From IMG/VR virus record IMGVR_UViG_3300031578_000045, positions 1 through 55,410 of that record: a stretch of DNA of 55,410 bases. The stretch is one strand, 5' to 3'. Below are positions 1-55,410 of the stretch, piece by piece. How positions within the stretch are numbered: position 1 is the stretch's first letter; every line of letters starts with the position of its first letter. The stretch comes from a virus. The position numbers and the translations under genes were made by a program. The notes under the pieces are model-generated. The model did not search any database, was not told where the DNA came from, and saw only the letters and a list, made by a program, of their open reading frames with translations.

Positions 1-144
1 GACGCAGGGCATTCCACAATCGAGTACGCAGGGTATTCCACAATCAAGTACGCAGGGCATTCCACAATCAAGGACGCAGGGCATTCCACAATCGAGTACG
101 CAGGGTATTCCACAATCAAGTACGCAGGGCATTCCACAATCAAG
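1..144 (+). repeat. 24-bp tandem repeat, 6 units (left end)
   Basis: Six head-to-tail 24-bp units with an almost invariant core GCATTCCACAATC, alternating GGGCAT with GGGTAT and GAG with AAG. Units are grouped in a 72-bp super-repeat (E-Y, K-Y, K-D pattern) that occurs twice here and again near the right end. The period is in frame with the gene. Confidence 0.95.
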
Positions 145-186
145 GGTATAAAATATTTTGAAGGAAAACCAGTAAATAATAACTAA
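1..186 (+). CDS. Octapeptide-repeat protein, C-terminal part (continues from window end)
   Basis: Open from base 1 with no start. It reads six 8-residue units of the form [DY]-A-G-[HY]-S-T-I-[EK], then a 13-residue tail (GIKYFEGKPVNNN) and a TAA at 184-186. The frame and repeat are the same as in the CDS that runs off the right end (54629-55410), so the two pieces are one gene in a circular genome. The stop lies inside a 60-bp direct repeat (180-239) whose other copy precedes the gene. The regular hydrophobic and charged spacing suggests an elongated beta-solenoid-like repeat fold, which is inference. Function unknown. Confidence 0.8.
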   Translation, partial: DAGHSTIEYAGYSTIKYAGHSTIKDAGHSTIEYAGYSTIKYAGHSTIKGIKYFEGKPVNNN

Positions 187-239
187 AACACCCGGATAGT
201 GACCGGAATTATTAACCTAAACAAAAAACATGGAATTAT
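180..239 (+). repeat. 60-bp direct repeat, copy A
   Basis: Matches 54571-54630 at 59 of 60 bases (A against C at one site). It holds the 5' leader and the ATGGAATTAT start of the gene at 230. The other copy is just upstream of the octapeptide-repeat gene, so across the circular junction that gene is flanked by direct repeats. Confidence 0.95.
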
Positions 240-595
240 ATGAAACGATTAAATCAGAATTACCAGCCATAAGGATTGTTTTATTCATGGCCATGGTGAT
301 GGTAATAATAATTCAAGTAATAATAATTAGAGGGCTTAAAGAAGAAAACTACATGTACGAAACGCAAAGGATGGATTTACTCCGGTCGACTGAAAAAGCC
401 GAAAAAATAGTGAATGATTGTATACTTTTGGAGCATTATCTTAAACAAAGGATTGATTCTTTAAATGTTCAAGATTCAATCGCTGAGATAAGGCAAAACA
501 ACATCGCTAATTATGAAGGGTATATGCAAGCCAACGCAATAATGGTAAAAATGCCGCCTTTTAATGATGAACCGAATTTGGGTGGTGATAACTAA
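230..595 (+). CDS. Membrane-anchored coiled-coil protein, unknown function
   Basis: 121 residues. One hydrophobic helix at about residues 14-34 is followed by a charged, heptad-like stretch (about 40-100), so this is probably a single-pass inner-membrane protein with a coiled-coil domain. The start ATG lies in the 60-bp direct repeat. The layout resembles i-spanins and other phage membrane tethers, but no family is recognised and no o-spanin partner is seen nearby. Confidence 0.6.
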   Translation: MELYETIKSELPAIRIVLFMAMVMVIIIQVIIIRGLKEENYMYETQRMDLLRSTEKAEKIVNDCILLEHYLKQRIDSLNVQDSIAEIRQNNIANYEGYMQANAIMVKMPPFNDEPNLGGDN

Positions 596-610
596 AAATA
601 CTTAAAGATT

Positions 611-850
611 ATGATAACAAAATTGAAATTATACGAGGTAAAAGAGATTGAGCCTGAAACAGTAGAACACTTTATGCTTATGCAAAAAGATATTGATGCA
701 AAGATAGAAAGCAGATGGGTTTTGATTTATATGTCAACAAATTATGATTGGGTGGCAAATAGTATTGAAAGAACAAAAGAAAGTAATAAAAAATACTATC
801 CAGAAAAACATTTTGAACTTAAAATATTTAGTGTGCGGTTGCCTTCTTAG
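611..850 (+). CDS. Small unknown protein
   Basis: 79 residues, soluble, mixed charge, no signal peptide or recognisable motif. It starts 15 nt after the previous gene, so the two are probably cotranscribed. The stop is followed by GCTAACACC, which resembles the downstream ends of cassette-like genes elsewhere in the window. Confidence 0.55.
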   Translation: MITKLKLYEVKEIEPETVEHFMLMQKDIDAKIESRWVLIYMSTNYDWVANSIERTKESNKKYYPEKHFELKIFSVRLPS

Positions 851-911
851 TATTACCGCTAACACCAATATAAAGAACATTTAAAAACTTAATTAACAGC
901 AACATTTTAAT

Positions 912-930
912 AAATTATTCGTATATTAGT
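912..930 (+). promoter_or_regulatory. Shared 19-bp upstream motif (copy 1)
   Basis: AAATTATTCGTATATTAGT occurs identically here, 16 bp before the ATG at 946, and at 41568-41586 before the RecE-like gene. Exact sharing between distant upstream regions suggests a promoter or regulator site. No clear -33 TTTG is placed at the usual distance. Confidence 0.4.
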
Positions 931-945
931 CTAAAACTTAATAAA

Positions 946-1206
946 ATGAAAACACTTTTAAATTACCTACTAAATAAGCGATGTATTTTATCCATTGCTA
1001 TGCGATTTTTAAGCGAGGGCAAAAAAGAGCAGATATATATAGCAAGATTTAGATCTGAATTAGCATTTTGGGGTCATGGTGTTTCTGATATGACGGATGA
1101 AGAAATAAAAGAAGGAATTAAAAAAATGGGTGAAATGGTTGAAGCTTGCAGAATGACAACAAATGAAGTTGCAGAAGCTTTTAAAGCGGTGGCAAATTGT
1201 CGTTAA
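946..1206 (+). CDS. Small unknown protein
   Basis: 86 residues. The N-terminal 20 residues are basic and hydrophobic, and the rest is helical and acidic. The stop codon forms part of TTAACG, which opens a long imperfect palindrome (1203-1333) like those after cassette genes at 37-38 kb. No family recognised. Confidence 0.55.
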   Translation: MKTLLNYLLNKRCILSIAMRFLSEGKKEQIYIARFRSELAFWGHGVSDMTDEEIKEGIKKMGEMVEACRMTTNEVAEAFKAVANCR

Positions 1207-1333
1207 CGTTGATAATATGAAATCGGTGGGGATTTGAAACACCTACCAACCAAATAAAATTGAAGTTAAACCAAAGCAGAAAGGGTAAATTAAGCACTGC
1301 AACCCCACTGTTTTATATTTATTGTTGTAGTGC
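1203..1333 (+). repeat. attC-like palindromic spacer (left accessory cassette)
   Basis: 131 bp between two genes. The 5' arm has TTAACG then AATATGAAATCGGTGGGG (near 1213-1231). The 3' arm carries the complementary CCCCACTGTTTTATAT and ends GTTGTAGTGC (1324-1333). The arms pair imperfectly around a non-conserved centre. The layout matches the two sites at 37.85-38.29 kb, including the AATATGAAA and TTTTATATT blocks. Confidence 0.55.
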
Positions 1334-1344
1334 GTTTTTGAGCG

Positions 1345-1596
1345 ATGGATTACTTAAAATTAGTAGAAGATTTAAACCAAGAGATGTACGACAAGCACGG
1401 TGAAAACGAAGAGCAATGGTACTATATGTGTACAGGCTTCGTAGATGTGATAGGGTTTGGTGATATAATGCTTTGGAATAGTGAGGGGTGCGATAGGCGT
1501 TGGATAGAAAGTAAGAATGATTATGAACCGCTTAAACCTTATCTAAAGAAGAAGCTTAAAAAGTACGGGCAAAAGATAAGTGCGTTGGCAAGCTAA
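1345..1596 (+). CDS. Small unknown protein, cassette-bounded
   Basis: 83 residues, rich in Trp, Tyr and acidic residues, with a basic C-terminus. No family recognised. It is bounded by a perfect 13-bp inverted repeat: 1321-1333 upstream and 1598-1610 downstream. This is the pattern expected of an integron-type gene cassette, where the leading GTTRnnn end is complementary to the same cassette's trailing nnnYAAC end. Confidence 0.6.
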   Translation: MDYLKLVEDLNQEMYDKHGENEEQWYYMCTGFVDVIGFGDIMLWNSEGCDRRWIESKNDYEPLKPYLKKKLKKYGQKISALAS

Positions 1597-1597
1597 T

Positions 1598-1610
1598 GCA
1601 CTACAACAAT
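1598..1610 (+). repeat. Downstream 13-bp inverted end of the cassette
   Basis: GCACTACAACAAT is the exact reverse complement of 1321-1333. It lies 2 bp after the stop at 1596. The phage-type leader of the next gene follows directly. Confidence 0.8.
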
Positions 1611-1639
1611 CAGATAAAGAACATTTAAAACTTAATAAA

Positions 1640-1783
1640 ATGAAAGCTAAAATTGAACAACTAAAGACAGGCAACCAGGCATTAATTAAAAAACATGCTG
1701 AAGATAACGCCAAATTTTGGGAGGCTGCAAAAGCATTCTCTTATTTTAATTATTCTAAAATCGGACGGGCTAAAATCTTTTAA
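1640..1783 (+). CDS. Small basic coiled-coil protein
   Basis: 47 residues from the ATG at 1640, preferred over an upstream in-frame ATG because the A-rich leader AACTTAATAAAATG is the same as the one before the gene at 946. Lysine-rich helical N-terminus, aromatic C-terminus. Unknown. Confidence 0.5.
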   Translation: MKAKIEQLKTGNQALIKKHAEDNAKFWEAAKAFSYFNYSKIGRAKIF

Positions 1784-1785
1784 TC

Positions 1786-1992
1786 ATGGAACTTCTTAAA
1801 ATAACACAAGTAAGCGCATGGATTGCCTCAAGGAATGGTGGCAAACCAATAAACCAAGATTATTCTGATTATATAGGACTTACCGAAAGGATTAGGGTAA
1901 TGGAATCAATAAAGTCAAAAGAAAAGCCTGTTAGTGTATTAATGCCTAAAGATTTACTATTTTTGTTTGAACCGTTATTATTTGACAACTAA
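1786..1992 (+). CDS. Small unknown protein
   Basis: 68 residues, soluble. It starts 2 nt after the previous stop and overlaps the next ATG by one base (TAATG), which indicates translational coupling in a short operon. Confidence 0.5.
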   Translation: MELLKITQVSAWIASRNGGKPINQDYSDYIGLTERIRVMESIKSKEKPVSVLMPKDLLFLFEPLLFDN

Positions 1993-2090
1993 TGAATGAA
2001 AACCTATATAGAACAATAGAATTAGTCTTAACGATAATATTAATCATAGGGCTTATTGTGTTCTTGTTCTCAGGGAATAGAATGTATTAA
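1992..2090 (+). CDS. Single-pass membrane microprotein
   Basis: 32 residues with one strongly hydrophobic helix at about residues 9-27 and short charged ends. Coupled to the previous gene through TAATG. Function unknown. Confidence 0.45.
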   Translation: MNENLYRTIELVLTIILIIGLIVFLFSGNRMY

Positions 2091-2105
2091 CTAAAACTAT
2101 AATAA

Positions 2106-2624
2106 ATGAAAGAACTTTTATTAAAAATAGGATTGCTAATCATGAGCATTATTATTGTCTTATGGTACCGTTGGTTTTGTAAAACAAAATATGGCTTGCG
2201 GTCAAGTATTTCAATGAGTGCCAAAAACTTCAGGGATGACGGGAAACAATTTTACACCCATTTTTTTATTACTTTCGGTATTTGTTTTCCGGTGGCTTAT
2301 ATTGCACAGACTTATTTAATCACAATAGCGGCTGGCTTATTGTTTTGCATTGGGATAATAACAGGGTATAATAAAAACCTCAAGGAATTGCCCATACAGC
2401 ATGTTGTACATGTTTTCTTTGCTTTTATCCCTATAAGTATTTTTGTGCTTGGGTTGGTATTTATTAATCTTTGGTATTGTGTGATAATGGGGTTATGTTT
2501 GGTCCCTATAATTAACTGGCTGGTAAAAAAGGATAAGGATATAACCCGGAAAGTGGAATATTTAGTGATTTACGCGGCTTGGGTAATATTTGCGATTGAA
2601 TTATTTAAAGAATATTTAAATTAA
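2106..2624 (+). CDS. Polytopic membrane protein
   Basis: 172 residues with about five or six hydrophobic helices (roughly 5-22, 50-70, 72-88, 100-122, 124-140, 150-168) and short polar loops. No catalytic motif. It could be a holin-like or superinfection-exclusion membrane protein, but the sequence does not decide this. Confidence 0.6.
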   Translation: MKELLLKIGLLIMSIIIVLWYRWFCKTKYGLRSSISMSAKNFRDDGKQFYTHFFITFGICFPVAYIAQTYLITIAAGLLFCIGIITGYNKNLKELPIQHVVHVFFAFIPISIFVLGLVFINLWYCVIMGLCLVPIINWLVKKDKDITRKVEYLVIYAAWVIFAIELFKEYLN

Positions 2625-2625
2625 C

Positions 2626-2950
2626 ATGAAAAGACTACTATTAATACTACTTCTTGGGGCAGCACTGGGGAGTATAAGCGCACAAAGCGCAGTAACACAC
2701 CAAAAAACTTGAGTTCATAGACGGAAACCCAACCTATGACTATACACTTGTATTTAAAACCCATATACAAGCTATGTGGATGTATAACCGGTTTTCAAGG
2801 GCAGGGAAATACCGCCCAATAATAAGGGAATGCATGGTATTAAAGTGCGAGTATCATATAAAACTACACCCTGGGGATGAATTTCTATTCATGAAAAATG
2901 GGAAAAGATTAATTGTTCCGTATAGGTTACAGATAAAAACAAGGATTTAA
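2626..2950 (+). pseudogene. Secreted protein gene with a +1 frame disruption
   Basis: The ATG at 2626 gives a clear signal peptide (basic start, Leu-rich core, cleavage near ISAQ-S) but hits TGA at 2710. Removing one A from the A6 run at 2702-2707 restores a frame of about 107 residues that ends at 2948-2950. The downstream part has many aromatic and basic residues and the motif LHPGDEFLFMKNGKR. The cause may be a sequencing error in the homopolymer, a real mutation, or slippage on the A run. No family recognised. Confidence 0.6.
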
Positions 2951-3007
2951 TTTGCATAAGTCTTTTAAAAAGACTATAATTGTATTGATGTTTTCATAAT
3001 GTATAGG

Positions 3008-3047
3008 CAAAGGGGGTATTAAGATATGTGTAGCCCCCTTTGTTTTT
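3008..3047 (+). terminator. Rho-independent terminator
   Basis: CAAAGGGGG (3008-3016) pairs perfectly with CCCCCTTTG (3034-3042) and is followed by TTTTT. It closes the operon that ends with the frameshifted secreted-protein gene. Confidence 0.85.
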
Positions 3048-3229
3048 AAAAGAAGGCCGTAATAGGATACACATCGAAATTAATTTGAACTAAGTTCTTT
3101 AAAATACTAATCGTAATTATACTAATGGGTGAGAATAATGGGCTTGAAATATCCATTTTTCCGAAATTCTTAAAAGCCTTGCGAAGTAGCTGCCATAATA
3201 TAGTAACCGGAGAAGTCCTATAATTACGT

Positions 3230-3290
3230 ATAAAGGGTGTATCGGTTTATGTTTTAATTGAGAGATGGCGTGGGATACACCCTTTATTTT
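3230..3290 (+). terminator. Second terminator-like hairpin
   Basis: ATAAAGGGTGTATC (3230-3243) pairs perfectly over 14 bp with GATACACCCTTTAT (3274-3287), followed by TTT. The 30-nt loop is long for a terminator, so a small RNA or processing site is also possible. Confidence 0.6.
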
Positions 3291-3332
3291 AAAATATTGA
3301 ATACATAAGTGAACTAATAACCTTTACTTTTA

Positions 3333-3536
3333 ATGGCAGATTATTTTAAAATACAAAAACCAATTTTTATAACCACGGAGGTATCCAATGAGCTGCCTAA
3401 TAAAAAAAAGCTTTACAGTGTACAGCGGGGAAATGGTGCCTGGTGCCAATTTGCTTATGACCCAAATGACACTAAAAAAGTTGATGAGTTTAAAAAGAAT
3501 TTCATTAATTGGAAAAAACTAATGCCAAAGAAATGA
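3333..3536 (+). CDS. Small unknown protein
   Basis: 67 residues, basic, soluble. It follows the double-hairpin region, so it is probably the first gene of a new operon. It overlaps the next gene by ATGA. Confidence 0.55.
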   Translation: MADYFKIQKPIFITTEVSNELPNKKKLYSVQRGNGAWCQFAYDPNDTKKVDEFKKNFINWKKLMPKK

Positions 3537-3631
3537 AAATAAAAGACAAAAATATAGGCTATTTATTATTTGGGATAACATTATTTATAATCGGTATTAT
3601 ATTAATGCTTAATTATATATTTAACCATTAA
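3533..3631 (+). CDS. Single-pass membrane microprotein
   Basis: 32 residues. A basic N-terminus of about 7 residues precedes one hydrophobic helix (8-28). The ATGA overlap with the previous gene supports coupled translation. Confidence 0.5.
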   Translation: MKIKDKNIGYLLFGITLFIIGIILMLNYIFNH

Positions 3632-3641
3632 ACTTAATTTT

Positions 3642-3794
3642 ATGATGGGAATAGATACTAGTTGTTGCGATAAATGCGGAAGGTCATTTAATGGGAAGGG
3701 CTATATTGAAGTTGATGGATGGAAAATTTGCGGGATATGCCAGTTTGAAAATAATGACCGAAATTACGACTATCCTATAAGTCAGTCAGTGTAA
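3642..3794 (+). CDS. Small zinc-ribbon protein
   Basis: 50 residues with two CxxC pairs (C9/C12 in CDKCG and C30/C33 in CGICQ) around a short beta-like segment, the usual pattern of a one-zinc ribbon. Likely binds a nucleic acid or a protein partner. Specific role unknown. Confidence 0.55.
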   Translation: MMGIDTSCCDKCGRSFNGKGYIEVDGWKICGICQFENNDRNYDYPISQSV

Positions 3795-3817
3795 ACAAAG
3801 GATTCGGAACATTTGCC

Positions 3818-4018
3818 ATGAGTGAACTAGATAAAGAACACCAAAAAGAGCTAATAAAAAAAGTCATCCAGGAAGATGAGGAATATGGTTTATACGATTC
3901 CTGCGAATTTTGTAAATACAAACGACTTGAAGATACTTTTGAGGAATTGCTAAAACAACATATTGTAAGTTCAGAACTTAAGGATTTCTACCGGAACAAA
4001 GCTTATAAAAATGACTAG
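3818..4018 (+). CDS. Small acidic protein with CxxC
   Basis: 66 residues, highly charged and helical, with CEFCKYK at about 28-34. A single CxxC suggests a metal site formed on dimerisation or a redox pair. Overlaps the next gene by 8 nt. Confidence 0.5.
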   Translation: MSELDKEHQKELIKKVIQEDEEYGLYDSCEFCKYKRLEDTFEELLKQHIVSSELKDFYRNKAYKND

Positions 4019-4151
4019 ATTAAAAGAAGTCTTATACGAAATAGAAGTAAAGAACAACGCGCTAAGAAATTGCAAAGGTTGTGCCCAAAAAACCCGGCTA
4101 TTGCAAGCATTAAGATATTTAAAAAAAGAACTTGAACAATTAACCAGCTAA
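4011..4151 (+). CDS. Small helical protein with CxxC
   Basis: 46 residues with CKGC near the middle between two amphipathic helices (zinc-hairpin-like). It overlaps the preceding gene by 8 nt. Confidence 0.45.
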   Translation: MTRLKEVLYEIEVKNNALRNCKGCAQKTRLLQALRYLKKELEQLTS

Positions 4152-4152
4152 T

Positions 4153-4317
4153 ATGAAAATCTTAATCTTAATACCTATATTATGCTTCTTATACACGGCA
4201 TATTACATAATGTCCGCAAGGAATTACCTGTTTATTGATAAATTAGGCGTGTTAGTATTCGGGGCACTGGTTTGGTCAATACCTTTTATTATGTTTTATT
4301 ATATACTATTTAATTAG
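4153..4317 (+). CDS. Two-helix membrane microprotein
   Basis: 54 residues with hydrophobic helices at about 2-19 and 30-52 separated by a short basic loop. It starts 1 nt after the previous stop. Unknown. Confidence 0.5.
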   Translation: MKILILIPILCFLYTAYYIMSARNYLFIDKLGVLVFGALVWSIPFIMFYYILFN

Positions 4318-4367
4318 GAATTGTAAATAATGTTTCGTAATTTTAATGTAAACAAAACTACTATATT

Positions 4368-4637
4368 ATGAAAACACTACTAACAATTACCGCAATTATC
4401 CTTTTATCTTCCTGCGGGGCGATGAAAGAAGGAATACACAGCAACTACATTTTATACAACAAAACACAAGCTTTTTTTGTATTGGAAGAAGTAAATCCCC
4501 ATAAGCTAATAGTTGAGAACGCCCAGGGAACACAGAAGTTTAGGCTTTATGATTACAATCAGGTATTTAATGTCTCGGATACTATATTAACCATAGAAAA
4601 CCAATGGGTATTTGGACAGATAAAATTTGTAAGATGA
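4368..4637 (+). CDS. Small lipoprotein
   Basis: 89 residues. An N-terminal signal with lipobox LSSC-G (Cys16) predicts lipidation. The mature part is beta-rich. Phage lipoproteins often act in superinfection exclusion or as spanins, and either is possible here. The stop overlaps the ATG of the next gene (ATGA). Confidence 0.6.
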   Translation: MKTLLTITAIILLSSCGAMKEGIHSNYILYNKTQAFFVLEEVNPHKLIVENAQGTQKFRLYDYNQVFNVSDTILTIENQWVFGQIKFVR

Positions 4638-4831
4638 AAAGAGCTAAATTAATAAAAAAAATACAAACATCTGCTAGATGGGGATTATGCGCATGGATAT
4701 GCGTTGGCATTTATAAAGAAACTGGGATTTACACTTTAATTTTTGCATTACTTTTGTTTATCTACACAGAGATAATGCAATTATATTTAAATAAAAAGTT
4801 TTCAAAAACAGATGATAAACATGAAGTATAA
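4634..4831 (+). CDS. Small membrane protein
   Basis: 65 residues from the ATG at 4634, which overlaps the upstream stop as ATGA and is preferred over an in-frame ATG 30 nt upstream. Basic N-terminus and two hydrophobic segments (about 15-27 and 30-48). Confidence 0.5.
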   Translation: MKRAKLIKKIQTSARWGLCAWICVGIYKETGIYTLIFALLLFIYTEIMQLYLNKKFSKTDDKHEV

Positions 4832-5255
4832 AACAATTGATATGGATGTAGTATTGTTACGTATATTATCATATAAATCGATATTAGATTTCGGCAAATA
4901 TAATATGTCTAGCGTACAGCAATTACTCGATTTAAAAAAAACAGGTTATTTACGATGGGTTTATTACTCATGTAGTAAAATTTCATTTACATATGATATA
5001 CTTAAAGAGATAGGGGTTATTACAGACAAGTATGACGACAGAATTGAGAAACCAGGTACTGATATTGAATTATGGGAAAGATTAGATGCTATTAAATTTA
5101 ATAGACTATGCTATCGTTTAAGCCCAAAACACGTCATGAATAGGTATAGGATGGGATTTAAACATAAAATGCGTGCCAATAAAAACAAGGATAAAATATT
5201 TTTTTCTAAAAGGTCAATGCAGAGTAGGAACCATGGAAGACAAACAACAATATAG
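4821..5255 (+). CDS. Unknown protein
   Basis: 144 residues, basic, soluble, with a very basic C-terminus (RMGFKHKMRANKNKDK) suggestive of nucleic-acid contact. An alternative ATG lies three codons upstream (4812). It overlaps the end of the preceding gene. No family recognised. Confidence 0.5.
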   Translation: MKYKTIDMDVVLLRILSYKSILDFGKYNMSSVQQLLDLKKTGYLRWVYYSCSKISFTYDILKEIGVITDKYDDRIEKPGTDIELWERLDAIKFNRLCYRLSPKHVMNRYRMGFKHKMRANKNKDKIFFSKRSMQSRNHGRQTTI

Positions 5256-5346
5256 TTTCAGTATTAAAGCAATACACCACAACGATAAAAAGTCATTTGA
5301 GTTCTTTAAATACGATGATAGGATTGATATTAAAATAACTAAATAG
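5233..5346 (+). CDS. Small unknown protein
   Basis: 37 residues, overlapping the previous gene by 23 nt. Polar, with a KSFEFFKYDDRIDIK stretch. Weakly supported. Confidence 0.35.
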   Translation: MEDKQQYSFSIKAIHHNDKKSFEFFKYDDRIDIKITK

Positions 5347-5372
5347 GGTATAATGTTCTAGAATAATAAACC

Positions 5373-5660
5373 ATGAACAAAACAAAACGATACAGACAAC
5401 TAAAAAAATATCTAAAAACATTAATGATAAGAAAAGTGTTTCTTTCAAGTATATTAGACAATGAAAAAGAACCTAAACAAAGAAGGATAAAAGCTAGTTG
5501 TCTAAAAATAAAGCTTTTATATAAAATCTGCGAAACATATAAAGAAATGGGATATATAGCTGAATATAAAGGTAAGTTATGGACTAGACTTTGGACTAGA
5601 TTTTTTATAATGATCATGATCATAATCATTATATCCCAAATCATAAATATTTGCAATTAA
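5373..5660 (+). CDS. Basic protein with C-terminal membrane helix
   Basis: 95 residues. Strongly basic N-terminal two thirds and one hydrophobic helix at about 76-92 (tail anchor). Unknown. Confidence 0.5.
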   Translation: MNKTKRYRQLKKYLKTLMIRKVFLSSILDNEKEPKQRRIKASCLKIKLLYKICETYKEMGYIAEYKGKLWTRLWTRFFIMIMIIIIISQIINICN

Positions 5661-5724
5661 CTAATTAATTCACTATATTGCGGTTGTTAAATATTTGAGT
5701 AATATTATAAAGAAAAAGCTAAAG

Positions 5725-5925
5725 ATGAACAAACAAAGTAAAATACAAATAACCGAAATAACCGATAGCTTGCAAAAGCTAAGAAAATTATCTGAAAAAT
5801 ATTTATATCATATAAGATGTGCCGAGAAGTGTTTTAATGAAATAGCTGAACTAAACCCAAATAAAGAAGTAACAACGACAATATCTGATAAAGGATTATT
5901 ACAGAACCTGAGAAATATTGATTAA
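5725..5925 (+). CDS. Small helical protein upstream of terminase
   Basis: 66 residues from ATG 5725, though a TTG start at 5695 is possible. Mostly helical. Located directly before the packaging genes. Unknown. Confidence 0.5.
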   Translation: MNKQSKIQITEITDSLQKLRKLSEKYLYHIRCAEKCFNEIAELNPNKEVTTTISDKGLLQNLRNID

Positions 5926-5927
5926 AA

Positions 5928-5975
5928 ATGCCAGCAACAAAAGATAATGAGCCTTTCTTAAATAAAAAGCAATGA
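5928..5975 (+). CDS. Possible leader peptide before the small terminase
   Basis: 15 codons (MPATKDNEPFLNKKQ) whose TGA overlaps the next ATG as ATGA. It could be a coupling leader, or the remains of a longer small-terminase N-terminus after a frame change. Confidence 0.25.
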   Translation: MPATKDNEPFLNKKQ

Positions 5976-6427
5976 CATACACTAAAGAACAAATAGAAAA
6001 AGCTAAAGAAACAATAATACAAGGTATCTATGAAGGTAAAAGCCTAAAAAGTATCTTAGATGAAGATAAATTACAAGATGAAGGCAGAACTATACCAGAT
6101 AGATCAATAGTATATACATGGCTAAACGAAAACCACGAAAATTATGACGCAATATTTTTCAACAATTACGCGCATGCGCGCGAGGATTCAAGCGACTTAG
6201 ACGCTGATAGGATAGAGGATTTAAACGCAGAAATAAGGTCTAAAAAAATAGACCCGCAATCAGCTAGGGTAATTGCGGATAACCTCAAATGGATTGCAGG
6301 TAAAAAGAAGCCAAAAAAATATGGTGACCGCACTTCTTTAGATTTATCTGGAGAATTAAAACAAACTAAAGAAATTACCCTTACAGATGATCAACTGCAA
6401 AAGATTATAGATGAAATCAAGCCTTGA
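5972..6427 (+). CDS. terS: Terminase small subunit
   Basis: 151 residues. The C-terminal half reads as a small-terminase domain of the phage Sf6 type: A-R-E-D/D-A-D near 68-78, a helix with SARVIADNLKWIAGK, then PKKYGDRT (about 114-121). It recognises viral DNA and loads the large terminase. It overlaps terL by 17 nt. The N-terminal half is probably the DNA-binding HTH region. Confidence 0.85.
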   Translation: MTYTKEQIEKAKETIIQGIYEGKSLKSILDEDKLQDEGRTIPDRSIVYTWLNENHENYDAIFFNNYAHAREDSSDLDADRIEDLNAEIRSKKIDPQSARVIADNLKWIAGKKKPKKYGDRTSLDLSGELKQTKEITLTDDQLQKIIDEIKP

Positions 6428-7730
6428 TATTTTAATACAGCCGGCGCGTATAAATTTTTGGGCATTTTGTTGTTACTATGATTATGAATTTTTTAGGATA
6501 AAAAGACCGTTCCTTTATCAAATAGCAGAAGCATTACAAAATATATCAGATAAAAAAATACACTCGTTAGCTGTATCGTTACCCCCCAGATCGGGAAAAT
6601 CATATATTATATCTTTATTTGCAGCGTGGGTTATAGGTAATAACCCCGAAGGGTCTGTGATGCGTAATTGCTGCACTGCAACGTTATATAATAAATTCTC
6701 TTACGATACAAGGGATATAGTAAAATCGGGTAAGTTTAAAAATGTGTTTCCATATATAGAGTTATCGAACGATAAAACAGCGGTAACAGGATGGAATGTA
6801 AAGACAGCCAAGCAGGTTACTTATTTCGGAAACGGCGTAGGGGGCACTATTATTGGTTTCGGTGCCTCTTTGGTGGCTATAACAGATGATTTATATAAGG
6901 ATCATAACGATTATTTCAGCGAGACTATAAACGATAAGATATTATTTTGGTATGATTCTGCCCATGGTTCCAGACAGGAGAATGATTGCCCTATAATAGA
7001 CATGGGCACAAGGTGGGGCGAATGTGACGTAATAGGCACTAACATAAAAAAAGGCAAATACGATAAAATAATAACAGTTCCGGCATTAAATGACGAAGGC
7101 GCGACATTTTGCGATGATGTTAAAAGTACTCAGGAATACCTAGATATTAAAAAAGACATAGATTCTTTTATATGGAACTCTGAGTATATGCAAGACCCCC
7201 AGCCATTAGAGGGATTGGTATTTCCTGAGATTAAATACTACGATGAACTAAATGATAATGAAGGAAACATAATAGCCTATGCAGACACGGCAGACGAGGG
7301 AACTGATTACTATGCAATGCCAATAGCTAAACTAATAGCAGGAAAGGTTTATATAATTGATGTTATTTTTAACCAGTATAACTTAGATACTAATACACCT
7401 TTATTATTGTCAATGATTGACAAATACAATATAGACAACCTTCATATAGAAACCAATAAAGAAGGTGGATTGTTAGTTAAGAACCTAAGAAACCAAACTA
7501 ACTGCACCATAAGGGGGCTATTTAATACAGCCAATAAGATGAGCCGTATATTTACGCAGAGCGGGTTTATAATGGACAACTTTTATTTCAAAAAGAACCA
7601 TTCAAACCCAGAGTATGAGAAGTTTATCAGCCAGACTAAACGAGTAATGAAAACAAGCCGGTCGAATGATGATGCCCCGGACGCATTGGCAGGTCTGGCT
7701 TTTATAATAAGAAGGAATTTTCTAACTTAA
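6411..7730 (+). CDS. terL: Terminase large subunit
   Basis: 439 residues. It drives ATP-dependent DNA packaging and cuts concatemers. Visible: Walker A PPRSGKS (58-64), Walker B-like LVAITDD (154-160), and the RuvC-like nuclease domain with AYADTAD (D292), HIETNKEGG (E347) and the late acidic DDAPDAL (about 420). Length is normal for the family. The start overlaps terS. Confidence 0.95.
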   Translation: MKSSLDILIQPARINFWAFCCYYDYEFFRIKRPFLYQIAEALQNISDKKIHSLAVSLPPRSGKSYIISLFAAWVIGNNPEGSVMRNCCTATLYNKFSYDTRDIVKSGKFKNVFPYIELSNDKTAVTGWNVKTAKQVTYFGNGVGGTIIGFGASLVAITDDLYKDHNDYFSETINDKILFWYDSAHGSRQENDCPIIDMGTRWGECDVIGTNIKKGKYDKIITVPALNDEGATFCDDVKSTQEYLDIKKDIDSFIWNSEYMQDPQPLEGLVFPEIKYYDELNDNEGNIIAYADTADEGTDYYAMPIAKLIAGKVYIIDVIFNQYNLDTNTPLLLSMIDKYNIDNLHIETNKEGGLLVKNLRNQTNCTIRGLFNTANKMSRIFTQSGFIMDNFYFKKNHSNPEYEKFISQTKRVMKTSRSNDDAPDALAGLAFIIRRNFLT

Positions 7731-7763
7731 ATTATTTATTAAATAATAATATCAAGGCTAATA

Positions 7764-7976
7764 ATGAATGTAACAGTAATACATAAGAAAACAAACAAAT
7801 CAACAGTGTGTTGTATTGCCGAAGCTGCTAGAATAATAGGTATCCAATATAAGAGATTGCAACGATGGAGGGATAAACGTATTAAAGATGGTACATACAT
7901 AGAAGATTATTACAATTACATTATATATTTCAATACCTATATAATCAAACAAGATAAAAGGGGAATGTCTTTTTAA
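7764..7976 (+). CDS. Small helix-turn-helix protein
   Basis: 70 residues. A beta-like N-terminus precedes EAARIIGIQYKRLQRWRDK (about 20-38), which reads as a helix-turn-helix. It sits between terL and the portal, just upstream of a 19-bp palindrome (7996-8014), so it may regulate the head operon. This link is inference. Confidence 0.5.
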   Translation: MNVTVIHKKTNKSTVCCIAEAARIIGIQYKRLQRWRDKRIKDGTYIEDYYNYIIYFNTYIIKQDKRGMSF

Positions 7977-7995
7977 CGCCGATTAATAGGTTGTT

Positions 7996-8014
7996 ATTTA
8001 GAATGATTCTAAAT
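7996..8014 (+). promoter_or_regulatory. 19-bp operator-like palindrome
   Basis: ATTTAGAATGATTCTAAAT is a perfect palindrome with an odd centre base. A second copy with one changed base is at 41525-41543, upstream of the RecE-like gene. It covers the position where the -33 element of the portal promoter should lie, as expected for a repressor or activator site. Confidence 0.6.
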
Positions 8015-8038
8015 TGTGGATAATATATTTTATCTTTG
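8014..8038 (+). promoter_or_regulatory. Promoter of the head operon
   Basis: TATCTTTG (8031-8038) is an exact Bacteroidetes -7 element (TAnnTTTG). The nearest TTG (8014-8016) is only 14 nt upstream instead of about 19, so the -33 is poor. The palindrome covering that place suggests control by a factor. The portal ATG follows at 8062. Confidence 0.55.
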
Positions 8039-8061
8039 AATAGTAATTACTATATCAATAG

Positions 8062-9432
8062 ATGAAATTATTCAGTTTAGGAAAGAAACTTAATAAATTA
8101 AGGGGCAAATCTTCCTCTTACGGATACTATTCAACATACATAACCAAAGACCAGCCAGTTTGGCAACTGTTCACAGAGTTCTCACATTACATCCGAGCCT
8201 TTGAATGTAACCCCATAGTCAACGCTGTTATTTCTTTACGTGCCAGGTTCTTCGCTAATATGAAGTTTACCCTTGTAGAAGTAGATACAAATGAAGAAAT
8301 AATCAAAGGGCACAAACGGTTTAAGGAATTTGAAAGGCTAATAAATTTATTAGCCAGCCCTAACCCACTACAAAGTACATGGGAATGGCTGAAGTTTTCA
8401 AGCATTAACCAGGATGTATTCGGTAATTCATACGACTATGCGGCGGTACCAAAAGGCTACGAAGATAGGTTTACTTATGAAGATGTAAACGCTATAAATA
8501 ACATACCGCCTTATCTATTAGCCCCTGTGTTGACTGGTAAATGGTTAGAGGCAACAGAAAAAACTGAAATTATATCAAAATTTGTATTAACGGTCGACGC
8601 CAAACAACGTGACATTAATACAAATCAAATATTTCACAGGAACTATCCTAACCTTAAAATGGATAATACCTTTACGCAGGGCGAATCTTTGCTGAAAACT
8701 TTAGCCCGCCCTATATCAAACATCGATGCAGCACTGGAAAGCCGTAATGTTATTATCCGTAAACGAGGTGCAATAGGCGCATGGGTAAGTGATGCTAAAG
8801 ATCAGATTGGTTCAGTGCCATTAAGTGAGCTAGAAATAAAAAAAGCACAAAAGGCATTTGAAAAATACGGGACATTAGAACATCAATATCAACAGATGAT
8901 TAACCCAATAGCTTTAAAATGGCAGAGTACAGTGCCCCCAATAAAGGATTTAATGCTACTCGAAGAAATATCTTCAGATGCTATTTACATTGCTAATCAA
9001 TTTGGCGTACCTGAGGTATTGCTTAAGACGTATTTCTCTGGAGCAACGTTTGAAAATCAAGAAGCTTCAGTACGTAGGATGTACCAGGATACTACAATCC
9101 CAGAAGCTAAAGACTGGTTAACAGGGTTTAATAATTTCCTTAAGATGGGCGATAGTGGGGTAATTATCAAAGGTACTTACGACCATCTCCCAGTATTACA
9201 ATCAGACAAGAATGAATCAGCAGACGTAACGAGCAAAGATTCTGCCCGGTTAATGGATATGTTCCTTAAAGGGGCAATAATATATGATAATTGGTTGACA
9301 GGTGTGGGATTGCCTTCAGACACTGAAATAGGAGGAAAAAGGATATGGGATTTAACTCCGGAACAAATTGCTATAATAACTAATAGGACATTATATACCA
9401 ACACCAATGAACAACAAAAAATAAAGATATGA
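8062..9432 (+). CDS. Portal protein (HK97 family)
   Basis: 456 residues. It forms the ring at the capsid vertex through which DNA passes. The order after terL and before the prohead protease, the length, the N-terminal region with NPIVNAVISLRARFFA and the central PISNIDAALESRNVI region fit the phage portal family. The C-terminus is polar. It overlaps the protease gene by 4 nt (ATGA). Confidence 0.88.
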   Translation: MKLFSLGKKLNKLRGKSSSYGYYSTYITKDQPVWQLFTEFSHYIRAFECNPIVNAVISLRARFFANMKFTLVEVDTNEEIIKGHKRFKEFERLINLLASPNPLQSTWEWLKFSSINQDVFGNSYDYAAVPKGYEDRFTYEDVNAINNIPPYLLAPVLTGKWLEATEKTEIISKFVLTVDAKQRDINTNQIFHRNYPNLKMDNTFTQGESLLKTLARPISNIDAALESRNVIIRKRGAIGAWVSDAKDQIGSVPLSELEIKKAQKAFEKYGTLEHQYQQMINPIALKWQSTVPPIKDLMLLEEISSDAIYIANQFGVPEVLLKTYFSGATFENQEASVRRMYQDTTIPEAKDWLTGFNNFLKMGDSGVIIKGTYDHLPVLQSDKNESADVTSKDSARLMDMFLKGAIIYDNWLTGVGLPSDTEIGGKRIWDLTPEQIAIITNRTLYTNTNEQQKIKI

Positions 9433-10289
9433 AACTGTCAGTAAAAGATAAACTTAACATGTATTATCCTGTTAAAAGTTCAGGATTGGACTTGCAGGTT
9501 AAAGATGTTGACTTAAATAAAAGGATAGTCCAGTTCATTGCTAATACATATATGTTTATGGACAAGGACTTAGATGTATTGATCCCAGGGGTAGCGTTGA
9601 AGTCAATAAATGACCGTGGTCCACTTTCACAAGCAGCGGCAAAAATAAAACATTTAAGGGATCATAAACTATCTACTAGGGATATGATAGGTAAACCATT
9701 ATTGATTGATGAAAGGAATATAAATGGGAATGATGTTTTGTTTTTTGAATCTAAAATAACTAAAGGTACTGATGGGGATGATGTGCTTATAAAATACCAA
9801 GAGGGTATATTAGATAACCATTCTATAGGATTTAGATATAGGGATATAGCATTAGCAGATAAAGAATCCAATAATGAGGATGAAAGAAAAAGATTTGATG
9901 AATATATTTCTCAAATTATAAATAAACAAGAAGCTGAAGATACTGGGTTCTTTTTTGTTGTAAAACAGATTGAGCTTTTTGAAGCTTCTGCTGTTCCTTT
10001 TGGTTCAAATGAATTAACCAATACAGTTGGGATTAAATCAAAAAATAAAGAAGTTGTTTTATTGGATTTGTTTTCTAGAATAGACGTATTAAAATCCCAA
10101 CTTAAAAGCGGCTCTGCATCTGATGACACAATGAAGGATTTTGAATTACAATTACTACAAATAAAACAAATAATAACAGATATGTTTTATGCCGAACCGT
10201 CTATAAAAGAAATATTAAAAACTTCTGATATGGATACTCGACAGGAAAAAACATTTAAAGAATTAATAAATGAATTTAAAATAATTTAA
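9429..10289 (+). CDS. Prohead protease (HK97 / S78 type)
   Basis: 286 residues. It cleaves the capsid scaffold domain during head maturation. Catalytic His79 lies in LRDHKLSTRDMIGK and Ser132 in GILDNHSIGFRY, spaced as in the HK97-type serine proteases. A charged, coiled C-terminal extension (about 200-286) may act in scaffolding. Coupled to the portal gene by ATGA. Confidence 0.87.
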   Translation: MKLSVKDKLNMYYPVKSSGLDLQVKDVDLNKRIVQFIANTYMFMDKDLDVLIPGVALKSINDRGPLSQAAAKIKHLRDHKLSTRDMIGKPLLIDERNINGNDVLFFESKITKGTDGDDVLIKYQEGILDNHSIGFRYRDIALADKESNNEDERKRFDEYISQIINKQEAEDTGFFFVVKQIELFEASAVPFGSNELTNTVGIKSKNKEVVLLDLFSRIDVLKSQLKSGSASDDTMKDFELQLLQIKQIITDMFYAEPSIKEILKTSDMDTRQEKTFKELINEFKII

Positions 10290-10290
10290 A

Positions 10291-11586
10291 ATGAACGAAG
10301 ATGAAAAAAAGGCTTTGCTCGATAAAGTTGGAGAGCAAGCAAAAGCAGCAATAGAACCGGACATAACTACGGTAAAAGCTGAGGTAGAATCTTTTAAAAA
10401 AACTCTCGATCAATACGTATCTCAGGATGATATTGAAAAAAGGTTTGAAGAAATACAAAAATCGGTCGATAGAATAGGCACCGATGAGATTAAGAAATCT
10501 ATGGGCGAGCTTGAAGAAATAGTAAAAGCCCAAGGTACTGAAATTGCTAAAAGGCAAGAAATGAAGGATACTAAATCTATATCTATTCACGAAGCTATTG
10601 AAACTAGCTTACGGGAAAAAGCTGAAGATTTGGCAAACTTTAAAAACCTTGACAAACAAAGCCATGGTTTAGTACTTAATTTGAAAGCTACTGTTCCAAG
10701 ATCAAATATTACAAGCGATACAATGGCATTTAGGGTGCCAGGCGTAGGACAAGTACAGCGTAGAAAAATATATCTTGAAGAACTGTTTACAGCCGGGCGG
10801 GTTTCTCCTAACAACCATGGTGTAATTAGATATACAGACCAGCAAACACTTACAGACAATGCAGCTTCAATAACTGAAGGAAATGCATCTCCTGGCTCTA
10901 ACATTACATGGATTGAGGCTAGTATACCCATTCAAAAAGTTGGGAACTCTATTAAAGTTACTAGGGAAATGATGGACGACGTTGATTTTGTTAATAGCGA
11001 AATTAACAACTATCTACTTAGAAATGTCGCCCTTGAGGTTGATGCCCAGTTACTTTCTGGTAATTCTACACCTCCTAACTTAGTAGGTCTTGTACAGTCT
11101 GCTACTGCTTTTGCTGCTGGTTCTTATGCTGGCACTATTCAAGATGCTAGTATTTACGATCTTATTGCCATTCAGTCAGCTATTATCCAGACAGCCACTT
11201 CATTCATGCCTACAGGCGTATTAATGAACCAAGCTGATGCCGTAAGGATGAAGCTTAAAAAAGATGGCGATAATAATTATGTCATTCCTTCTTTTGTTGT
11301 ACCTACACAAAACGGTGATATAGTAGTCGATGGCATGAGGGTTGTTGTTAACTCAGGGATTACTGCCAATACAATGTATGTTGGTGACTTTACCCGTGGT
11401 ACTGTTTATTCAAGTGATGATTTACAGCTTGAAATAGGTTACGACGCCGATGATTTTTCTAAAGATTTAGTAACAATTAAAGCACGTAGAAGGCTTGCTC
11501 TATTAATCCGATCTGTTGATACTGGCGCATTTAATTATGTATCTAATATTACAACTGCTTTAGCTGCAATTGATAATACGCCTTAA
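10291..11586 (+). CDS. Major capsid protein (HK97 fold)
   Basis: 431 residues. Residues 1 to about 110 are a charged coiled coil, the delta (scaffold) domain expected to be removed by the upstream protease. The rest is the shell domain, with the N-arm near NLKATVPRSN, the E-loop region near VQRRKIYLEELF, and a P-domain and A-loop C-terminal half. One base separates it from the protease gene. Confidence 0.9.
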   Translation: MNEDEKKALLDKVGEQAKAAIEPDITTVKAEVESFKKTLDQYVSQDDIEKRFEEIQKSVDRIGTDEIKKSMGELEEIVKAQGTEIAKRQEMKDTKSISIHEAIETSLREKAEDLANFKNLDKQSHGLVLNLKATVPRSNITSDTMAFRVPGVGQVQRRKIYLEELFTAGRVSPNNHGVIRYTDQQTLTDNAASITEGNASPGSNITWIEASIPIQKVGNSIKVTREMMDDVDFVNSEINNYLLRNVALEVDAQLLSGNSTPPNLVGLVQSATAFAAGSYAGTIQDASIYDLIAIQSAIIQTATSFMPTGVLMNQADAVRMKLKKDGDNNYVIPSFVVPTQNGDIVVDGMRVVVNSGITANTMYVGDFTRGTVYSSDDLQLEIGYDADDFSKDLVTIKARRRLALLIRSVDTGAFNYVSNITTALAAIDNTP

Positions 11587-11596
11587 AAAATAAATT

Positions 11597-11746
11597 ATGA
11601 CTAAAATTAAAGTAGAAATAATTAAAGACGATCCTATAGGATTGGTAAAAGGTGACATTAAAAATTTAGATGTCAATATTGCTGATGATTTAGTTAAATC
11701 TAAACAAGCAAAGTATTATAAAGAAAAAACAGTAAAAATAGATTAA
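11597..11746 (+). CDS. Small protein after the capsid gene
   Basis: 49 residues, charged, with a beta-type N-terminus (KIKVEIIKDDPIGLVKGD). Tiny genes at this place are common in head operons, as connector or head-stabilising proteins. Its function cannot be read from the sequence. Confidence 0.55.
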   Translation: MTKIKVEIIKDDPIGLVKGDIKNLDVNIADDLVKSKQAKYYKEKTVKID

Positions 11747-11747
11747 A

Positions 11748-12212
11748 ATGAAAAGAGCAATAATTATTATGATCGGGTTGTTTGCTATACTCTTAGCAGT
11801 CAAGCCCCAAACAAGTCCAACAGAGGTAGCACCGAATGGCTATATAACAAAACCTGTATATAAATATATCGGGGGTACTACATCGGATACTCTTACAAAC
11901 ACAGACACTTTAACTTATGTTATCAGGGTAAAGGGTAATGAGACACAAGATTTTTGGAGTAAAATATATCTTGATCATGTGTCAGGTACTGCTGGTGGTA
12001 AGTTAAAAACATACAAGTCAATAGATGGTGTAAATTATGAAGTAACAGCTTTAGCAGACAGTATAACTGTAGCGTCAGTAACCACTGATATACTTGATAC
12101 TGAATCTATTACTTTTGATAATTTTAATGCCCCATATTTGAAATATATATATATCCAATCTGGTACGGCAGTAACAGTACCCAGGATTTATATTTATACT
12201 AAAACTAATTAA
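11748..12212 (+). CDS. Signal-peptide-bearing head or decoration protein
   Basis: 154 residues. The N-terminus looks like a Sec signal (basic, then hydrophobic to about residue 18), followed by a Thr- and Asp-rich beta domain. It lies in the head operon between capsid and connector genes, so a decoration protein is the best guess. Several tail genes downstream also begin with signal peptides. Confidence 0.55.
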   Translation: MKRAIIIMIGLFAILLAVKPQTSPTEVAPNGYITKPVYKYIGGTTSDTLTNTDTLTYVIRVKGNETQDFWSKIYLDHVSGTAGGKLKTYKSIDGVNYEVTALADSITVASVTTDILDTESITFDNFNAPYLKYIYIQSGTAVTVPRIYIYTKTN

Positions 12213-12225
12213 TGGTAAACCATAA

Positions 12226-12245
12226 GGGAGGGGGCAGCCCCTCCC
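12226..12245 (+). terminator. GC-rich hairpin without T-tract
   Basis: GGGAGGGG pairs perfectly with CCCCTCCC around a GCAG loop. No U-run follows, so it is more likely an mRNA stability or attenuation hairpin between head genes than a full terminator. Confidence 0.5.
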
Positions 12246-12259
12246 ATATTAAAAAACTA

Positions 12260-12394
12260 ATGATTACAAGAAAAAACATAATAACCAAAAGGCTACTTAA
12301 GAAAAAGGCAAAAGAAGCTATTGAACTAAAAGAGTATAAAGATATAGGGGAGAGGGAAACAAAAGAATTAAAGATGAAATTATCTACTAAATGA
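12260..12394 (+). CDS. Small basic protein
   Basis: 44 residues from ATG 12260, highly basic and helical. An in-frame ATG at 12212 would include the hairpin and is less likely. It overlaps the next gene by ATGA. Unknown, in head-connector context. Confidence 0.45.
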   Translation: MITRKNIITKRLLKKKAKEAIELKEYKDIGERETKELKMKLSTK

Positions 12395-13068
12395 ATTTTA
12401 TAGACATTACATATTTTGTTAATGAAATTAATATCCCTGTGGATGATTACAATCCTGGGACATTAGACGCTGCAATAATTAGGTATCAAAAAGAAATACT
12501 TAAAAGCTTGTTGGGATACCAGCTTTGGAAGGAATTAATGGCGGATTTAGATTCATTAGGAAACCCACAAACACAAAAGTTTACTGATTTAGTAGATGGT
12601 GCCGAGTTTTCATTTGAGTATGGCGGAGAAACAATTAATACTAAATGGGAGGGGTTAAGAAACGATGATATGGTTTCATTGATAAGTTATTATGTATACT
12701 ATAAATATCGAAAAGACTTTGACACAAACTACTCAGGGAATTCACAAACAATGCCTATTAATGAAAATTCTCAGGTAATACCTTATGGATATAAGTTAAG
12801 TACTATATGGAATTTAATGATAGAATTGTATGGTAAAACTCCTACAAAATATGATGATAATTATATATTCCCTTATAACCCTTATTTTTCAGATAGTATA
12901 TATACGAACAGTAAAACATGGGACCAGAAGTATTTTTTCTTGAATTTAGATAACTACGTGCATTTTAACGACACACCTAGTGCTTATAATTTTTTATTGG
13001 CTAATAAAACAGACTATACTAATTGGATATTTAACCCATTATACGAACAAAATAGCTTCGGGATATGA
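12391..13068 (+). CDS. Head-tail connector protein
   Basis: 225 residues. The N-terminus (about 15-50) resembles the helical start of phage adaptor proteins that dock on the portal (Y-Q-K-E-I-L-K-S-L-L-G-Y-Q-L-W). The C-terminus is rich in Tyr, Phe and Asn. The call rests mainly on position between capsid and tail-terminator-like genes and on overall layout. Confidence 0.55.
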   Translation: MNFIDITYFVNEINIPVDDYNPGTLDAAIIRYQKEILKSLLGYQLWKELMADLDSLGNPQTQKFTDLVDGAEFSFEYGGETINTKWEGLRNDDMVSLISYYVYYKYRKDFDTNYSGNSQTMPINENSQVIPYGYKLSTIWNLMIELYGKTPTKYDDNYIFPYNPYFSDSIYTNSKTWDQKYFFLNLDNYVHFNDTPSAYNFLLANKTDYTNWIFNPLYEQNSFGI

Positions 13069-13607
13069 CAGACAGCAAATATTTAGTAGATGTATTTGAA
13101 GAGATAGTATGCGATGTAAGGGCAGATTACGACACTAATAATGTACTGCCTTATTATCTCTATGGGCACCCGTTAGATATTAATAATGTTTTGACACAGA
13201 AAGCCAAATCACCTGAATTTAGATACAAAAGATACCCATTGATTGCATTGATGCAGGACTTTACCGAAACACATGATAGCTTTGCATATTTCTACACAGT
13301 TTCCCCTAAGATATTGATACTAAACTACACAGAACAAAATTATAATAGTAAGCAAAGATATGAGAATGTATTTAAAAATATACTATACCCTATATACGAT
13401 GAATTAATACAAAATATTTTAGATTCTAATTTAATAGACGTTACAGTAATCGAAGACTTAACGCATACAAAAACAGATAGGTTATACTGGGGCAAAGTAG
13501 GGATTCAGGGGAGCCAAGGAAAAATATTTAATGATTTTCTTGACGCTATAGAAATAGATTTTACAGAATTAAAAGTAATTAGGCAATTGGAGCCCTGCAC
13601 ATCATGA
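13065..13607 (+). CDS. Putative tail terminator / completion protein
   Basis: 180 residues, ATGA-coupled to the connector gene. Mixed alpha-beta, with a central YTVSPKILILNY strand and a helical segment. It lies directly before the first tail-tube paralogue, which is the usual place of the tail terminator. Assigned by position. Confidence 0.45.
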   Translation: MTDSKYLVDVFEEIVCDVRADYDTNNVLPYYLYGHPLDINNVLTQKAKSPEFRYKRYPLIALMQDFTETHDSFAYFYTVSPKILILNYTEQNYNSKQRYENVFKNILYPIYDELIQNILDSNLIDVTVIEDLTHTKTDRLYWGKVGIQGSQGKIFNDFLDAIEIDFTELKVIRQLEPCTS

Positions 13608-15460
13608 TAGGTAATCCTAAAAATATAACTACTAGCACCGGGTTACAGGTGGGGGCATTGAGAAAGATCAATTATACTCAGTTTATATCTGCTTTTTTTA
13701 TAAATACTGACTTTGAATTCACCGATTTAGAAGATTTTCAAGACCAAGATACATGGATACAAGGCATAAAAAATAGATATATATTTCCTTTACTTGCTAT
13801 TAAAAGGGCCATACCGCAATTAGAAGAAGATAATTACCAATTAAGCAAATTAGATTATGAATATAAAGCTTATAATGGTAAGTATAGGTATATATTAGAA
13901 TACATCCTCCCAATAGACTATATAAAGGTTTTAAATAATTTCTCAGGACAACAATATAGTATAATATTTTCTGATGTAAATGGATATGTTTATGCATATA
14001 GCCCCGATGGCACGAAGATTAAAGGGCTTGGTACTAATTTAATAGACTTCGGTAAAATAAAATTAGGGGATATTAACCCAGCACTTAGCCCACTTAGGAT
14101 AGAGTTAGAAGATTCTGACCAGATTAACGAACAAGGGATAATACAGAAATTCGATTGGCCTATAAATAGGCTCGAAGTAATATTTGTGTCAATAACAAGC
14201 GTAAGCTCGTCAAGCACTGATAATATTACATTTACGGTAAAAGATGAAAATTTTGGGTGCCCGATCATGGGGCTTTCTACATCTGATATAGAACTAGATG
14301 ACGTATCCGGGGCACAAACAATAGGCGGATTGATCGAAGGCACCCCAGGGGTTTACCAACTATCAAGCATTACCCCAGGGATTACCAACGGTGAAATAAT
14401 AATCGATACTGATCTTTATTATGGCTCTGAAACTTATGTTTTTACTAATGCAGCGGTTAGTATATCAAACATAACTTATTACTCAGCAACAAAACTAAGG
14501 TTTGACGTAAGGCTTGATATAGATTCTAGTTTAATCACAGGCTTGTTGACTGGTGACTTCACAGTGACGGATGATACTAATGGGGCTTTAAGTATAGGCG
14601 CATTTAGCGAAGTATCTACAGGAAGATATGAATTATCTAGTTTAAGCGCAGATATGACAACCGGGGATATTGATATAAGCGATGCTACTTATACAGGTAG
14701 TGATCCATACGATTTAGATATTGATGTAACGATCGGGGGTACGTATTTAGCGCAAAAAATTGCCGATGGTGCAAATGCAATAATCGTAGAAGTAACAACA
14801 ACAGAAGACGGGGTACCCGTAACAGGGCTAGGTACAGGGGATTTCAGTATTATAGATGATATATCGGGTAGTTTAACGGTTACAGGAGCATCTGAGGCAC
14901 CTGCTGGAACCTATACGCTAACTACTAATATAGCCCGTACTTCAGGGGACATAGACGTAGATACGTCTATCTACTCAGGAACAGTAGGTTATGACTTTGA
15001 ACAACAGACGTTTAGAAACGGTGGGGCTGCTGGTACTACTGATTGGACAGGCGCAGTAGGCGGGATAGCTGAACATTGGGCAATACAAGCACAAGTTAAC
15101 TCTGTAGCATCTATTGTAACAGGCAACGGATTTACCGGGAACGCCCAACAAGTGTATTATCCTGCAGGTACTTCTGGGGAATCATTAACAGCCATAGCAA
15201 TATTTTTTAAACCAAGTACAAATTATAAACTATCATTTAAATATAGAAGCGATAGGACTATTACTATTGATTTAATCACTAATTCTTTAAGCTTTTCTGA
15301 TACATTTTATAGTAATATAGGTAATGCTGGTCCTTATTTGAGTGCCCAGTTTACTACAGGCGCGGCAGATAATGGCATGCAAATATTATTTAACAACTCA
15401 AGGTCAGCCGGGCAGACCGGGTATATAGAGATTGATGAAGTAGAAATAATTGAACAATAA
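13604..15460 (+). CDS. Tail-tube paralogue with Ig-like and carbohydrate-binding-like domains
   Basis: 618 residues. Residues 1 to about 185 align by eye with the tail-tube protein encoded at 15488 (shared pattern W-I/N-x-I, AI--A, ED/QD, RYI/YKI-LP, FSGQ/LNGQ, IIFSD/IIFDL, DGTK/DGTI). Three Ig-like repeats follow (about 190-285, 286-375, 376-465), each with a GLxTxDFxxxDDxxG core and a VYxLS/YTLT turn. The C-terminal 150 residues look like a jelly-roll carbohydrate-binding module ending YIEIDEVEII. Probably a decorated tail-tube or tail-surface protein that adheres to glycans. Confidence 0.65.
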   Translation: MIGNPKNITTSTGLQVGALRKINYTQFISAFFINTDFEFTDLEDFQDQDTWIQGIKNRYIFPLLAIKRAIPQLEEDNYQLSKLDYEYKAYNGKYRYILEYILPIDYIKVLNNFSGQQYSIIFSDVNGYVYAYSPDGTKIKGLGTNLIDFGKIKLGDINPALSPLRIELEDSDQINEQGIIQKFDWPINRLEVIFVSITSVSSSSTDNITFTVKDENFGCPIMGLSTSDIELDDVSGAQTIGGLIEGTPGVYQLSSITPGITNGEIIIDTDLYYGSETYVFTNAAVSISNITYYSATKLRFDVRLDIDSSLITGLLTGDFTVTDDTNGALSIGAFSEVSTGRYELSSLSADMTTGDIDISDATYTGSDPYDLDIDVTIGGTYLAQKIADGANAIIVEVTTTEDGVPVTGLGTGDFSIIDDISGSLTVTGASEAPAGTYTLTTNIARTSGDIDVDTSIYSGTVGYDFEQQTFRNGGAAGTTDWTGAVGGIAEHWAIQAQVNSVASIVTGNGFTGNAQQVYYPAGTSGESLTAIAIFFKPSTNYKLSFKYRSDRTITIDLITNSLSFSDTFYSNIGNAGPYLSAQFTTGAADNGMQILFNNSRSAGQTGYIEIDEVEIIEQ

Positions 15461-15487
15461 ACAAGTTTAACTTTAAAAATTAATAAA

Positions 15488-16402
15488 ATGGCTTTAACAT
15501 GTGTAAACCCTAGCAGATTTGGTCCCGCACTTACTTGCGATGAAAGGGTATTATTTACAGCGGCGAAAGGTTTCGCTCTTTTGGTTCCAGGTACTACTTT
15601 TACTAGTGCAACAGATTTAGTAACAGAAGCGACATGGAATACCAAGATAGCAGCGGAATCCGCGTATATTATCCAGAAGGTTATCGATACTGAGGTACAA
15701 GATGCTGATAATACTTTTGAAGAAACTTCTTATGGTGATAAGACTTTATTGATCGAAGGCAAGAGAAGTGCCAGGTATAAGATCAAATTGCCTTTAGATC
15801 AGCACCAAATTGCCTACGAAAACCTTAATGGTCAACGCTGGGAGCTGATTATATTTGATCTTTCAGGGAATATAATTGCCACTAAAAACACTGATGGCAC
15901 TATTAGGGGCTTTACTTTGGGGTATTCGCATTTTAATAGGCTCCCTACTGCAAGTGCTGACGCCGGGGTTAATACAATGTTTGATTATGATATCAGTTCA
16001 GGTGATTTATCTGAATTGGATGTTAATGGGATTTACATTAATCCAACTTTAGCAGATACTGATGCATGGTCGCCGTTTAATTTAGATGGTGTGCTTAAGG
16101 TATATACTAGCTCAGGAAGCATTTCAACCCATGTTTTTACAACTGCGGTATCTTATATTAATACAGCTAGGCCTCTGGCTAGTGGAGCAGCTAGGACAGA
16201 AGTTATAAGTGGGTTAACAATAACAAGCTTTGAGGTCATAAACCAAACAGGTGCAGTTATTACCCCTGATAGTGTTACAGAAACCCCGGCTAGTTCAGGT
16301 TCTTATGTGGTGACATGTACAACGGCAACTCTTACATCTGGTTCCGTGCAGGTTATCCCAGTAACAACAGCGAAGTATAAGAGCCCGGTTGAAACATTAT
16401 AG
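15488..16402 (+). CDS. Major tail-tube protein
   Basis: 304 residues. The N-terminal 200 residues are the tube-type beta domain shared with the protein at 13604. The C-terminal about 80 residues look like one Ig-like domain (SSGSYVVTCTTATLTSGSVQV). It comes before the chaperone pair and tape measure, the classic place for the major tail protein. Confidence 0.68.
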   Translation: MALTCVNPSRFGPALTCDERVLFTAAKGFALLVPGTTFTSATDLVTEATWNTKIAAESAYIIQKVIDTEVQDADNTFEETSYGDKTLLIEGKRSARYKIKLPLDQHQIAYENLNGQRWELIIFDLSGNIIATKNTDGTIRGFTLGYSHFNRLPTASADAGVNTMFDYDISSGDLSELDVNGIYINPTLADTDAWSPFNLDGVLKVYTSSGSISTHVFTTAVSYINTARPLASGAARTEVISGLTITSFEVINQTGAVITPDSVTETPASSGSYVVTCTTATLTSGSVQVIPVTTAKYKSPVETL

Positions 16403-16404
16403 TA

Positions 16405-16845
16405 ATGCCTTTTAACCGCCTGTTAGATAATGTTATACGTGTTAAAAGCGAGTTAAATGATATAATTGTTGGGGCTATGATCGAAAATAAAGCAGAGATC
16501 ATAGACCTCAACACTTCACAACTCGAAGAGGGAAAGCTATCTACAGGCTCGAACATAACCCCGGAGTATCAATCTGATGATTATAAAAAATTCAAAAAGT
16601 CAATAGGCTCAAAATCTCCCTTTGGAGTTCCTGACTTAAAACTCGAAGGCGATTTTTATTCTGGGTTTGATATAATAAAAGGTTCCGGTGGTGCATTTAT
16701 ACATTCTGATGATACCAAAGCCGGTGATTTAGAAGAAAAATACTCATCTAATATATACGGCATAACGGACAAAAACAAACCGGAAGTAGTAGAAAGAATT
16801 TTACCACAAATACAAAATGAAGTAAAAAATGAACTTACAAGATAA
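16405..16845 (+). CDS. Putative tail/neck assembly protein
   Basis: 146 residues with LNTSQLEEGKLSTG and GVPDLKLEGDFYSGF, a layout I associate with neck or tail-completion proteins of Bacteroidetes phages. It overlaps the next gene by 17 nt. Exact role not provable here. Confidence 0.5.
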   Translation: MPFNRLLDNVIRVKSELNDIIVGAMIENKAEIIDLNTSQLEEGKLSTGSNITPEYQSDDYKKFKKSIGSKSPFGVPDLKLEGDFYSGFDIIKGSGGAFIHSDDTKAGDLEEKYSSNIYGITDKNKPEVVERILPQIQNEVKNELTR

Positions 16846-17149
16846 ATTAGAAAGAACGATAAGTTTAGCAGCACTTAAAGCAGCAGGGCAAAACATGTCA
16901 TTTATTGTGTATAAGATTTTGGGAGGGTATAGTTTTATACAGCCGAAGTTCGGTCCATCGCAATACGAAGCGATATTAATACCCAATAAAGAAAAAGAAA
17001 TAATAGAAGTAAGAGATGCAGACAATAAGCTTATCAAGACCATTAGTACTGCCGTACCTAAGCCTAGCGAGGATAAAAAAGCAAGTAAGCCAAAATCTAA
17101 AGTTGATAAAACTGAAGATAATACACAAGATAAACCTGCGGAGGTATAA
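16829..17149 (+). CDS. Tail assembly chaperone, short form (G-like)
   Basis: 106 residues. A compact N-terminal domain (1-75) and a Lys/Asp/Pro-rich linker end at TAA 17147. Its position between tail tube and tape measure, and the absence of a good start for the next frame, match the lambda G/GT arrangement where part of the product is extended by ribosomal frameshifting. Confidence 0.6.
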   Translation: MNLQDKLERTISLAALKAAGQNMSFIVYKILGGYSFIQPKFGPSQYEAILIPNKEKEIIEVRDADNKLIKTISTAVPKPSEDKKASKPKSKVDKTEDNTQDKPAEV

Positions 17150-17729
17150 GCCTTATAGGGATTGTGATGAGATACTTGCTAAAAAATTCTTTAAAGCCTT
17201 AGACACAGGTGATTACAGGCATATATTAAAAACAGATAATTTGCCTGAATACCCTGTTGAGAAGCTCGCGCCTATATGGGATGGGCTAATATCGGAATAC
17301 GATAAGCTCACAGGGGGTTATAGTTTTGTTACCCAATTAATAGATATAAGGTTTAATCTTATAGACCATAATAAGATAATGTTAATGAATGCATGTTACA
17401 ACCTTATGTTATTAGGGCAGGACAATGCTGTTAAATACCTACAAGAACAAGGCATTAATATAACTGGTAATACTTATAATGAGCAAATGCGTTTAAGGTC
17501 AATGATCTTGATGGAGCAAACAAAGCTTAATATACGTGCAGAACGCGATAAGTCAACACCACAAACAAAGAAAACAACATTCATAGAATCATTAGTAGAC
17601 TTAGAGAATGCATTAAATGGTAAAAACATCGATGAAGATAAGATAACATTAGCTAAATGGGTAGCCAATGTAAACAGTGCCAACAATAAAATTAAGGCTT
17701 TAAAAAATGGGAAAAGCAATAAAAGGTAG
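17103..17729 (+). CDS. Tail assembly chaperone, extension (T-like)
   Basis: Helical protein of about 200 residues with no ATG near the end of the upstream gene. The open frame contains ATG 17016 and TTG 17103, both deep inside the preceding gene. Reading it from the G-like frame requires a +1 (or -2) shift somewhere in 17040-17149. Candidates are the A6 run near 17076 and GGAGGTATAA at 17137-17146, where an SD-like GGAGG sits just before the stop. It overlaps the tape measure by 23 nt. Confidence 0.6.
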   Translation: MIKLKIIHKINLRRYKPYRDCDEILAKKFFKALDTGDYRHILKTDNLPEYPVEKLAPIWDGLISEYDKLTGGYSFVTQLIDIRFNLIDHNKIMLMNACYNLMLLGQDNAVKYLQEQGINITGNTYNEQMRLRSMILMEQTKLNIRAERDKSTPQTKKTTFIESLVDLENALNGKNIDEDKITLAKWVANVNSANNKIKALKNGKSNKR

Positions 17730-20511
17730 TGATTTAATAGACAAGTCCGTTTTACAGTCATTGAATGAGATTGAAAGGTCTTTGCAATCCCTCGTGAAAG
17801 GATTTGAACAGGTTACCAAAAGCTCCCAACAGGTACTTAATGCCAATAAGAAAACACAGCAAACATTTTCCCAGGCAAGTGAAAGTATTAAAAAAACCGC
17901 TGCCAATACACAGCAATTATCAGCTTTAGAAAAAGAGAGGATAAGGGTACAGAACCAGCTAAATACAACATTAGCGAAATCAATTACAATTAACGATAAA
18001 AATACAAAAGACTTACAAAGTAATAAGACAGCTTTACAGCAAAATACAAAGGCGCAAAAACAAGCTGCTGAAATAGCAAGGTTAAGGACTAAAGAGGGGC
18101 AAAAGCTTAATCAAACATTAAAGGCACAACAAAAAGAGCTAAGTAGATTAAAAGGTACTTCTGGGGGGCTTACTGGAGCTTTTAAAAAAATGGGTACCCA
18201 AATGTTAGCAACAGGGGCTGCCATTTTTGGCATAACTAGATTATTAACTGGGTTTAATAATCTTATAAAAAATGCCATAAATAATGCAGATAAACAATTA
18301 AAAGCAGAGAGAAGTTTATTAGTTGCACTAGATGGTAGGGAAGATGTTCAACAAAGATTAATAAAACAAGCCCAGCAATTACAAAAAGAGACCTTATTTG
18401 GCGATGAAGAAACAATAAAGGCACAAGCATTAATAGCAGCATTCGTAAAAGAAGGTGACCAAATAGAAAGGATTATTCCATTAGTACAAGATTTGGCTAC
18501 TGCAAAAGGCATGGATTTAAGTGCGGCAGCTGATTTAGTTAGCAAAACATTAGGCAGTAGCACTAATGCACTTTCCAGATATGGGATACAGGTAGAAGGT
18601 ACTGTAGGAAGTACCCAGCGTTTAGAATCATTATCTAAAGGCTTATCAAATGCTTTTGGTGGTCAGGCAGTAGCCGCAGCAAAAGCAGGTTCGGGTGGGT
18701 TAACCCAATTAAAAAATGTGTTAGGCGATGTATCTGAAAACCTAGGCAAGAAGTTGCTCCCATTTATAAATAGGGTGTCACAGAGTTTAATAAACAAATT
18801 AGCCCCACAAGAAAAAGAGGTGAATTTATATAGGCTTCAAAATAGGGAGCTAACAACTCTTTTTGCAAGTCTTAGAAATACTAACCTATCACAAGAAGCA
18901 CGTAAAAAATTAATAGAAACAATTAATACAAAATATAAAGCTTATTTACCAAATTTATTAACAGAAAAAAGCACATTACAAGATATAGAAAGGGCTGAAG
19001 CTTCTATAAATAAACAATTAAAGTTAAAATTAATACAACAGGCATTTCAAGAGGAAATGACCAACATAATAAAAGAAGAGTTAAGAGCCAAAGAAACATT
19101 GGTACAAAATGAAATAAACTTAGATAAAGTACAGCAAGATAGAATTATAGCAACTACTGAGGCTGATGTCGCAAATATAAAAAGCAGTGAATTAGCTATA
19201 AATATAACTAACTCTCTTGCAAAATCTACAATTGAAAATAATGAAAAAGAAATTGTCAATACAAAAGATAAGTTTAAGCGTATCGGCGAATTATATGGTA
19301 TTGCATTTAATGAAATAGAAGATATTTTAAATAAACAACAAGAAATAATAACTCAAAATAATAATAAAGAAGAAGAAGAAGAAGAAGAAAAAAATAAAAG
19401 AATAACAACTAATAGGATTGCAGAAATAGAATTACAAAACCAAACTGCAATAAATTCCCAGAAAGAATTATTATTAAATAAAGAAATAAATGAACAAGTA
19501 TTTGCATCTAGGATTTTAGAAATAGAAATAGCAACGCAAGAAAGATTATTGCAAATAAGCAACCTTAGTGCAGAAGAAAGGTTGAACTTTCAAACTCAAT
19601 TATTAGATAAGAAAAAAGCCTTAATGGATAGCGAAGTAGCATTTATGGAAGGTTTTTTATTTACTGAGCAAGAATATAATGATATAGCTGCTGAAGAAGA
19701 GAAAACACAAGCTGAAGAGAGTAAAAGGCTAAATGATGAAGTAACACAAAACAAACTTGCTAATTTAGAAAAAGAAAAACAAGCCAGGGAAGCAATTACG
19801 GCAGAATCGATTAATCTTGCTAATAGTATATTTGAATTAGGGTCATCTATTAGGGAGCGTGAGATTTCAGAGATAGAAGCGCAAAAAGAGAAAGAATTAG
19901 GACTAGCAGGTGATAATGAAGAAAAAAAGGCAAAAATAGAAGAAAAATACGCCAAAAAATCAGCTGGTATCAAACGTAAACAGGCAATAGCAGATAAAGC
20001 ACAGGCAATATTTAACGCCTTAATAAATACGGCCGTAGCAGTTACCAAAACATTAGCTTTTCCTGTCCTTTCTGCAATAATTGCAGCCGCTGGGGCCTTA
20101 CAAGTAGCAGCGATAATAGCTAAGCCTATACCTAAATTTGCCGACGGTGTATTAGACAAACCAGATTCAGGGCTTAGTATAGTTGGTGATGAGATAGGCA
20201 GCAAGTCAGGGCATAGCAGGGAACTTATTAACATACCAGGGCAAGGGTTTATGCTCTCTCCTGATAAACCAACATTAATGAATTTACCAAAAGGTTCCGA
20301 TGTTATCCCTAACATTCAAACCGAATTACTTTTAAAAGGGGGAATCCAATCCGAAAAACTAAATGAAATGATCAATAGTAATAAAAGGATTGAATCAGCT
20401 ATACGGAACAAGCCTGAACACATTACCAATATAACCGATGCAGGAATAGAATCAATGGTCAGGGCAAAGAATTCTTTAATTAGGGAGAAAAATATTTATC
20501 TACGTCAATGA
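17707..20511 (+). CDS. Tape measure protein
   Basis: 934 residues, among the longest genes. Coiled-coil N-terminus (1-150), a Gly/Ala-rich hydrophobic region near 160-190, a conserved minor-tail region (VQDLATAKGMDLSAAADLVSKTLGS, about 260-285), long coiled coils (400-740), hydrophobic helices (about 765-810), then a basic, Gly-rich end. Its length sets tail length, and about 1.5 angstrom per residue would imply a tail near 140 nm. It overlaps the tail-tip gene by 4 nt. Confidence 0.9.
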   Translation: MGKAIKGSDLIDKSVLQSLNEIERSLQSLVKGFEQVTKSSQQVLNANKKTQQTFSQASESIKKTAANTQQLSALEKERIRVQNQLNTTLAKSITINDKNTKDLQSNKTALQQNTKAQKQAAEIARLRTKEGQKLNQTLKAQQKELSRLKGTSGGLTGAFKKMGTQMLATGAAIFGITRLLTGFNNLIKNAINNADKQLKAERSLLVALDGREDVQQRLIKQAQQLQKETLFGDEETIKAQALIAAFVKEGDQIERIIPLVQDLATAKGMDLSAAADLVSKTLGSSTNALSRYGIQVEGTVGSTQRLESLSKGLSNAFGGQAVAAAKAGSGGLTQLKNVLGDVSENLGKKLLPFINRVSQSLINKLAPQEKEVNLYRLQNRELTTLFASLRNTNLSQEARKKLIETINTKYKAYLPNLLTEKSTLQDIERAEASINKQLKLKLIQQAFQEEMTNIIKEELRAKETLVQNEINLDKVQQDRIIATTEADVANIKSSELAINITNSLAKSTIENNEKEIVNTKDKFKRIGELYGIAFNEIEDILNKQQEIITQNNNKEEEEEEEKNKRITTNRIAEIELQNQTAINSQKELLLNKEINEQVFASRILEIEIATQERLLQISNLSAEERLNFQTQLLDKKKALMDSEVAFMEGFLFTEQEYNDIAAEEEKTQAEESKRLNDEVTQNKLANLEKEKQAREAITAESINLANSIFELGSSIREREISEIEAQKEKELGLAGDNEEKKAKIEEKYAKKSAGIKRKQAIADKAQAIFNALINTAVAVTKTLAFPVLSAIIAAAGALQVAAIIAKPIPKFADGVLDKPDSGLSIVGDEIGSKSGHSRELINIPGQGFMLSPDKPTLMNLPKGSDVIPNIQTELLLKGGIQSEKLNEMINSNKRIESAIRNKPEHITNITDAGIESMVRAKNSLIREKNIYLRQ

Positions 20512-22766
20512 GCGAAGAATATAAATATAGGTTAATTTATAATGGGGATACGCCATTTGATGAATATGTTGATTCACCGGAAGGATGGGATGAATACGGT
20601 ATTTCTTTTGTAAGGAATGAGTTTTATCATTCTATACGCCCGCGAATTTTAACATCCCTTCGGTTTGACAGGAAATCAGGTGGCGGTGGCGAGTGGATTA
20701 AACTTGCTTATGATGAGCAGGGCTTATATGCAGATGTTTCATTATATATAACAAAACGCAACCCGCAAACAGATGATTATGATGCCTTTTATAATTGTGT
20801 ACTTAATTTTAATAAGTATTCATTAGAACGGGAATATGTTGATATTTCAGCAATAGACAATAATAAAGAAGAGCGGTTTTTCACACGTGACAATATAAAC
20901 TACAATTTAAGGGATATTGTATCTACCGATGATGTGACGGTAACCGATTTCGCCAACCAATCGAAAGATATTACATTTAAAAAAATCGATATTTATCTTA
21001 ATGTTGATACTATTTCAAGGTTTGACGCTATAGAAGATTTTTTTAATGCTGGCTCACAATATTGGGATTATTTAGCTATCGGTAATGCCTGGTCCGCCGA
21101 TACCGATCCTAAATATATACCATTTTATCTAGATTCTACGGAAATTAGCGAAATAGGGGATAGGTTAACGATTTCCGACGAGCCATTACCTGACGATAGG
21201 CCTATAGCTATATATGAAAATACCTCGGATGAAACAAGAACTATTTTTACAGGTGGGGATACGTGGCAGATACACGAAAATAGCATGAATGTTTCAGTTG
21301 GCACTATATCATCGTGTAGTTTAACTATATATGCAGACACTATAGATTCTGATGATAATATTACAAGCCAAGAGATAATATATAGTCAAATATTCCCGCC
21401 TGATCCATTCGCCGGTAATGTTTCTTTTAATTTTATCCTAACTGCAATTAACACAACATATAAAACCTGGACAGTCCCTGCTGGCGGTAAATTTAGGTTT
21501 TATCTTTATTTTGCTCCAATATCGGATCCATGGACAGGAGGAAATGCGTATGTTCAAGGAACTGCAAATTTTGATATTAATTTTACTGAGATTTCACCAT
21601 CAATAGGCGACACTACGGCAGAATGTTTCTTCCTGCACGAAGCGTTTACCAGGCTAGCCCAATTATCAACAAGCGAAACCGATACGTCTAAACTTTTTTA
21701 TTCAGAAATATTAGGAAACCTTAATTCAGAATTCCAATCTTATGGTAGTATAGGGGATGCTTCAAACATCGTAATAACAAATGGGTTTGCACTTAGGAAG
21801 TTTGCAAACAGGGCAATAAATGTGAATACGAGGGATTTATTCAAAACTATTGACGCTACTCATAACCTAGGTTTAGGATTTGACAGGGTAAATGACAGGT
21901 TTTATATTGCACCAAAACGAGAATTTTATGATAGCAGTTTGTTATTATTCGACATTGGAGAGGTAGCGGAATTAAAAACGACTATTTACGAGAATGGATA
22001 TTTCAATAAAATAATTTCCGGGTTTGTTTCTGAGGGTGATTACGAAGATCTATCAGGGGCAAGTGAATTCAATGTACAAAGTGAGCATTCTGTAAATACA
22101 CCTATTAAAAAAACAAAGGATTTAAGAACTGAATATAATCTAGATTCAATCAGTATAGAAATAACAAGGAGAAAACAATACGATACAACATCAAGCGAAG
22201 ACACTAAAAGAGATGATGATATTTTCTTGGTAAAAACAAACGGTGTACAAACAATCCAGGGTAATTTTGACGCAGCTGGAATTGACAATATAGACCAGTA
22301 CTATAACATAGCATTAACAGCAAGAGAAAATTTAATAAGAAACGGATCGATTATTAAGCCTTCACTATATAAGACAACGGAATTAATTAAATTTGTAAAG
22401 AATAAGAAAAAAACTAATATATCTTATTTTAACCAAAATTCAGAGGTAGTAAATGAATTTGATGACATAGAAGGCACAGAAATAACAGAAGATGCCTTGT
22501 TTATCCCTGAATTATACGAATTTGAATCATATATAACAACGGCACAAATGGCTATTTTGCTTGCCAACCCTCATGGGTATATTAAGTTCAATTTCGATGG
22601 CATAGATTATGAAGGGTTTATAGATGAGGCACAAACAAAAGACTATAATAGGAAGGTGACTTATAAATTAATAGCCAAGGCATTTATCCCATCGGGTGAA
22701 AATAAAATATGGGAAGATGGACAGAGCCAAATATGGGAAGATGATAATAATAGGATTTGGGAATAA
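20508..22766 (+). CDS. Tail tip / distal tail protein
   Basis: 752 residues directly after the tape measure, the usual place of the distal tail or baseplate hub protein. Beta-rich and acidic, ending with three short IWED-type repeats (QIWEDDNNRIWE). No enzyme motif seen. It may open the cell envelope or form the adhesion platform, which is inference from position. Confidence 0.6.
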   Translation: MSEEYKYRLIYNGDTPFDEYVDSPEGWDEYGISFVRNEFYHSIRPRILTSLRFDRKSGGGGEWIKLAYDEQGLYADVSLYITKRNPQTDDYDAFYNCVLNFNKYSLEREYVDISAIDNNKEERFFTRDNINYNLRDIVSTDDVTVTDFANQSKDITFKKIDIYLNVDTISRFDAIEDFFNAGSQYWDYLAIGNAWSADTDPKYIPFYLDSTEISEIGDRLTISDEPLPDDRPIAIYENTSDETRTIFTGGDTWQIHENSMNVSVGTISSCSLTIYADTIDSDDNITSQEIIYSQIFPPDPFAGNVSFNFILTAINTTYKTWTVPAGGKFRFYLYFAPISDPWTGGNAYVQGTANFDINFTEISPSIGDTTAECFFLHEAFTRLAQLSTSETDTSKLFYSEILGNLNSEFQSYGSIGDASNIVITNGFALRKFANRAINVNTRDLFKTIDATHNLGLGFDRVNDRFYIAPKREFYDSSLLLFDIGEVAELKTTIYENGYFNKIISGFVSEGDYEDLSGASEFNVQSEHSVNTPIKKTKDLRTEYNLDSISIEITRRKQYDTTSSEDTKRDDDIFLVKTNGVQTIQGNFDAAGIDNIDQYYNIALTARENLIRNGSIIKPSLYKTTELIKFVKNKKKTNISYFNQNSEVVNEFDDIEGTEITEDALFIPELYEFESYITTAQMAILLANPHGYIKFNFDGIDYEGFIDEAQTKDYNRKVTYKLIAKAFIPSGENKIWEDGQSQIWEDDNNRIWE

Positions 22767-22777
22767 ATTAAAATAAT

Positions 22778-23596
22778 ATGGCAGCTAGCATTGCATTAAC
22801 AACGCCTTTAAGATTTTATCAGATAGGTTCTGAGCCGGATTACTTGACCGTATGGCCCACGCCTGATAATATCCAACAAAGGGAACAATGGCAAGGGGGG
22901 ATATACCCGGTTGAATACTGGTATAAAGACCATATTGTTAATCAATTGCTAAGTATTCAATTTAGCGTTATTGGATTATCTGACGAGACTATTAAAGTTT
23001 ATAAATATAACCAGTCTACTGAAGTTTATGACCTTAATACAACATTAACACCAACAGACATAACCCCAACAGGATGGACTGGCAACAGTGTTAATAAATA
23101 CGACTTTACGCCAGCACAAGAAGGTCTTTATTATTTAGAGTTCACAGAACCAGGTTGGAGGTCGGACGAATTTCAAGTTCATACAGATTTAAAATACAGG
23201 GAAAGATTAGTAGAAATAGAATATAATAATACTGAGAATGAATACGATACTATTTTTTTTGATGGAATAGTACAACAATATACAGGGAAAACATTTTTTG
23301 AAGGACAGCTTAAACCAGGAGAGCCTAAAAATGAGTATTCGCAATTTACCAGGGATAAAGGAGGCGTAAAGAGATTACGTTCAACTCCGGTAAGGATGTC
23401 TACTTTAATCCTGGCTAATGTACATTCCACTTATATTGATATCATAAATTGGATTTTTAGCCTAGATACTGTTTATGTGAACGGGATACAATTTAATGCA
23501 GACAATGCACCATCTATAGACCAGATAGATAAAACAGATTTGTATGATATCACTATTAATTTGACACGTGCCGAATCTAATAATTTAATAATATAG
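22778..23596 (+). CDS. Tail protein
   Basis: 272 residues, beta-rich with many Trp and Tyr. N-terminal about 120 residues look like a sandwich domain, followed by a second domain with LVEIEYNNTENEYDTIFFD. Part of the tail-tip operon by position and spacing (11 nt). Confidence 0.5.
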   Translation: MAASIALTTPLRFYQIGSEPDYLTVWPTPDNIQQREQWQGGIYPVEYWYKDHIVNQLLSIQFSVIGLSDETIKVYKYNQSTEVYDLNTTLTPTDITPTGWTGNSVNKYDFTPAQEGLYYLEFTEPGWRSDEFQVHTDLKYRERLVEIEYNNTENEYDTIFFDGIVQQYTGKTFFEGQLKPGEPKNEYSQFTRDKGGVKRLRSTPVRMSTLILANVHSTYIDIINWIFSLDTVYVNGIQFNADNAPSIDQIDKTDLYDITINLTRAESNNLII

Positions 23597-23600
23597 CACC

Positions 23601-24056
23601 ATGGGAGATGTAAAAAGAAGTCAAATAGCCCCAACCACTACCATAACAGATGACGATTATATTGATCTGTATAGGAGTGTTACAGGTATTTTGACGGACT
23701 ATAAGATAAAGCGCACAGATAACGAGGCAGATATCTACACCGCTATTGCATTAAAAAAAGAAGGGGCTATATTAAGGTTATATAACCAAAACGCTACTTT
23801 TACCCAAGCATTTGCCGCAGATACTAAAATAGATGCTATTACTATCAGGTATGTATCCGGCACACCTATTGTAAAGATTGGGGAAACAATAGGAAGTGAT
23901 CAAATTATGCTACAAGATACGATAGTCTCAGGAATAGATTATAATGTAGGTTGGGGAAAATCTTACCCCGCTTCTCAGACATTATATTTTACCCTTACCG
24001 GAGGGGTAATACATGTGACTATTGAGTATACATTAACAATAATTGGAACGCCATAA
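23601..24056 (+). CDS. Small tail-region protein
   Basis: 151 residues, beta-type. The N-terminus (SQIAPTTTITDDDYIDLYRS) resembles the short virion-attachment segments that begin many tail fibres. The C-terminal half could be a small trimeric fibre or decoration domain. Confidence 0.45.
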   Translation: MGDVKRSQIAPTTTITDDDYIDLYRSVTGILTDYKIKRTDNEADIYTAIALKKEGAILRLYNQNATFTQAFAADTKIDAITIRYVSGTPIVKIGETIGSDQIMLQDTIVSGIDYNVGWGKSYPASQTLYFTLTGGVIHVTIEYTLTIIGTP

Positions 24057-24065
24057 AATAAGATT

Positions 24066-26009
24066 ATGAAAAAGACACTCACAATATTAAGCTTGGTTTT
24101 AATAGCATTAAACGGATATAGCCAGAGGCCTTTGAGGGGAACCTCTTTAAATGTCACCGAATATATTAAACTCGGTGATTCAACTGTGACGTTTATGTAT
24201 GGCGATACGCTACCGAATAAGTTTTATGTAGATTCATTATCTAGTGCCGGAAGTTTTAACCGTGACAGTATTGCTGCTTATAATACAGATAGCCTTATAA
24301 TGAGCCAAAGCGATACTATTAATTATGCAGATACGGCACTTGCTATATCAGCCGGTGCAATAATAGGGGCACCAGGTGGCCCCGGTGATGTAATAATTAA
24401 CGCTGGGGGTTTTTTAGGAAATAGCGATAGTTTAATTGCTGGTTCAGAATTTACCTGGGATGGTGATGACTTTTTCTTTGACAACGTAAGCGGTAATACA
24501 TATTTACAAGTAGATTTAGACGATACGCCTTTTTTTAATTACTTTGGGTCAAGTGTTTCCGGAAATGACCATCAAATATATATGCAGCAAGGGGAATTTA
24601 ATCTTTTTTCAGATAATGCAACAAATAGTGATTGGGTATTTGAAGTAGAAGATAGGACAGGGAGCGGCAGGTTATATTATTCGCAAGATGATAATGTGAA
24701 TGAAAATAGGGCTGTTCTTGAAATAAATACAGAAGCAGAGCGTAACTTTGATTTTTATATCCAAGAAGATAATTTGGGCGTAGGCAGTAAAGATTGGTTT
24801 AGTTTAGATACCAATGAATTTACTGTCGGGTTTGATAACGTAGGTATTTTCACTGTTGACGCAAGCGGCGTAAGTTTCGATAATAGTACAGTAGTAAACC
24901 AAACAGTTGAGGACACCTTATTTGTAGGCGATGGAGAAACTAAAATATATCAGCCCGGGGGTTCTAATAAGTCATTTGTTATACAACGGGGGGACCCCTC
25001 AGCCGGGGGTTTAATGATGAGGATGTATAAATATGGCGATTATGCCGACCCTGGCCCCTATGTTAACTTTAGCGGTAAAGATATAACGGGTACTAAAACA
25101 TTCCACAACACACTTAGATATGATGCCCTAAGTTTGGGCATAACAGACGCAGGCAACGATAAAGGATTTAATATTTCGGGCGATAGTTCTTCTATAACTC
25201 ATTTAGTTAATTATCCCACATCGTTATCCAGCTTTACAAGATTGGAGGAAGATACTTTTTCTATTGGCTTTGGGATTACTGCACCCACATACACGCCTAA
25301 TTATATATTTACAGAAGCTTCAGCAATTTTTAGCGCAGGATTATATCCTGACAGTATCGTTTATTCAGATGGAACGGTTCAAAAAAGTTTTGACACCATT
25401 AATATTAATAGTGTAGAATTTGATTCAGTAATAACTAAAAAAATAACCTCACCAAATGATAGTATTATATTTGAGAAAAGACTTGAAGGTGATACTATTA
25501 CCGTAAAAGAACTTTTTGTCACTGGCAGGCTTCACTTTGATATATATGAAGTTTTCCTGTATGAAGACCCTGATTCTACAATTACAACGTCATTAACTAC
25601 AAGCTGGATATTTTTGGGGGATGGTGAGAGTAGTAAATTAACAACTTCATATTTAGAAGGTTTTTCATTTGATGGTGATACCCTTCAATTTGATCAGGAC
25701 GCTAATGATACTAGGGATTCTATAGAATTTAGGATAAATTACGGCGGCCAAAATGCAACAAGTAACGTGAATAAGAGTGTATATAATGGCATTTTCATAA
25801 AGCATACAGGAGGGTCTTATATAGAATACCGACCAACAACTAAGGTATCAAGGACAACAACCTCTAGTATTTATTACCCAGGGCCGACTTGTACCCAAAG
25901 CCCTATATGGTTGCAGGATGGCGATAAGATTCAGGTTAGGGTTAAATGTTCAGCCAGTACCACAACGCTATCCACAAAAAATTTCTCAATATATATTCAC
26001 GAAGAATAA
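24066..26009 (+). CDS. Large tail-fibre-like protein with signal peptide
   Basis: 647 residues. Residues 1-19 are a typical Bacteroidetes Sec signal (basic start, hydrophobic core, cleavage after GYSQ). The rest is Asp/Ser/Gly-rich beta repeat, with repeated -x-F-x-V-D- and D-S/T-I-x-Y motifs usual for trimeric fibres. Position indicates a receptor-binding fibre. The signal peptide on a presumed virion protein is unusual. Confidence 0.55.
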   Translation: MKKTLTILSLVLIALNGYSQRPLRGTSLNVTEYIKLGDSTVTFMYGDTLPNKFYVDSLSSAGSFNRDSIAAYNTDSLIMSQSDTINYADTALAISAGAIIGAPGGPGDVIINAGGFLGNSDSLIAGSEFTWDGDDFFFDNVSGNTYLQVDLDDTPFFNYFGSSVSGNDHQIYMQQGEFNLFSDNATNSDWVFEVEDRTGSGRLYYSQDDNVNENRAVLEINTEAERNFDFYIQEDNLGVGSKDWFSLDTNEFTVGFDNVGIFTVDASGVSFDNSTVVNQTVEDTLFVGDGETKIYQPGGSNKSFVIQRGDPSAGGLMMRMYKYGDYADPGPYVNFSGKDITGTKTFHNTLRYDALSLGITDAGNDKGFNISGDSSSITHLVNYPTSLSSFTRLEEDTFSIGFGITAPTYTPNYIFTEASAIFSAGLYPDSIVYSDGTVQKSFDTININSVEFDSVITKKITSPNDSIIFEKRLEGDTITVKELFVTGRLHFDIYEVFLYEDPDSTITTSLTTSWIFLGDGESSKLTTSYLEGFSFDGDTLQFDQDANDTRDSIEFRINYGGQNATSNVNKSVYNGIFIKHTGGSYIEYRPTTKVSRTTTSSIYYPGPTCTQSPIWLQDGDKIQVRVKCSASTTTLSTKNFSIYIHEE

Positions 26010-26033
26010 ATAAATAACTAACTTTATAAAATT

Positions 26034-26414
26034 ATGGCATGTGTATCAATTGACGCGTTTTACCAAGGAGAAGACATTTATTTTGCAATAACGGCAGAAG
26101 ATGCAAAAGGTAGCGCAATAAACATAGATAATTTAAATGATTTGATAGTTTTTATTATATCTAATAACAGAAAAAACATATATGCTAGATATAATAAAGC
26201 TGGGAGCGGCGTATATACTGCATTAAATAGAGAAACTGCTTATAAATATTCCGGCTGGATAGATAGTTCAATAACGAGTACAATGCCTAAAGGGAATGTA
26301 TATATTGAGATAAAACTAGAATCCCCCCAATCTAAATTATCAGATAATGAGCAGGATTCAATAGGAAGTGCATTATTAGTAGAAATAAAAAATTCACTTA
26401 TTAAATCAGCATAA
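26034..26414 (+). CDS. Small tail-region protein
   Basis: 126 residues. The N-terminus (YQGEDIYFAITAEDAKGSAINIDNLNDLIVFI) resembles a small beta-sandwich seen in baseplate upper proteins that anchor fibres. No signal peptide. It forms a pair with the next gene. Confidence 0.5.
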   Translation: MACVSIDAFYQGEDIYFAITAEDAKGSAINIDNLNDLIVFIISNNRKNIYARYNKAGSGVYTALNRETAYKYSGWIDSSITSTMPKGNVYIEIKLESPQSKLSDNEQDSIGSALLVEIKNSLIKSA

Positions 26415-26415
26415 A

Positions 26416-26691
26416 ATGAGCGGTACAACTATAACAGTGACATTAGGCAATACATTAGCGCAGCCTAACACAACACAAAGAAGTGAATTTGTTGAAATTA
26501 GTGCTGGAACAAATGTTTTAGTACCATTTTCTTCTGATATGCCTTCTACGGATTATTCATTAACATTAAATATGTACGATACAGATGGTAAGCCAGTTGA
26601 TCCTGACGAACCAACTAGACGGGTTGATGGTTTTTTAGTAACTTCGAGTATTAATTTAAGGGGGCATTATAACGCTGTAATTTATGTATAA
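26416..26691 (+). CDS. Small beta-sandwich tail-region protein
   Basis: 91 residues, beta-rich, one base after the previous gene. Probably a fibre or decoration subunit. No motif that fixes a function. Confidence 0.45.
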   Translation: MSGTTITVTLGNTLAQPNTTQRSEFVEISAGTNVLVPFSSDMPSTDYSLTLNMYDTDGKPVDPDEPTRRVDGFLVTSSINLRGHYNAVIYV

Positions 26692-26692
26692 A

Positions 26693-27181
26693 ATGAAAAA
26701 GATACTAATATTAATAGGCTTACTTATACCTTTAATAGGGTTTAGCCAACGGTTTAGCAAGAGGTTAGACCAGATAGACGCACCTTCAGACACATTTAGC
26801 ATTATCATTGATGATACGGTAAGATATGAGTTTAGAAAAGATACATTTTCAGCCCCTAATGTTTATTTTTATTTTTCAAACAAAGATGAAGGTGGGGTTA
26901 ATAATTTAACTGATAGCACTTTGATGCTAGTAAATTCAAATAGCGATAGCATTAAAATACAGTTAGATACAACTTATTTTGATAGTACAGTTGTAAAAGT
27001 AAAAATGTTGCAAATAGGCGCGGGCGACATCCTTACATCTTCAGATACTGTTAATATAAATGATGTTGTTTATGATGATACACTATTATTCAATACAGTT
27101 AATTGGGTACAATACAGTTCTGATTCTACGGTAGTTTTCAATAAATCATGGGCCCGTCAATACAAAATCGGGGGTAAATAA
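26693..27181 (+). CDS. Secreted/virion protein with signal peptide
   Basis: 162 residues from ATG 26693 (an ATG three codons upstream overlaps the previous stop). The signal peptide ends near GFSQ. The mature part is rich in D-S/T pairs, like the protein at 24066. It overlaps the next ATG by one base. Confidence 0.5.
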   Translation: MKKILILIGLLIPLIGFSQRFSKRLDQIDAPSDTFSIIIDDTVRYEFRKDTFSAPNVYFYFSNKDEGGVNNLTDSTLMLVNSNSDSIKIQLDTTYFDSTVVKVKMLQIGAGDILTSSDTVNINDVVYDDTLLFNTVNWVQYSSDSTVVFNKSWARQYKIGGK

Positions 27182-28023
27182 TGAAAAAAATTATATATAT
27201 ACTATTACTTATTTCGGTAAGTTGTTTCTCGCAAACTAATAAAATAGTCACTTATAATGGTAAGATAGTAACCTATAATGGCAAAATAGTTACATATGAA
27301 TATTTTAACCCATTAGCCAAGTCGTTATTTATAAGGATGTTTCCTGAACCGACAACAGAACGTAAAGAATGGATAAGTGAAGCTTTTGATTCTTTAGAAT
27401 ATTACTATCAAGATTCGATAATAGCTATGTGGATGTTAGCGGCTGATAATGTTGATAATTCATTGCTAGACTGGTATTCTGACACTTTAGACGCAACAGC
27501 AATAAATAACCCTTATTTTGCGCAGGATACTGGCTGGCTATCAATTACAGCTGGATACTTGGATATGAATTACAATCCATCATCAGATATAAGATTTAAA
27601 CAAGATACAATTAGCATGCATGTATATTCGCATACGAATAATTTCGATAACGCTGCATTATTAGGATGTTCGGATGGGAATAAGGTTGAAATAACAGCTG
27701 TATCTAATTTATCATTAAGAGGGCGCATGAATATATCTACAGGGAGTATAGACGTATTCACATCTAATATAACGGGGCTTATATCCTTATCAAGGATAGG
27801 TGCGAATCAATATTTATTCAGAAACGGAATCCAAATTGATACAGAAGTTGATGCAAGTACGGGAGTTCCAAATGCTAATATTCATTTACTTAATGTTACA
27901 TTTGGAGTAGCATCTACAAATATAATTCAATTTTATTGCATAGGAATTATAAGAGACCCATTAAAATTATTTGAAATTATAGAAAGATATATTGATCATT
28001 TAGGAACTGGAGTAATTAATTAA
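27181..28023 (+). CDS. Signal-peptide protein with jelly-roll (LamG-like) domain
   Basis: 280 residues. Signal peptide to about residue 18, then a 7-residue motif KIVTYNG repeated three times (22-42), then a helical linker, then a beta domain (about 135-255) with LRGRMNIS, YLFRNGIQID and NIHLLNV, which resembles concanavalin/LamG-like lectin domains of Bacteroidetes phage tails. Likely a glycan-binding tail protein. Confidence 0.55.
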   Translation: MKKIIYILLLISVSCFSQTNKIVTYNGKIVTYNGKIVTYEYFNPLAKSLFIRMFPEPTTERKEWISEAFDSLEYYYQDSIIAMWMLAADNVDNSLLDWYSDTLDATAINNPYFAQDTGWLSITAGYLDMNYNPSSDIRFKQDTISMHVYSHTNNFDNAALLGCSDGNKVEITAVSNLSLRGRMNISTGSIDVFTSNITGLISLSRIGANQYLFRNGIQIDTEVDASTGVPNANIHLLNVTFGVASTNIIQFYCIGIIRDPLKLFEIIERYIDHLGTGVIN

Positions 28024-28025
28024 CT

Positions 28026-29837
28026 ATGAAAAAACTATCTATTATAATATTGGTTTTTATCTATGTAAATTCTTATTCTCAAGTAAAAAAGGGAGGGTTC
28101 TTTTCAAGAATTGACGATCCGATTATGGCAACTAGAACGGCTAATTTAACGGATGCACTTAATTTGCATGATACAATAGTATCTCAATGTTACAAATATA
28201 ATTTACATCCAACATTTGCAGTAGTATCGGAATATTCACAAGGGGATTATTATGTAAATGAGCCTTATATGAAATTTTTTCCTGAAAAATTAGAGGCACT
28301 CCAAGAGTATTTAGATTCAGGACATTATTTATCAATGCATTCACCGAATCATTCAACTAATTATTATATTTCTCATGTTGATTCGTTGAGTTCAGAAGAT
28401 CAATTATTAATTTCAAGTGGTTATAGTGATTCTGATGGAGTAGATACGATTGTAATAAATGATACAGATTCACAATTAGATTTCTGGTATTGGAAAAGAT
28501 TGCCAGATGATCATTATGGATGGTTCGCCCTTGATAAAATGATTGATAATGATAACCTAGATGATTCGATTTACTATCATAGAACTATACCCCCAAGATC
28601 AGTTTATGTATCAATATATCACGGAGAGGCTGGCTTAATTAAAATAATCAATGAACAGAGACGAAGGTTCACTATGTCTGGATTAGATGAGCCAATTATG
28701 TTCATTCACCCCGGACAAGAAACATATTACAGGGAAGCAGATACATTGACTGAAACAACAGGGTATATACAATCTTATGATGATGATACGGTTTTGTATT
28801 ATGTTCAAGAAATTTATTCATCACAAATTAAACCGATTGCTGATTATGATTCGCTTGTAATTTTTGAAGGGTCTAGTCATATGGTTGATTATGTATCTGG
28901 ATCGAATAGCCCATACACTTTAGTTTTAAATGGATATACAGGCGATGCATCAACTCATGATTGTAAAGTAAAACCAATACGAGCGGGTAATTGGATGTGG
29001 TGGGTTAGTGGGGATGTTATGAATTATGTAGCGGAGAACTTAAATTTACGAATAACGGCAATATATGAAAATGGAAGGCAATATGATTATATTGGCGTCA
29101 CTCCATCGATTACTAATAAAGCTTATTTTAAATATGCCCAACAATGGGGGCAAATTTTAGACGGTAACTATGCATCATCTAATATCGCTTCGATTGCTGA
29201 AGCGACATCGAAAAATTATTTCGTATCAACTAACGATCACAAATATTTATTAGGCGGTTATGAATATATAGATAGTGTGTACAATTTTATAAATAATAAT
29301 TTGAGCTCAATTGTAAAATGTTCGATGTATGATTTGCCAGATTCATTATATAACATATCTTCACCTTACGAAAATATAGTACCCTCATTCGATACTGATA
29401 TTGATGAAAATAATGAACAAGACGGATGGAGTAAGTCAAATGAGGCAGTTTGGACAAAGGGAGGGATTAATATAGAAGGTGATACAACGTATATGACTGT
29501 AGTTCAGTCAACAACTGTTAATTGTTTTCCTTTGTGGGGTGTCGAAAAAGGAAATAATGTTTTATCTGTTTATATATCAAATGATAATGCATCAAGTGTA
29601 CAAATTATTATAACAGAATATAAACACAGATTGGGCACAGATACAGATATTGATGTTGTCGATATAGATACAATTACCATAACAAACTTAACATCAAATT
29701 ATTGCGAGAGATTCAGGAAAGTTCATATATCAGAGCAGACAGATTTTATAAAATTAGATTTCAGGGCTATTGGTGGCAATTATTATGCTATCAAACCGAA
29801 AATTATAAAATATACAGCGGGTAGAAATTATTATTAA
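28026..29837 (+). CDS. Polysaccharide-deacetylase-like protein with signal peptide
   Basis: 603 residues. Signal peptide 1-19 (..NSYSQ). The N-terminal domain has a NodB-type order: RIDDP (Asp30, Asp31) as motif 1 and MHSPNH (His105, His109) as the HxxxH metal motif 2. FIHPGQE (His228) may be a late motif. The C-terminal 150 residues look like a carbohydrate-binding jelly roll. In this family a metal-bound water removes acetyl groups from polysaccharides. Placed last in the tail module, it may trim surface polysaccharide during adsorption or be exported to change the host surface. Confidence 0.5.
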   Translation: MKKLSIIILVFIYVNSYSQVKKGGFFSRIDDPIMATRTANLTDALNLHDTIVSQCYKYNLHPTFAVVSEYSQGDYYVNEPYMKFFPEKLEALQEYLDSGHYLSMHSPNHSTNYYISHVDSLSSEDQLLISSGYSDSDGVDTIVINDTDSQLDFWYWKRLPDDHYGWFALDKMIDNDNLDDSIYYHRTIPPRSVYVSIYHGEAGLIKIINEQRRRFTMSGLDEPIMFIHPGQETYYREADTLTETTGYIQSYDDDTVLYYVQEIYSSQIKPIADYDSLVIFEGSSHMVDYVSGSNSPYTLVLNGYTGDASTHDCKVKPIRAGNWMWWVSGDVMNYVAENLNLRITAIYENGRQYDYIGVTPSITNKAYFKYAQQWGQILDGNYASSNIASIAEATSKNYFVSTNDHKYLLGGYEYIDSVYNFINNNLSSIVKCSMYDLPDSLYNISSPYENIVPSFDTDIDENNEQDGWSKSNEAVWTKGGINIEGDTTYMTVVQSTTVNCFPLWGVEKGNNVLSVYISNDNASSVQIIITEYKHRLGTDTDIDVVDIDTITITNLTSNYCERFRKVHISEQTDFIKLDFRAIGGNYYAIKPKIIKYTAGRNYY

Positions 29838-29891
29838 AGTAAAATGAATATTAAAGGTAGTGACTAATAATTAATAATTAAAAATTAAAAG

Positions 29892-29960
29892 ATGAAAAAT
29901 TTAAGAATGCCAGGGCCGCCAAAGCCCCCAGAACATCCCCCGGTTAAACCACCAAAATAA
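29892..29960 (+). CDS. Proline-rich microprotein
   Basis: 22 residues, nearly half proline (PGPPKPPEHPPVKPPK), starting at an A-rich leader between the deacetylase-like gene and the membrane cluster. Rz1-type o-spanins are short and Pro-rich, but this lacks a signal and lipobox. It may be a scaffold peptide. Confidence 0.4.
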   Translation: MKNLRMPGPPKPPEHPPVKPPK

Positions 29961-29965
29961 TAAAT

Positions 29966-30340
29966 ATGTGGTTTACATTTATAGGAGTATCATTATTTTT
30001 AGTTAGTGAGTTGGCGTATGACCAACTAGGTTCGCCAACTGTTAATTGGTACATAGCTTACTATACTGCCAATTATTTAGCAATTTCCTTGATATGCCTT
30101 GAACAAAGCGTCCTTAATTACGTGAAGTTTTTAAGGGGCTTTTATTCATTTGCTGCTTTAGTGTTTGCATCATTTTTATTCATCGAATTGAGTTTTATAA
30201 ACATGCCTTTAGAATCTTATATCCGAGGTTTGGAAAACAGGATAGCAAGTAATTGGGCTTTATTCGTTGGGGTTTTATTCATTGGATTAATAACTTATAA
30301 ATCATGGCACAATCGCTTAAAAATATTCTTTACGCAATAG
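29966..30340 (+). CDS. Polytopic membrane protein
   Basis: 124 residues with three or four hydrophobic helices (about 1-18, 24-44, 52-74, 95-112). First of four membrane genes between the tail module and a terminator, possibly part of lysis. It overlaps the next gene by 37 nt. Confidence 0.55.
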   Translation: MWFTFIGVSLFLVSELAYDQLGSPTVNWYIAYYTANYLAISLICLEQSVLNYVKFLRGFYSFAALVFASFLFIELSFINMPLESYIRGLENRIASNWALFVGVLFIGLITYKSWHNRLKIFFTQ

Positions 30341-30573
30341 CGGGGTCAATATTAATTATTATATTTACGTTTATAACCCTTCGCGGGCAGGTGTTGAATT
30401 CCAAGGCAGATTGGGCAGATGTCAAGGAACTTAATAATCAGACGGTTGAGTATGTGGATAAACAGGATTCACGTATTGAAAAAACAATAAGTGTAAGACT
30501 TCAGCGTATAGAACTCCAAAATGATGAATTAATAAGAATATTACTCACGTATTCAAATGAAAATAAAAAATAA
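30304..30573 (+). CDS. Membrane-anchored coiled-coil protein (i-spanin-like)
   Basis: 89 residues. One N-terminal helix (about 8-28) and a charged coiled coil (35-85), the layout of inner-membrane spanins or tethers. No matching outer-membrane lipoprotein is embedded or adjacent, so the name stays tentative. Confidence 0.5.
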   Translation: MAQSLKNILYAIAGSILIIIFTFITLRGQVLNSKADWADVKELNNQTVEYVDKQDSRIEKTISVRLQRIELQNDELIRILLTYSNENKK

Positions 30574-30576
30574 ATC

Positions 30577-30957
30577 ATGAATTTATACGGATGGTTATTT
30601 ATATTATTAGGGGTATTTTTAGGGGATATATTATTCAACCTTTATTATGTGCCCAGGAAACCTAAGGGCGATTATTGGAAAGTTATAATTTTTGTTATCG
30701 CCGGGGTAATTGTATCTTACTTTGGTTTATTGGTTGTATCTGACTGGTACCTGTTACCGTTGCTTTTATTTTCACCTTGTATGTTTTATTGGCAGGCAAA
30801 AGATTCTTTATTAGGCGCTATTTGGCACAGGGATTTGTTTTACCAGTCTAACCATTGGCCTGATAGTGTTATAAAGAGATATCTAGATGGTTACCAACTG
30901 GCTTTTATAAGGCTTTTAGCCGGGTTAATTGGGGGTATAGGGTTGTTTTATATTTAG
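30577..30957 (+). CDS. Polytopic membrane protein
   Basis: 126 residues, three or four hydrophobic helices (about 3-22, 34-56, 60-75, 105-124) and an aromatic, charged central loop. No known family recognised. Cotranscribed with neighbours. Confidence 0.5.
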   Translation: MNLYGWLFILLGVFLGDILFNLYYVPRKPKGDYWKVIIFVIAGVIVSYFGLLVVSDWYLLPLLLFSPCMFYWQAKDSLLGAIWHRDLFYQSNHWPDSVIKRYLDGYQLAFIRLLAGLIGGIGLFYI

Positions 30958-31179
30958 ATGGATAATATGGACCAATATATAAATGCATTTATGACCGCAC
31001 CATTAGCGGTTATACTATTATTATTTATATATTTGACGAATAAACAACAAAATACATTAATAAAACAAATGGGCGATATCAATAAGTCTATAATGACAAT
31101 ATTTGGGGAGGCGATTAAAATAATCAAACAACAAGAAAGAAAGCAGGAATTTATTTTAAAAGACGAAAATAATCCATAA
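30958..31179 (+). CDS. Small holin-like protein
   Basis: 73 residues. One helix near 12-27 and an amphipathic, basic C-terminus. This is the size and layout of one-helix holins such as the BhlA group. It is the last gene before the terminator at 31218. Confidence 0.45.
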   Translation: MDNMDQYINAFMTAPLAVILLLFIYLTNKQQNTLIKQMGDINKSIMTIFGEAIKIIKQQERKQEFILKDENNP

Positions 31180-31217
31180 CTTAGTACTTTCATATACGTA
31201 GTTTTAGTTTAAGTTTT

Positions 31218-31244
31218 GCCCGGGGGTGGTTTCCCGGGCTTTTG
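31218..31244 (+). terminator. Terminator of the late operon
   Basis: GCCCGGG (31218-31224) pairs with CCCGGGC (31233-31239) around an 8-nt loop and is followed by TTTT. It ends the structural and membrane-gene transcription unit. Confidence 0.85.
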
Positions 31245-31311
31245 CTTATTGATATAACCACTAACGAAAAAAATTATTTTTTGGGGTACCTTTATTTTTT
31301 TGTGTAAATAG

Positions 31312-31341
31312 TTTGTATTTAAAAAGTATTTACTATATTTG
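31312..31341 (+). promoter_or_regulatory. Strong Bacteroidetes-type promoter
   Basis: TTTG (31312-31315), 18 nt, TATATTTG (31334-31341) is a full match to the Bacteroidetes consensus TTTG / TAnnTTTG. It lies just after the late terminator and drives the accessory region starting with the gene at 31374. Confidence 0.8.
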
Positions 31342-31373
31342 TAGAGCAATAATGCAAAAACTAAAGTAGAGTA

Positions 31374-31535
31374 ATGGCAAATACTAAAAAAGTAACAATT
31401 AGCTTAACCCAAGAACAACAGGATAAAGCTAAAGAAGATAGTAAAGCCATATTTGGCAAAGAAAACCTATCTGGGTATATTCAGATTCTAATCCAAAATG
31501 GTTTTGAAAAAACAAAAGCGGGCCAGAAAAAATAA
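31374..31535 (+). CDS. Small DNA-binding-like protein (ribbon-helix-helix type)
   Basis: 53 residues. An N-terminal strand KKVTISL, a helix (QEQQDKAKEDSKAIFG) and a second helix after NLSGYIQILIQNGF resemble ribbon-helix-helix repressors of the MetJ/Arc type. First gene after the strong promoter, so it may regulate this operon. Confidence 0.5.
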   Translation: MANTKKVTISLTQEQQDKAKEDSKAIFGKENLSGYIQILIQNGFEKTKAGQKK

Positions 31536-31547
31536 TTTGATTGAATT

Positions 31548-31634
31548 ATGGATGTATATGAATATTTAAGAAAAAAACTTGGAGTACCTGATAATTGGAA
31601 TGCCAAAGCTAAATATTATACCAGAGCGAGATAA
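31548..31634 (+). CDS. Small basic peptide
   Basis: 28 residues (MDVYEYLRKKLGVPDNW...), 12 nt after the RHH-like gene. Helical and basic. Modest support because it overlaps another open frame. Confidence 0.3.
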   Translation: MDVYEYLRKKLGVPDNWNAKAKYYTRAR

Positions 31635-31644
31635 TGCGAATGCT

Positions 31645-31839
31645 ATGCAATATGATGCATTGTTATGCCCAGTAATTGTAAGGGTATGCCATTGCAAACA
31701 ATGCAGATACGTTAAAAACAAACGCAAAAATAGAGAGCTAAAGAAAAAGATTAAACGCCTAATGAACAAAAAAAGAAGGCAAAGTAAATTGGATGGTAGA
31801 TGTTATACTCACTATTGGTCAGAACGGATAGGTATATGA
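31645..31839 (+). CDS. Small basic Cys-rich protein
   Basis: 64 residues from ATG 31645 (ATG 31600 is an alternative). CHCKQC near residue 14, then a very basic Lys/Arg helix and an aromatic tail. Zinc- and nucleic-acid-binding character likely. Role unknown. Confidence 0.5.
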   Translation: MQYDALLCPVIVRVCHCKQCRYVKNKRKNRELKKKIKRLMNKKRRQSKLDGRCYTHYWSERIGI

Positions 31840-31873
31840 ATAGTACGGAATTAATAAACTAAAATTAAACAAA

Positions 31874-32272
31874 ATGGAAAGATTAAAAGAATTGATTGGC
31901 AAAACACTTACCAAAGTAGAAAACAAAGACAATGACGAGATAATATTTACTTGCGAAGATGGAAAGCAATATAAAATGTATCACGGACAAGATTGTTGCG
32001 AAAGTGTATCTATTGAAGATATAGTTGGCGACTTACAAGATTTAGTTGGAAGCCCAATATTAAAAGCAGAAGAAGTTTCTAATTATGAACCAACTTCACA
32101 AGAGGATATTGAGCGAACTAAAGAAGCGGAAGATTGGGGCTCTTGTACTTGGACTTACTATAAATTCGCAACAATTAAAGGATATGTAGATATTAGGTGG
32201 TATGGCGAAAGTAATGGATACTACTGTGAATCTGTAGATTTTATATTGCTTAGTGTTGATTATGAGTACTAA
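31874..32272 (+). CDS. DUF7448-like phage protein
   Basis: 132 residues. [10 protein letters not shown], then [21 protein letters not shown], then [17 protein letters not shown] fits a small phage domain of unknown function (DUF7448, from memory). Beta-rich and acidic with a conserved Cys pair. The stop forms TACTAACG, the first of the cassette-type ends. Confidence 0.6.
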
Positions 32273-32283
32273 CGTAGTATTAA

Positions 32284-32303
32284 TGCTAACTGTGTTAGCA
32301 AAC
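32284..32303 (+). repeat. Cassette junction: TGCTAAC / GTTAGCA
   Basis: TGCTAAC (32284-32290) and GTTAGCA (32294-32300) form a perfect 7-bp inverted repeat with a 3-nt gap. GTTAGCAAAC (32294-32303) is also complementary to GTTTGCTAAC (32462-32471) past the next gene, so this is a junction between two cassette ends. Confidence 0.55.
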
Positions 32304-32314
32304 GTAATTTGTAT

Positions 32315-32455
32315 ATGAATGACAGACTTTATAAATATTTACAAGATGAATGGAAACGCAATAATTTACCTAAATATCAAAAATACTTTGAAGAATGGGT
32401 GAATAACTTAACTGAAAATCAAATATATTACTACAAAACATTATGGCTACGGTAG
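32315..32455 (+). CDS. Small unknown protein, cassette-bounded
   Basis: 46 residues, rich in Tyr, Lys and Trp, helical. It is bounded by a perfect 10-bp inverted repeat (32294-32303 and 32462-32471), the gene-cassette pattern. No family recognised. Confidence 0.55.
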   Translation: MNDRLYKYLQDEWKRNNLPKYQKYFEEWVNNLTENQIYYYKTLWLR

Positions 32456-32461
32456 TGTTAT

Positions 32462-32471
32462 GTTTGCTAAC
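32462..32471 (+). repeat. Downstream inverted end of the 32.3-kb cassette
   Basis: GTTTGCTAAC is the exact reverse complement of 32294-32303. It lies 6 bp after the stop and is followed by GTAAATAATATGGG, like the AATATGAAA block in the longer sites. Confidence 0.6.
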
Positions 32472-32533
32472 GTAAATAATATGGGCTTATTGCCAACAAA
32501 ATAAGTACAAAATTTAATTAAAAACACAAAGAT

Positions 32534-32755
32534 ATGTTTATAGAAAAACTTAATAAAATGCTCGGCAATTTGCTTATATTTAGTGTTACCAACAGTGCGG
32601 TAATTACTATATGGACTAATGATTTGGCCGAAGCGCAAAGGATGTGTGAACAAGTTTATTTGCCTGATGGATGGGAGGTTAAAGAGCCGATAGAAACAAA
32701 ATGGAACTGGAAAAGGTTTGAATGGCAATACCGCTTTAAGCTTGTGAAGAAGTAG
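32534..32755 (+). CDS. Small unknown protein
   Basis: 73 residues, soluble, with many Trp in the C-terminal third (basic EWQYRFKLVKK end). The gene is followed by TTGCTAACGGCTTATAT, a cassette-end-like sequence. Unknown. Confidence 0.5.
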   Translation: MFIEKLNKMLGNLLIFSVTNSAVITIWTNDLAEAQRMCEQVYLPDGWEVKEPIETKWNWKRFEWQYRFKLVKK

Positions 32756-32856
32756 CATTGTTGCTAACGGCTTATATATGTACTTTACAATAGTAATTAA
32801 AATTTAAACTGAGCAATAAAATTCAAGTGAGTTACAAACCTTAAAAATATTGTGCG

Positions 32857-33222
32857 ATGGAAAATATTGAATTATGGATTATAGGAATATTATTTTTTGC
32901 AACATTAATTAGTCTAAGAGCTTTAAAAGAAAGTAGACATTTTGCAAAATACTGGAAAGACCTTTATTTTATACAAAAGGACTTAAATGAAAAGATGGAA
33001 AAAGATAGCGAGGGCAACCATGTTGATTTGAAAAACAGCAAATTACCCATACAACGTGTTAGTAATTGCGCCTCTATCTGCTCTTTCAAAGAGGTAAAAG
33101 ACATTTGGAATGCAGCAGAAAAGCACGTACTACACGAAATGGGCGAAGTTTGCAAAGGTGACGCTAATTATGAAGAAGATACACCAGACTTAAACACATA
33201 CTACGAAAGGCATTATTACTAA
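32857..33222 (+). CDS. Membrane-anchored unknown protein
   Basis: 121 residues. One helix at 5-22, then a charged soluble domain (25-121). It starts 1 nt after TTGTGC (32850-32855), which complements the GCACAAC at 33253-33259 after the gene, so cassette-type ends may bound it. Confidence 0.5.
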   Translation: MENIELWIIGILFFATLISLRALKESRHFAKYWKDLYFIQKDLNEKMEKDSEGNHVDLKNSKLPIQRVSNCASICSFKEVKDIWNAAEKHVLHEMGEVCKGDANYEEDTPDLNTYYERHYY

Positions 33223-33238
33223 TGGACAGGTATAAAAA

Positions 33239-33259
33239 GGCGTTTTAATGAAGCACAAC
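33239..33259 (+). repeat. 21-bp repeat, cassette-end type (copy 1)
   Basis: Starts GGCGTTTTAATG and ends AAGCACAAC. Identical over 21 bp to 36467-36487 after another small gene. Ends with the conserved AAC. Confidence 0.6.
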
Positions 33260-33337
33260 GGTAAAAATATGGGTATGTGCTGCCTTCGAATAAGCACAAA
33301 GATTGATACGAGATATAAACTTAACAATTTACGAGCG

Positions 33338-33634
33338 ATGGAATTACAAATTAAAGCAGATTTAACACAAACTTTATGTGTAAGACAAATGCACGACCTT
33401 ATTGAAATAGATATAAGAGAAGGTAAAAAGTTTAATTGCTTATTCATAAATAAAGAACAAGCTAAACAGGTAATATCTAAATTGCAGGAGTGCGTTGGGG
33501 AAACTTCAAACGAGAACGCAGCATTACCTATATTTGATGTTAAGCGTGCGGCCTTTAATGAAGCTTATGATAAATTCGTAGAATGCGAGGATGACAACGC
33601 CTATACTAAATGGTTAAATAAAGTTTGTGGCTGA
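33338..33634 (+). CDS. Small unknown protein
   Basis: 98 residues from ATG 33338, preferred over an in-frame ATG 90 nt upstream because ATGG after an AGCG leader recurs in this region. Alpha-beta, soluble. It is followed by GCCTAACGGCTTATATGTG, a cassette-end-like motif. Confidence 0.5.
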   Translation: MELQIKADLTQTLCVRQMHDLIEIDIREGKKFNCLFINKEQAKQVISKLQECVGETSNENAALPIFDVKRAAFNEAYDKFVECEDDNAYTKWLNKVCG

Positions 33635-33683
33635 CGCCTAACGGCTTATATGTGTACTTTACAAATGTAATTTAACTTAAATA

Positions 33684-33714
33684 TTGGATAATTAATTAAA
33701 TTTACTTACCTTTC
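33684..33714 (+). promoter_or_regulatory. Promoter of the endolysin operon
   Basis: TTG (33684-33686), 20 nt, TACCTTTC (33707-33714) agrees with the Bacteroidetes pattern apart from the final G. The endolysin ATG follows 30 nt downstream. Confidence 0.6.
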
Positions 33715-33744
33715 CGATATGAAAACTATGAAAAACTTAAAGAT

Positions 33745-34164
33745 ATGTATTCATTAAGCCAAAGAAGTTTAAATATACTATCAACTTGCCACGAAGATTT
33801 GCAAACATTGGCAAATGAAGCGATTAAAAATAGCCCTTATGATTTTGGTATAACCCACGGTATAAGATCGCCTAAGTTGCAAAATAAACTATATCAACAA
33901 GGAAGGACTAAACCAGGTAAAATTGTTACCTATATTGACGGGTACAATAAAAAATCTAAACATAATTATGACCCCGCTTTGGCTATGGATATAGCTGTAT
34001 ATGTTTCGGGGGAAATTACTTGGAAACTGGCATTTTATGAAATAGTTGCAAATCATATAATGTCTGTTTCCGAAAGATTATTTGAAGAAAATAAAATTTC
34101 CAATAGGATAGTTTGGGGAGGTAATTGGAAAAAGTTTAAAGATTATCCACATTTCCAAATATAA
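33745..34164 (+). CDS. Endolysin, M15 (VanY-type) peptidase
   Basis: 139 residues. It should cut peptide cross-links of peptidoglycan for lysis. Zinc-ligand motifs of the M15 family are visible: SKHNYDPALAMD (His73, Asp82) and the C-terminal WGGNWKKFKDYPHFQI (His136). Length equals a bare catalytic domain. No signal peptide, so it needs a holin. Own promoter, followed by two membrane genes. Confidence 0.85.
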   Translation: MYSLSQRSLNILSTCHEDLQTLANEAIKNSPYDFGITHGIRSPKLQNKLYQQGRTKPGKIVTYIDGYNKKSKHNYDPALAMDIAVYVSGEITWKLAFYEIVANHIMSVSERLFEENKISNRIVWGGNWKKFKDYPHFQI

Positions 34165-34169
34165 AAATT

Positions 34170-34430
34170 ATGAACTGGCTTATATGGTTATTGTTAGGGT
34201 TGTTTTTAGGTGTTATAATAGGCTTTCTGATTAAAAAGCCTAAGGATACCTATAATTATATAGTAAAGCGCATACGCGCTAAAAAGGGCTCTAAAATAGG
34301 TATCTCCGACTTATCAGAGATACCAAGCGAAAGGGGTATAATAAAAAGCATGATAAAAAATCCTGAAAAAGACAGAAAAAAACTTATAGATAGAATAAGA
34401 GAAAGAAGATTTAACCTTAAAAAAAATTAA
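34170..34430 (+). CDS. Membrane-anchored basic protein (spanin-like)
   Basis: 86 residues. One N-terminal helix (3-22) and a strongly basic, helical cytoplasmic or periplasmic part. It lies between endolysin and holin-like genes, so a lysis accessory role is likely, but no family fits clearly. Confidence 0.5.
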   Translation: MNWLIWLLLGLFLGVIIGFLIKKPKDTYNYIVKRIRAKKGSKIGISDLSEIPSERGIIKSMIKNPEKDRKKLIDRIRERRFNLKKN

Positions 34431-34432
34431 TT

Positions 34433-34780
34433 ATGAAATTAAATGCATTTTGGAAAGGGCTTATAATGGGTTTAGTTGGTTTTATAGCCACTACATTATC
34501 CGATCTTGAAACTATGAACTTTGCTTACATATTGATTTCATCCATAGGTTTTGCCGTTGTTTATATTGGCAAAAATTATGCCCTGCCTTCAATATCTGCT
34601 ATTGGTATAGATTTTAGGGATATTATTTCCGGTCTTATACTTGCTGTTGGGATGGCTTTATCTAGTGCAGCTGCGCAAGTGCTTACTATTGGATTTGAAT
34701 GGAACACGTTATTGATAGCGGTATCAGGTGCTGTTGTAGGTTATATAACTAAAACAGTAAGCACTAATTCAAAAAAATAG
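34433..34780 (+). CDS. Putative holin
   Basis: 115 residues with about four hydrophobic helices (6-22, 28-46, 62-82, 88-108), short charged ends and a Lys-rich tail. It ends the operon of endolysin, membrane protein and this gene, which is closed by a terminator at 34807. Holins form the pores that release the endolysin. Confidence 0.55.
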   Translation: MKLNAFWKGLIMGLVGFIATTLSDLETMNFAYILISSIGFAVVYIGKNYALPSISAIGIDFRDIISGLILAVGMALSSAAAQVLTIGFEWNTLLIAVSGAVVGYITKTVSTNSKK

Positions 34781-34806
34781 TTTTCATTTTTATAGGTTGT
34801 TTGATA

Positions 34807-34836
34807 GCTTAGTTCCTTTTGGGGCTAGGCTTTTTT
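34807..34836 (+). terminator. Terminator of the lysis operon
   Basis: GCTTAGTTCC (34807-34816) pairs with GGGGCTAGGC (34821-34830), including three G-U pairs, with a TTTT loop and TTTTTT after it. Confidence 0.75.
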
Positions 34837-34919
34837 GATGATATATATCACCGATAAACAAGTAACTAATTAAATTAATCGGCGTATATATAAGAAAACA
34901 TTAACTAAAATATACAGAT

Positions 34920-35120
34920 ATGAGAGCATTAGACAAACAACTTAAAGAAAGGTACGCAAAGGCAAATAATAAGGCTGATGAAACCTTTGAACGCTTAGGC
35001 ATTACTGCTGAGTTAAACAACCACAGAAGGCTCCTTAATAATTATTCTATAGCTTGTAAGGTTCAGTTTTATACGTACGATTCATTTCGTAACGGTGATG
35101 GTGATATAACACTCTTTTAA
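34920..35120 (+). CDS. Small unknown protein
   Basis: 66 residues, basic, helical N-terminus and mixed C-terminus. It stands alone between two terminators, so it has its own transcription unit. Unknown. Confidence 0.5.
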   Translation: MRALDKQLKERYAKANNKADETFERLGITAELNNHRRLLNNYSIACKVQFYTYDSFRNGDGDITLF

Positions 35121-35140
35121 TCTATTAATAATCTCGTTCG

Positions 35141-35166
35141 GCCCCGGTTAACGCTGGGGCTTTTTT
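35141..35166 (+). terminator. Terminator
   Basis: GCCCC (35141-35145) pairs with GGGGC (35156-35160) around a 10-nt loop and is followed by TTTTTT. Confidence 0.8.
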
Positions 35167-35208
35167 ATTTAGAACAGTTATAAATAGCAAATATTTTGAT
35201 GAACAGTA

Positions 35209-35238
35209 TTGCATATTGAAACATTTTAACTATTTTAG
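35209..35238 (+). promoter_or_regulatory. Promoter
   Basis: TTG (35209-35211), 19 nt, TATTTTAG (35231-35238). The first half, GTATTGCATATTGAAACATTT, is shared with the promoter at 38798, which supports both. Confidence 0.6.
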
Positions 35239-35260
35239 ACGTTAATTATATTAAACTAAA

Positions 35261-35488
35261 ATGATAAGAAACATGAAGAATTTTAATAAAAGGCTTGTAT
35301 GTATGTTTAGTTTGCTAGACATATTATTATGCGTTGTTTGTCTAATTTCGGTGATATTTAATGTATATGTTGCTGTTTGGTTTTGCGAGTATGATGATTG
35401 GCTTTACACAACATTAAAATACTGGTCCGCTGTCGAGGTGTGTATATTTATTTGGATATGCTGGAAATGCAATAGGAATAGTGCATAA
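35261..35488 (+). CDS. Two-helix membrane protein
   Basis: 75 residues. Hydrophobic helices at about 13-43 and 55-68, with several Cys residues and a short Tyr/Asp/Trp loop. Directly after a promoter. The stop is in GCATAATGG, a cassette-like end. Confidence 0.5.
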   Translation: MIRNMKNFNKRLVCMFSLLDILLCVVCLISVIFNVYVAVWFCEYDDWLYTTLKYWSAVEVCIFIWICWKCNRNSA

Positions 35489-35556
35489 TGGTACCCAGTT
35501 AAAAACATAAACAATGAATAAGATAATTAGAATTAATAACCTTAAAATAATGTGTG

Positions 35557-35922
35557 ATGGAAAGTAATATGGATATAAAAGACAGATACGAAAAAGAAAC
35601 TGGAAATAATTACTACTGTAATAATTCACAAGAAGATTATGGTATTCATACAGATGAATATGTTGAGTGGGTAGAAAATAAGTTAAAAGCGTGTGAAGGC
35701 AACCCCTCTGATTTGAAAAACGCCAACTGTGCTATTGTTATGCTTACAGAATCAAATACATTTACATTTACAACAACGGATAATTGCTTGCACGAGAACT
35801 ACACTTTCAGAAATGTAACAGTTAATTTTTATTTATTTGAATTGACAATGCTTTTCAAAGTGTGCCATAACTGCCACAAATTAATTAAAGACCATAAGAA
35901 ATGGAAAATAAAAATTAATTAA
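35557..35922 (+). CDS. Unknown protein with CxxC motif
   Basis: 121 residues from ATG 35557. Acidic N-terminus, beta-rich middle with many Thr, and CHNCHKLI near residue 110 as a possible zinc site. The gene is followed by GCATAACGTAGG. Confidence 0.5.
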   Translation: MESNMDIKDRYEKETGNNYYCNNSQEDYGIHTDEYVEWVENKLKACEGNPSDLKNANCAIVMLTESNTFTFTTTDNCLHENYTFRNVTVNFYLFELTMLFKVCHNCHKLIKDHKKWKIKIN

Positions 35923-35965
35923 GCATAACGTAGGTAATATAACTAATTTAAAACATAATACGATT

Positions 35966-36142
35966 ATGAAAAACTTTTTTGTTAAGAAAAAAGCTTTCAC
36001 CGAAGTTTACTTAAAAAATCGCGGATGGAGAAAGCTAAATTCTCAAGGTGAATACGGAACGCATGAAGGATTATACGGTATTTATTACTTAGTTGAAGGT
36101 TTTGCCCATGTGCACGAAAAGTACTGTAGGCATTTTCGCTAA
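35966..36142 (+). CDS. Small basic protein, cassette-type
   Basis: 58 residues, with many aromatic and basic residues. The TAA stop lies inside CGCTAACGG, so the gene runs into the downstream site, as is common in integron cassettes. Unknown. Confidence 0.5.
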   Translation: MKNFFVKKKAFTEVYLKNRGWRKLNSQGEYGTHEGLYGIYYLVEGFAHVHEKYCRHFR

Positions 36143-36165
36143 CGGTTTGTATAAGATTAGTTGCG
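36137..36165 (+). repeat. Short attC-like element
   Basis: CGCTAAC (36137-36143) and GTTGCG (36160-36165) can pair with one unpaired T, around GGTTTGTATAAGATTA. An extrahelical base in one arm is typical of attC hairpins, but this element is only 29 bp. Confidence 0.4.
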
Positions 36166-36219
36166 ATGGAAGATTGGATGCAGAAAAGTTGAATTGAAAC
36201 ACAAATAAAATTTAAAATT

Positions 36220-36438
36220 ATGGCAAAGATTTATGGAACTATTGAAATTGACTTTGATACTGATAAACCTATAACACAGGAGCAGTATGATAAGTTTGAA
36301 CGTAGGTTAAACAAAATGGTTGAAGATTGGGAGATGATGGTTTATGATGCTGCAAATGATGCAGGGTTTGAAGCCGATAGCATACATCCCATTTTGTTAG
36401 ATAACTTAGATTGTGAATTTGACGAGGAAGACGAATAA
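36220..36438 (+). CDS. Small acidic protein
   Basis: 72 residues, strongly acidic C-terminus (CEFDEEDE). Alpha-beta pattern. Acidic phage proteins of this size sometimes mimic DNA to block host defence enzymes. That is speculation here. Confidence 0.5.
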   Translation: MAKIYGTIEIDFDTDKPITQEQYDKFERRLNKMVEDWEMMVYDAANDAGFEADSIHPILLDNLDCEFDEEDE

Positions 36439-36449
36439 TTTTATTGCTT

Positions 36450-36487
36450 GTTGTGCTTAACGAAGTGGCGTTTTAATGAAGCACAAC
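36450..36487 (+). repeat. Inverted-repeat spacer with 21-bp shared part (copy 2)
   Basis: GTTGTGCTT (36450-36458) pairs perfectly with AAGCACAAC (36479-36487). The 3' part, 36467-36487, is identical to 33239-33259. Next comes TACTATATATAAAAACAA, which also follows the AAC at 38488-38495. Confidence 0.6.
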
Positions 36488-36518
36488 TACTATATATAAA
36501 AACAATTACTTAAATACA

Positions 36519-36764
36519 ATGGATAAAGAAGTGCAAATAAAAAGAATAATAAGGGCCTTTGTAATTAACAACCACTATAAAGGAGTTGATTTACAAGAGG
36601 ACTGGATTAATGACGCAGCAGAAGAAATAGTAAAAATATTTGCTATACCTGTTGTTATGCAACGAAGTGAACTGTTGCTTTTTGCTGACTATTCAGAAAG
36701 CGATAAAACCTCACAAACAACTGATGAATGTGTAGATAACTACCTTGCTCAAAAAAAGCAATAG
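36519..36764 (+). CDS. Small acidic protein
   Basis: 81 residues, helical, acidic. The stop is followed by TGCATAACGG, a cassette-like end. Unknown. Confidence 0.5.
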   Translation: MDKEVQIKRIIRAFVINNHYKGVDLQEDWINDAAEEIVKIFAIPVVMQRSELLLFADYSESDKTSQTTDECVDNYLAQKKQ

Positions 36765-36876
36765 TGCATAACGGTTAATTATATGGGTAGTGCAACCCCC
36801 CAAACTGCACGAAAGTTGATTAAATGTATAACCGCTCCCGTTTTATTTTTGAGCGTGGGCATAAAACTAAATAGAT

Positions 36877-37098
36877 ATGTTACAATTAGTATTAAACACA
36901 CCGAAAGCCAGTAGAGATGGCAGCGCAGAATTGTTTATTGATTACCAAAGCGAATCAGTTGGATTTACTGTGGTAACAAAAGATGGCTTGCAATATGATT
37001 TTAGTTGTGAGGTTGAAGAATGGCAACAGTTAAAATCGTTTATTGAACAAGCTATTTCGCGCGATGGCAAAAATAAAACTCGCACAAACGTTGATTAA
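36877..37098 (+). CDS. Small unknown protein
   Basis: 73 residues, alternating hydrophobic pattern (beta sheet) then a helix with WQQLKSFIEQ. The gene is flanked on both sides by palindromic spacers. Confidence 0.5.
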   Translation: MLQLVLNTPKASRDGSAELFIDYQSESVGFTVVTKDGLQYDFSCEVEEWQQLKSFIEQAISRDGKNKTRTNVD

Positions 37099-37150
37099 AT
37101 GCACGTTGCATTACCTATATAATGTGTTGTGTTGTCGTTTTAATGCAATA

Positions 37151-37175
37151 CAACGTTGGTATAAGAAGCGTTGCG
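37151..37175 (+). repeat. Short palindromic spacer element
   Basis: CAACG (37151-37155) and CGTTG (37169-37173) frame TTGGTATAAGAAG. It is part of a 140-bp gene-free spacer (37099-37206) with further inverted pieces near 37104 and 37141. Confidence 0.4.
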
Positions 37176-37206
37176 ATTAAATAGTAAAAACTTAAAATAT
37201 ACACGA

Positions 37207-37569
37207 ATGAAAAATAAAGAGATTAAACAACCGCAAACCACCGAGGCAAGCAATGATTTTTATACGTTGTTATGCCCCGTTGATTTATTCCGTTTTTTCC
37301 TACGCAAAAACTACGAAGGGATAGAGATTAATAACGAGGAGTGCGATGGGCTTGGAGAAGAATTTTATAAATACCTACGAGCTTTAAACTTGACTAATGA
37401 GCAAAGAAAAAACATATTACCTAAGAATACATTTGATGTAATATTGAACGCAGACCACCCATTGAGAACAAATGGATTCCCAGCCGCTTATGTTTTGCAC
37501 TTTACACAATTTGTAGAACAGCAAAAAGAAAAAGCGTTGGCTGATGGTTACGAGCCTAATGGGGCATAA
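37207..37569 (+). CDS. Unknown soluble protein
   Basis: 120 residues from ATG 37207 (a TTG at 37171 is possible). Contains LLCPVDLFRFFLR and helical segments. The stop is in GGGGCATAACG, a cassette-type end. No family recognised. Confidence 0.5.
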   Translation: MKNKEIKQPQTTEASNDFYTLLCPVDLFRFFLRKNYEGIEINNEECDGLGEEFYKYLRALNLTNEQRKNILPKNTFDVILNADHPLRTNGFPAAYVLHFTQFVEQQKEKALADGYEPNGA

Positions 37570-37627
37570 CGTACAAGGCTATGCGTAGTGCCTTCTTAAA
37601 ATTACGCACAAACTTAAATTAAAAGAC

Positions 37628-37858
37628 ATGAGCAAGAAATACGAACAAACATCAGCAGAAGTGGATAAGGCATTACGTATAGGTAGTGTTAGCACCCGTT
37701 TATTAACTCGAATTGCAACAGACCTTGAAAAAGAAATGAAGCGTTCGGATAATGATATGGTAATAGCAGACCTTGAAATGCAGATTGATGGATTAAAAAC
37801 ACTTAAAAAAGAACTTGACGACTTTAGAACGATAAAGACTATTCTAAATGGGTGCTAA
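37628..37858 (+). CDS. Small helical coiled-coil protein
   Basis: 76 residues, charged and helical. The stop TAA is inside GTGCTAACGG, the first base pairs of a 119-bp attC-like site. Confidence 0.55.
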   Translation: MSKKYEQTSAEVDKALRIGSVSTRLLTRIATDLEKEMKRSDNDMVIADLEMQIDGLKTLKKELDDFRTIKTILNGC

Positions 37859-37971
37859 CGGTCTGCAATATGAAACGGCTAAAACTACACCCCGAAAATG
37901 AAAAGATATAACAATTAAATACAAATATTAATTAGATGCACGACAAGCTGTTTTATATTGTTTGTTAGGCA
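37853..37971 (+). repeat. attC-like site 1 (119 bp)
   Basis: Starts TGCTAACGG and ends GTTAGGCA (37964-37971). The arms pair imperfectly: GCAATATGAAACGGCT at the left against AGCTGTTTTATATTG at the right. About 80 bp at its right end match site 2 with only a few changes. The centre is not conserved. The order of boxes is that of integron attC. Confidence 0.65.
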
Positions 37972-37989
37972 TCTGTAAAAATTACGGAC

Positions 37990-38163
37990 ATGAACACAAT
38001 AGAAAAAATTGAAAACGGACACTTTAATTTCAGCGAATTTAATGAAGGACAAATAAACTTCATCAAAGGACTTGTAAAATTCGCATACAACGATGGTTAT
38101 GAAGATGGTAAAGCTGAAATTAAAGATAAGATATGGAACGCAATAGAAATAGAAACCGAGTAA
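37990..38163 (+). CDS. Small acidic protein, cassette gene
   Basis: 57 residues, acidic, helical. It is bounded by GTTAGGCA (37964-37971) and TGCCTAAC (38173-38180), exact reverse complements, and flanked by the two full attC-like sites. Unknown. Confidence 0.6.
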   Translation: MNTIEKIENGHFNFSEFNEGQINFIKGLVKFAYNDGYEDGKAEIKDKIWNAIEIETE

Positions 38164-38172
38164 TTTTTATTG

Positions 38173-38292
38173 TGCCTAACGGTCGGCAATATGAAACGGC
38201 TAAACGGAACTTTGAAAAATGAGATACAGTAACAAATAAATACAAATATTAATTAGATGCAGGACAAGCTGTTTTATATTGCTTGTTAGGCA
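38173..38292 (+). repeat. attC-like site 2 (120 bp)
   Basis: Starts TGCCTAAC (38173-38180) and ends GTTAGGCA (38285-38292), perfect complements that also meet the core-site rule RYYYAAC / GTTRRRY. Inner arms: GGCAATATGAAACGGCT at the left and AGCTGTTTTATATTGC at the right. Confidence 0.7.
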
Positions 38293-38310
38293 TCTGTAAA
38301 AATTACGGAT

Positions 38311-38478
38311 ATGAGATACATACTTTTTGGAATAGGCTTATTAACATGGATTGCATTTGCATACGACATTGAAAATGATAGAGACTTTATGACTTGGATA
38401 TGGTTATTAACAAGTCTATTCTTTTTCGTAAATTCTTATGTGAGATATAAACACGATATGAAACAGAAAGGCAAGTAA
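38311..38478 (+). CDS. Small membrane protein, cassette gene
   Basis: 55 residues, two hydrophobic helices (3-17 and 28-44). Bounded by GTTAGGCA (38285-38292) and TGCCTAAC (38488-38495). Second complete cassette of the pair. Unknown. Confidence 0.6.
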   Translation: MRYILFGIGLLTWIAFAYDIENDRDFMTWIWLLTSLFFFVNSYVRYKHDMKQKGK

Positions 38479-38487
38479 TTTTTATTG

Positions 38488-38495
38488 TGCCTAAC
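38488..38495 (+). repeat. Terminal cassette end (half-site)
   Basis: TGCCTAAC. Unlike sites 1 and 2 it is not followed by a second arm but by TACTATATATAAAAACAA, as after the AAC at 36487. This looks like the boundary between cassettes and phage backbone. Confidence 0.55.
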
Positions 38496-38531
38496 TACTA
38501 TATATAAAAACAACCACTTAAATAACTGATT

Positions 38532-38762
38532 ATGAAAATAGAAAACTTTAATATAGAGAAGTTCAGACAAGACTTTTTTTTATATTTGATTAGAAAATAC
38601 AATAGACTAAATTGTTTATCGCAGTTTTGTAAAGACTATGATATGGATTCTTCAACATTGTGGAGAGCTTTGAACGGTGACAGTAAGAATGTCACCGCAA
38701 CTCATAAGCAGATATGTTATATGATGGGTAAAAACGTTAAATATTATTTAGAACCATTATAA
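38532..38762 (+). CDS. Helix-turn-helix-like protein
   Basis: 76 residues. FCKDYDMDSSTLWRALNGDSK near residues 32-52 resembles an HTH of the Cro/XRE kind, followed by a hydrophobic end. It lies between the cassettes and a promoter, so it is possibly a small repressor. Confidence 0.5.
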   Translation: MKIENFNIEKFRQDFFLYLIRKYNRLNCLSQFCKDYDMDSSTLWRALNGDSKNVTATHKQICYMMGKNVKYYLEPL

Positions 38763-38797
38763 ATAGCAAAAAAAGTCAAAATAAATTGATAAAAGTA

Positions 38798-38827
38798 TTG
38801 CATATTGAAACATTTAGCTTATCTTTA
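38798..38827 (+). promoter_or_regulatory. Early promoter
   Basis: TTG (38798-38800), 19 nt, TATCTTTA (38820-38827). The -33 region is nearly identical to that of the promoter at 35209. The downstream leader AAGAAACAAACAATTAAAAC recurs before the gene at 39653. Confidence 0.65.
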
Positions 38828-38865
38828 ACGTATAATTAAGAAACAAACAATTAAAACTGACGAAA

Positions 38866-39309
38866 ATGAAAACTTCAAAAATTCAAACAGGAGCAAAAGT
38901 AAACGGAAGCAAAGGACAAGGAACCATTACCAGGATAATAACTAAATCGTCTGGTTATGTTGAGGTTACTTATGATAACGGCCTCGTAAAAAAAGAGATG
39001 GCCTTTAACCTTACTGATGAAAATGGTGAAAGCCTTAAAAAAGCCCCTAAAAAACAAACAGAAGAAAAAGGACAATTAACCCCAGCACAGATAATTAATA
39101 GCTGGAAAAACGTTGCTTTATCAGTTAATGATAAATGGAATAGTAATTCAACATGGAAATTGGCTGAAGATCGTTTTGGCTCGTTAGATTCTAAAGGGAA
39201 TAGTTTTATCGATAGTTTATTAACTTCAATGTTTTCAAAAAACTTCCTTTCTGAAAAACAAGCTTTTTGCTTGGCAAAATTCGCAGTTGAAACAAAACAA
39301 TTATCTTAA
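38866..39309 (+). CDS. Unknown protein with SH3-like N-terminus
   Basis: 147 residues. The N-terminus (GAKVNGSKGQGTITRIITKSSGYVEVTYDNG) looks like a small beta-barrel domain such as KOW/SH3. The C-terminal half is helical. First gene of an early operon. Possibly nucleic-acid-binding. Confidence 0.5.
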   Translation: MKTSKIQTGAKVNGSKGQGTITRIITKSSGYVEVTYDNGLVKKEMAFNLTDENGESLKKAPKKQTEEKGQLTPAQIINSWKNVALSVNDKWNSNSTWKLAEDRFGSLDSKGNSFIDSLLTSMFSKNFLSEKQAFCLAKFAVETKQLS

Positions 39310-39329
39310 TTTATATAAAAAAAACGATT

Positions 39330-39545
39330 ATGAAAACAATAGAAAACACATACTTGACAAAACTTTCCTCCGGTCACGGACATTGGAAAGTAACAGCTAA
39401 CCATAACGGTGAAGAAAAAACTATCATTACACATGACAGCCTATTAATTGATGATTCTTTTAATTCAAATGAAGGTGATACGAGTTATTATGATAGTGTG
39501 GATGAAGCTAGGCAGGTTTTGATAAACATGATTTTTGATCAATAA
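39330..39545 (+). CDS. Small unknown protein
   Basis: 71 residues, His- and Asp-rich, soluble. Same early operon as the gene at 38866, 20 nt downstream. Unknown. Confidence 0.5.
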   Translation: MKTIENTYLTKLSSGHGHWKVTANHNGEEKTIITHDSLLIDDSFNSNEGDTSYYDSVDEARQVLINMIFDQ

Positions 39546-39591
39546 ACCACCGTATTTCTTTTGAAAATAAACAAATAAGTATTGCAAAATG

Positions 39592-39621
39592 AAACATAAA
39601 TTAAATTAATCCGTATAATTA
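39592..39621 (+). promoter_or_regulatory. Early promoter
   Basis: TTG (39592-39594), 19 nt, TATAATTA (39614-39621). Followed by the same leader as after the promoter at 38798. Confidence 0.5.
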
Positions 39622-39652
39622 ATTAAGAAACAAACAATTAAAACTGACGGTT

Positions 39653-39790
39653 ATGAAAAGCACAGATGAATTAAGAAAGCAAAATCAAGAGCTAAGAAAA
39701 CAAAACGAAATAATGAGGTTTAAAAACGAAGAGGACAATTTTTGGCATAATGAGTACATGCGTAAAATTAAAGAAACATTAATGAGATAA
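39653..39790 (+). CDS. Small coiled-coil protein
   Basis: 45 residues with tandem K-Q-N heptads (ELRKQNQELRKQNEIMR), a clear short leucine-zipper-like coil. It may multimerise or tether another protein. It is followed by two hairpins. Confidence 0.5.
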   Translation: MKSTDELRKQNQELRKQNEIMRFKNEEDNFWHNEYMRKIKETLMR

Positions 39791-39792
39791 TT

Positions 39793-39854
39793 CTCGTAGT
39801 TCCTCGTCAGTCTACGAGGGTTTTGCCCCGGCTGGTTTCGACCTCCGGGGTTTT
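39793..39854 (+). terminator. Tandem terminator-like hairpins
   Basis: CTCGTAG (39793-39799) with CTACGAG (39812-39818), then CCCCGG (39826-39831) with CCGGGG (39845-39850) plus TTTT. They may attenuate transcription into the next gene at 39874. Confidence 0.65.
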
Positions 39855-39873
39855 GGCAGTAAAAACAAAAGAT

Positions 39874-40128
39874 ATGAAAACCTGGAATATATCAGATATG
39901 AATATCCGCGAAGAGGTCAAATACCTAGCCCGGAAAGAGATTAAAGAGAACAACGGCAAAAAAGGCTATTGGAAACAATCCTTAGTTTGTAAGATTTCTT
40001 ATTATCACGGGTTATGTTTGAGGTTAGCTTGGGAACTATTTAACAATTTAATGCTGGAAACTGTTGAGACTGATATGAATGTTTTCAATAGGATGTACGA
40101 TGCGGAGATTTACGGGGTTAGTAATTAA
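39874..40128 (+). CDS. Small unknown protein
   Basis: 84 residues from ATG 39874, after the hairpins (an upstream in-frame ATG lies inside the hairpin and is unlikely). Helical, basic N-terminal half. Confidence 0.5.
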   Translation: MKTWNISDMNIREEVKYLARKEIKENNGKKGYWKQSLVCKISYYHGLCLRLAWELFNNLMLETVETDMNVFNRMYDAEIYGVSN

Positions 40129-40139
40129 AACCATATATT

Positions 40140-40853
40140 ATGAAACAATACACAAAATTTAGAGATGAGATAATTAAGTTATGCAAAACCAATAATGCAT
40201 GCAAAGGAGAGTTTAAACGGCTTATAGAAACAAAAAGCGAAAAAGAATTTTGCAATGTTTTAAAAGATAATTTTACTTGGTGTTCAATAAATATTTTATC
40301 GGCAGAATTATTTGATAAACATACTGAGATTTTAAACGAGAATAACTTATATTGTAACGTAAATACAAGCAATGGTTATTTATTAGTCATAAACTCTTCA
40401 GTAAAAGCTTGGGGAAACTCTTCAGTAGTAGCTTGGGTAAACTCTTCAGTAGTAGCTTTTGAAAACTCTTCAGTAGTAGCTTTTGGAAACTCTTCTGTAG
40501 TAGCTAAGGAAAACTCTTCAGTAGAAGCTTGGGAAAACTCTTCAGTAGAAGCTTGGGGAAACTCTTCAGTAGTAGCTAAGGAAAACTCTTCAGTAGTAGC
40601 TTTTGGAAACTCTTCAGTAGAAGCTCGGGGAAACTCTTCAGTAGAAGCTCAGGATAACTCTTCAGTAAAAGCTTGGGTAAACTCTTCAGTAGTAGCTTTT
40701 GAAAACTCTTCAGTAGTAGCTTTTGAAAACTCTTACATATCATCGTATCAAACTATTAAATGTAAGCTTAATGATAATTCAATTTATAGAATTAGAAAAG
40801 AAAATACTATTTATTATTCATCCGAAAATCTTAAATTTAAGAAAATAGACTAA
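40140..40853 (+). CDS. Octapeptide-repeat protein (NSSVxAxx)
   Basis: 237 residues. A helical N-terminal domain with several Cys (1-80), 14 tandem 8-residue units NSSV[VEK]A[WFKRQ]x (about 85-196) and a short C-terminal cap of about 40 residues. The regular Val and Ala spacing is typical of a beta-solenoid, with variable surface positions. A second gene with an 8-residue period spans the window ends. Function unknown, perhaps binding a repetitive partner. Confidence 0.75.
   Translation: MKQYTKFRDEIIKLCKTNNACKGEFKRLIETKSEKEFCNVLKDNFTWCSINILSAELFDKHTEILNENNLYCNVNTSNGYLLVINSSVKAWGNSSVVAWVNSSVVAFENSSVVAFGNSSVVAKENSSVEAWENSSVEAWGNSSVVAKENSSVVAFGNSSVEARGNSSVEAQDNSSVKAWVNSSVVAFENSSVVAFENSYISSYQTIKCKLNDNSIYRIRKENTIYYSSENLKFKKID
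40392..40727 (+). repeat. 24-bp tandem repeat, 14 units
   Basis: Units start AACTCTTCAGTA and vary mainly in the last 12 bases. Near-identical codon use between units suggests recent expansion or gene conversion. Confidence 0.9.
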
Positions 40854-40864
40854 AACCATATATT

Positions 40865-41290
40865 ATGAAAACACCATTAATTACATTAGAATTAATTGAA
40901 TCGTTTGGTCCATGTTATCATATTGATGAGTATGGCTTTACTAAAGATTTAAAACTATCCCCCATTGAATGGATAGACCAATGGAGGGATAAAGTTAGGA
41001 GTAAAAAAGATATTTATTGGGTTTTGTTGCGTAAAGAATTTATGCCAGATAAGGATTTACGCCTATTTGCCGTCTGGTGTGCAAGGGGTGCATTAAAGTT
41101 AATAGACAACCCGGACGAACGTAGTATAAATGCTTGTAATGTAGCTGAGAGGTATGCTAATGGTGAAGCTTCTGAGGAAGAAATTATTGATGCTGCTGCT
41201 TATGCTGCTGCTGCTTATGCTGCTGCTGCTGCTTATGATGTTCAAATAGATAAATTAAGGGATTATTTTATAACCGGTAAAATATATTAA
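40865..41290 (+). CDS. Phage protein with Ala/Tyr repeat
   Basis: 141 residues. W-C-A-R-G-A-L and NAC-VAERYANGEASEEEI, then a run of DAAAYAAAAYAAAAAYD (about 112-128), then Q-x-x-x-L-x-x-Y-F. The AAAY segment is a known low-complexity hallmark of a phage family of unknown function. It may form a solvent-exposed helix. Linked to the octapeptide gene by an 11-nt spacer. Confidence 0.55.
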   Translation: MKTPLITLELIESFGPCYHIDEYGFTKDLKLSPIEWIDQWRDKVRSKKDIYWVLLRKEFMPDKDLRLFAVWCARGALKLIDNPDERSINACNVAERYANGEASEEEIIDAAAYAAAAYAAAAAYDVQIDKLRDYFITGKIY

Positions 41291-41521
41291 ATGAAACAAT
41301 CAAGAAAAAGGTCAATAGTTAACCCAGATTACGAAAAGCAATTCACGGAATTTTTAAACTCAGGGAACATGGTAGCAATTCAGAACATGATCAACATGTT
41401 TGAGAATATTAGGAACAAAACAGGTGAAGAACTAAAAATGCTTGAATCGTTGAAAAACAAGATATATGAAAATGATGCTTTTGGAATGTTCGGTTTAATG
41501 GGTGGTTTTGGCCCAACATAG
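41291..41521 (+). CDS. Small unknown protein
   Basis: 76 residues, helical, ending Gly/Phe-rich (GMFGLMGGFGPT). It directly follows the previous gene with no gap. Unknown. Confidence 0.5.
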   Translation: MKQSRKRSIVNPDYEKQFTEFLNSGNMVAIQNMINMFENIRNKTGEELKMLESLKNKIYENDAFGMFGLMGGFGPT

Positions 41522-41523
41522 GA

Positions 41524-41544
41524 TATTTAGAATGGTTCTAAATA
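41524..41544 (+). promoter_or_regulatory. Operator-like palindrome, second copy
   Basis: The 19 bases ATTTAGAATGGTTCTAAAT (41525-41543) differ from 7996-8014 by one base. The outer T/A pair also matches. It lies between the stop at 41521 and the shared 19-bp motif at 41568, upstream of the recombination operon. Confidence 0.6.
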
Positions 41545-41567
41545 AGCCCTAACCGTAAAACCTATTG

Positions 41568-41586
41568 AAATTATTCGTATATTAGT
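41568..41586 (+). promoter_or_regulatory. Shared 19-bp upstream motif (copy 2)
   Basis: AAATTATTCGTATATTAGT, identical to 912-930. TTG is at 41565-41567 and TATTTATA about 18 nt later could be a weak Bacteroidetes promoter for the RecE-like gene. Confidence 0.4.
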
Positions 41587-41606
41587 ATTTATAAACAACT
41601 AAAGAA

Positions 41607-42491
41607 ATGGAAAGTGATTTTTTTAATAAGGTAAAGATTATTGTCAATGATGATGATAACGAAACTTACCACGGCAAAAAAGAATATATTTCGGCATCTG
41701 GATTAAAGAAAATAAAGATTAGCCCGCTACACTTCAAAGAACAGCAGACAAAGGAAACCGAAGCTTTATTATTCGGTTCTGCTTATCACACATATATTTT
41801 AGAGCCTGATTTATTTGAAAAAGAATATTTTATTTTTGACCCACTTAAAAGGCCTGAACCAGACAAAACATTTGCAAGCAACGCTAATAAAGAATGGAAA
41901 AATAATATATACTTACAATATCCCCACGTTATCGATGCAGATGATTTTAAGACTATAAAGGCTATGAAAGATCGTTTATTTAGGCACACATATACTAAAC
42001 ACCTATTGACAAAAGGAATAGCTGAAAGTAGCCATTATTATGAAATAGATACCAAATATGCCGGTAAAGTTAATGTAAAAATACGGCCAGATTATTTAAA
42101 ACCTAAAAAAAGAATAATTATTGATTTAAAAACTACTAATGATGCTTCGCTAGATGGGTTTACAAAAAATGCCGCTAAATATGATTACCATATACAAGCA
42201 TCTTTATATGCCGATTTAATGGAGCAAGAGGAAGGGGATAAAATGCCGTGGTCATTTATATTCGTAGCACAAGAAAAAACAAAACCTTATGCCTTTAATT
42301 TATTCGAGGCAAGTTCCCAGTTTATATCACAAGGTCGGTATGAATACGAAATGTTATTGATACTTTATAAGCAATGTATTGACAATGATAAATGGCCTGG
42401 GTATCAAGTTTATATTGAAAACCGGTTCGGTATTAATCAATTATCTTTACCAATTTGGGCAATTAAAGAAATTAATTTTTATAACCATTAA
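41607..42491 (+). CDS. RecE-like PD-(D/E)xK exonuclease
   Basis: 294 residues. It matches phage exodeoxyribonuclease VIII-like proteins: ISASGLKKIKISP, then LLFGSAYHTYIL (His61), then KIRPDYL (Asp162), IIDLKTT (Asp173, Lys175) and YHIQASLYAD (Gln197). It makes 3' single strands for the RecT annealase encoded next. Operator palindrome and shared motif upstream. Confidence 0.85.
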   Translation: MESDFFNKVKIIVNDDDNETYHGKKEYISASGLKKIKISPLHFKEQQTKETEALLFGSAYHTYILEPDLFEKEYFIFDPLKRPEPDKTFASNANKEWKNNIYLQYPHVIDADDFKTIKAMKDRLFRHTYTKHLLTKGIAESSHYYEIDTKYAGKVNVKIRPDYLKPKKRIIIDLKTTNDASLDGFTKNAAKYDYHIQASLYADLMEQEEGDKMPWSFIFVAQEKTKPYAFNLFEASSQFISQGRYEYEMLLILYKQCIDNDKWPGYQVYIENRFGINQLSLPIWAIKEINFYNH

Positions 42492-42502
42492 TATTTATAA
42501 TT

Positions 42503-43318
42503 ATGACAAATCAAAGTAATTTACCATCAACACAAGAGAGAGAGAAAGAGGTAAAGACCTTAGTTTTTTCTGCTCAAAAGCAATTTGAGGCAACAACAAA
42601 AAGTATGAATTTTATAAAAGAGGCCGGGTTTGCTATTCAGATTTTAACTAATAACCAATACTTGGCGAAAGCAGACCCTAACAGTATTAGGCATGCGGTA
42701 GCTAATATTGCACAAACAGAATTAACACTTAACCCGGCATTAAAATATGCTTATTTAGTGCCAAGGAATTCTAAGGACGGTTTAAAATGTATCCTTGATA
42801 TATCTTATATCGGTATGATTAAGCTGTTAACAGATGCAGGGTCAGTAAAAAATATTGATGCTGGTGTTATTTATTCTAATGATGAGTATGACTTTAGACG
42901 AGGGAATGATCCTTATTTTAAACACAAGCCGGCTTTGTCTAAACGTGGTGATATGATGGGTGCTTATGCTATTGCTTTTTTAAGGGATGGAGGTTTCCAG
43001 TTTGAGATTATGGGGAAAGAAGAAATTGAAAAAGTAAGGGCAACATCTGAAAGCTGGAAAAATGAAAAGGGCCGTCAATATTCGCCATGGGAAACATGGA
43101 CTGATGAAATGTGGAAAAAAACAGTATTGAAGAGATTGTTCAAGCTATTGCCTAAAACTCATTTTTCTGAAACGCTTATCGCTGCTATATCTAACGACCA
43201 TAATAATGAAATGTCAGATTTAAACGAAGAATCGAAACATGAGCAATGGTTTTCTGATGTTCAAGAAATACAAGAAATCAAAGAAGAAACCCAACCTAAA
43301 CAAGAAACAAACAAATAG
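42503..43318 (+). CDS. recT: RecT single-strand annealing protein
   Basis: 271 residues. ANIAQTELTLNPALKYAYLVPR, CILDISYIGMIKLLTDAG, SKRGDMMGAYAIAFLRDGG and SPWETWTDEMWKKTVLKRLFKLLPKT are the core of the RecT/Bet-type annealase of phage recombination. It follows the nuclease by 11 nt, as in RecET pairs. Confidence 0.92.
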   Translation: MTNQSNLPSTQEREKEVKTLVFSAQKQFEATTKSMNFIKEAGFAIQILTNNQYLAKADPNSIRHAVANIAQTELTLNPALKYAYLVPRNSKDGLKCILDISYIGMIKLLTDAGSVKNIDAGVIYSNDEYDFRRGNDPYFKHKPALSKRGDMMGAYAIAFLRDGGFQFEIMGKEEIEKVRATSESWKNEKGRQYSPWETWTDEMWKKTVLKRLFKLLPKTHFSETLIAAISNDHNNEMSDLNEESKHEQWFSDVQEIQEIKEETQPKQETNK

Positions 43319-43323
43319 AAATT

Positions 43324-43875
43324 ATGAAAACAATTAAAGTAACCGATAAAATGTATAATTTCTTAATTGGATTATCCAAGGAATTAAATACACAAAATCA
43401 TAGATGTACTGCTATGCCTTATTTTTTTCAAATTAGAACTACTGAACAATGTGCTGCTTACCCTGGACAAGGTGGTGAGATTTGGGTAAACGGTGAGGGT
43501 GACGAATTGGAGACTGAGGAAGAAATGAGAGAATTTATACAGCAGTACATTTATGAGAATGACGAAAGTATAAGCCACATTGATGATGATGAAGCTAAAA
43601 AAGAGGCTAAAGTAAAGGTTGATGAAATGGATGAATACGACATTGAAGAATACTTAGAAGAAACGCATAATAATTGGTGGAAAGTAAATGTAACGACCGA
43701 ACATAAATACCAAAACGCATTTTTGACAGAAAAAGCTTGCCGCGAACATATTAATTCAAATAAACATCATTACAGAAGCCCTGTTGATTATTTAACTTAT
43801 GCATTTAGAAATCCAGAATTAGAGAGGGTATTAAAATTTTTATGTGAATTAACAGGCGGTAAATTGCATAAATAA
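43324..43875 (+). CDS. Unknown acidic protein of the recombination operon
   Basis: 183 residues, 5 nt after recT. Strongly acidic middle (about 75-120). The C-terminus has many His and aromatic residues. Its position suggests an accessory role in recombination or replication. No family recognised. Confidence 0.55.
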   Translation: MKTIKVTDKMYNFLIGLSKELNTQNHRCTAMPYFFQIRTTEQCAAYPGQGGEIWVNGEGDELETEEEMREFIQQYIYENDESISHIDDDEAKKEAKVKVDEMDEYDIEEYLEETHNNWWKVNVTTEHKYQNAFLTEKACREHINSNKHHYRSPVDYLTYAFRNPELERVLKFLCELTGGKLHK

Positions 43876-43898
43876 CCATGGTAATTATAACGGTTAAT

Positions 43899-43920
43899 GT
43901 ATGGCAATGTTGCGCCATAC
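43899..43920 (+). repeat. Palindromic spacer near lipoprotein gene
   Basis: GTATGGC (43899-43905) pairs with GCCATAC (43914-43920). It is preceded by TAACGG (43889 region), like the spacers at 36-38 kb, and may mark a further inserted cassette. Confidence 0.4.
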
Positions 43921-43964
43921 TTAGAATTACGAAATTTAATATTAACACATAAATTAGATAAAAG

Positions 43965-44228
43965 ATGAAAACTTTAAAATTATTACAGCGCAATTTGCTA
44001 TACATATTGTTAACGTGCGTTTTGTCCGTTGGATGTGAAAGCAAAACAAGTACACCTGATGGAAATGACGGTGAAAAAGTTACAACTGGCTCTATAACTT
44101 ATTGTAGTGTAAGTGCGGTTGACTATTATAGTGGAGGAATGCACTACAAAGTATTTAACTCTGCCGCAGGTGATGTATTTGTAGTTAATATAACTAAAGA
44201 TAGTTTGATCGTGGCAAATGCACGTTAA
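43965..44228 (+). CDS. Lipoprotein, possible inserted cassette gene
   Basis: 87 residues. The signal ends in the lipobox LSVGC-E (Cys24), with a Ser/Thr-rich linker, then a beta domain. The stop is in CGTTAAC. It sits alone among replication and recombination genes, flanked by cassette-like spacers, and so looks acquired. Confidence 0.55.
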   Translation: MKTLKLLQRNLLYILLTCVLSVGCESKTSTPDGNDGEKVTTGSITYCSVSAVDYYSGGMHYKVFNSAAGDVFVVNITKDSLIVANAR

Positions 44229-44290
44229 CATACATATACAAAGGGGAAATGCACCTGTCTTACAAAGACTGGTAAATAAAACGTATTGAA

Positions 44291-44356
44291 ATGGTTTTAG
44301 CAAGGCTGGGTGCTACTTATTGGGAGTTAGGAATTGAAGATAAAAAACTAAAATAA
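44291..44356 (+). CDS. Short ORF, possible gene remnant
   Basis: 21 codons (MVLARLGATYWELGIEDKK...) overlapping the next ATG by one base. It reads like the C-terminal end of a protein. The rest may have been lost when the lipoprotein gene was inserted upstream. Confidence 0.25.
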   Translation: MVLARLGATYWELGIEDKKLK

Positions 44357-44709
44357 TGATAATAATAAATCCAGGATCAGAAAACAGAGGAGGTACATTT
44401 AAACAGGCACTAATAAATGCTGAAAGATGGTATAAAAATATAATAAAAGAATTTCCAGAGGTAACCATGAGCACGCACGAAGATAGGTGTGGTAATAATG
44501 GTAATTATGGTAATTGGAACTTTATTTTTACTCATGGTGTGACATTAAAAAGAGTTAATTTAGAAATACACGGATTTACTGATGAAGAATGTGAAAAGTT
44601 TCTTTTTTATCCTAGGGCATACTGGAATGGTAGCAGTACTGCTAATCCTGAAATCGAAGATTGGTTGACTGACGATTATACTTATAGGATAGTTTACGAA
44701 AAAAACTAA
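44356..44709 (+). CDS. Unknown protein
   Basis: 117 residues, alpha-beta, with CGNNGNYGNWNFIFTHGV and FTDEECEKFLFYPRAYWNG. Soluble. Coupled to the previous short ORF by TAATG. It is part of the recombination/replication operon. Confidence 0.5.
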   Translation: MIIINPGSENRGGTFKQALINAERWYKNIIKEFPEVTMSTHEDRCGNNGNYGNWNFIFTHGVTLKRVNLEIHGFTDEECEKFLFYPRAYWNGSSTANPEIEDWLTDDYTYRIVYEKN

Positions 44710-44713
44710 AATA

Positions 44714-44914
44714 ATGGAAATAGACATAAAAAAAATAATGGGAGAATGCCCTAAAGATCAATTTGAGGCATCGGCTAAAATGATTAAAGCACAGCAAGAA
44801 ATTTTAGAGGCTTTACATATAATGCAATCTACCATTGATTTTTTTGATGAACCTGAATGCTTGGATTACAATAAAGAACGAATGAAAATATTTTTAAATA
44901 AATATTGTAAATAA
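44714..44914 (+). CDS. Small helical protein
   Basis: 66 residues, helical, with two Cys residues in the N-terminal and middle parts. Its stop is followed immediately by the next start. Unknown. Confidence 0.5.
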   Translation: MEIDIKKIMGECPKDQFEASAKMIKAQQEILEALHIMQSTIDFFDEPECLDYNKERMKIFLNKYCK

Positions 44915-45355
44915 ATGAAACTTTTGGCTAAAATAAAGAACATAAATCTATTCATGAATTCTATAGAAACAATAGGTTTTGATGAGTTTAAAAAGATTTA
45001 TAAGCTTTCAGAAGGTGATTTTATAGAACTAACAACATGGAAAGAAAGGGACATAAACAAGCATAAAAAGTATTTTGCTTTAATGAATTCTACTTTATAT
45101 CACCTGCCTGAAGATTCGGAATATAGTAGTTTAGAAGTTCTAAGAAAAACAGTCCAAATATGTATCGGTAATTGTGATATAGCTTTCGATATGGATGGCA
45201 ACAAGCAATTACAAGCCAAGTCGATAAGTTTTAAGAACATGGACCAGGTAGCTTTTGACAATCTTTACGAAAAATCACTTAGTTTTATTTCTAAGGTAAT
45301 ATTAAAAGATATAGACTACGAGAGTTTTGTAAACGATATATTAAACTTTTATTGA
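44915..45355 (+). CDS. DUF1367-like phage protein
   Basis: 146 residues. ERDINKHKKYFALMNSTLYHLPE and the later SLEVLRKTVQICIG fit the phage DUF1367 family as I know it, often found near recombination genes and NinB-like functions. Role unproven. Confidence 0.55.
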   Translation: MKLLAKIKNINLFMNSIETIGFDEFKKIYKLSEGDFIELTTWKERDINKHKKYFALMNSTLYHLPEDSEYSSLEVLRKTVQICIGNCDIAFDMDGNKQLQAKSISFKNMDQVAFDNLYEKSLSFISKVILKDIDYESFVNDILNFY

Positions 45356-45356
45356 T

Positions 45357-45515
45357 ATGAATAATATATATACTTTATCAGAAGTGCGAGCTGCTCAAAT
45401 ATTAATGGAATCAGGTTATACTAGGTCTAGTAATATACATGAAGCCGCCAACGAATTAATATTATTAGCAGAGAAAATTAAAGCAGAGCGAGTTGTTTGC
45501 TTAATGAACACATGA
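45357..45515 (+). CDS. Small unknown protein
   Basis: 52 residues, helical, one base after the previous stop, overlapping the next gene by ATGA. Possibly DNA-associated by context only. Confidence 0.45.
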   Translation: MNNIYTLSEVRAAQILMESGYTRSSNIHEAANELILLAEKIKAERVVCLMNT

Positions 45516-45634
45516 GACTAATCAACTTCATAAAGTGGTACCTCAAGATATACAAACTAAGATATTTAGGTGCCAAGTACTATTCTGTTAAACAAAAACA
45601 TATAAAGTTAATCGCTAAAGTGATGAGCAGATGA
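45512..45634 (+). CDS. Small basic protein
   Basis: 40 residues, Lys/Tyr-rich, ATGA overlaps at both ends. The last codons (LIAKVMSR) recur as nearly the same DNA (AATCGCTAAAGT) near 45838, which hints at a local duplication. Confidence 0.4.
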   Translation: MRLINFIKWYLKIYKLRYLGAKYYSVKQKHIKLIAKVMSR

Positions 45635-45846
45635 GAAAGCCGTATGTAACATTAATCAGATTCAAAGGACCAAGGTATTATTATATATTATGGGGCCGAT
45701 ATTATACACAGATGGCAGCAATGCAAGGCAGGTGCGATCTTAAGCAGCTCTATAATTGCGATGTAAAGATAATGAGAGAAGATAGGAAGATTCGGGATAT
45801 TAATCTACTATGCACTAAGGGGTGTTATTATAAAAATAATCGCTAA
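45631..45846 (+). CDS. Small basic protein
   Basis: 71 residues, basic, rich in Tyr and Arg, with three Cys. Coupled to its neighbours. Unknown. Confidence 0.45.
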   Translation: MRKPYVTLIRFKGPRYYYILWGRYYTQMAAMQGRCDLKQLYNCDVKIMREDRKIRDINLLCTKGCYYKNNR

Positions 45847-45858
45847 AGTAATGAGTAA

Positions 45859-46224
45859 ATGAAACTAATACTTAATATGGCGTTTGTAACGCTTAACGAA
45901 TACATTCAGGCAGAGAGATCAAATAAATACAAATCCGCAGCAATAAAGGAGCAGTTAACAAACTCAGTTGCTTATTTATCGTTACAACAAAAGTTCAAAT
46001 TGCCAGATAAAAAACATGATATAATATTCACATGGTATAAGCCGAACAACAAAACCGATCATGATAATATTGCGTTTGCTAAAAAATTTATACTCGATGG
46101 CTTAGTTAAAGCTGGGGCACTAAAAAATGATGGTCCTAAATATATAGGCAACTTTCAAGATATATTCATACTTGATAAGGGCAGGGATTATATTAGCTGC
46201 ACCATAGAATTTATAGAATGTTAA
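45859..46224 (+). CDS. rusA: RusA-like Holliday junction resolvase
   Basis: 121 residues. TWYKPNNKTDHDNIAFAKKFILDGL (Asp67, Asp69) and LKNDGPKYI (Asp91) give the acidic triad of RusA, which cuts four-way junctions during recombination and packaging. Normal length. Overlaps the HNH gene by 7 nt. Confidence 0.88.
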   Translation: MKLILNMAFVTLNEYIQAERSNKYKSAAIKEQLTNSVAYLSLQQKFKLPDKKHDIIFTWYKPNNKTDHDNIAFAKKFILDGLVKAGALKNDGPKYIGNFQDIFILDKGRDYISCTIEFIEC

Positions 46225-46457
46225 AATACAAAAAAATATATCTTGATTATTTCGATTATATTGAAGAATATATACCGTGTGAAAAATGCTGGGGTAAGTC
46301 AGTTGATATACATCATATTAATGGGAGAGGTAATGGGAAAGATGTAATTGATAATTTAATGGCATTATGTAGGGTGTGCCATATAGAAGCACATTCGACA
46401 ATAAGCAAAAAAGAAATGCAAGAAATACATAATAAATTTTTAAACAATAAATTATGA
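46218..46457 (+). CDS. HNH endonuclease-like protein
   Basis: 79 residues. CEKC (21-24), IHHINGRGNG (His32, His33), NLMALCRVCHIEAH (Asn46, Cys51, Cys54, His55, His59) is a compact HNH fold with a structural zinc. It could be a nicking or packaging nuclease, and its place beside rusA suggests DNA processing. Confidence 0.8.
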   Translation: MLKYKKIYLDYFDYIEEYIPCEKCWGKSVDIHHINGRGNGKDVIDNLMALCRVCHIEAHSTISKKEMQEIHNKFLNNKL

Positions 46458-46726
46458 AAAGAGATAAATATATAAACTTCCTTAAATGGTTTAGAACCGA
46501 GGTATGTGAAGATACACCGATATACGATGAATATTTTGTTGATAAATATATGAAATACTGTGACGAAAGCGATAAAAAACTATTAATCAATTTTCTTAAA
46601 TGGAGAAAAGGCGAGCAATTGAGTAGCGAAACGATTACAGAGATATGTAACTTTTTAACAGATCAAAAATATGGGATTAAATGTGATATAATTACGAACC
46701 ACCTAAAGAAAAAATACTCGAATTAA
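46454..46726 (+). CDS. Small unknown protein
   Basis: 90 residues, helical, Lys- and Glu-rich, ATGA-linked to the HNH gene. Another open frame without a start (about 46690-46791) continues after it and could be read only after a frame change. Confidence 0.5.
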   Translation: MKRDKYINFLKWFRTEVCEDTPIYDEYFVDKYMKYCDESDKKLLINFLKWRKGEQLSSETITEICNFLTDQKYGIKCDIITNHLKKKYSN

Positions 46727-46791
46727 TATACGAACTTGAGAAGTTTACTATAGTCAATCAAAAGAAAAACCTTAAAAGATTGATAAATTAA

Positions 46792-46824
46792 TTTGTAATT
46801 GTCATTTATTTTTACTTACTTTAA
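46792..46824 (+). promoter_or_regulatory. Promoter of the helicase-methylase operon
   Basis: TTTG (46792-46795), 21 nt, TACTTTAA (46817-46824). The -33 context ATTAATTTG is the same as at 50788. Confidence 0.6.
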
Positions 46825-46842
46825 ATAATCAGTGGAACGATT

Positions 46843-46923
46843 ATGAACAATCAAAAAAATATAGCCCAGGGCGAGTTTACCAATCTTACCTCCGGTGAAC
46901 TGTTCCACCGCCCTGCGCTTTTT
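46843..46923 (+). promoter_or_regulatory. Leader peptide and attenuator-like hairpin
   Basis: A leader ORF starts at 46843 (MNNQKNIAQGEF..., 36 codons to 46953). Its DNA folds as nested stems: CAGGGCG (46867-46873) with CGCCCTG (46909-46915), and inside AGTTTACC (46874-46881) with GGTGAACT (46894-46901, one G-U). TTTTT (46919-46923) follows, 11 nt before the helicase ATG. The design suggests attenuation. Confidence 0.6.
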
Positions 46924-46934
46924 AAACTAAAATT

Positions 46935-48287
46935 ATGGAATATTCTGAATTAATAGAAAGCAAAAAACATTCCACAATAGATTATGGAATTAAGCCCTTA
47001 TGGTTACCAGATAAAATGTTTGATTTTCAAAAATATATTACTGAATTAATGATTAAAAAGGGGCGTTATGCTGGGTTTTTAGATACTGGTACAGGTAAGA
47101 CACTTATAGAATTAACTATTGGTAATAATTATGTTAAACATACAAATAAACCAGTACCTATAATAACGCCGTTAGCGGTAGCAGATCAACATTTAAGAGA
47201 AGCTGAAAAATTTGGAATCCCAGACGTTGAGCATACAAAAAACGGAAAATATACGAAAAAAATAATACTCATAAATTATGAGCGGTTGCATTATCTTAAC
47301 CCGTCAGATTTTGATTGTGTTATATTGGATGAAAGTTCCATATTGAAAAATTTTGATGGTAAAATAAGAGAGCAAATAACGTCATTTCTAAAAAAAGTAA
47401 AGTATCGTTATCTTTTTACTGCCACTCCTAGCCCTAATGATTTTGTTGAATTGGGTACTAGTTCGGAGGCTTTAGGTTATTTAGGTTATACGGATATGCT
47501 CGGAAGATTTTTTACAAATAATGAAGATACTATTAAGCCTCAAAATATTGGCACTAAATGGATATTAAAAGGGCATGCAGAAGATGACTTTTTTAAATGT
47601 ATCAGTATGCGTAAACCATCAGATTTAGGATTTAGCGATGAAAAACATATTTTACCGCAACTAATAACTAATTATAATGAAGTTATAAATACTAAACCTT
47701 TAACAATAAATGGTCAAATGCAATTATATGCTAATGTTGCTAAAGGATTTAAAGAGATAAGAGCCGAAGAAAAAGCCACAATTAAATTACGATGCGAAAA
47801 AGCTTATGAATTAACACAAGGGCATAATATTAGTGTTTATTGGTGTAACCGAAATGATGAGGGTGATTTATTGCAAGATATTGATAAAAATGCTTATCAA
47901 ATAAAAGGCAATATGAATCTAGAGAAAAAAGAGGAATTGCTTTTAGCTTTTATTGATGGAGAAATTAATAGGTTGATAACAAAACCTAAAATGACAGCTT
48001 TTGGATTAAACTGGCAGCATTGTAACCATACTGTATATTTTCCTACATTTAGTTATGAGCAATATTATCAAGCTATAAGAAGATTTTGGAGATACGGACA
48101 AACAAAACCAGTAATTGTAGACATAATCAATACTGATGGTCAAAAAAGGATTATAGATAGTATAAATGCAAAAATGATAAAAGCTAATAAATTATTCGAT
48201 AAACTTAATAGTACCCTTAATTCAGAATTTAAAATAAAAACAAAAGAATTTAATAAAAAAGTAATTAAACCATCATTTTTAAACTAA
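46935..48287 (+). CDS. SNF2/DEAD-type helicase
   Basis: 450 residues. Walker A DTGTGKT (50-56), motif II LDESS (131-135), motif III TATP (162-165), and the C-terminal region with QAIRRFWRYGQ as motif VI. It belongs to the phage SNF2-like helicases that are encoded next to DNA methyltransferases. Probably a DNA translocase in replication, repair or anti-restriction. Confidence 0.82.
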   Translation: MEYSELIESKKHSTIDYGIKPLWLPDKMFDFQKYITELMIKKGRYAGFLDTGTGKTLIELTIGNNYVKHTNKPVPIITPLAVADQHLREAEKFGIPDVEHTKNGKYTKKIILINYERLHYLNPSDFDCVILDESSILKNFDGKIREQITSFLKKVKYRYLFTATPSPNDFVELGTSSEALGYLGYTDMLGRFFTNNEDTIKPQNIGTKWILKGHAEDDFFKCISMRKPSDLGFSDEKHILPQLITNYNEVINTKPLTINGQMQLYANVAKGFKEIRAEEKATIKLRCEKAYELTQGHNISVYWCNRNDEGDLLQDIDKNAYQIKGNMNLEKKEELLLAFIDGEINRLITKPKMTAFGLNWQHCNHTVYFPTFSYEQYYQAIRRFWRYGQTKPVIVDIINTDGQKRIIDSINAKMIKANKLFDKLNSTLNSEFKIKTKEFNKKVIKPSFLN

Positions 48288-48291
48288 AACT

Positions 48292-49317
48292 ATGAAAGTA
48301 AAAGATCAATTACTTACAGATCAATATGCTATTTATAATGGTGATAACATGAGCGTATTACCTACATTAAATGAAAATAGTATTGATTTAAGTGTGTATA
48401 GCCCTCCCTTTTTAAGTCATAAAGGTAGCGGATTATATAATTATTCATCTAGTGAAATGGATTTAAGTAACTGCGAAACAAAAGAGCAATTTTTACAACA
48501 GTATGCTTTTATTATCGCTGAAATAGCCAGGGTAACAAAACCAGGTAGAATAAGTGCAGTACATGTAATGGAGGGCATTAATCAAAATGGGTCAAATTTT
48601 GACTTTCCACATGAAGTAGTTAAATTACACGAAAAATACGGGTTTCAATACAAAAATAGGATAAGTATATGGAAAGAACCATTAAAAGTGCGAATGCGTA
48701 CCATGGTAATGTCATTAATGCATAAGTTTATTGTAGAAGATTCTACCAATTGTTTTACAGCAAGTCCAGATTATGTTTTAATATTTAAGAAAAAAGGTGA
48801 AAATCAAATACCTGTAACACATCCTTATGGGTTAAAAAATTATGCCGGCGCTATTCCAATTTTACCAAATATGTTAACAGCTTTCAATAATGTTAATAAA
48901 ACAAAATTTAATGAAAATCAATTATGGCAATATTTAAATAATGAATATTATGATTCGAAAGAACCCAATAATAAATTAAGCCATTATATATGGCAGAGAT
49001 ATGCATCTAGTACATGGGATGATATTAGAATTGATGAGGTTTTACAATATAAAGAGGGCTCTGATGAAGATGATGAAAAACATATACATCCGTTGCAATT
49101 AGATGTTGTAGATAGATTAGTAGAATTATATTCTAATCCTAATGAAATAGTTTTAACGCCATTTATGGGTATTGGTACAGAAGTTTTTAGCCCAGTATCA
49201 CAAGATAGAAAGGCTCTAGGAATCGAGTTAAAAGATAGTTATTTTAAACAAGCTATTAAAAACTTAAAAGAAGTTAATTTAAGATTTAATAAAAACACAC
49301 AACAAAAACTATTTTAA
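48292..49317 (+). CDS. DNA methyltransferase (N4-cytosine or N6-adenine)
   Basis: 341 residues. Motif IV SPPF (37-40) and a C-terminal FxGxG motif (TPFMGIGTE, about 285-293) give the permuted beta-class order. Such enzymes use S-adenosylmethionine to methylate DNA and can protect phage DNA from host restriction. No cognate nuclease is adjacent. It lies 4 nt after the helicase. Confidence 0.85.
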   Translation: MKVKDQLLTDQYAIYNGDNMSVLPTLNENSIDLSVYSPPFLSHKGSGLYNYSSSEMDLSNCETKEQFLQQYAFIIAEIARVTKPGRISAVHVMEGINQNGSNFDFPHEVVKLHEKYGFQYKNRISIWKEPLKVRMRTMVMSLMHKFIVEDSTNCFTASPDYVLIFKKKGENQIPVTHPYGLKNYAGAIPILPNMLTAFNNVNKTKFNENQLWQYLNNEYYDSKEPNNKLSHYIWQRYASSTWDDIRIDEVLQYKEGSDEDDEKHIHPLQLDVVDRLVELYSNPNEIVLTPFMGIGTEVFSPVSQDRKALGIELKDSYFKQAIKNLKEVNLRFNKNTQQKLF

Positions 49318-49318
49318 T

Positions 49319-49639
49319 ATGAAAAAATTAATAGAACGATCTTATAAAGCCATAAAAGCAAGGGGGCTAATAAAAGAAGATACTACCTGTGAAGATTTCT
49401 ACAATAAAATGTGTGAAGAATTACGGGAAGCTCAATTGACACAAATGGATGGATTTGGTCAAGATAGCGAAAGTCATTATATTGAAGAGTGTATAGATTT
49501 AGCTACTGTATGCTTTATGCAGGTGTTACATTTAGGTTATAATCCTATAAAAGAGTTTGAAAAGGTAGTTATTAAGAATGAAGAGAGGGCAAGGAAATGT
49601 ATACTCGAAAATCAATCGAAACACATAAAGGAAGGTTAA
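49319..49639 (+). CDS. MazG-like nucleotide pyrophosphohydrolase
   Basis: 106 residues. EELREAQL (about 33-40) and YIEECIDLATVCFMQVLHLGYNP (about 57-79) form the EExxE/ExxD metal pattern of all-alpha NTP pyrophosphohydrolases. It may cleanse or adjust nucleotide pools or lower ppGpp during infection. Confidence 0.6.
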   Translation: MKKLIERSYKAIKARGLIKEDTTCEDFYNKMCEELREAQLTQMDGFGQDSESHYIEECIDLATVCFMQVLHLGYNPIKEFEKVVIKNEERARKCILENQSKHIKEG

Positions 49640-49806
49640 TTGAATTATCATTTGTAGACAAAGAAGGCAGGTTTCATAAATCAGTAGGCAAGATATATGA
49701 AACTGGTGATTTGGTAATGATTTTTGAAATAAACAAAGATGATCATTATATTTCTATGCCATACAAAAACATTTTAGACATTAATAAACCTGAGAAAGTA
49801 GTATAA
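49597..49806 (+). CDS. Small beta-rich protein
   Basis: 69 residues overlapping the MazG-like gene by 43 nt. Beta pattern with many charged residues, SH3-like. Unknown. Confidence 0.5.
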   Translation: MYTRKSIETHKGRLIELSFVDKEGRFHKSVGKIYETGDLVMIFEINKDDHYISMPYKNILDINKPEKVV

Positions 49807-49851
49807 ACAGTTCAAAAATGGTATATAAATTGTTCAATTAAAATTAATAAT

Positions 49852-50271
49852 ATGAGGAGTTATAATTCAGGAATACATAAAGCTATATTAGAAGAGCTTG
49901 TAAAAAAAGCGGCTAAATTTTATTCTATTAATCCTAATGATGTGTATAATAAAAGCCACAAACGTGAACTATCTGAAACAAGAAAAATTATAATGTTTTC
50001 TTTAAAATGTTTATATCCTAAGTTATCATGGGCTAATATAGGGGCGGTATTTATTAAAGACCATTCTACAGCATTATTGTCATATAAATCTATTAGTAAT
50101 TTAAGGCAAACTGAACCAAAACTTAATGAATTTATAGATATATTGATCGAAGATATGCGGGAATTTATAGATAATTTTAAGATCGCTTCATCAATTTTTC
50201 TATATGGTGATATTTATAATAAACACTTGGTATTTAAAGCTTTATTAGGTTATACTTATAACGGGGGTTAA
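49852..50271 (+). CDS. DnaA domain IV-like protein
   Basis: 139 residues. IIMFSLKCLYPKLSWANIGAVFIKDHSTALLSYKSISNL resembles the DNA-binding domain IV of DnaA, including the signature DHSTALLSYKSI (compare GxxDHTTVxxA). No AAA+ part is present. It may bind DnaA boxes, acting as competitor, helper or origin binder in phage replication. Confidence 0.68.
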   Translation: MRSYNSGIHKAILEELVKKAAKFYSINPNDVYNKSHKRELSETRKIIMFSLKCLYPKLSWANIGAVFIKDHSTALLSYKSISNLRQTEPKLNEFIDILIEDMREFIDNFKIASSIFLYGDIYNKHLVFKALLGYTYNGG

Positions 50272-50273
50272 TT

Positions 50274-50447
50274 ATGAGAACAATAAGAAATAAGAAATAC
50301 GGCAGGATTAAAATTAAAGAGATATCACGGGAAGAACTTGAACATTCACAAGCTTGCTCAATGTGCTGTTTAAAAACAGAATGCTATAATAATATTTGTC
50401 AGGAATTGGGGTTAAAGGATTTAGAAATACCATATAAAAGATTATGA
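50274..50447 (+). CDS. Small Cys-rich protein
   Basis: 57 residues with CSMCCLKTECYNNIC (about 29-43), a five-Cys cluster that likely binds zinc or an Fe-S centre. It overlaps the next gene by ATGA. Confidence 0.5.
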   Translation: MRTIRNKKYGRIKIKEISREELEHSQACSMCCLKTECYNNICQELGLKDLEIPYKRL

Positions 50448-50776
50448 AACTACCTAACTTACTTGGAACGGCTGCCATAAGGTCCCACTCCTGGGAACAA
50501 GGTAAGGACGCGATTGATAAACTTATTGATTATAAACATAATAAGATTAAAACAATGGAAACATTTTATTTAAACGGTAAAGTAACCATAAGTGTACGTA
50601 CTAAAGTTCAAGCTGAAACGATTGAGGAAGCTATTGAAATAGCAGAAAATAGAGGAGTAGTAAAACGTCATTGGTTTAATGACGATGATATAAAATATTC
50701 TTGGGTAAATGATGTATACGATGGCGAAGTTTTTGATATTAACGATATTAAATTTACTAAAGAACTAATAAAATAA
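50444..50776 (+). CDS. Small alpha-beta protein
   Basis: 110 residues. After about 35 basic residues comes a ferredoxin-like part (NGKVTISVRTKVQAETIEEAIEIAENRG) seen in many small phage proteins. An internal ATG at 50555 may be the real start. Confidence 0.5.
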   Translation: MKLPNLLGTAAIRSHSWEQGKDAIDKLIDYKHNKIKTMETFYLNGKVTISVRTKVQAETIEEAIEIAENRGVVKRHWFNDDDIKYSWVNDVYDGEVFDINDIKFTKELIK

Positions 50777-50787
50777 TTATGCATTAA

Positions 50788-50818
50788 TTTGCGATACTAA
50801 ATAATTTAACTATCTTTA
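50788..50818 (+). promoter_or_regulatory. Promoter of the replication operon
   Basis: TTTG (50788-50791), 19 nt, TATCTTTA (50811-50818). Confidence 0.65.
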
Positions 50819-50843
50819 ACAAAGCTTTAGAACGGCAAACGAG

Positions 50844-50957
50844 ATGAAAAATCAGAAAAATATAACCCCCCCCGGGGCAATTTATCCGACAGAAGGCTTA
50901 TCTCGTGCCTGTTCTACTGTTCGGATATTTTGTTTTCCGGGGGGTGGTTTTAATTAA
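50844..50957 (+). promoter_or_regulatory. Leader peptide and structured RNA
   Basis: A leader ORF of 37 codons (MKNQKNITPPG..., ends 50957) begins like the other leader (M-x-NQKNI). The DNA can fold into three nested stems: AACC-CCCCCCGG with CCGGGGGG-T-GGTT (50864-50949), TATCCGACA with TGTTCGGATA (50883-50891 / 50918-50927), and AGGC with GCCT (50894-50897 / 50907-50910), ending in TTTT. Likely an attenuator or protein-binding RNA before the gene at 50970. Confidence 0.55.
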
Positions 50958-50969
50958 ATACAATGTATT

Positions 50970-51671
50970 ATGGCTGAAGGTAAAATTAGTGAGACAAACA
51001 AATCATGCCCTTTGTGTGGAGGTTTTGGAAGTTATACGACTGGGGGTTCTTTTGGAGGCGGGGTCACTACACATGAGTGTAGCTGTAAAATAGATAATAT
51101 GTTTAAAGAATTCAATAAAAGAAAATTTGAGAATTGTAAGTATTGCGGAATCCAATTAAATAAAACTATTGGCGAAATAAATAAAGCTAAAAAAGCAGGG
51201 TTAAATTTATTTTGTAATAGAATTTGTGCAGGACTTAATAGAAGGAAAAACAAAACCGCAGAACAAAATAAACTTGAAAAAAAAGAATACGACAGACTTT
51301 ATAGAGCCAAAAATAAGGAGATATTAAAAGCCAAAAAAGATGAATGGAGTAAAAAAGATTATCGTGAGAATCCAGAAAAATATAAACAAAAAAGGCGCAA
51401 GCAATATAGTAAACACCTTGAATATTTAAACACACCGAAATACAAAGCCTACAAAAAAGACTATGATGAAAAATATCTGGCTAAAAATAACTATGGTGAG
51501 TTTTGGGAGGCGGCTGTGATTTTGAAAAATATAAAAAATGAAATACCAAATTTTGAAGTAAAACAACAACAAAAATTAATTAATAAATCACAAAAAAGAA
51601 AAAGAAATTATGAAAAAATTAAATGCAAAGAATTTGAAAGAAGTACTTTGGGAAACATTGAACTTGGTTAA
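50970..51671 (+). CDS. Zinc-finger protein with basic coiled C-terminus
   Basis: 233 residues. CPLCGG..CSC (13-39) looks like a DnaJ-type zinc site. CKYCG (57-61) and LFCNRICAGLNRR (80-92) form a second zinc site of the HNH-adjacent or phage-finger type. Residues 93-225 are Lys-rich and helical. Expected to bind DNA or RNA. First gene of the replication operon. Confidence 0.55.
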   Translation: MAEGKISETNKSCPLCGGFGSYTTGGSFGGGVTTHECSCKIDNMFKEFNKRKFENCKYCGIQLNKTIGEINKAKKAGLNLFCNRICAGLNRRKNKTAEQNKLEKKEYDRLYRAKNKEILKAKKDEWSKKDYRENPEKYKQKRRKQYSKHLEYLNTPKYKAYKKDYDEKYLAKNNYGEFWEAAVILKNIKNEIPNFEVKQQQKLINKSQKRKRNYEKIKCKEFERSTLGNIELG

Positions 51672-51819
51672 AGATGGTAATATGGAAGCTGGACAAGCCG
51701 ATTCGATTGCGACACAAAGTAGAGAGATTTTAAGAACTGTAAATACTCAATTAAGAATTTCTCAACAAGCAAAACGGAATGTTGGAACTGAGGTAATTGA
51801 CTTTGGGGAAAACACCTAA
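51610..51819 (+). CDS. Small helical phage protein
   Basis: 69 residues. LKEVLWETL-LVKDG-M-AG-ADSIATQSREILRTVNTQL is a pattern recurrent in phage replication regions. Function unknown. It overlaps the previous gene by 62 nt. Confidence 0.55.
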   Translation: MKKLNAKNLKEVLWETLNLVKDGNMEAGQADSIATQSREILRTVNTQLRISQQAKRNVGTEVIDFGENT

Positions 51820-51827
51820 TGAATAAC

Positions 51828-51866
51828 CCGTAAAGGCATACTCAGGCGTTCAAGTCGCCTGACGGG
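51828..51866 (+). promoter_or_regulatory. Hairpin resembling a tRNA T-arm
   Basis: TCAGGCG (51842-51848) pairs with CGCCTGA (51856-51862) around TTCAAGT, and CCCGT (51828-51832) pairs with ACGGG (51862-51866). It lies 16 bp before the initiator gene. Possible RNA regulator or part of the origin region. No complete tRNA is present. Confidence 0.4.
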
Positions 51867-51881
51867 GCAAATATTAATAGA

Positions 51882-52619
51882 ATGATATTAAACGAGCCAG
51901 AAGATAATTATAAAACTGGTTATATTTCCATTTATAGGAGTATAAGAAATCATTGGATTTGGAATGATCCTATAAAATTTAAGTGGTGGATAGATATTTT
52001 ATTAACTGTTAATTATATGGACAAAATTATAAATATTGGATACGATTTATATGAATGCAATAGGGGGCAATCAATACAATCGTTAAAAACGTGGGGCGAT
52101 AAATGGAACGTAAGTAAAGACACTGTACGCAACTTTTTTAGACTTTTATCAAAAGACAATATGATAAAATTGGAAAACTTAAAAAAAACTACACGGATAA
52201 CAGTTTGTAATTATGATAGTTATCAAGTTGTTTTACACGACAAGCAAACGACAAGCAAACGACAAGCAAACGACAAGCAAACGCAAGCTCACCCAAACAA
52301 TAAAGATAATAAAGATAATAAAGATAATAAAGATAATAAAGAAGAATTGTTTTTAAGATTTTGGGATAAATACCATTTAATAACCAAACTACCAAAAACA
52401 GACAAAGATTCTACAATGAAATATTGGAATAAATTAAAATATTTAGAAAAAGGAAAAGCTATAGACAATATACAGCTTTATTATGATAGTTTAAAAGAAA
52501 AGAAATACTGTAAAAAGGCTAGGACCTATTTATCTGATAAAAACTTTAATGATGAGTTTAACCCAGTATTAAATGAATTAACAACTTCGAAACCAAAACC
52601 ATTTGGAGGGTATAAATAA
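51882..52619 (+). CDS. Replication initiator (O/DnaD-like)
   Basis: 245 residues. Winged-helix N-terminus typical of phage replisome organisers (GYISIYRSIRNHWIWND, SLKTWGDKWNVSKDTVRNFFRLLSKD). The linker is encoded by 11-bp and 9-bp DNA repeats, and the C-terminal about 90 residues likely contact the helicase encoded next (overlap of one base). As with lambda O, the origin appears to lie inside the gene. Confidence 0.75.
   Translation: MILNEPEDNYKTGYISIYRSIRNHWIWNDPIKFKWWIDILLTVNYMDKIINIGYDLYECNRGQSIQSLKTWGDKWNVSKDTVRNFFRLLSKDNMIKLENLKKTTRITVCNYDSYQVVLHDKQTTSKRQANDKQTQAHPNNKDNKDNKDNKDNKEELFLRFWDKYHLITKLPKTDKDSTMKYWNKLKYLEKGKAIDNIQLYYDSLKEKKYCKKARTYLSDKNFNDEFNPVLNELTTSKPKPFGGYK
52238..52343 (+). 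other. Candidate replication origin: iterons and AT-rich repeat
   Basis: Four perfect 11-bp repeats CGACAAGCAAA (52238-52281, with a partial fifth), then four 9-bp repeats AATAAAGAT (52299-52334) and a partial copy. An 11-bp period is not a multiple of three, so the peptide changes (DKQTTSKRQANDKQ) while the DNA stays constant, which implies selection on DNA. Initiator iterons followed by an AT-rich unwinding region is the lambda origin plan. Confidence 0.72.
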
Positions 52620-53986
52620 TGGATGAATTTGGAAAAATGCCACCACAGGCAATAGATTTTGAAGAGTTTGTATTAGGTGCGATACTTATAGAACCTATGG
52701 CTATTAATGATATTTGTGATATTATAATCCCAGAAAGTTTTTATAAAGACAATAATGCTAAAATATACCAAGCTTGTTTGGAATTATTAAAGGATAATAA
52801 ACCCATTGATATTATTACGGTCCCTGAACAACTAAGGAAAAATGGCTTCATTGATGAAGTTGGGGGAATAGCTTATATTACACAGTTGACAAATAGGGTT
52901 TCTTCATCTTTGCATGTAGTTTACCATGCTAAAATAATACAACAAAAAAACATCCAAAGGGAACTTATAATGGTATCAAACGAGATAAATAAAAGGGCTT
53001 ATGATGATTCTGTAGATATTCATGACTTGATAAACTACGCTGAAACAAGCTTATTAAACATCCAGGAAAACAACATAAATAAAGAGGCAATAAAAATTAG
53101 TGATATAGGCAGGGGAGAAATAGACTTGATGATAAAATTAAGCAAAAGCAAGGTTGAATTTACTGGAATCCCTTCCGGGTTTGTTACATTGGATAGGGTT
53201 ACAAGTGGATGGCAAAACACTGATTTAATCATTTTGGCAGGAAGGCCAAGCATGGGAAAAACTGCTTTTGTGTTATCGATAGCAAAAAATATGTGTATCG
53301 AATTTGGTAAAAAAGTAGGAATATTTAGCTTAGAAATGGGAACAGAACAATTATGGCGAAGGTTAATAAGCGGTTTATCAGGAATAGAAAACGGTAGACT
53401 AAGGAATGCTAATTTTCAAGAACATGAATGGATTAAAGTAGACAGCGCACAATCTAAGCTTGAAACATGTAATATGTATGTTGATGATACCCCAGGACTG
53501 AATATAATAGAATTACGGGCAAAAGCCAGAAGGATGAAAATGAAATATGGTATAGAGATATTTATTATTGATTACCTTCAGTTGATGTCAGGAGTGAATA
53601 AAAATAATGGCAACAGGGAACAGGAAATATCATCAATAACAAGGACACTTAAAATAATGGCTAAGGATTTAAACATCCCAGTAATATGCCTTTCCCAGCT
53701 CAATAGGTCTGTTGAAATAAGAGGAGGCGATAAAAGGCCTCAATTATCAGATTTAAGGGAATCTGGGGCTATTGAGCAAGATGCTGATATTGTTGGGTTT
53801 ATCCATAGGCCAGAATATTATGGAATTAATTTCTATGAAAACGGTGAAAGCACAGCAAATATTGTTGAGATATTAATCAAAAAACACAGAAACGGGGCAC
53901 TGGCTGAAGTTCTTTTAAAACGTAATCAATCATTTTCTGATATTTATGAAATAGACGAAAAATATGATATTGATGATATTTTTTAA
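52619..53986 (+). CDS. dnaB: Replicative DNA helicase (DnaB type)
   Basis: 455 residues, full length. N-terminal DnaB domain (EEFVLGAILIEP; QLRKNGFIDEVGGIAYITQLTN), linker, then RecA-like core: Walker A GRPSMGKT (208-215), ISLEM-type FSLEMG, IFIIDYLQLM (motif B, about 315-325), QLSDLRESGAIEQDAD (arginine-finger area). Unwinds the fork. The upstream initiator should load it. Confidence 0.95.
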   Translation: MDEFGKMPPQAIDFEEFVLGAILIEPMAINDICDIIIPESFYKDNNAKIYQACLELLKDNKPIDIITVPEQLRKNGFIDEVGGIAYITQLTNRVSSSLHVVYHAKIIQQKNIQRELIMVSNEINKRAYDDSVDIHDLINYAETSLLNIQENNINKEAIKISDIGRGEIDLMIKLSKSKVEFTGIPSGFVTLDRVTSGWQNTDLIILAGRPSMGKTAFVLSIAKNMCIEFGKKVGIFSLEMGTEQLWRRLISGLSGIENGRLRNANFQEHEWIKVDSAQSKLETCNMYVDDTPGLNIIELRAKARRMKMKYGIEIFIIDYLQLMSGVNKNNGNREQEISSITRTLKIMAKDLNIPVICLSQLNRSVEIRGGDKRPQLSDLRESGAIEQDADIVGFIHRPEYYGINFYENGESTANIVEILIKKHRNGALAEVLLKRNQSFSDIYEIDEKYDIDDIF

Positions 53987-54015
53987 CTTAGCTTAACTAA
54001 TAAAACACAAATAAA

Positions 54016-54123
54016 ATGATAAAAATTATAATAATAGTATCTATTTTAATACTTTTAGCCGGGTTTATAATCGGATTTTATACCCGAAAGATTTTGTTTA
54101 ACGATAAAAAACTAAGGAAATAA
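54016..54123 (+). CDS. Single-pass membrane microprotein
   Basis: 35 residues with one hydrophobic helix (3-24) and a basic tail, 29 nt after dnaB. Unknown. Confidence 0.45.
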   Translation: MIKIIIIVSILILLAGFIIGFYTRKILFNDKKLRK

Positions 54124-54140
54124 CTAAAAAAAATTAAATT

Positions 54141-54560
54141 ATGAAAGTACACATTAAAACAACAAAAGAAGTTGAAATTAAGACTTTAGTAATTCATGCT
54201 AATGTACGCTATTGGGAAGATGCTACAATTAATGGTGAAAGTGATGAAGATGGAAATATAATACCCTGTAAAGATGGAAACTTATGGAAACCGATAATTG
54301 ATATTGATAGTGGTATTATCCAAAACTGGGATAAAGGCAATAAAGCAAGTATACACTTTAAAGTATGTGATGAAGGTAGTTATTACTTGCAAGATGAAGA
54401 AGGTAACATAATACTGTCGATTGAGGCAAATTATGTACCTAGAATTGCATGCCCGAAAGAAAATGGTTATGGCGATTACATAATTATGGATATTGACGAA
54501 AATGGACAAATTGCCAGATGGGACCCTAATATTGAAGATTTTTTAGACGATGAAGATTAG
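54141..54560 (+). CDS. Acidic unknown protein
   Basis: 139 residues, acidic, beta-rich, with a central DEDGNIIPCKDGNLWKP block and an acidic end (EDFLDDED). An ATGAAAGTACACATTAAA start in an A-rich leader. No family recognised. Confidence 0.55.
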   Translation: MKVHIKTTKEVEIKTLVIHANVRYWEDATINGESDEDGNIIPCKDGNLWKPIIDIDSGIIQNWDKGNKASIHFKVCDEGSYYLQDEEGNIILSIEANYVPRIACPKENGYGDYIIMDIDENGQIARWDPNIEDFLDDED

Positions 54561-54570
54561 TATTATTGAT

Positions 54571-54630
54571 TAACTAAAACACCCGGATAGTGACCGGCAT
54601 TATTAACCTAAACAAAAAACATGGAATTAT
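54571..54630 (+). repeat. 60-bp direct repeat, copy B
   Basis: 59 of 60 bases match 180-239. It ends in ATGGAATTAT, but here the sequence continues GTG, so the ATG used is at 54629 in another frame. It forms the upstream border of the octapeptide-repeat gene. Confidence 0.95.
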
Positions 54631-55410
54631 GTGTAAATTTTTATCAGCAATAGGAATTAAAAATGGCGATATTATTTGTAACCCAAATATAGACAGCCAT
54701 GAGGATTTAATAAAAATGAATGATTTGAAAGAATCAAAAATACGCAACTGGACAAGGTTAGAATACTATCCAGACAATGAAAATGAATATCATCTAATTG
54801 AAAAATATAAACTCCATGTAGATGATGATATTGCAATATGGATAACCGATAGTTTGAAAAAAAAATGGATTAAAAAGCTTAATGCTAAACTATCTAGAAT
54901 AATCATTAAAGAGAACAAATATATACTACAAGGGAATACATATATTTTATCAGGAAATATATTAATAGAAAAATTAATATATTGCAGAATTTTTAACGCA
55001 GGGCATTCCACAATCGAGTACGCAGGGCATTCCACAATCGAGTACGCATGGTATTCCACAATCAAGGACGCATGGTATTCCACAATCAAGGACGCAGGGT
55101 ATTCCACAATCAAGGACGCAGGGTATTCCACAATCAAGGACGCAGGGCATTCCACAATCGAGTACGCAGGGCATTCCACAATCGAGTACGCAGGGTATTC
55201 CACAATCAAGTACGCAGGGCATTCCACAATCAAGGACGCAGGGCATTCCACAATCGAGTACGCAGGGTATTCCACAATCAAGGACGCAGGGCATTCCACA
55301 ATCGAGTACGCAGGGTATTCCACAATCAAGTACGCAGGGCATTCCACAATCAAGGACGCAGGGCATTCCACAATCGAGTACGCAGGGTATTCCACAATCA
55401 AGGACGCAGG
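54629..55410 (+). CDS. Octapeptide-repeat protein, N-terminal part (runs off the window)
   Basis: 260 codons with no stop. Residues 1-122 form a globular domain (MCKFLSAIGIKNGDI; NIDSHEDLIKMND; WTRLEYYPDNE; KKKWIKKLNAKLS). Then about 17 units of [DNY]-A-[GW]-[HY]-S-T-I-[EK] run to the edge, in frame with the units at 1-144. The total repeat number in the true genome is unknown because assembly can collapse it. Domain role unknown. Confidence 0.8.
   Translation, partial: MCKFLSAIGIKNGDIICNPNIDSHEDLIKMNDLKESKIRNWTRLEYYPDNENEYHLIEKYKLHVDDDIAIWITDSLKKKWIKKLNAKLSRIIIKENKYILQGNTYILSGNILIEKLIYCRIFNAGHSTIEYAGHSTIEYAWYSTIKDAWYSTIKDAGYSTIKDAGYSTIKDAGHSTIEYAGHSTIEYAGYSTIKYAGHSTIKDAGHSTIEYAGYSTIKDAGHSTIEYAGYSTIKYAGHSTIKDAGHSTIEYAGYSTIKDA
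54995..55410 (+). repeat. 24-bp tandem repeat, about 17 units (right end)
   Basis: Same units as 1-144, with sequence variants (two TGGTAT units near 55050) and the 48- and 72-bp super-periods. The last 8 bases (GACGCAGG) equal the first 8 of the window, and only that overlap keeps the frame when the ends are joined. Confidence 0.95.

Follow-up and report, generated by a model that had tools for sequence, protein, structure and literature searches.

How does a tailed phage come to carry integron-type gene cassettes with no integrase in its record? Integrons are bacterial (and archaeal) platforms, run by IntI, in which the genes face their attC. The window analysed here, the whole 55,410 bp stretch, is a complete IMG/VR record and possibly an incomplete phage genome. 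It encodes caudovirus genes (large terminase, portal, tape measure, endolysin, RecT and helicases), as well as an exonuclease, and probably belongs to a tailed phage of a Bacteroidota host. An Rfam scan of the whole window gives no match, and neither near nor distant BLAST searches against GenBank phages and plasmids return one. A sequence-only reading of the region had proposed a CALIN-like array of captured cassettes without an integrase, accompanied by endolysin and holin genes. We find the endolysin (gene at 33745) and neither IntI nor any tyrosine recombinase in the window, while the proposed holin, at 34433-34777, has no PHROG match. Our answer is that a tailed phage here very probably carries an array of integron-type cassettes, and we propose a phage recombinase as its mover.

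The covariance model R1, built from other contigs with the window and L013 sequences left out, detects at least seven attC-type hairpins in the window at E<1e-4, five of them within 31.9-38.5 kb (Table 1). The best match (1196-1336) falls outside the region first described. All attC-type sites of the window are on the plus strand, and so are the genes. The adjacent spacers 37855-37974 and 38173-38297 have the anatomy R''-5 nt-L''...L'-2 nt-R', and the sites form the imperfect hairpin within RYYYAAC/GTTRRRY that characterizes attC, with boxes (nnnYAAC/GTTRnnn) looser than the strict consensus. In the last cassette of the array the sense strand folds and the antisense strand does not. In two cassettes (37.1-37.9 kb) the ORF begins inside the hairpin; start codon 37628 sits within the loop of hairpin 37571-37687. 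The hairpin of the unit at 32294 is degenerate (TGCTAAC-TGT-GTTAGCA), and several spacers at 32.7-36.4 kb have no R1 score. The complementary ends previously noticed around the genes at 37990, 38311 and 32315 are present and located; for the gene at 32857, the TTGTGC/GCACAA ends are there as well but span 6 nt only, and the spacer of this gene scores at noise (16 bits, E 0.3). By themselves, complementary ends do not exceed chance in this window, the array holding 6 exact GTT+6 pairs versus 4 of mirror polarity. What stands above chance instead are the R1 matches in the window, the pair rule over 170 units of related loci and the sharing of whole units between unrelated contigs.

Table 1. Cassettes, hairpins, attI-like sites and the array-end ORF of the window (R1 entries give match start and E value)
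Feature	Position (strand)	Hairpin	Ends and ORF	R1 or other basis
Cassette outside the first-described region	1208..1607 (+)	1208-1323	R' GTTGTAGTG (1324); 83-aa ORF 1345-1596; CACTACAAC ends 1607; exact inverted pair	1196, E 7.8e-16
Cassette-like unit	32294..32471 (+)		GTTAGCAAAC (32294); small ORF from 32315; GTTTGCTAAC ends 32471; exact inverted pair	
attC-type hairpin behind the preceding unit	32460..32597 (+)			E 6.3e-5
Cassette	35733..35929 (+)		R' GTTATGCTT (35737); end AAGCATAAC (35929); ORF 35554-35922 extends into cassette	
Mini-unit without gene	36450..36487 (+)		GTTGTGCTT..CGTTTTAATG..AAGCACAAC	read from sequence
attI-like site 1	36484..36518 (+)		CAACTACTATATATAA...	motif match
Cassette	37155..37570 (+)	37155-37268	R' GTTATGCCC (37269); end GGGCATAAC (37570); exact pair	37143, E 2.5e-10
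Cassette	37571..37859 (+)	37571-37687	R' GTTAGCACC (37688); end GGTGCTAAC (37859); exact pair	37559, E 8.6e-5
Cassette	37860..38180 (+)	present	R' GTTAGGCA (37964); ORF 37990-38163; end TGCCTAAC (38173-38180)	37848, E 1.2e-13
Cassette	38181..38495 (+)	present	R' GTTAGGCA (38285); ORF 38311-38478; end TGCCTAAC (38488-38495)	38169, E 2.7e-15
attI-like site 2, array end	38492..38531 (+)		TAACTACTATATATAA...	motif match
76-aa ORF in the recombinase position of related phages	38532..38762 (+)			no family match
Weak attC-type hairpin	43880..44021 (+)		near ORF 43965-44228	E 2.6e-5

Parts of the array recur elsewhere. Spacer 38173-38297 matches one in the unrelated phage contig L013, where the flanking genes are different, at 95% identity over 133 bp, and one in L014, a contig of a Bacteroidales MAG, at 91%; the hairpin of cassette 37860..38180 is common to L013, L014 and L016. 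Likewise, identity is 81% between the cassette at 1208 and a site in L055, 76% between the hairpin at 32460 and a site region of L022, and 90% between cassette 35733-35929 and L247:7743-7939, a segment that in its phage adjoins the attI-like site and the recombinase. The geneless form of the mini-unit recurs in L174, L183, L187 and L193.

About 100 IMG/VR contigs have related hairpins, as do, according to R1, 68 of 395 sampled Bacteroidota genomes; the exact hairpin pattern has no match in these 395 genomes, a result that is uninformative at 1.3 Gb. The viral status of most contigs is the IMG/VR assignment and their host is inferred; PF03237, the sole terminase family scanned, confirms at least 12 of the 45 records tested as phages, with sizes up to 362 kb. 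A gap-pattern search yields 45 IMG/VR loci with the stem ATATGAAACGG...CTGTTTTATAT. The invariant ATATGAAACGG core of alignment A1 arises in part from the search pattern itself, and we keep it out of the evidence. Beyond this fixed core the stem carries compensatory changes, with 6 of 17 pairs altered on both sides and 67 double-changed cells versus 19 in shuffles, and 98% of stem cells are paired as against 38-53% when the alignment is slid. With an E limit of 0.01, R1 gives 181 matches spread over L014 and 45 viral contigs (46 loci), and among the weakest are opposite-strand shadows of the same sites; another 94 matches fall in 20 Bacteroidota loci. In the controls there is none in 12 unrelated viral loci (113 kb) and one marginal match around 20 IntI genes (347 kb). 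A match in L015 (Thermodesulfobacteriota) was dropped by eye as a chance half-match.

What, then, is the unit that moves? The pair rule takes the 5 nt that follow GTT and sets them against the complement of the 5 nt preceding the final AAC of the unit, box positions being set by rule and without curation. Pairing is perfect (5/5) in 27/58 phage, 43/78 recombinase-phage and 20/34 chromosomal units, with within-unit means of 3.33, 3.71 and 3.82, respectively; as baselines, shuffled units reach about 2.0, and pairing the two boxes of a single site gives 1.9-2.3. Given that the ends of a unit pair above baseline and the boxes of one site do not, boxes match within the unit, as in integrons. In related loci the R' at one end of a unit complements the R'' at the other, and the window has such pairs. 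Single units, consisting of the hairpin, GTTRnnnn, a gene and the complementary nnnnYAAC, recur in unrelated phages among different neighbours. Homology between shared units starts and stops at YAAC on both sides, and in 28 of 32 cases the sequence upstream of the shared unit is unrelated. Contigs L020/L023, L025/L031, L029/L034 and L049/L058 have one unit in common within unrelated surroundings; further pairs are L174/L238 (100% identical), L217/L238 and L033/L217; behind the unit of this last pair, one phage has another hairpin and the other has the attI-like site. Single units are thus gained and lost with breakpoints at the conserved crossover point. The sequence-only reading had looked to covariance matches and to the exchange of single gene-and-spacer units; R1 matches are found, and units are exchanged between phages, the spacers not being fixed. 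In L025/L031, L034/L038 and L016/L024 the 5-nt spacer after AACG goes with the upstream gene, a pattern that could come from homologous exchange within the conserved stem. L016 and L024, from one metagenome, have exactly 127 bp in common and then diverge within a site, suggesting a branch in a population.

In a classical integron the hairpin goes with the gene upstream of it. In the phages the hairpin lies 5' of the gene, the coding strand is the foldable strand, and the hairpin moves with the downstream gene; in the chromosomal arrays it lies 3' of the gene. Reading the sites as YAACG-5-hairpin-2-GTTR and using simple ORF calls, we find both neighbours in sense at 182 viral sites (79 + 103) and an antisense/antisense arrangement at none. 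The chromosomal sites are antisense/antisense in 53 cases and sense/sense in five, the latter belonging to L149 and to small contigs of the MAG of L014. A hairpin 3' of a gene that is sense relative to the attC top strand is found in none of the phages examined, and is what the chromosomal members have. Chromosomal L141 contains a duplicated cassette (100% identical) with the same breakpoints and the gene antisense. Fold energy favours the site strand in 66/70 and 67/70 phage sites and in 60/70 chromosomal sites, and in classical attC beside IntI the bottom strand is the more stable in 11/13. Since the stable strand is the same in phage, chromosomal and classical sites, the DNA chemistry looks alike and only the gene of the phage cassette is reversed. 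In integrons, the folded bottom strand fixes cassette orientation relative to Pc (PMC8876359).

Related phages carry a conserved attI-like site, YAAC-TATTATATAT, between the last cassette and the recombinase, and YAAC-TA(T/C)(T/C)ATATAT... precedes the recombinase in 66 of 76 phage loci. Sequence to the right of YAAC is conserved (mostly 76-98% over the first ten positions), and the cassette on the left varies between phages. By this motif, phage loci have an attI-like site adjoining the recombinase; in the window the motif occurs twice, against a chance expectation of 0.12 per window, both times without a recombinase. The array as first described stops exactly on the copy at 38492.

Tyrosine recombinases are encoded in 7 of 46 array-bearing records, four of them belonging to one family of 266-268 aa. 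The phage recombinases form a clade of proteins of 265-270 aa, located at the end of arrays, in which the catalytic residues are invariant and the IntI-specific insertion is absent. A viral scan finds relatives in 118 places, and in the best 80 of these loci 158 of 158 sites lie on the recombinase strand, nearly all upstream. The best family match is NF040815, which like TIGR02249 stays below cut-off (179 of 220 bits, below every cut-off). In the tree the phage recombinases are one clade (100/99) separate from IntI (100/99). A prediction of the structure made without an alignment (pLDDT 38) was set aside. By sequence, the phage recombinase is a candidate cassette enzyme for the arrays of the related phages. 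Against this explanation weigh a window without a recombinase and, in the phage enzymes, the lack of the insertion reported to be essential for integron function in IntI (PMC8138268).

Comparison of related loci establishes the unit structure, the YAA^C boundaries, the exchange of single units, the reversed orientation and the attI-like site by the recombinase. The mobile unit is C-G-spacer(5)-hairpin-spacer(2)-GTTRnnnn-leader-gene-nnnnYAA, in which, on circularisation, nnnnYAAC would pair with GTTRnnnn to form a complete attC. A recombinase, whether the phage's own, that of a co-resident phage or that of the host, would fold the attC sense strand, cut at YAA^C and insert or excise units at attI. 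The phage of the window would be a non-autonomous carrier, with an array and attI-like sites and no recombinase in its record. Given that the unit lies in the direction of transcription behind its hairpin and its own leader, a captured gene would enter the operon in sense, with no need of Pc. Probably we are dealing with a phage-specific integron class, having a non-IntI recombinase, its own attI and private inverted cassettes that are shared among phages and serve them as exchangeable genes, in which the phage of the window lost its recombinase or never had one.

Are these cassettes ordinary ones, taken up from chromosomal integrons by a phage and moved by the IntI of the host? Integron-type cassettes and folded attC-type sites in a record without an integrase do make the array CALIN-like, and this part of the sequence-only reading stands. 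IntI is over cut-off in 105 of the 395 Bacteroidota genomes, and IntI1 can use phage attC sites (PMC9892861). Yet the cassettes are reversed relative to attC at all 182 viral sites, their coding strand being the attC bottom strand, unlike in a plain captured CALIN. The hairpin-positive genomes are not enriched in IntI (15/68 versus 105/395 overall, by hand count), arrays beside IntI have other attC families, and the arrays have a phage recombinase and an attI-like site of their own. The cassettes form a phage pool rather than stray chromosomal ones, and the relevant recombinase would be phage-encoded, non-IntI and provided with its own attI-like site, of which the window holds two copies. Capture of ordinary cassettes is already disfavoured, and we regard it as quite unlikely.

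Shuffling by RecT-type homologous recombination, in which hairpin spacers are short homology islands and no site-specific enzyme is involved, is an unlikely account as well. RecT and an exonuclease are encoded by the phage and the spacer after AACG at times segregates with the upstream gene, but this leaves unexplained the unit-specific complementary ends, the sharp YAAC breakpoints (including those of the fully identical L174/L238 unit), the conserved attI-like site and the linkage to a recombinase. It is very improbable that the hairpins work at the RNA level, as terminators, leaders or processing sites, and were copied among operons with only incidental mobility. The sense strand folds, one hairpin precedes each gene and G.T pairs favour the transcript strand, as RNA elements would have it, but whole genes travel with the hairpin; moreover, chromosomal members fold antisense to their own genes, so that a role in the transcript is not the common function. 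A hairpin transposon of the IS200/IS605 type, which would have a Y1 HUH transposase and a fixed tetranucleotide as target, is unlikely because of the unit-specific paired ends and the tyrosine recombinase.

The phage-specific class that we favour shares with integrons the attC-type hairpin, the unit-specific pairing of R boxes, single-gene units, a folded strand cut on the side of its long spacer, and an attI-like site by a tyrosine recombinase, from which the array runs in the same polarity. It differs in that each cassette holds its gene in reverse, the recombinase points the same way as the cassettes, and the enzyme of 265-270 aa has no IntI insertion and falls outside the IntI clade. Its best family match and catalytic residues are those of XerA/XerC-like simple tyrosine recombinases (NF040815), but the phage family is tied to cassette arrays and not to dif sites. 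It is already published that virulent phages carry CALINs and that IntI1 can use them (Qi et al. 2023, PMC9892861); those too are attC arrays without IntI and with methyltransferase cargo, whereas inverted cassettes, a phage recombinase and attI are undescribed there, and Polaribacter phage P12002L, a CALIN example, has no match to this hairpin family. A literature search that covered few subscription journals and preprints found no description of inverted cassettes or of a non-IntI cassette recombinase of phages. IntegronFinder 2.0 reports few complete integrons in Bacteroidetes (PMC9024848). The DNA logic would be that of integrons in the form of a phage system, with a different recombinase and the cargo turned round, and would account for phages exchanging small accessory genes singly and with precise ends. 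It would separate attC chemistry from IntI, and whether folded-strand recombination requires the IntI insertion becomes testable. Standard tools based on IntI would call such arrays orphan CALINs.

On the chromosomal side, relatives of the phage recombinase are enriched, being present in 36/64 hairpin-positive genomes versus 71/296, an approximate comparison because few candidates per genome were scored. In G039, G047, G055, G160, G183 and, loosely, G101, a small recombinase lies 0.5-7.5 kb past the array, at the attI end and in the classical divergent geometry, and some of these arrays have a conserved attI-like stretch of their own. G104 holds a copy of the phage-type recombinase (L275). Relatives in G199, G227, G313, G089, G193 and G104 that lie on the opposite strand, 3-5 kb off the arrays, are probably unrelated integrases. 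As for the cargo, a Pfam family is lacking for most of the 80 long cassette proteins; notable are seven matches to DNA methyltransferase families, an RNA ligase and an exoribonuclease. Given a cargo made up mostly of small unknown genes and DNA methyltransferases, the likely benefit is a quickly changeable set of accessory and anti-defence genes.

On Bacteroidota chromosomes, integron-like arrays were found in which the adjoining recombinase is not IntI, and these may be a chromosomal counterpart with genes in the classical orientation. Locus L275, where a phage-type array is accompanied by an attI-like site and a recombinase inside a Bacteroidota genome, is possibly a prophage and is therefore a possible pointer to the host. 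Some small contigs of G001, a Bacteroidales bin, bear phage-orientation arrays and a phage-type recombinase and are probably phage contamination.

Geneless mini-units whose central 10 nt are conserved, of the form GTTnnnnn-(T)CGTTTTAATG-nnnnnAAC, occur in the window and also in loci L174, L183, L187 and L193, where they lie immediately ahead of attI; they look as if they were empty cassettes. DUF7448-like proteins are repeatedly encoded inside or close to these arrays, on phage and MAG contigs alike.

Positions of features in the window and in compared sequences
Feature	Location
DUF7448-like protein	window 31874-32272
DUF7448-like protein	L014 3581-3979
DUF7448-like protein	L031 1321-1740
Geneless mini-units	window 36450-36487, 37126-37154
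Non-IntI arrays, Bacteroidota chromosomes	G039:C33, G047:C44, G055:C4, G160:C35, G183:C13
L275	G104:C1:239000-258900
Phage-orientation arrays, MAG G001	C11, C184, C253, C274

Repeat tracts were also observed in the window. At 40391-40600, at least seven tandem 24-nt repeats lie within an ORF, encoding the peptide repeat NSSV(V/E)A(F/W/K), and the product is possibly a beta-helix protein. The left end of the record (1-145) consists of tandemly repeated units, each about 26 nt long (GACGCAGGGCATTCCACAATC...); this may be one end of a tail gene rich in repeats, severed by the record boundary.
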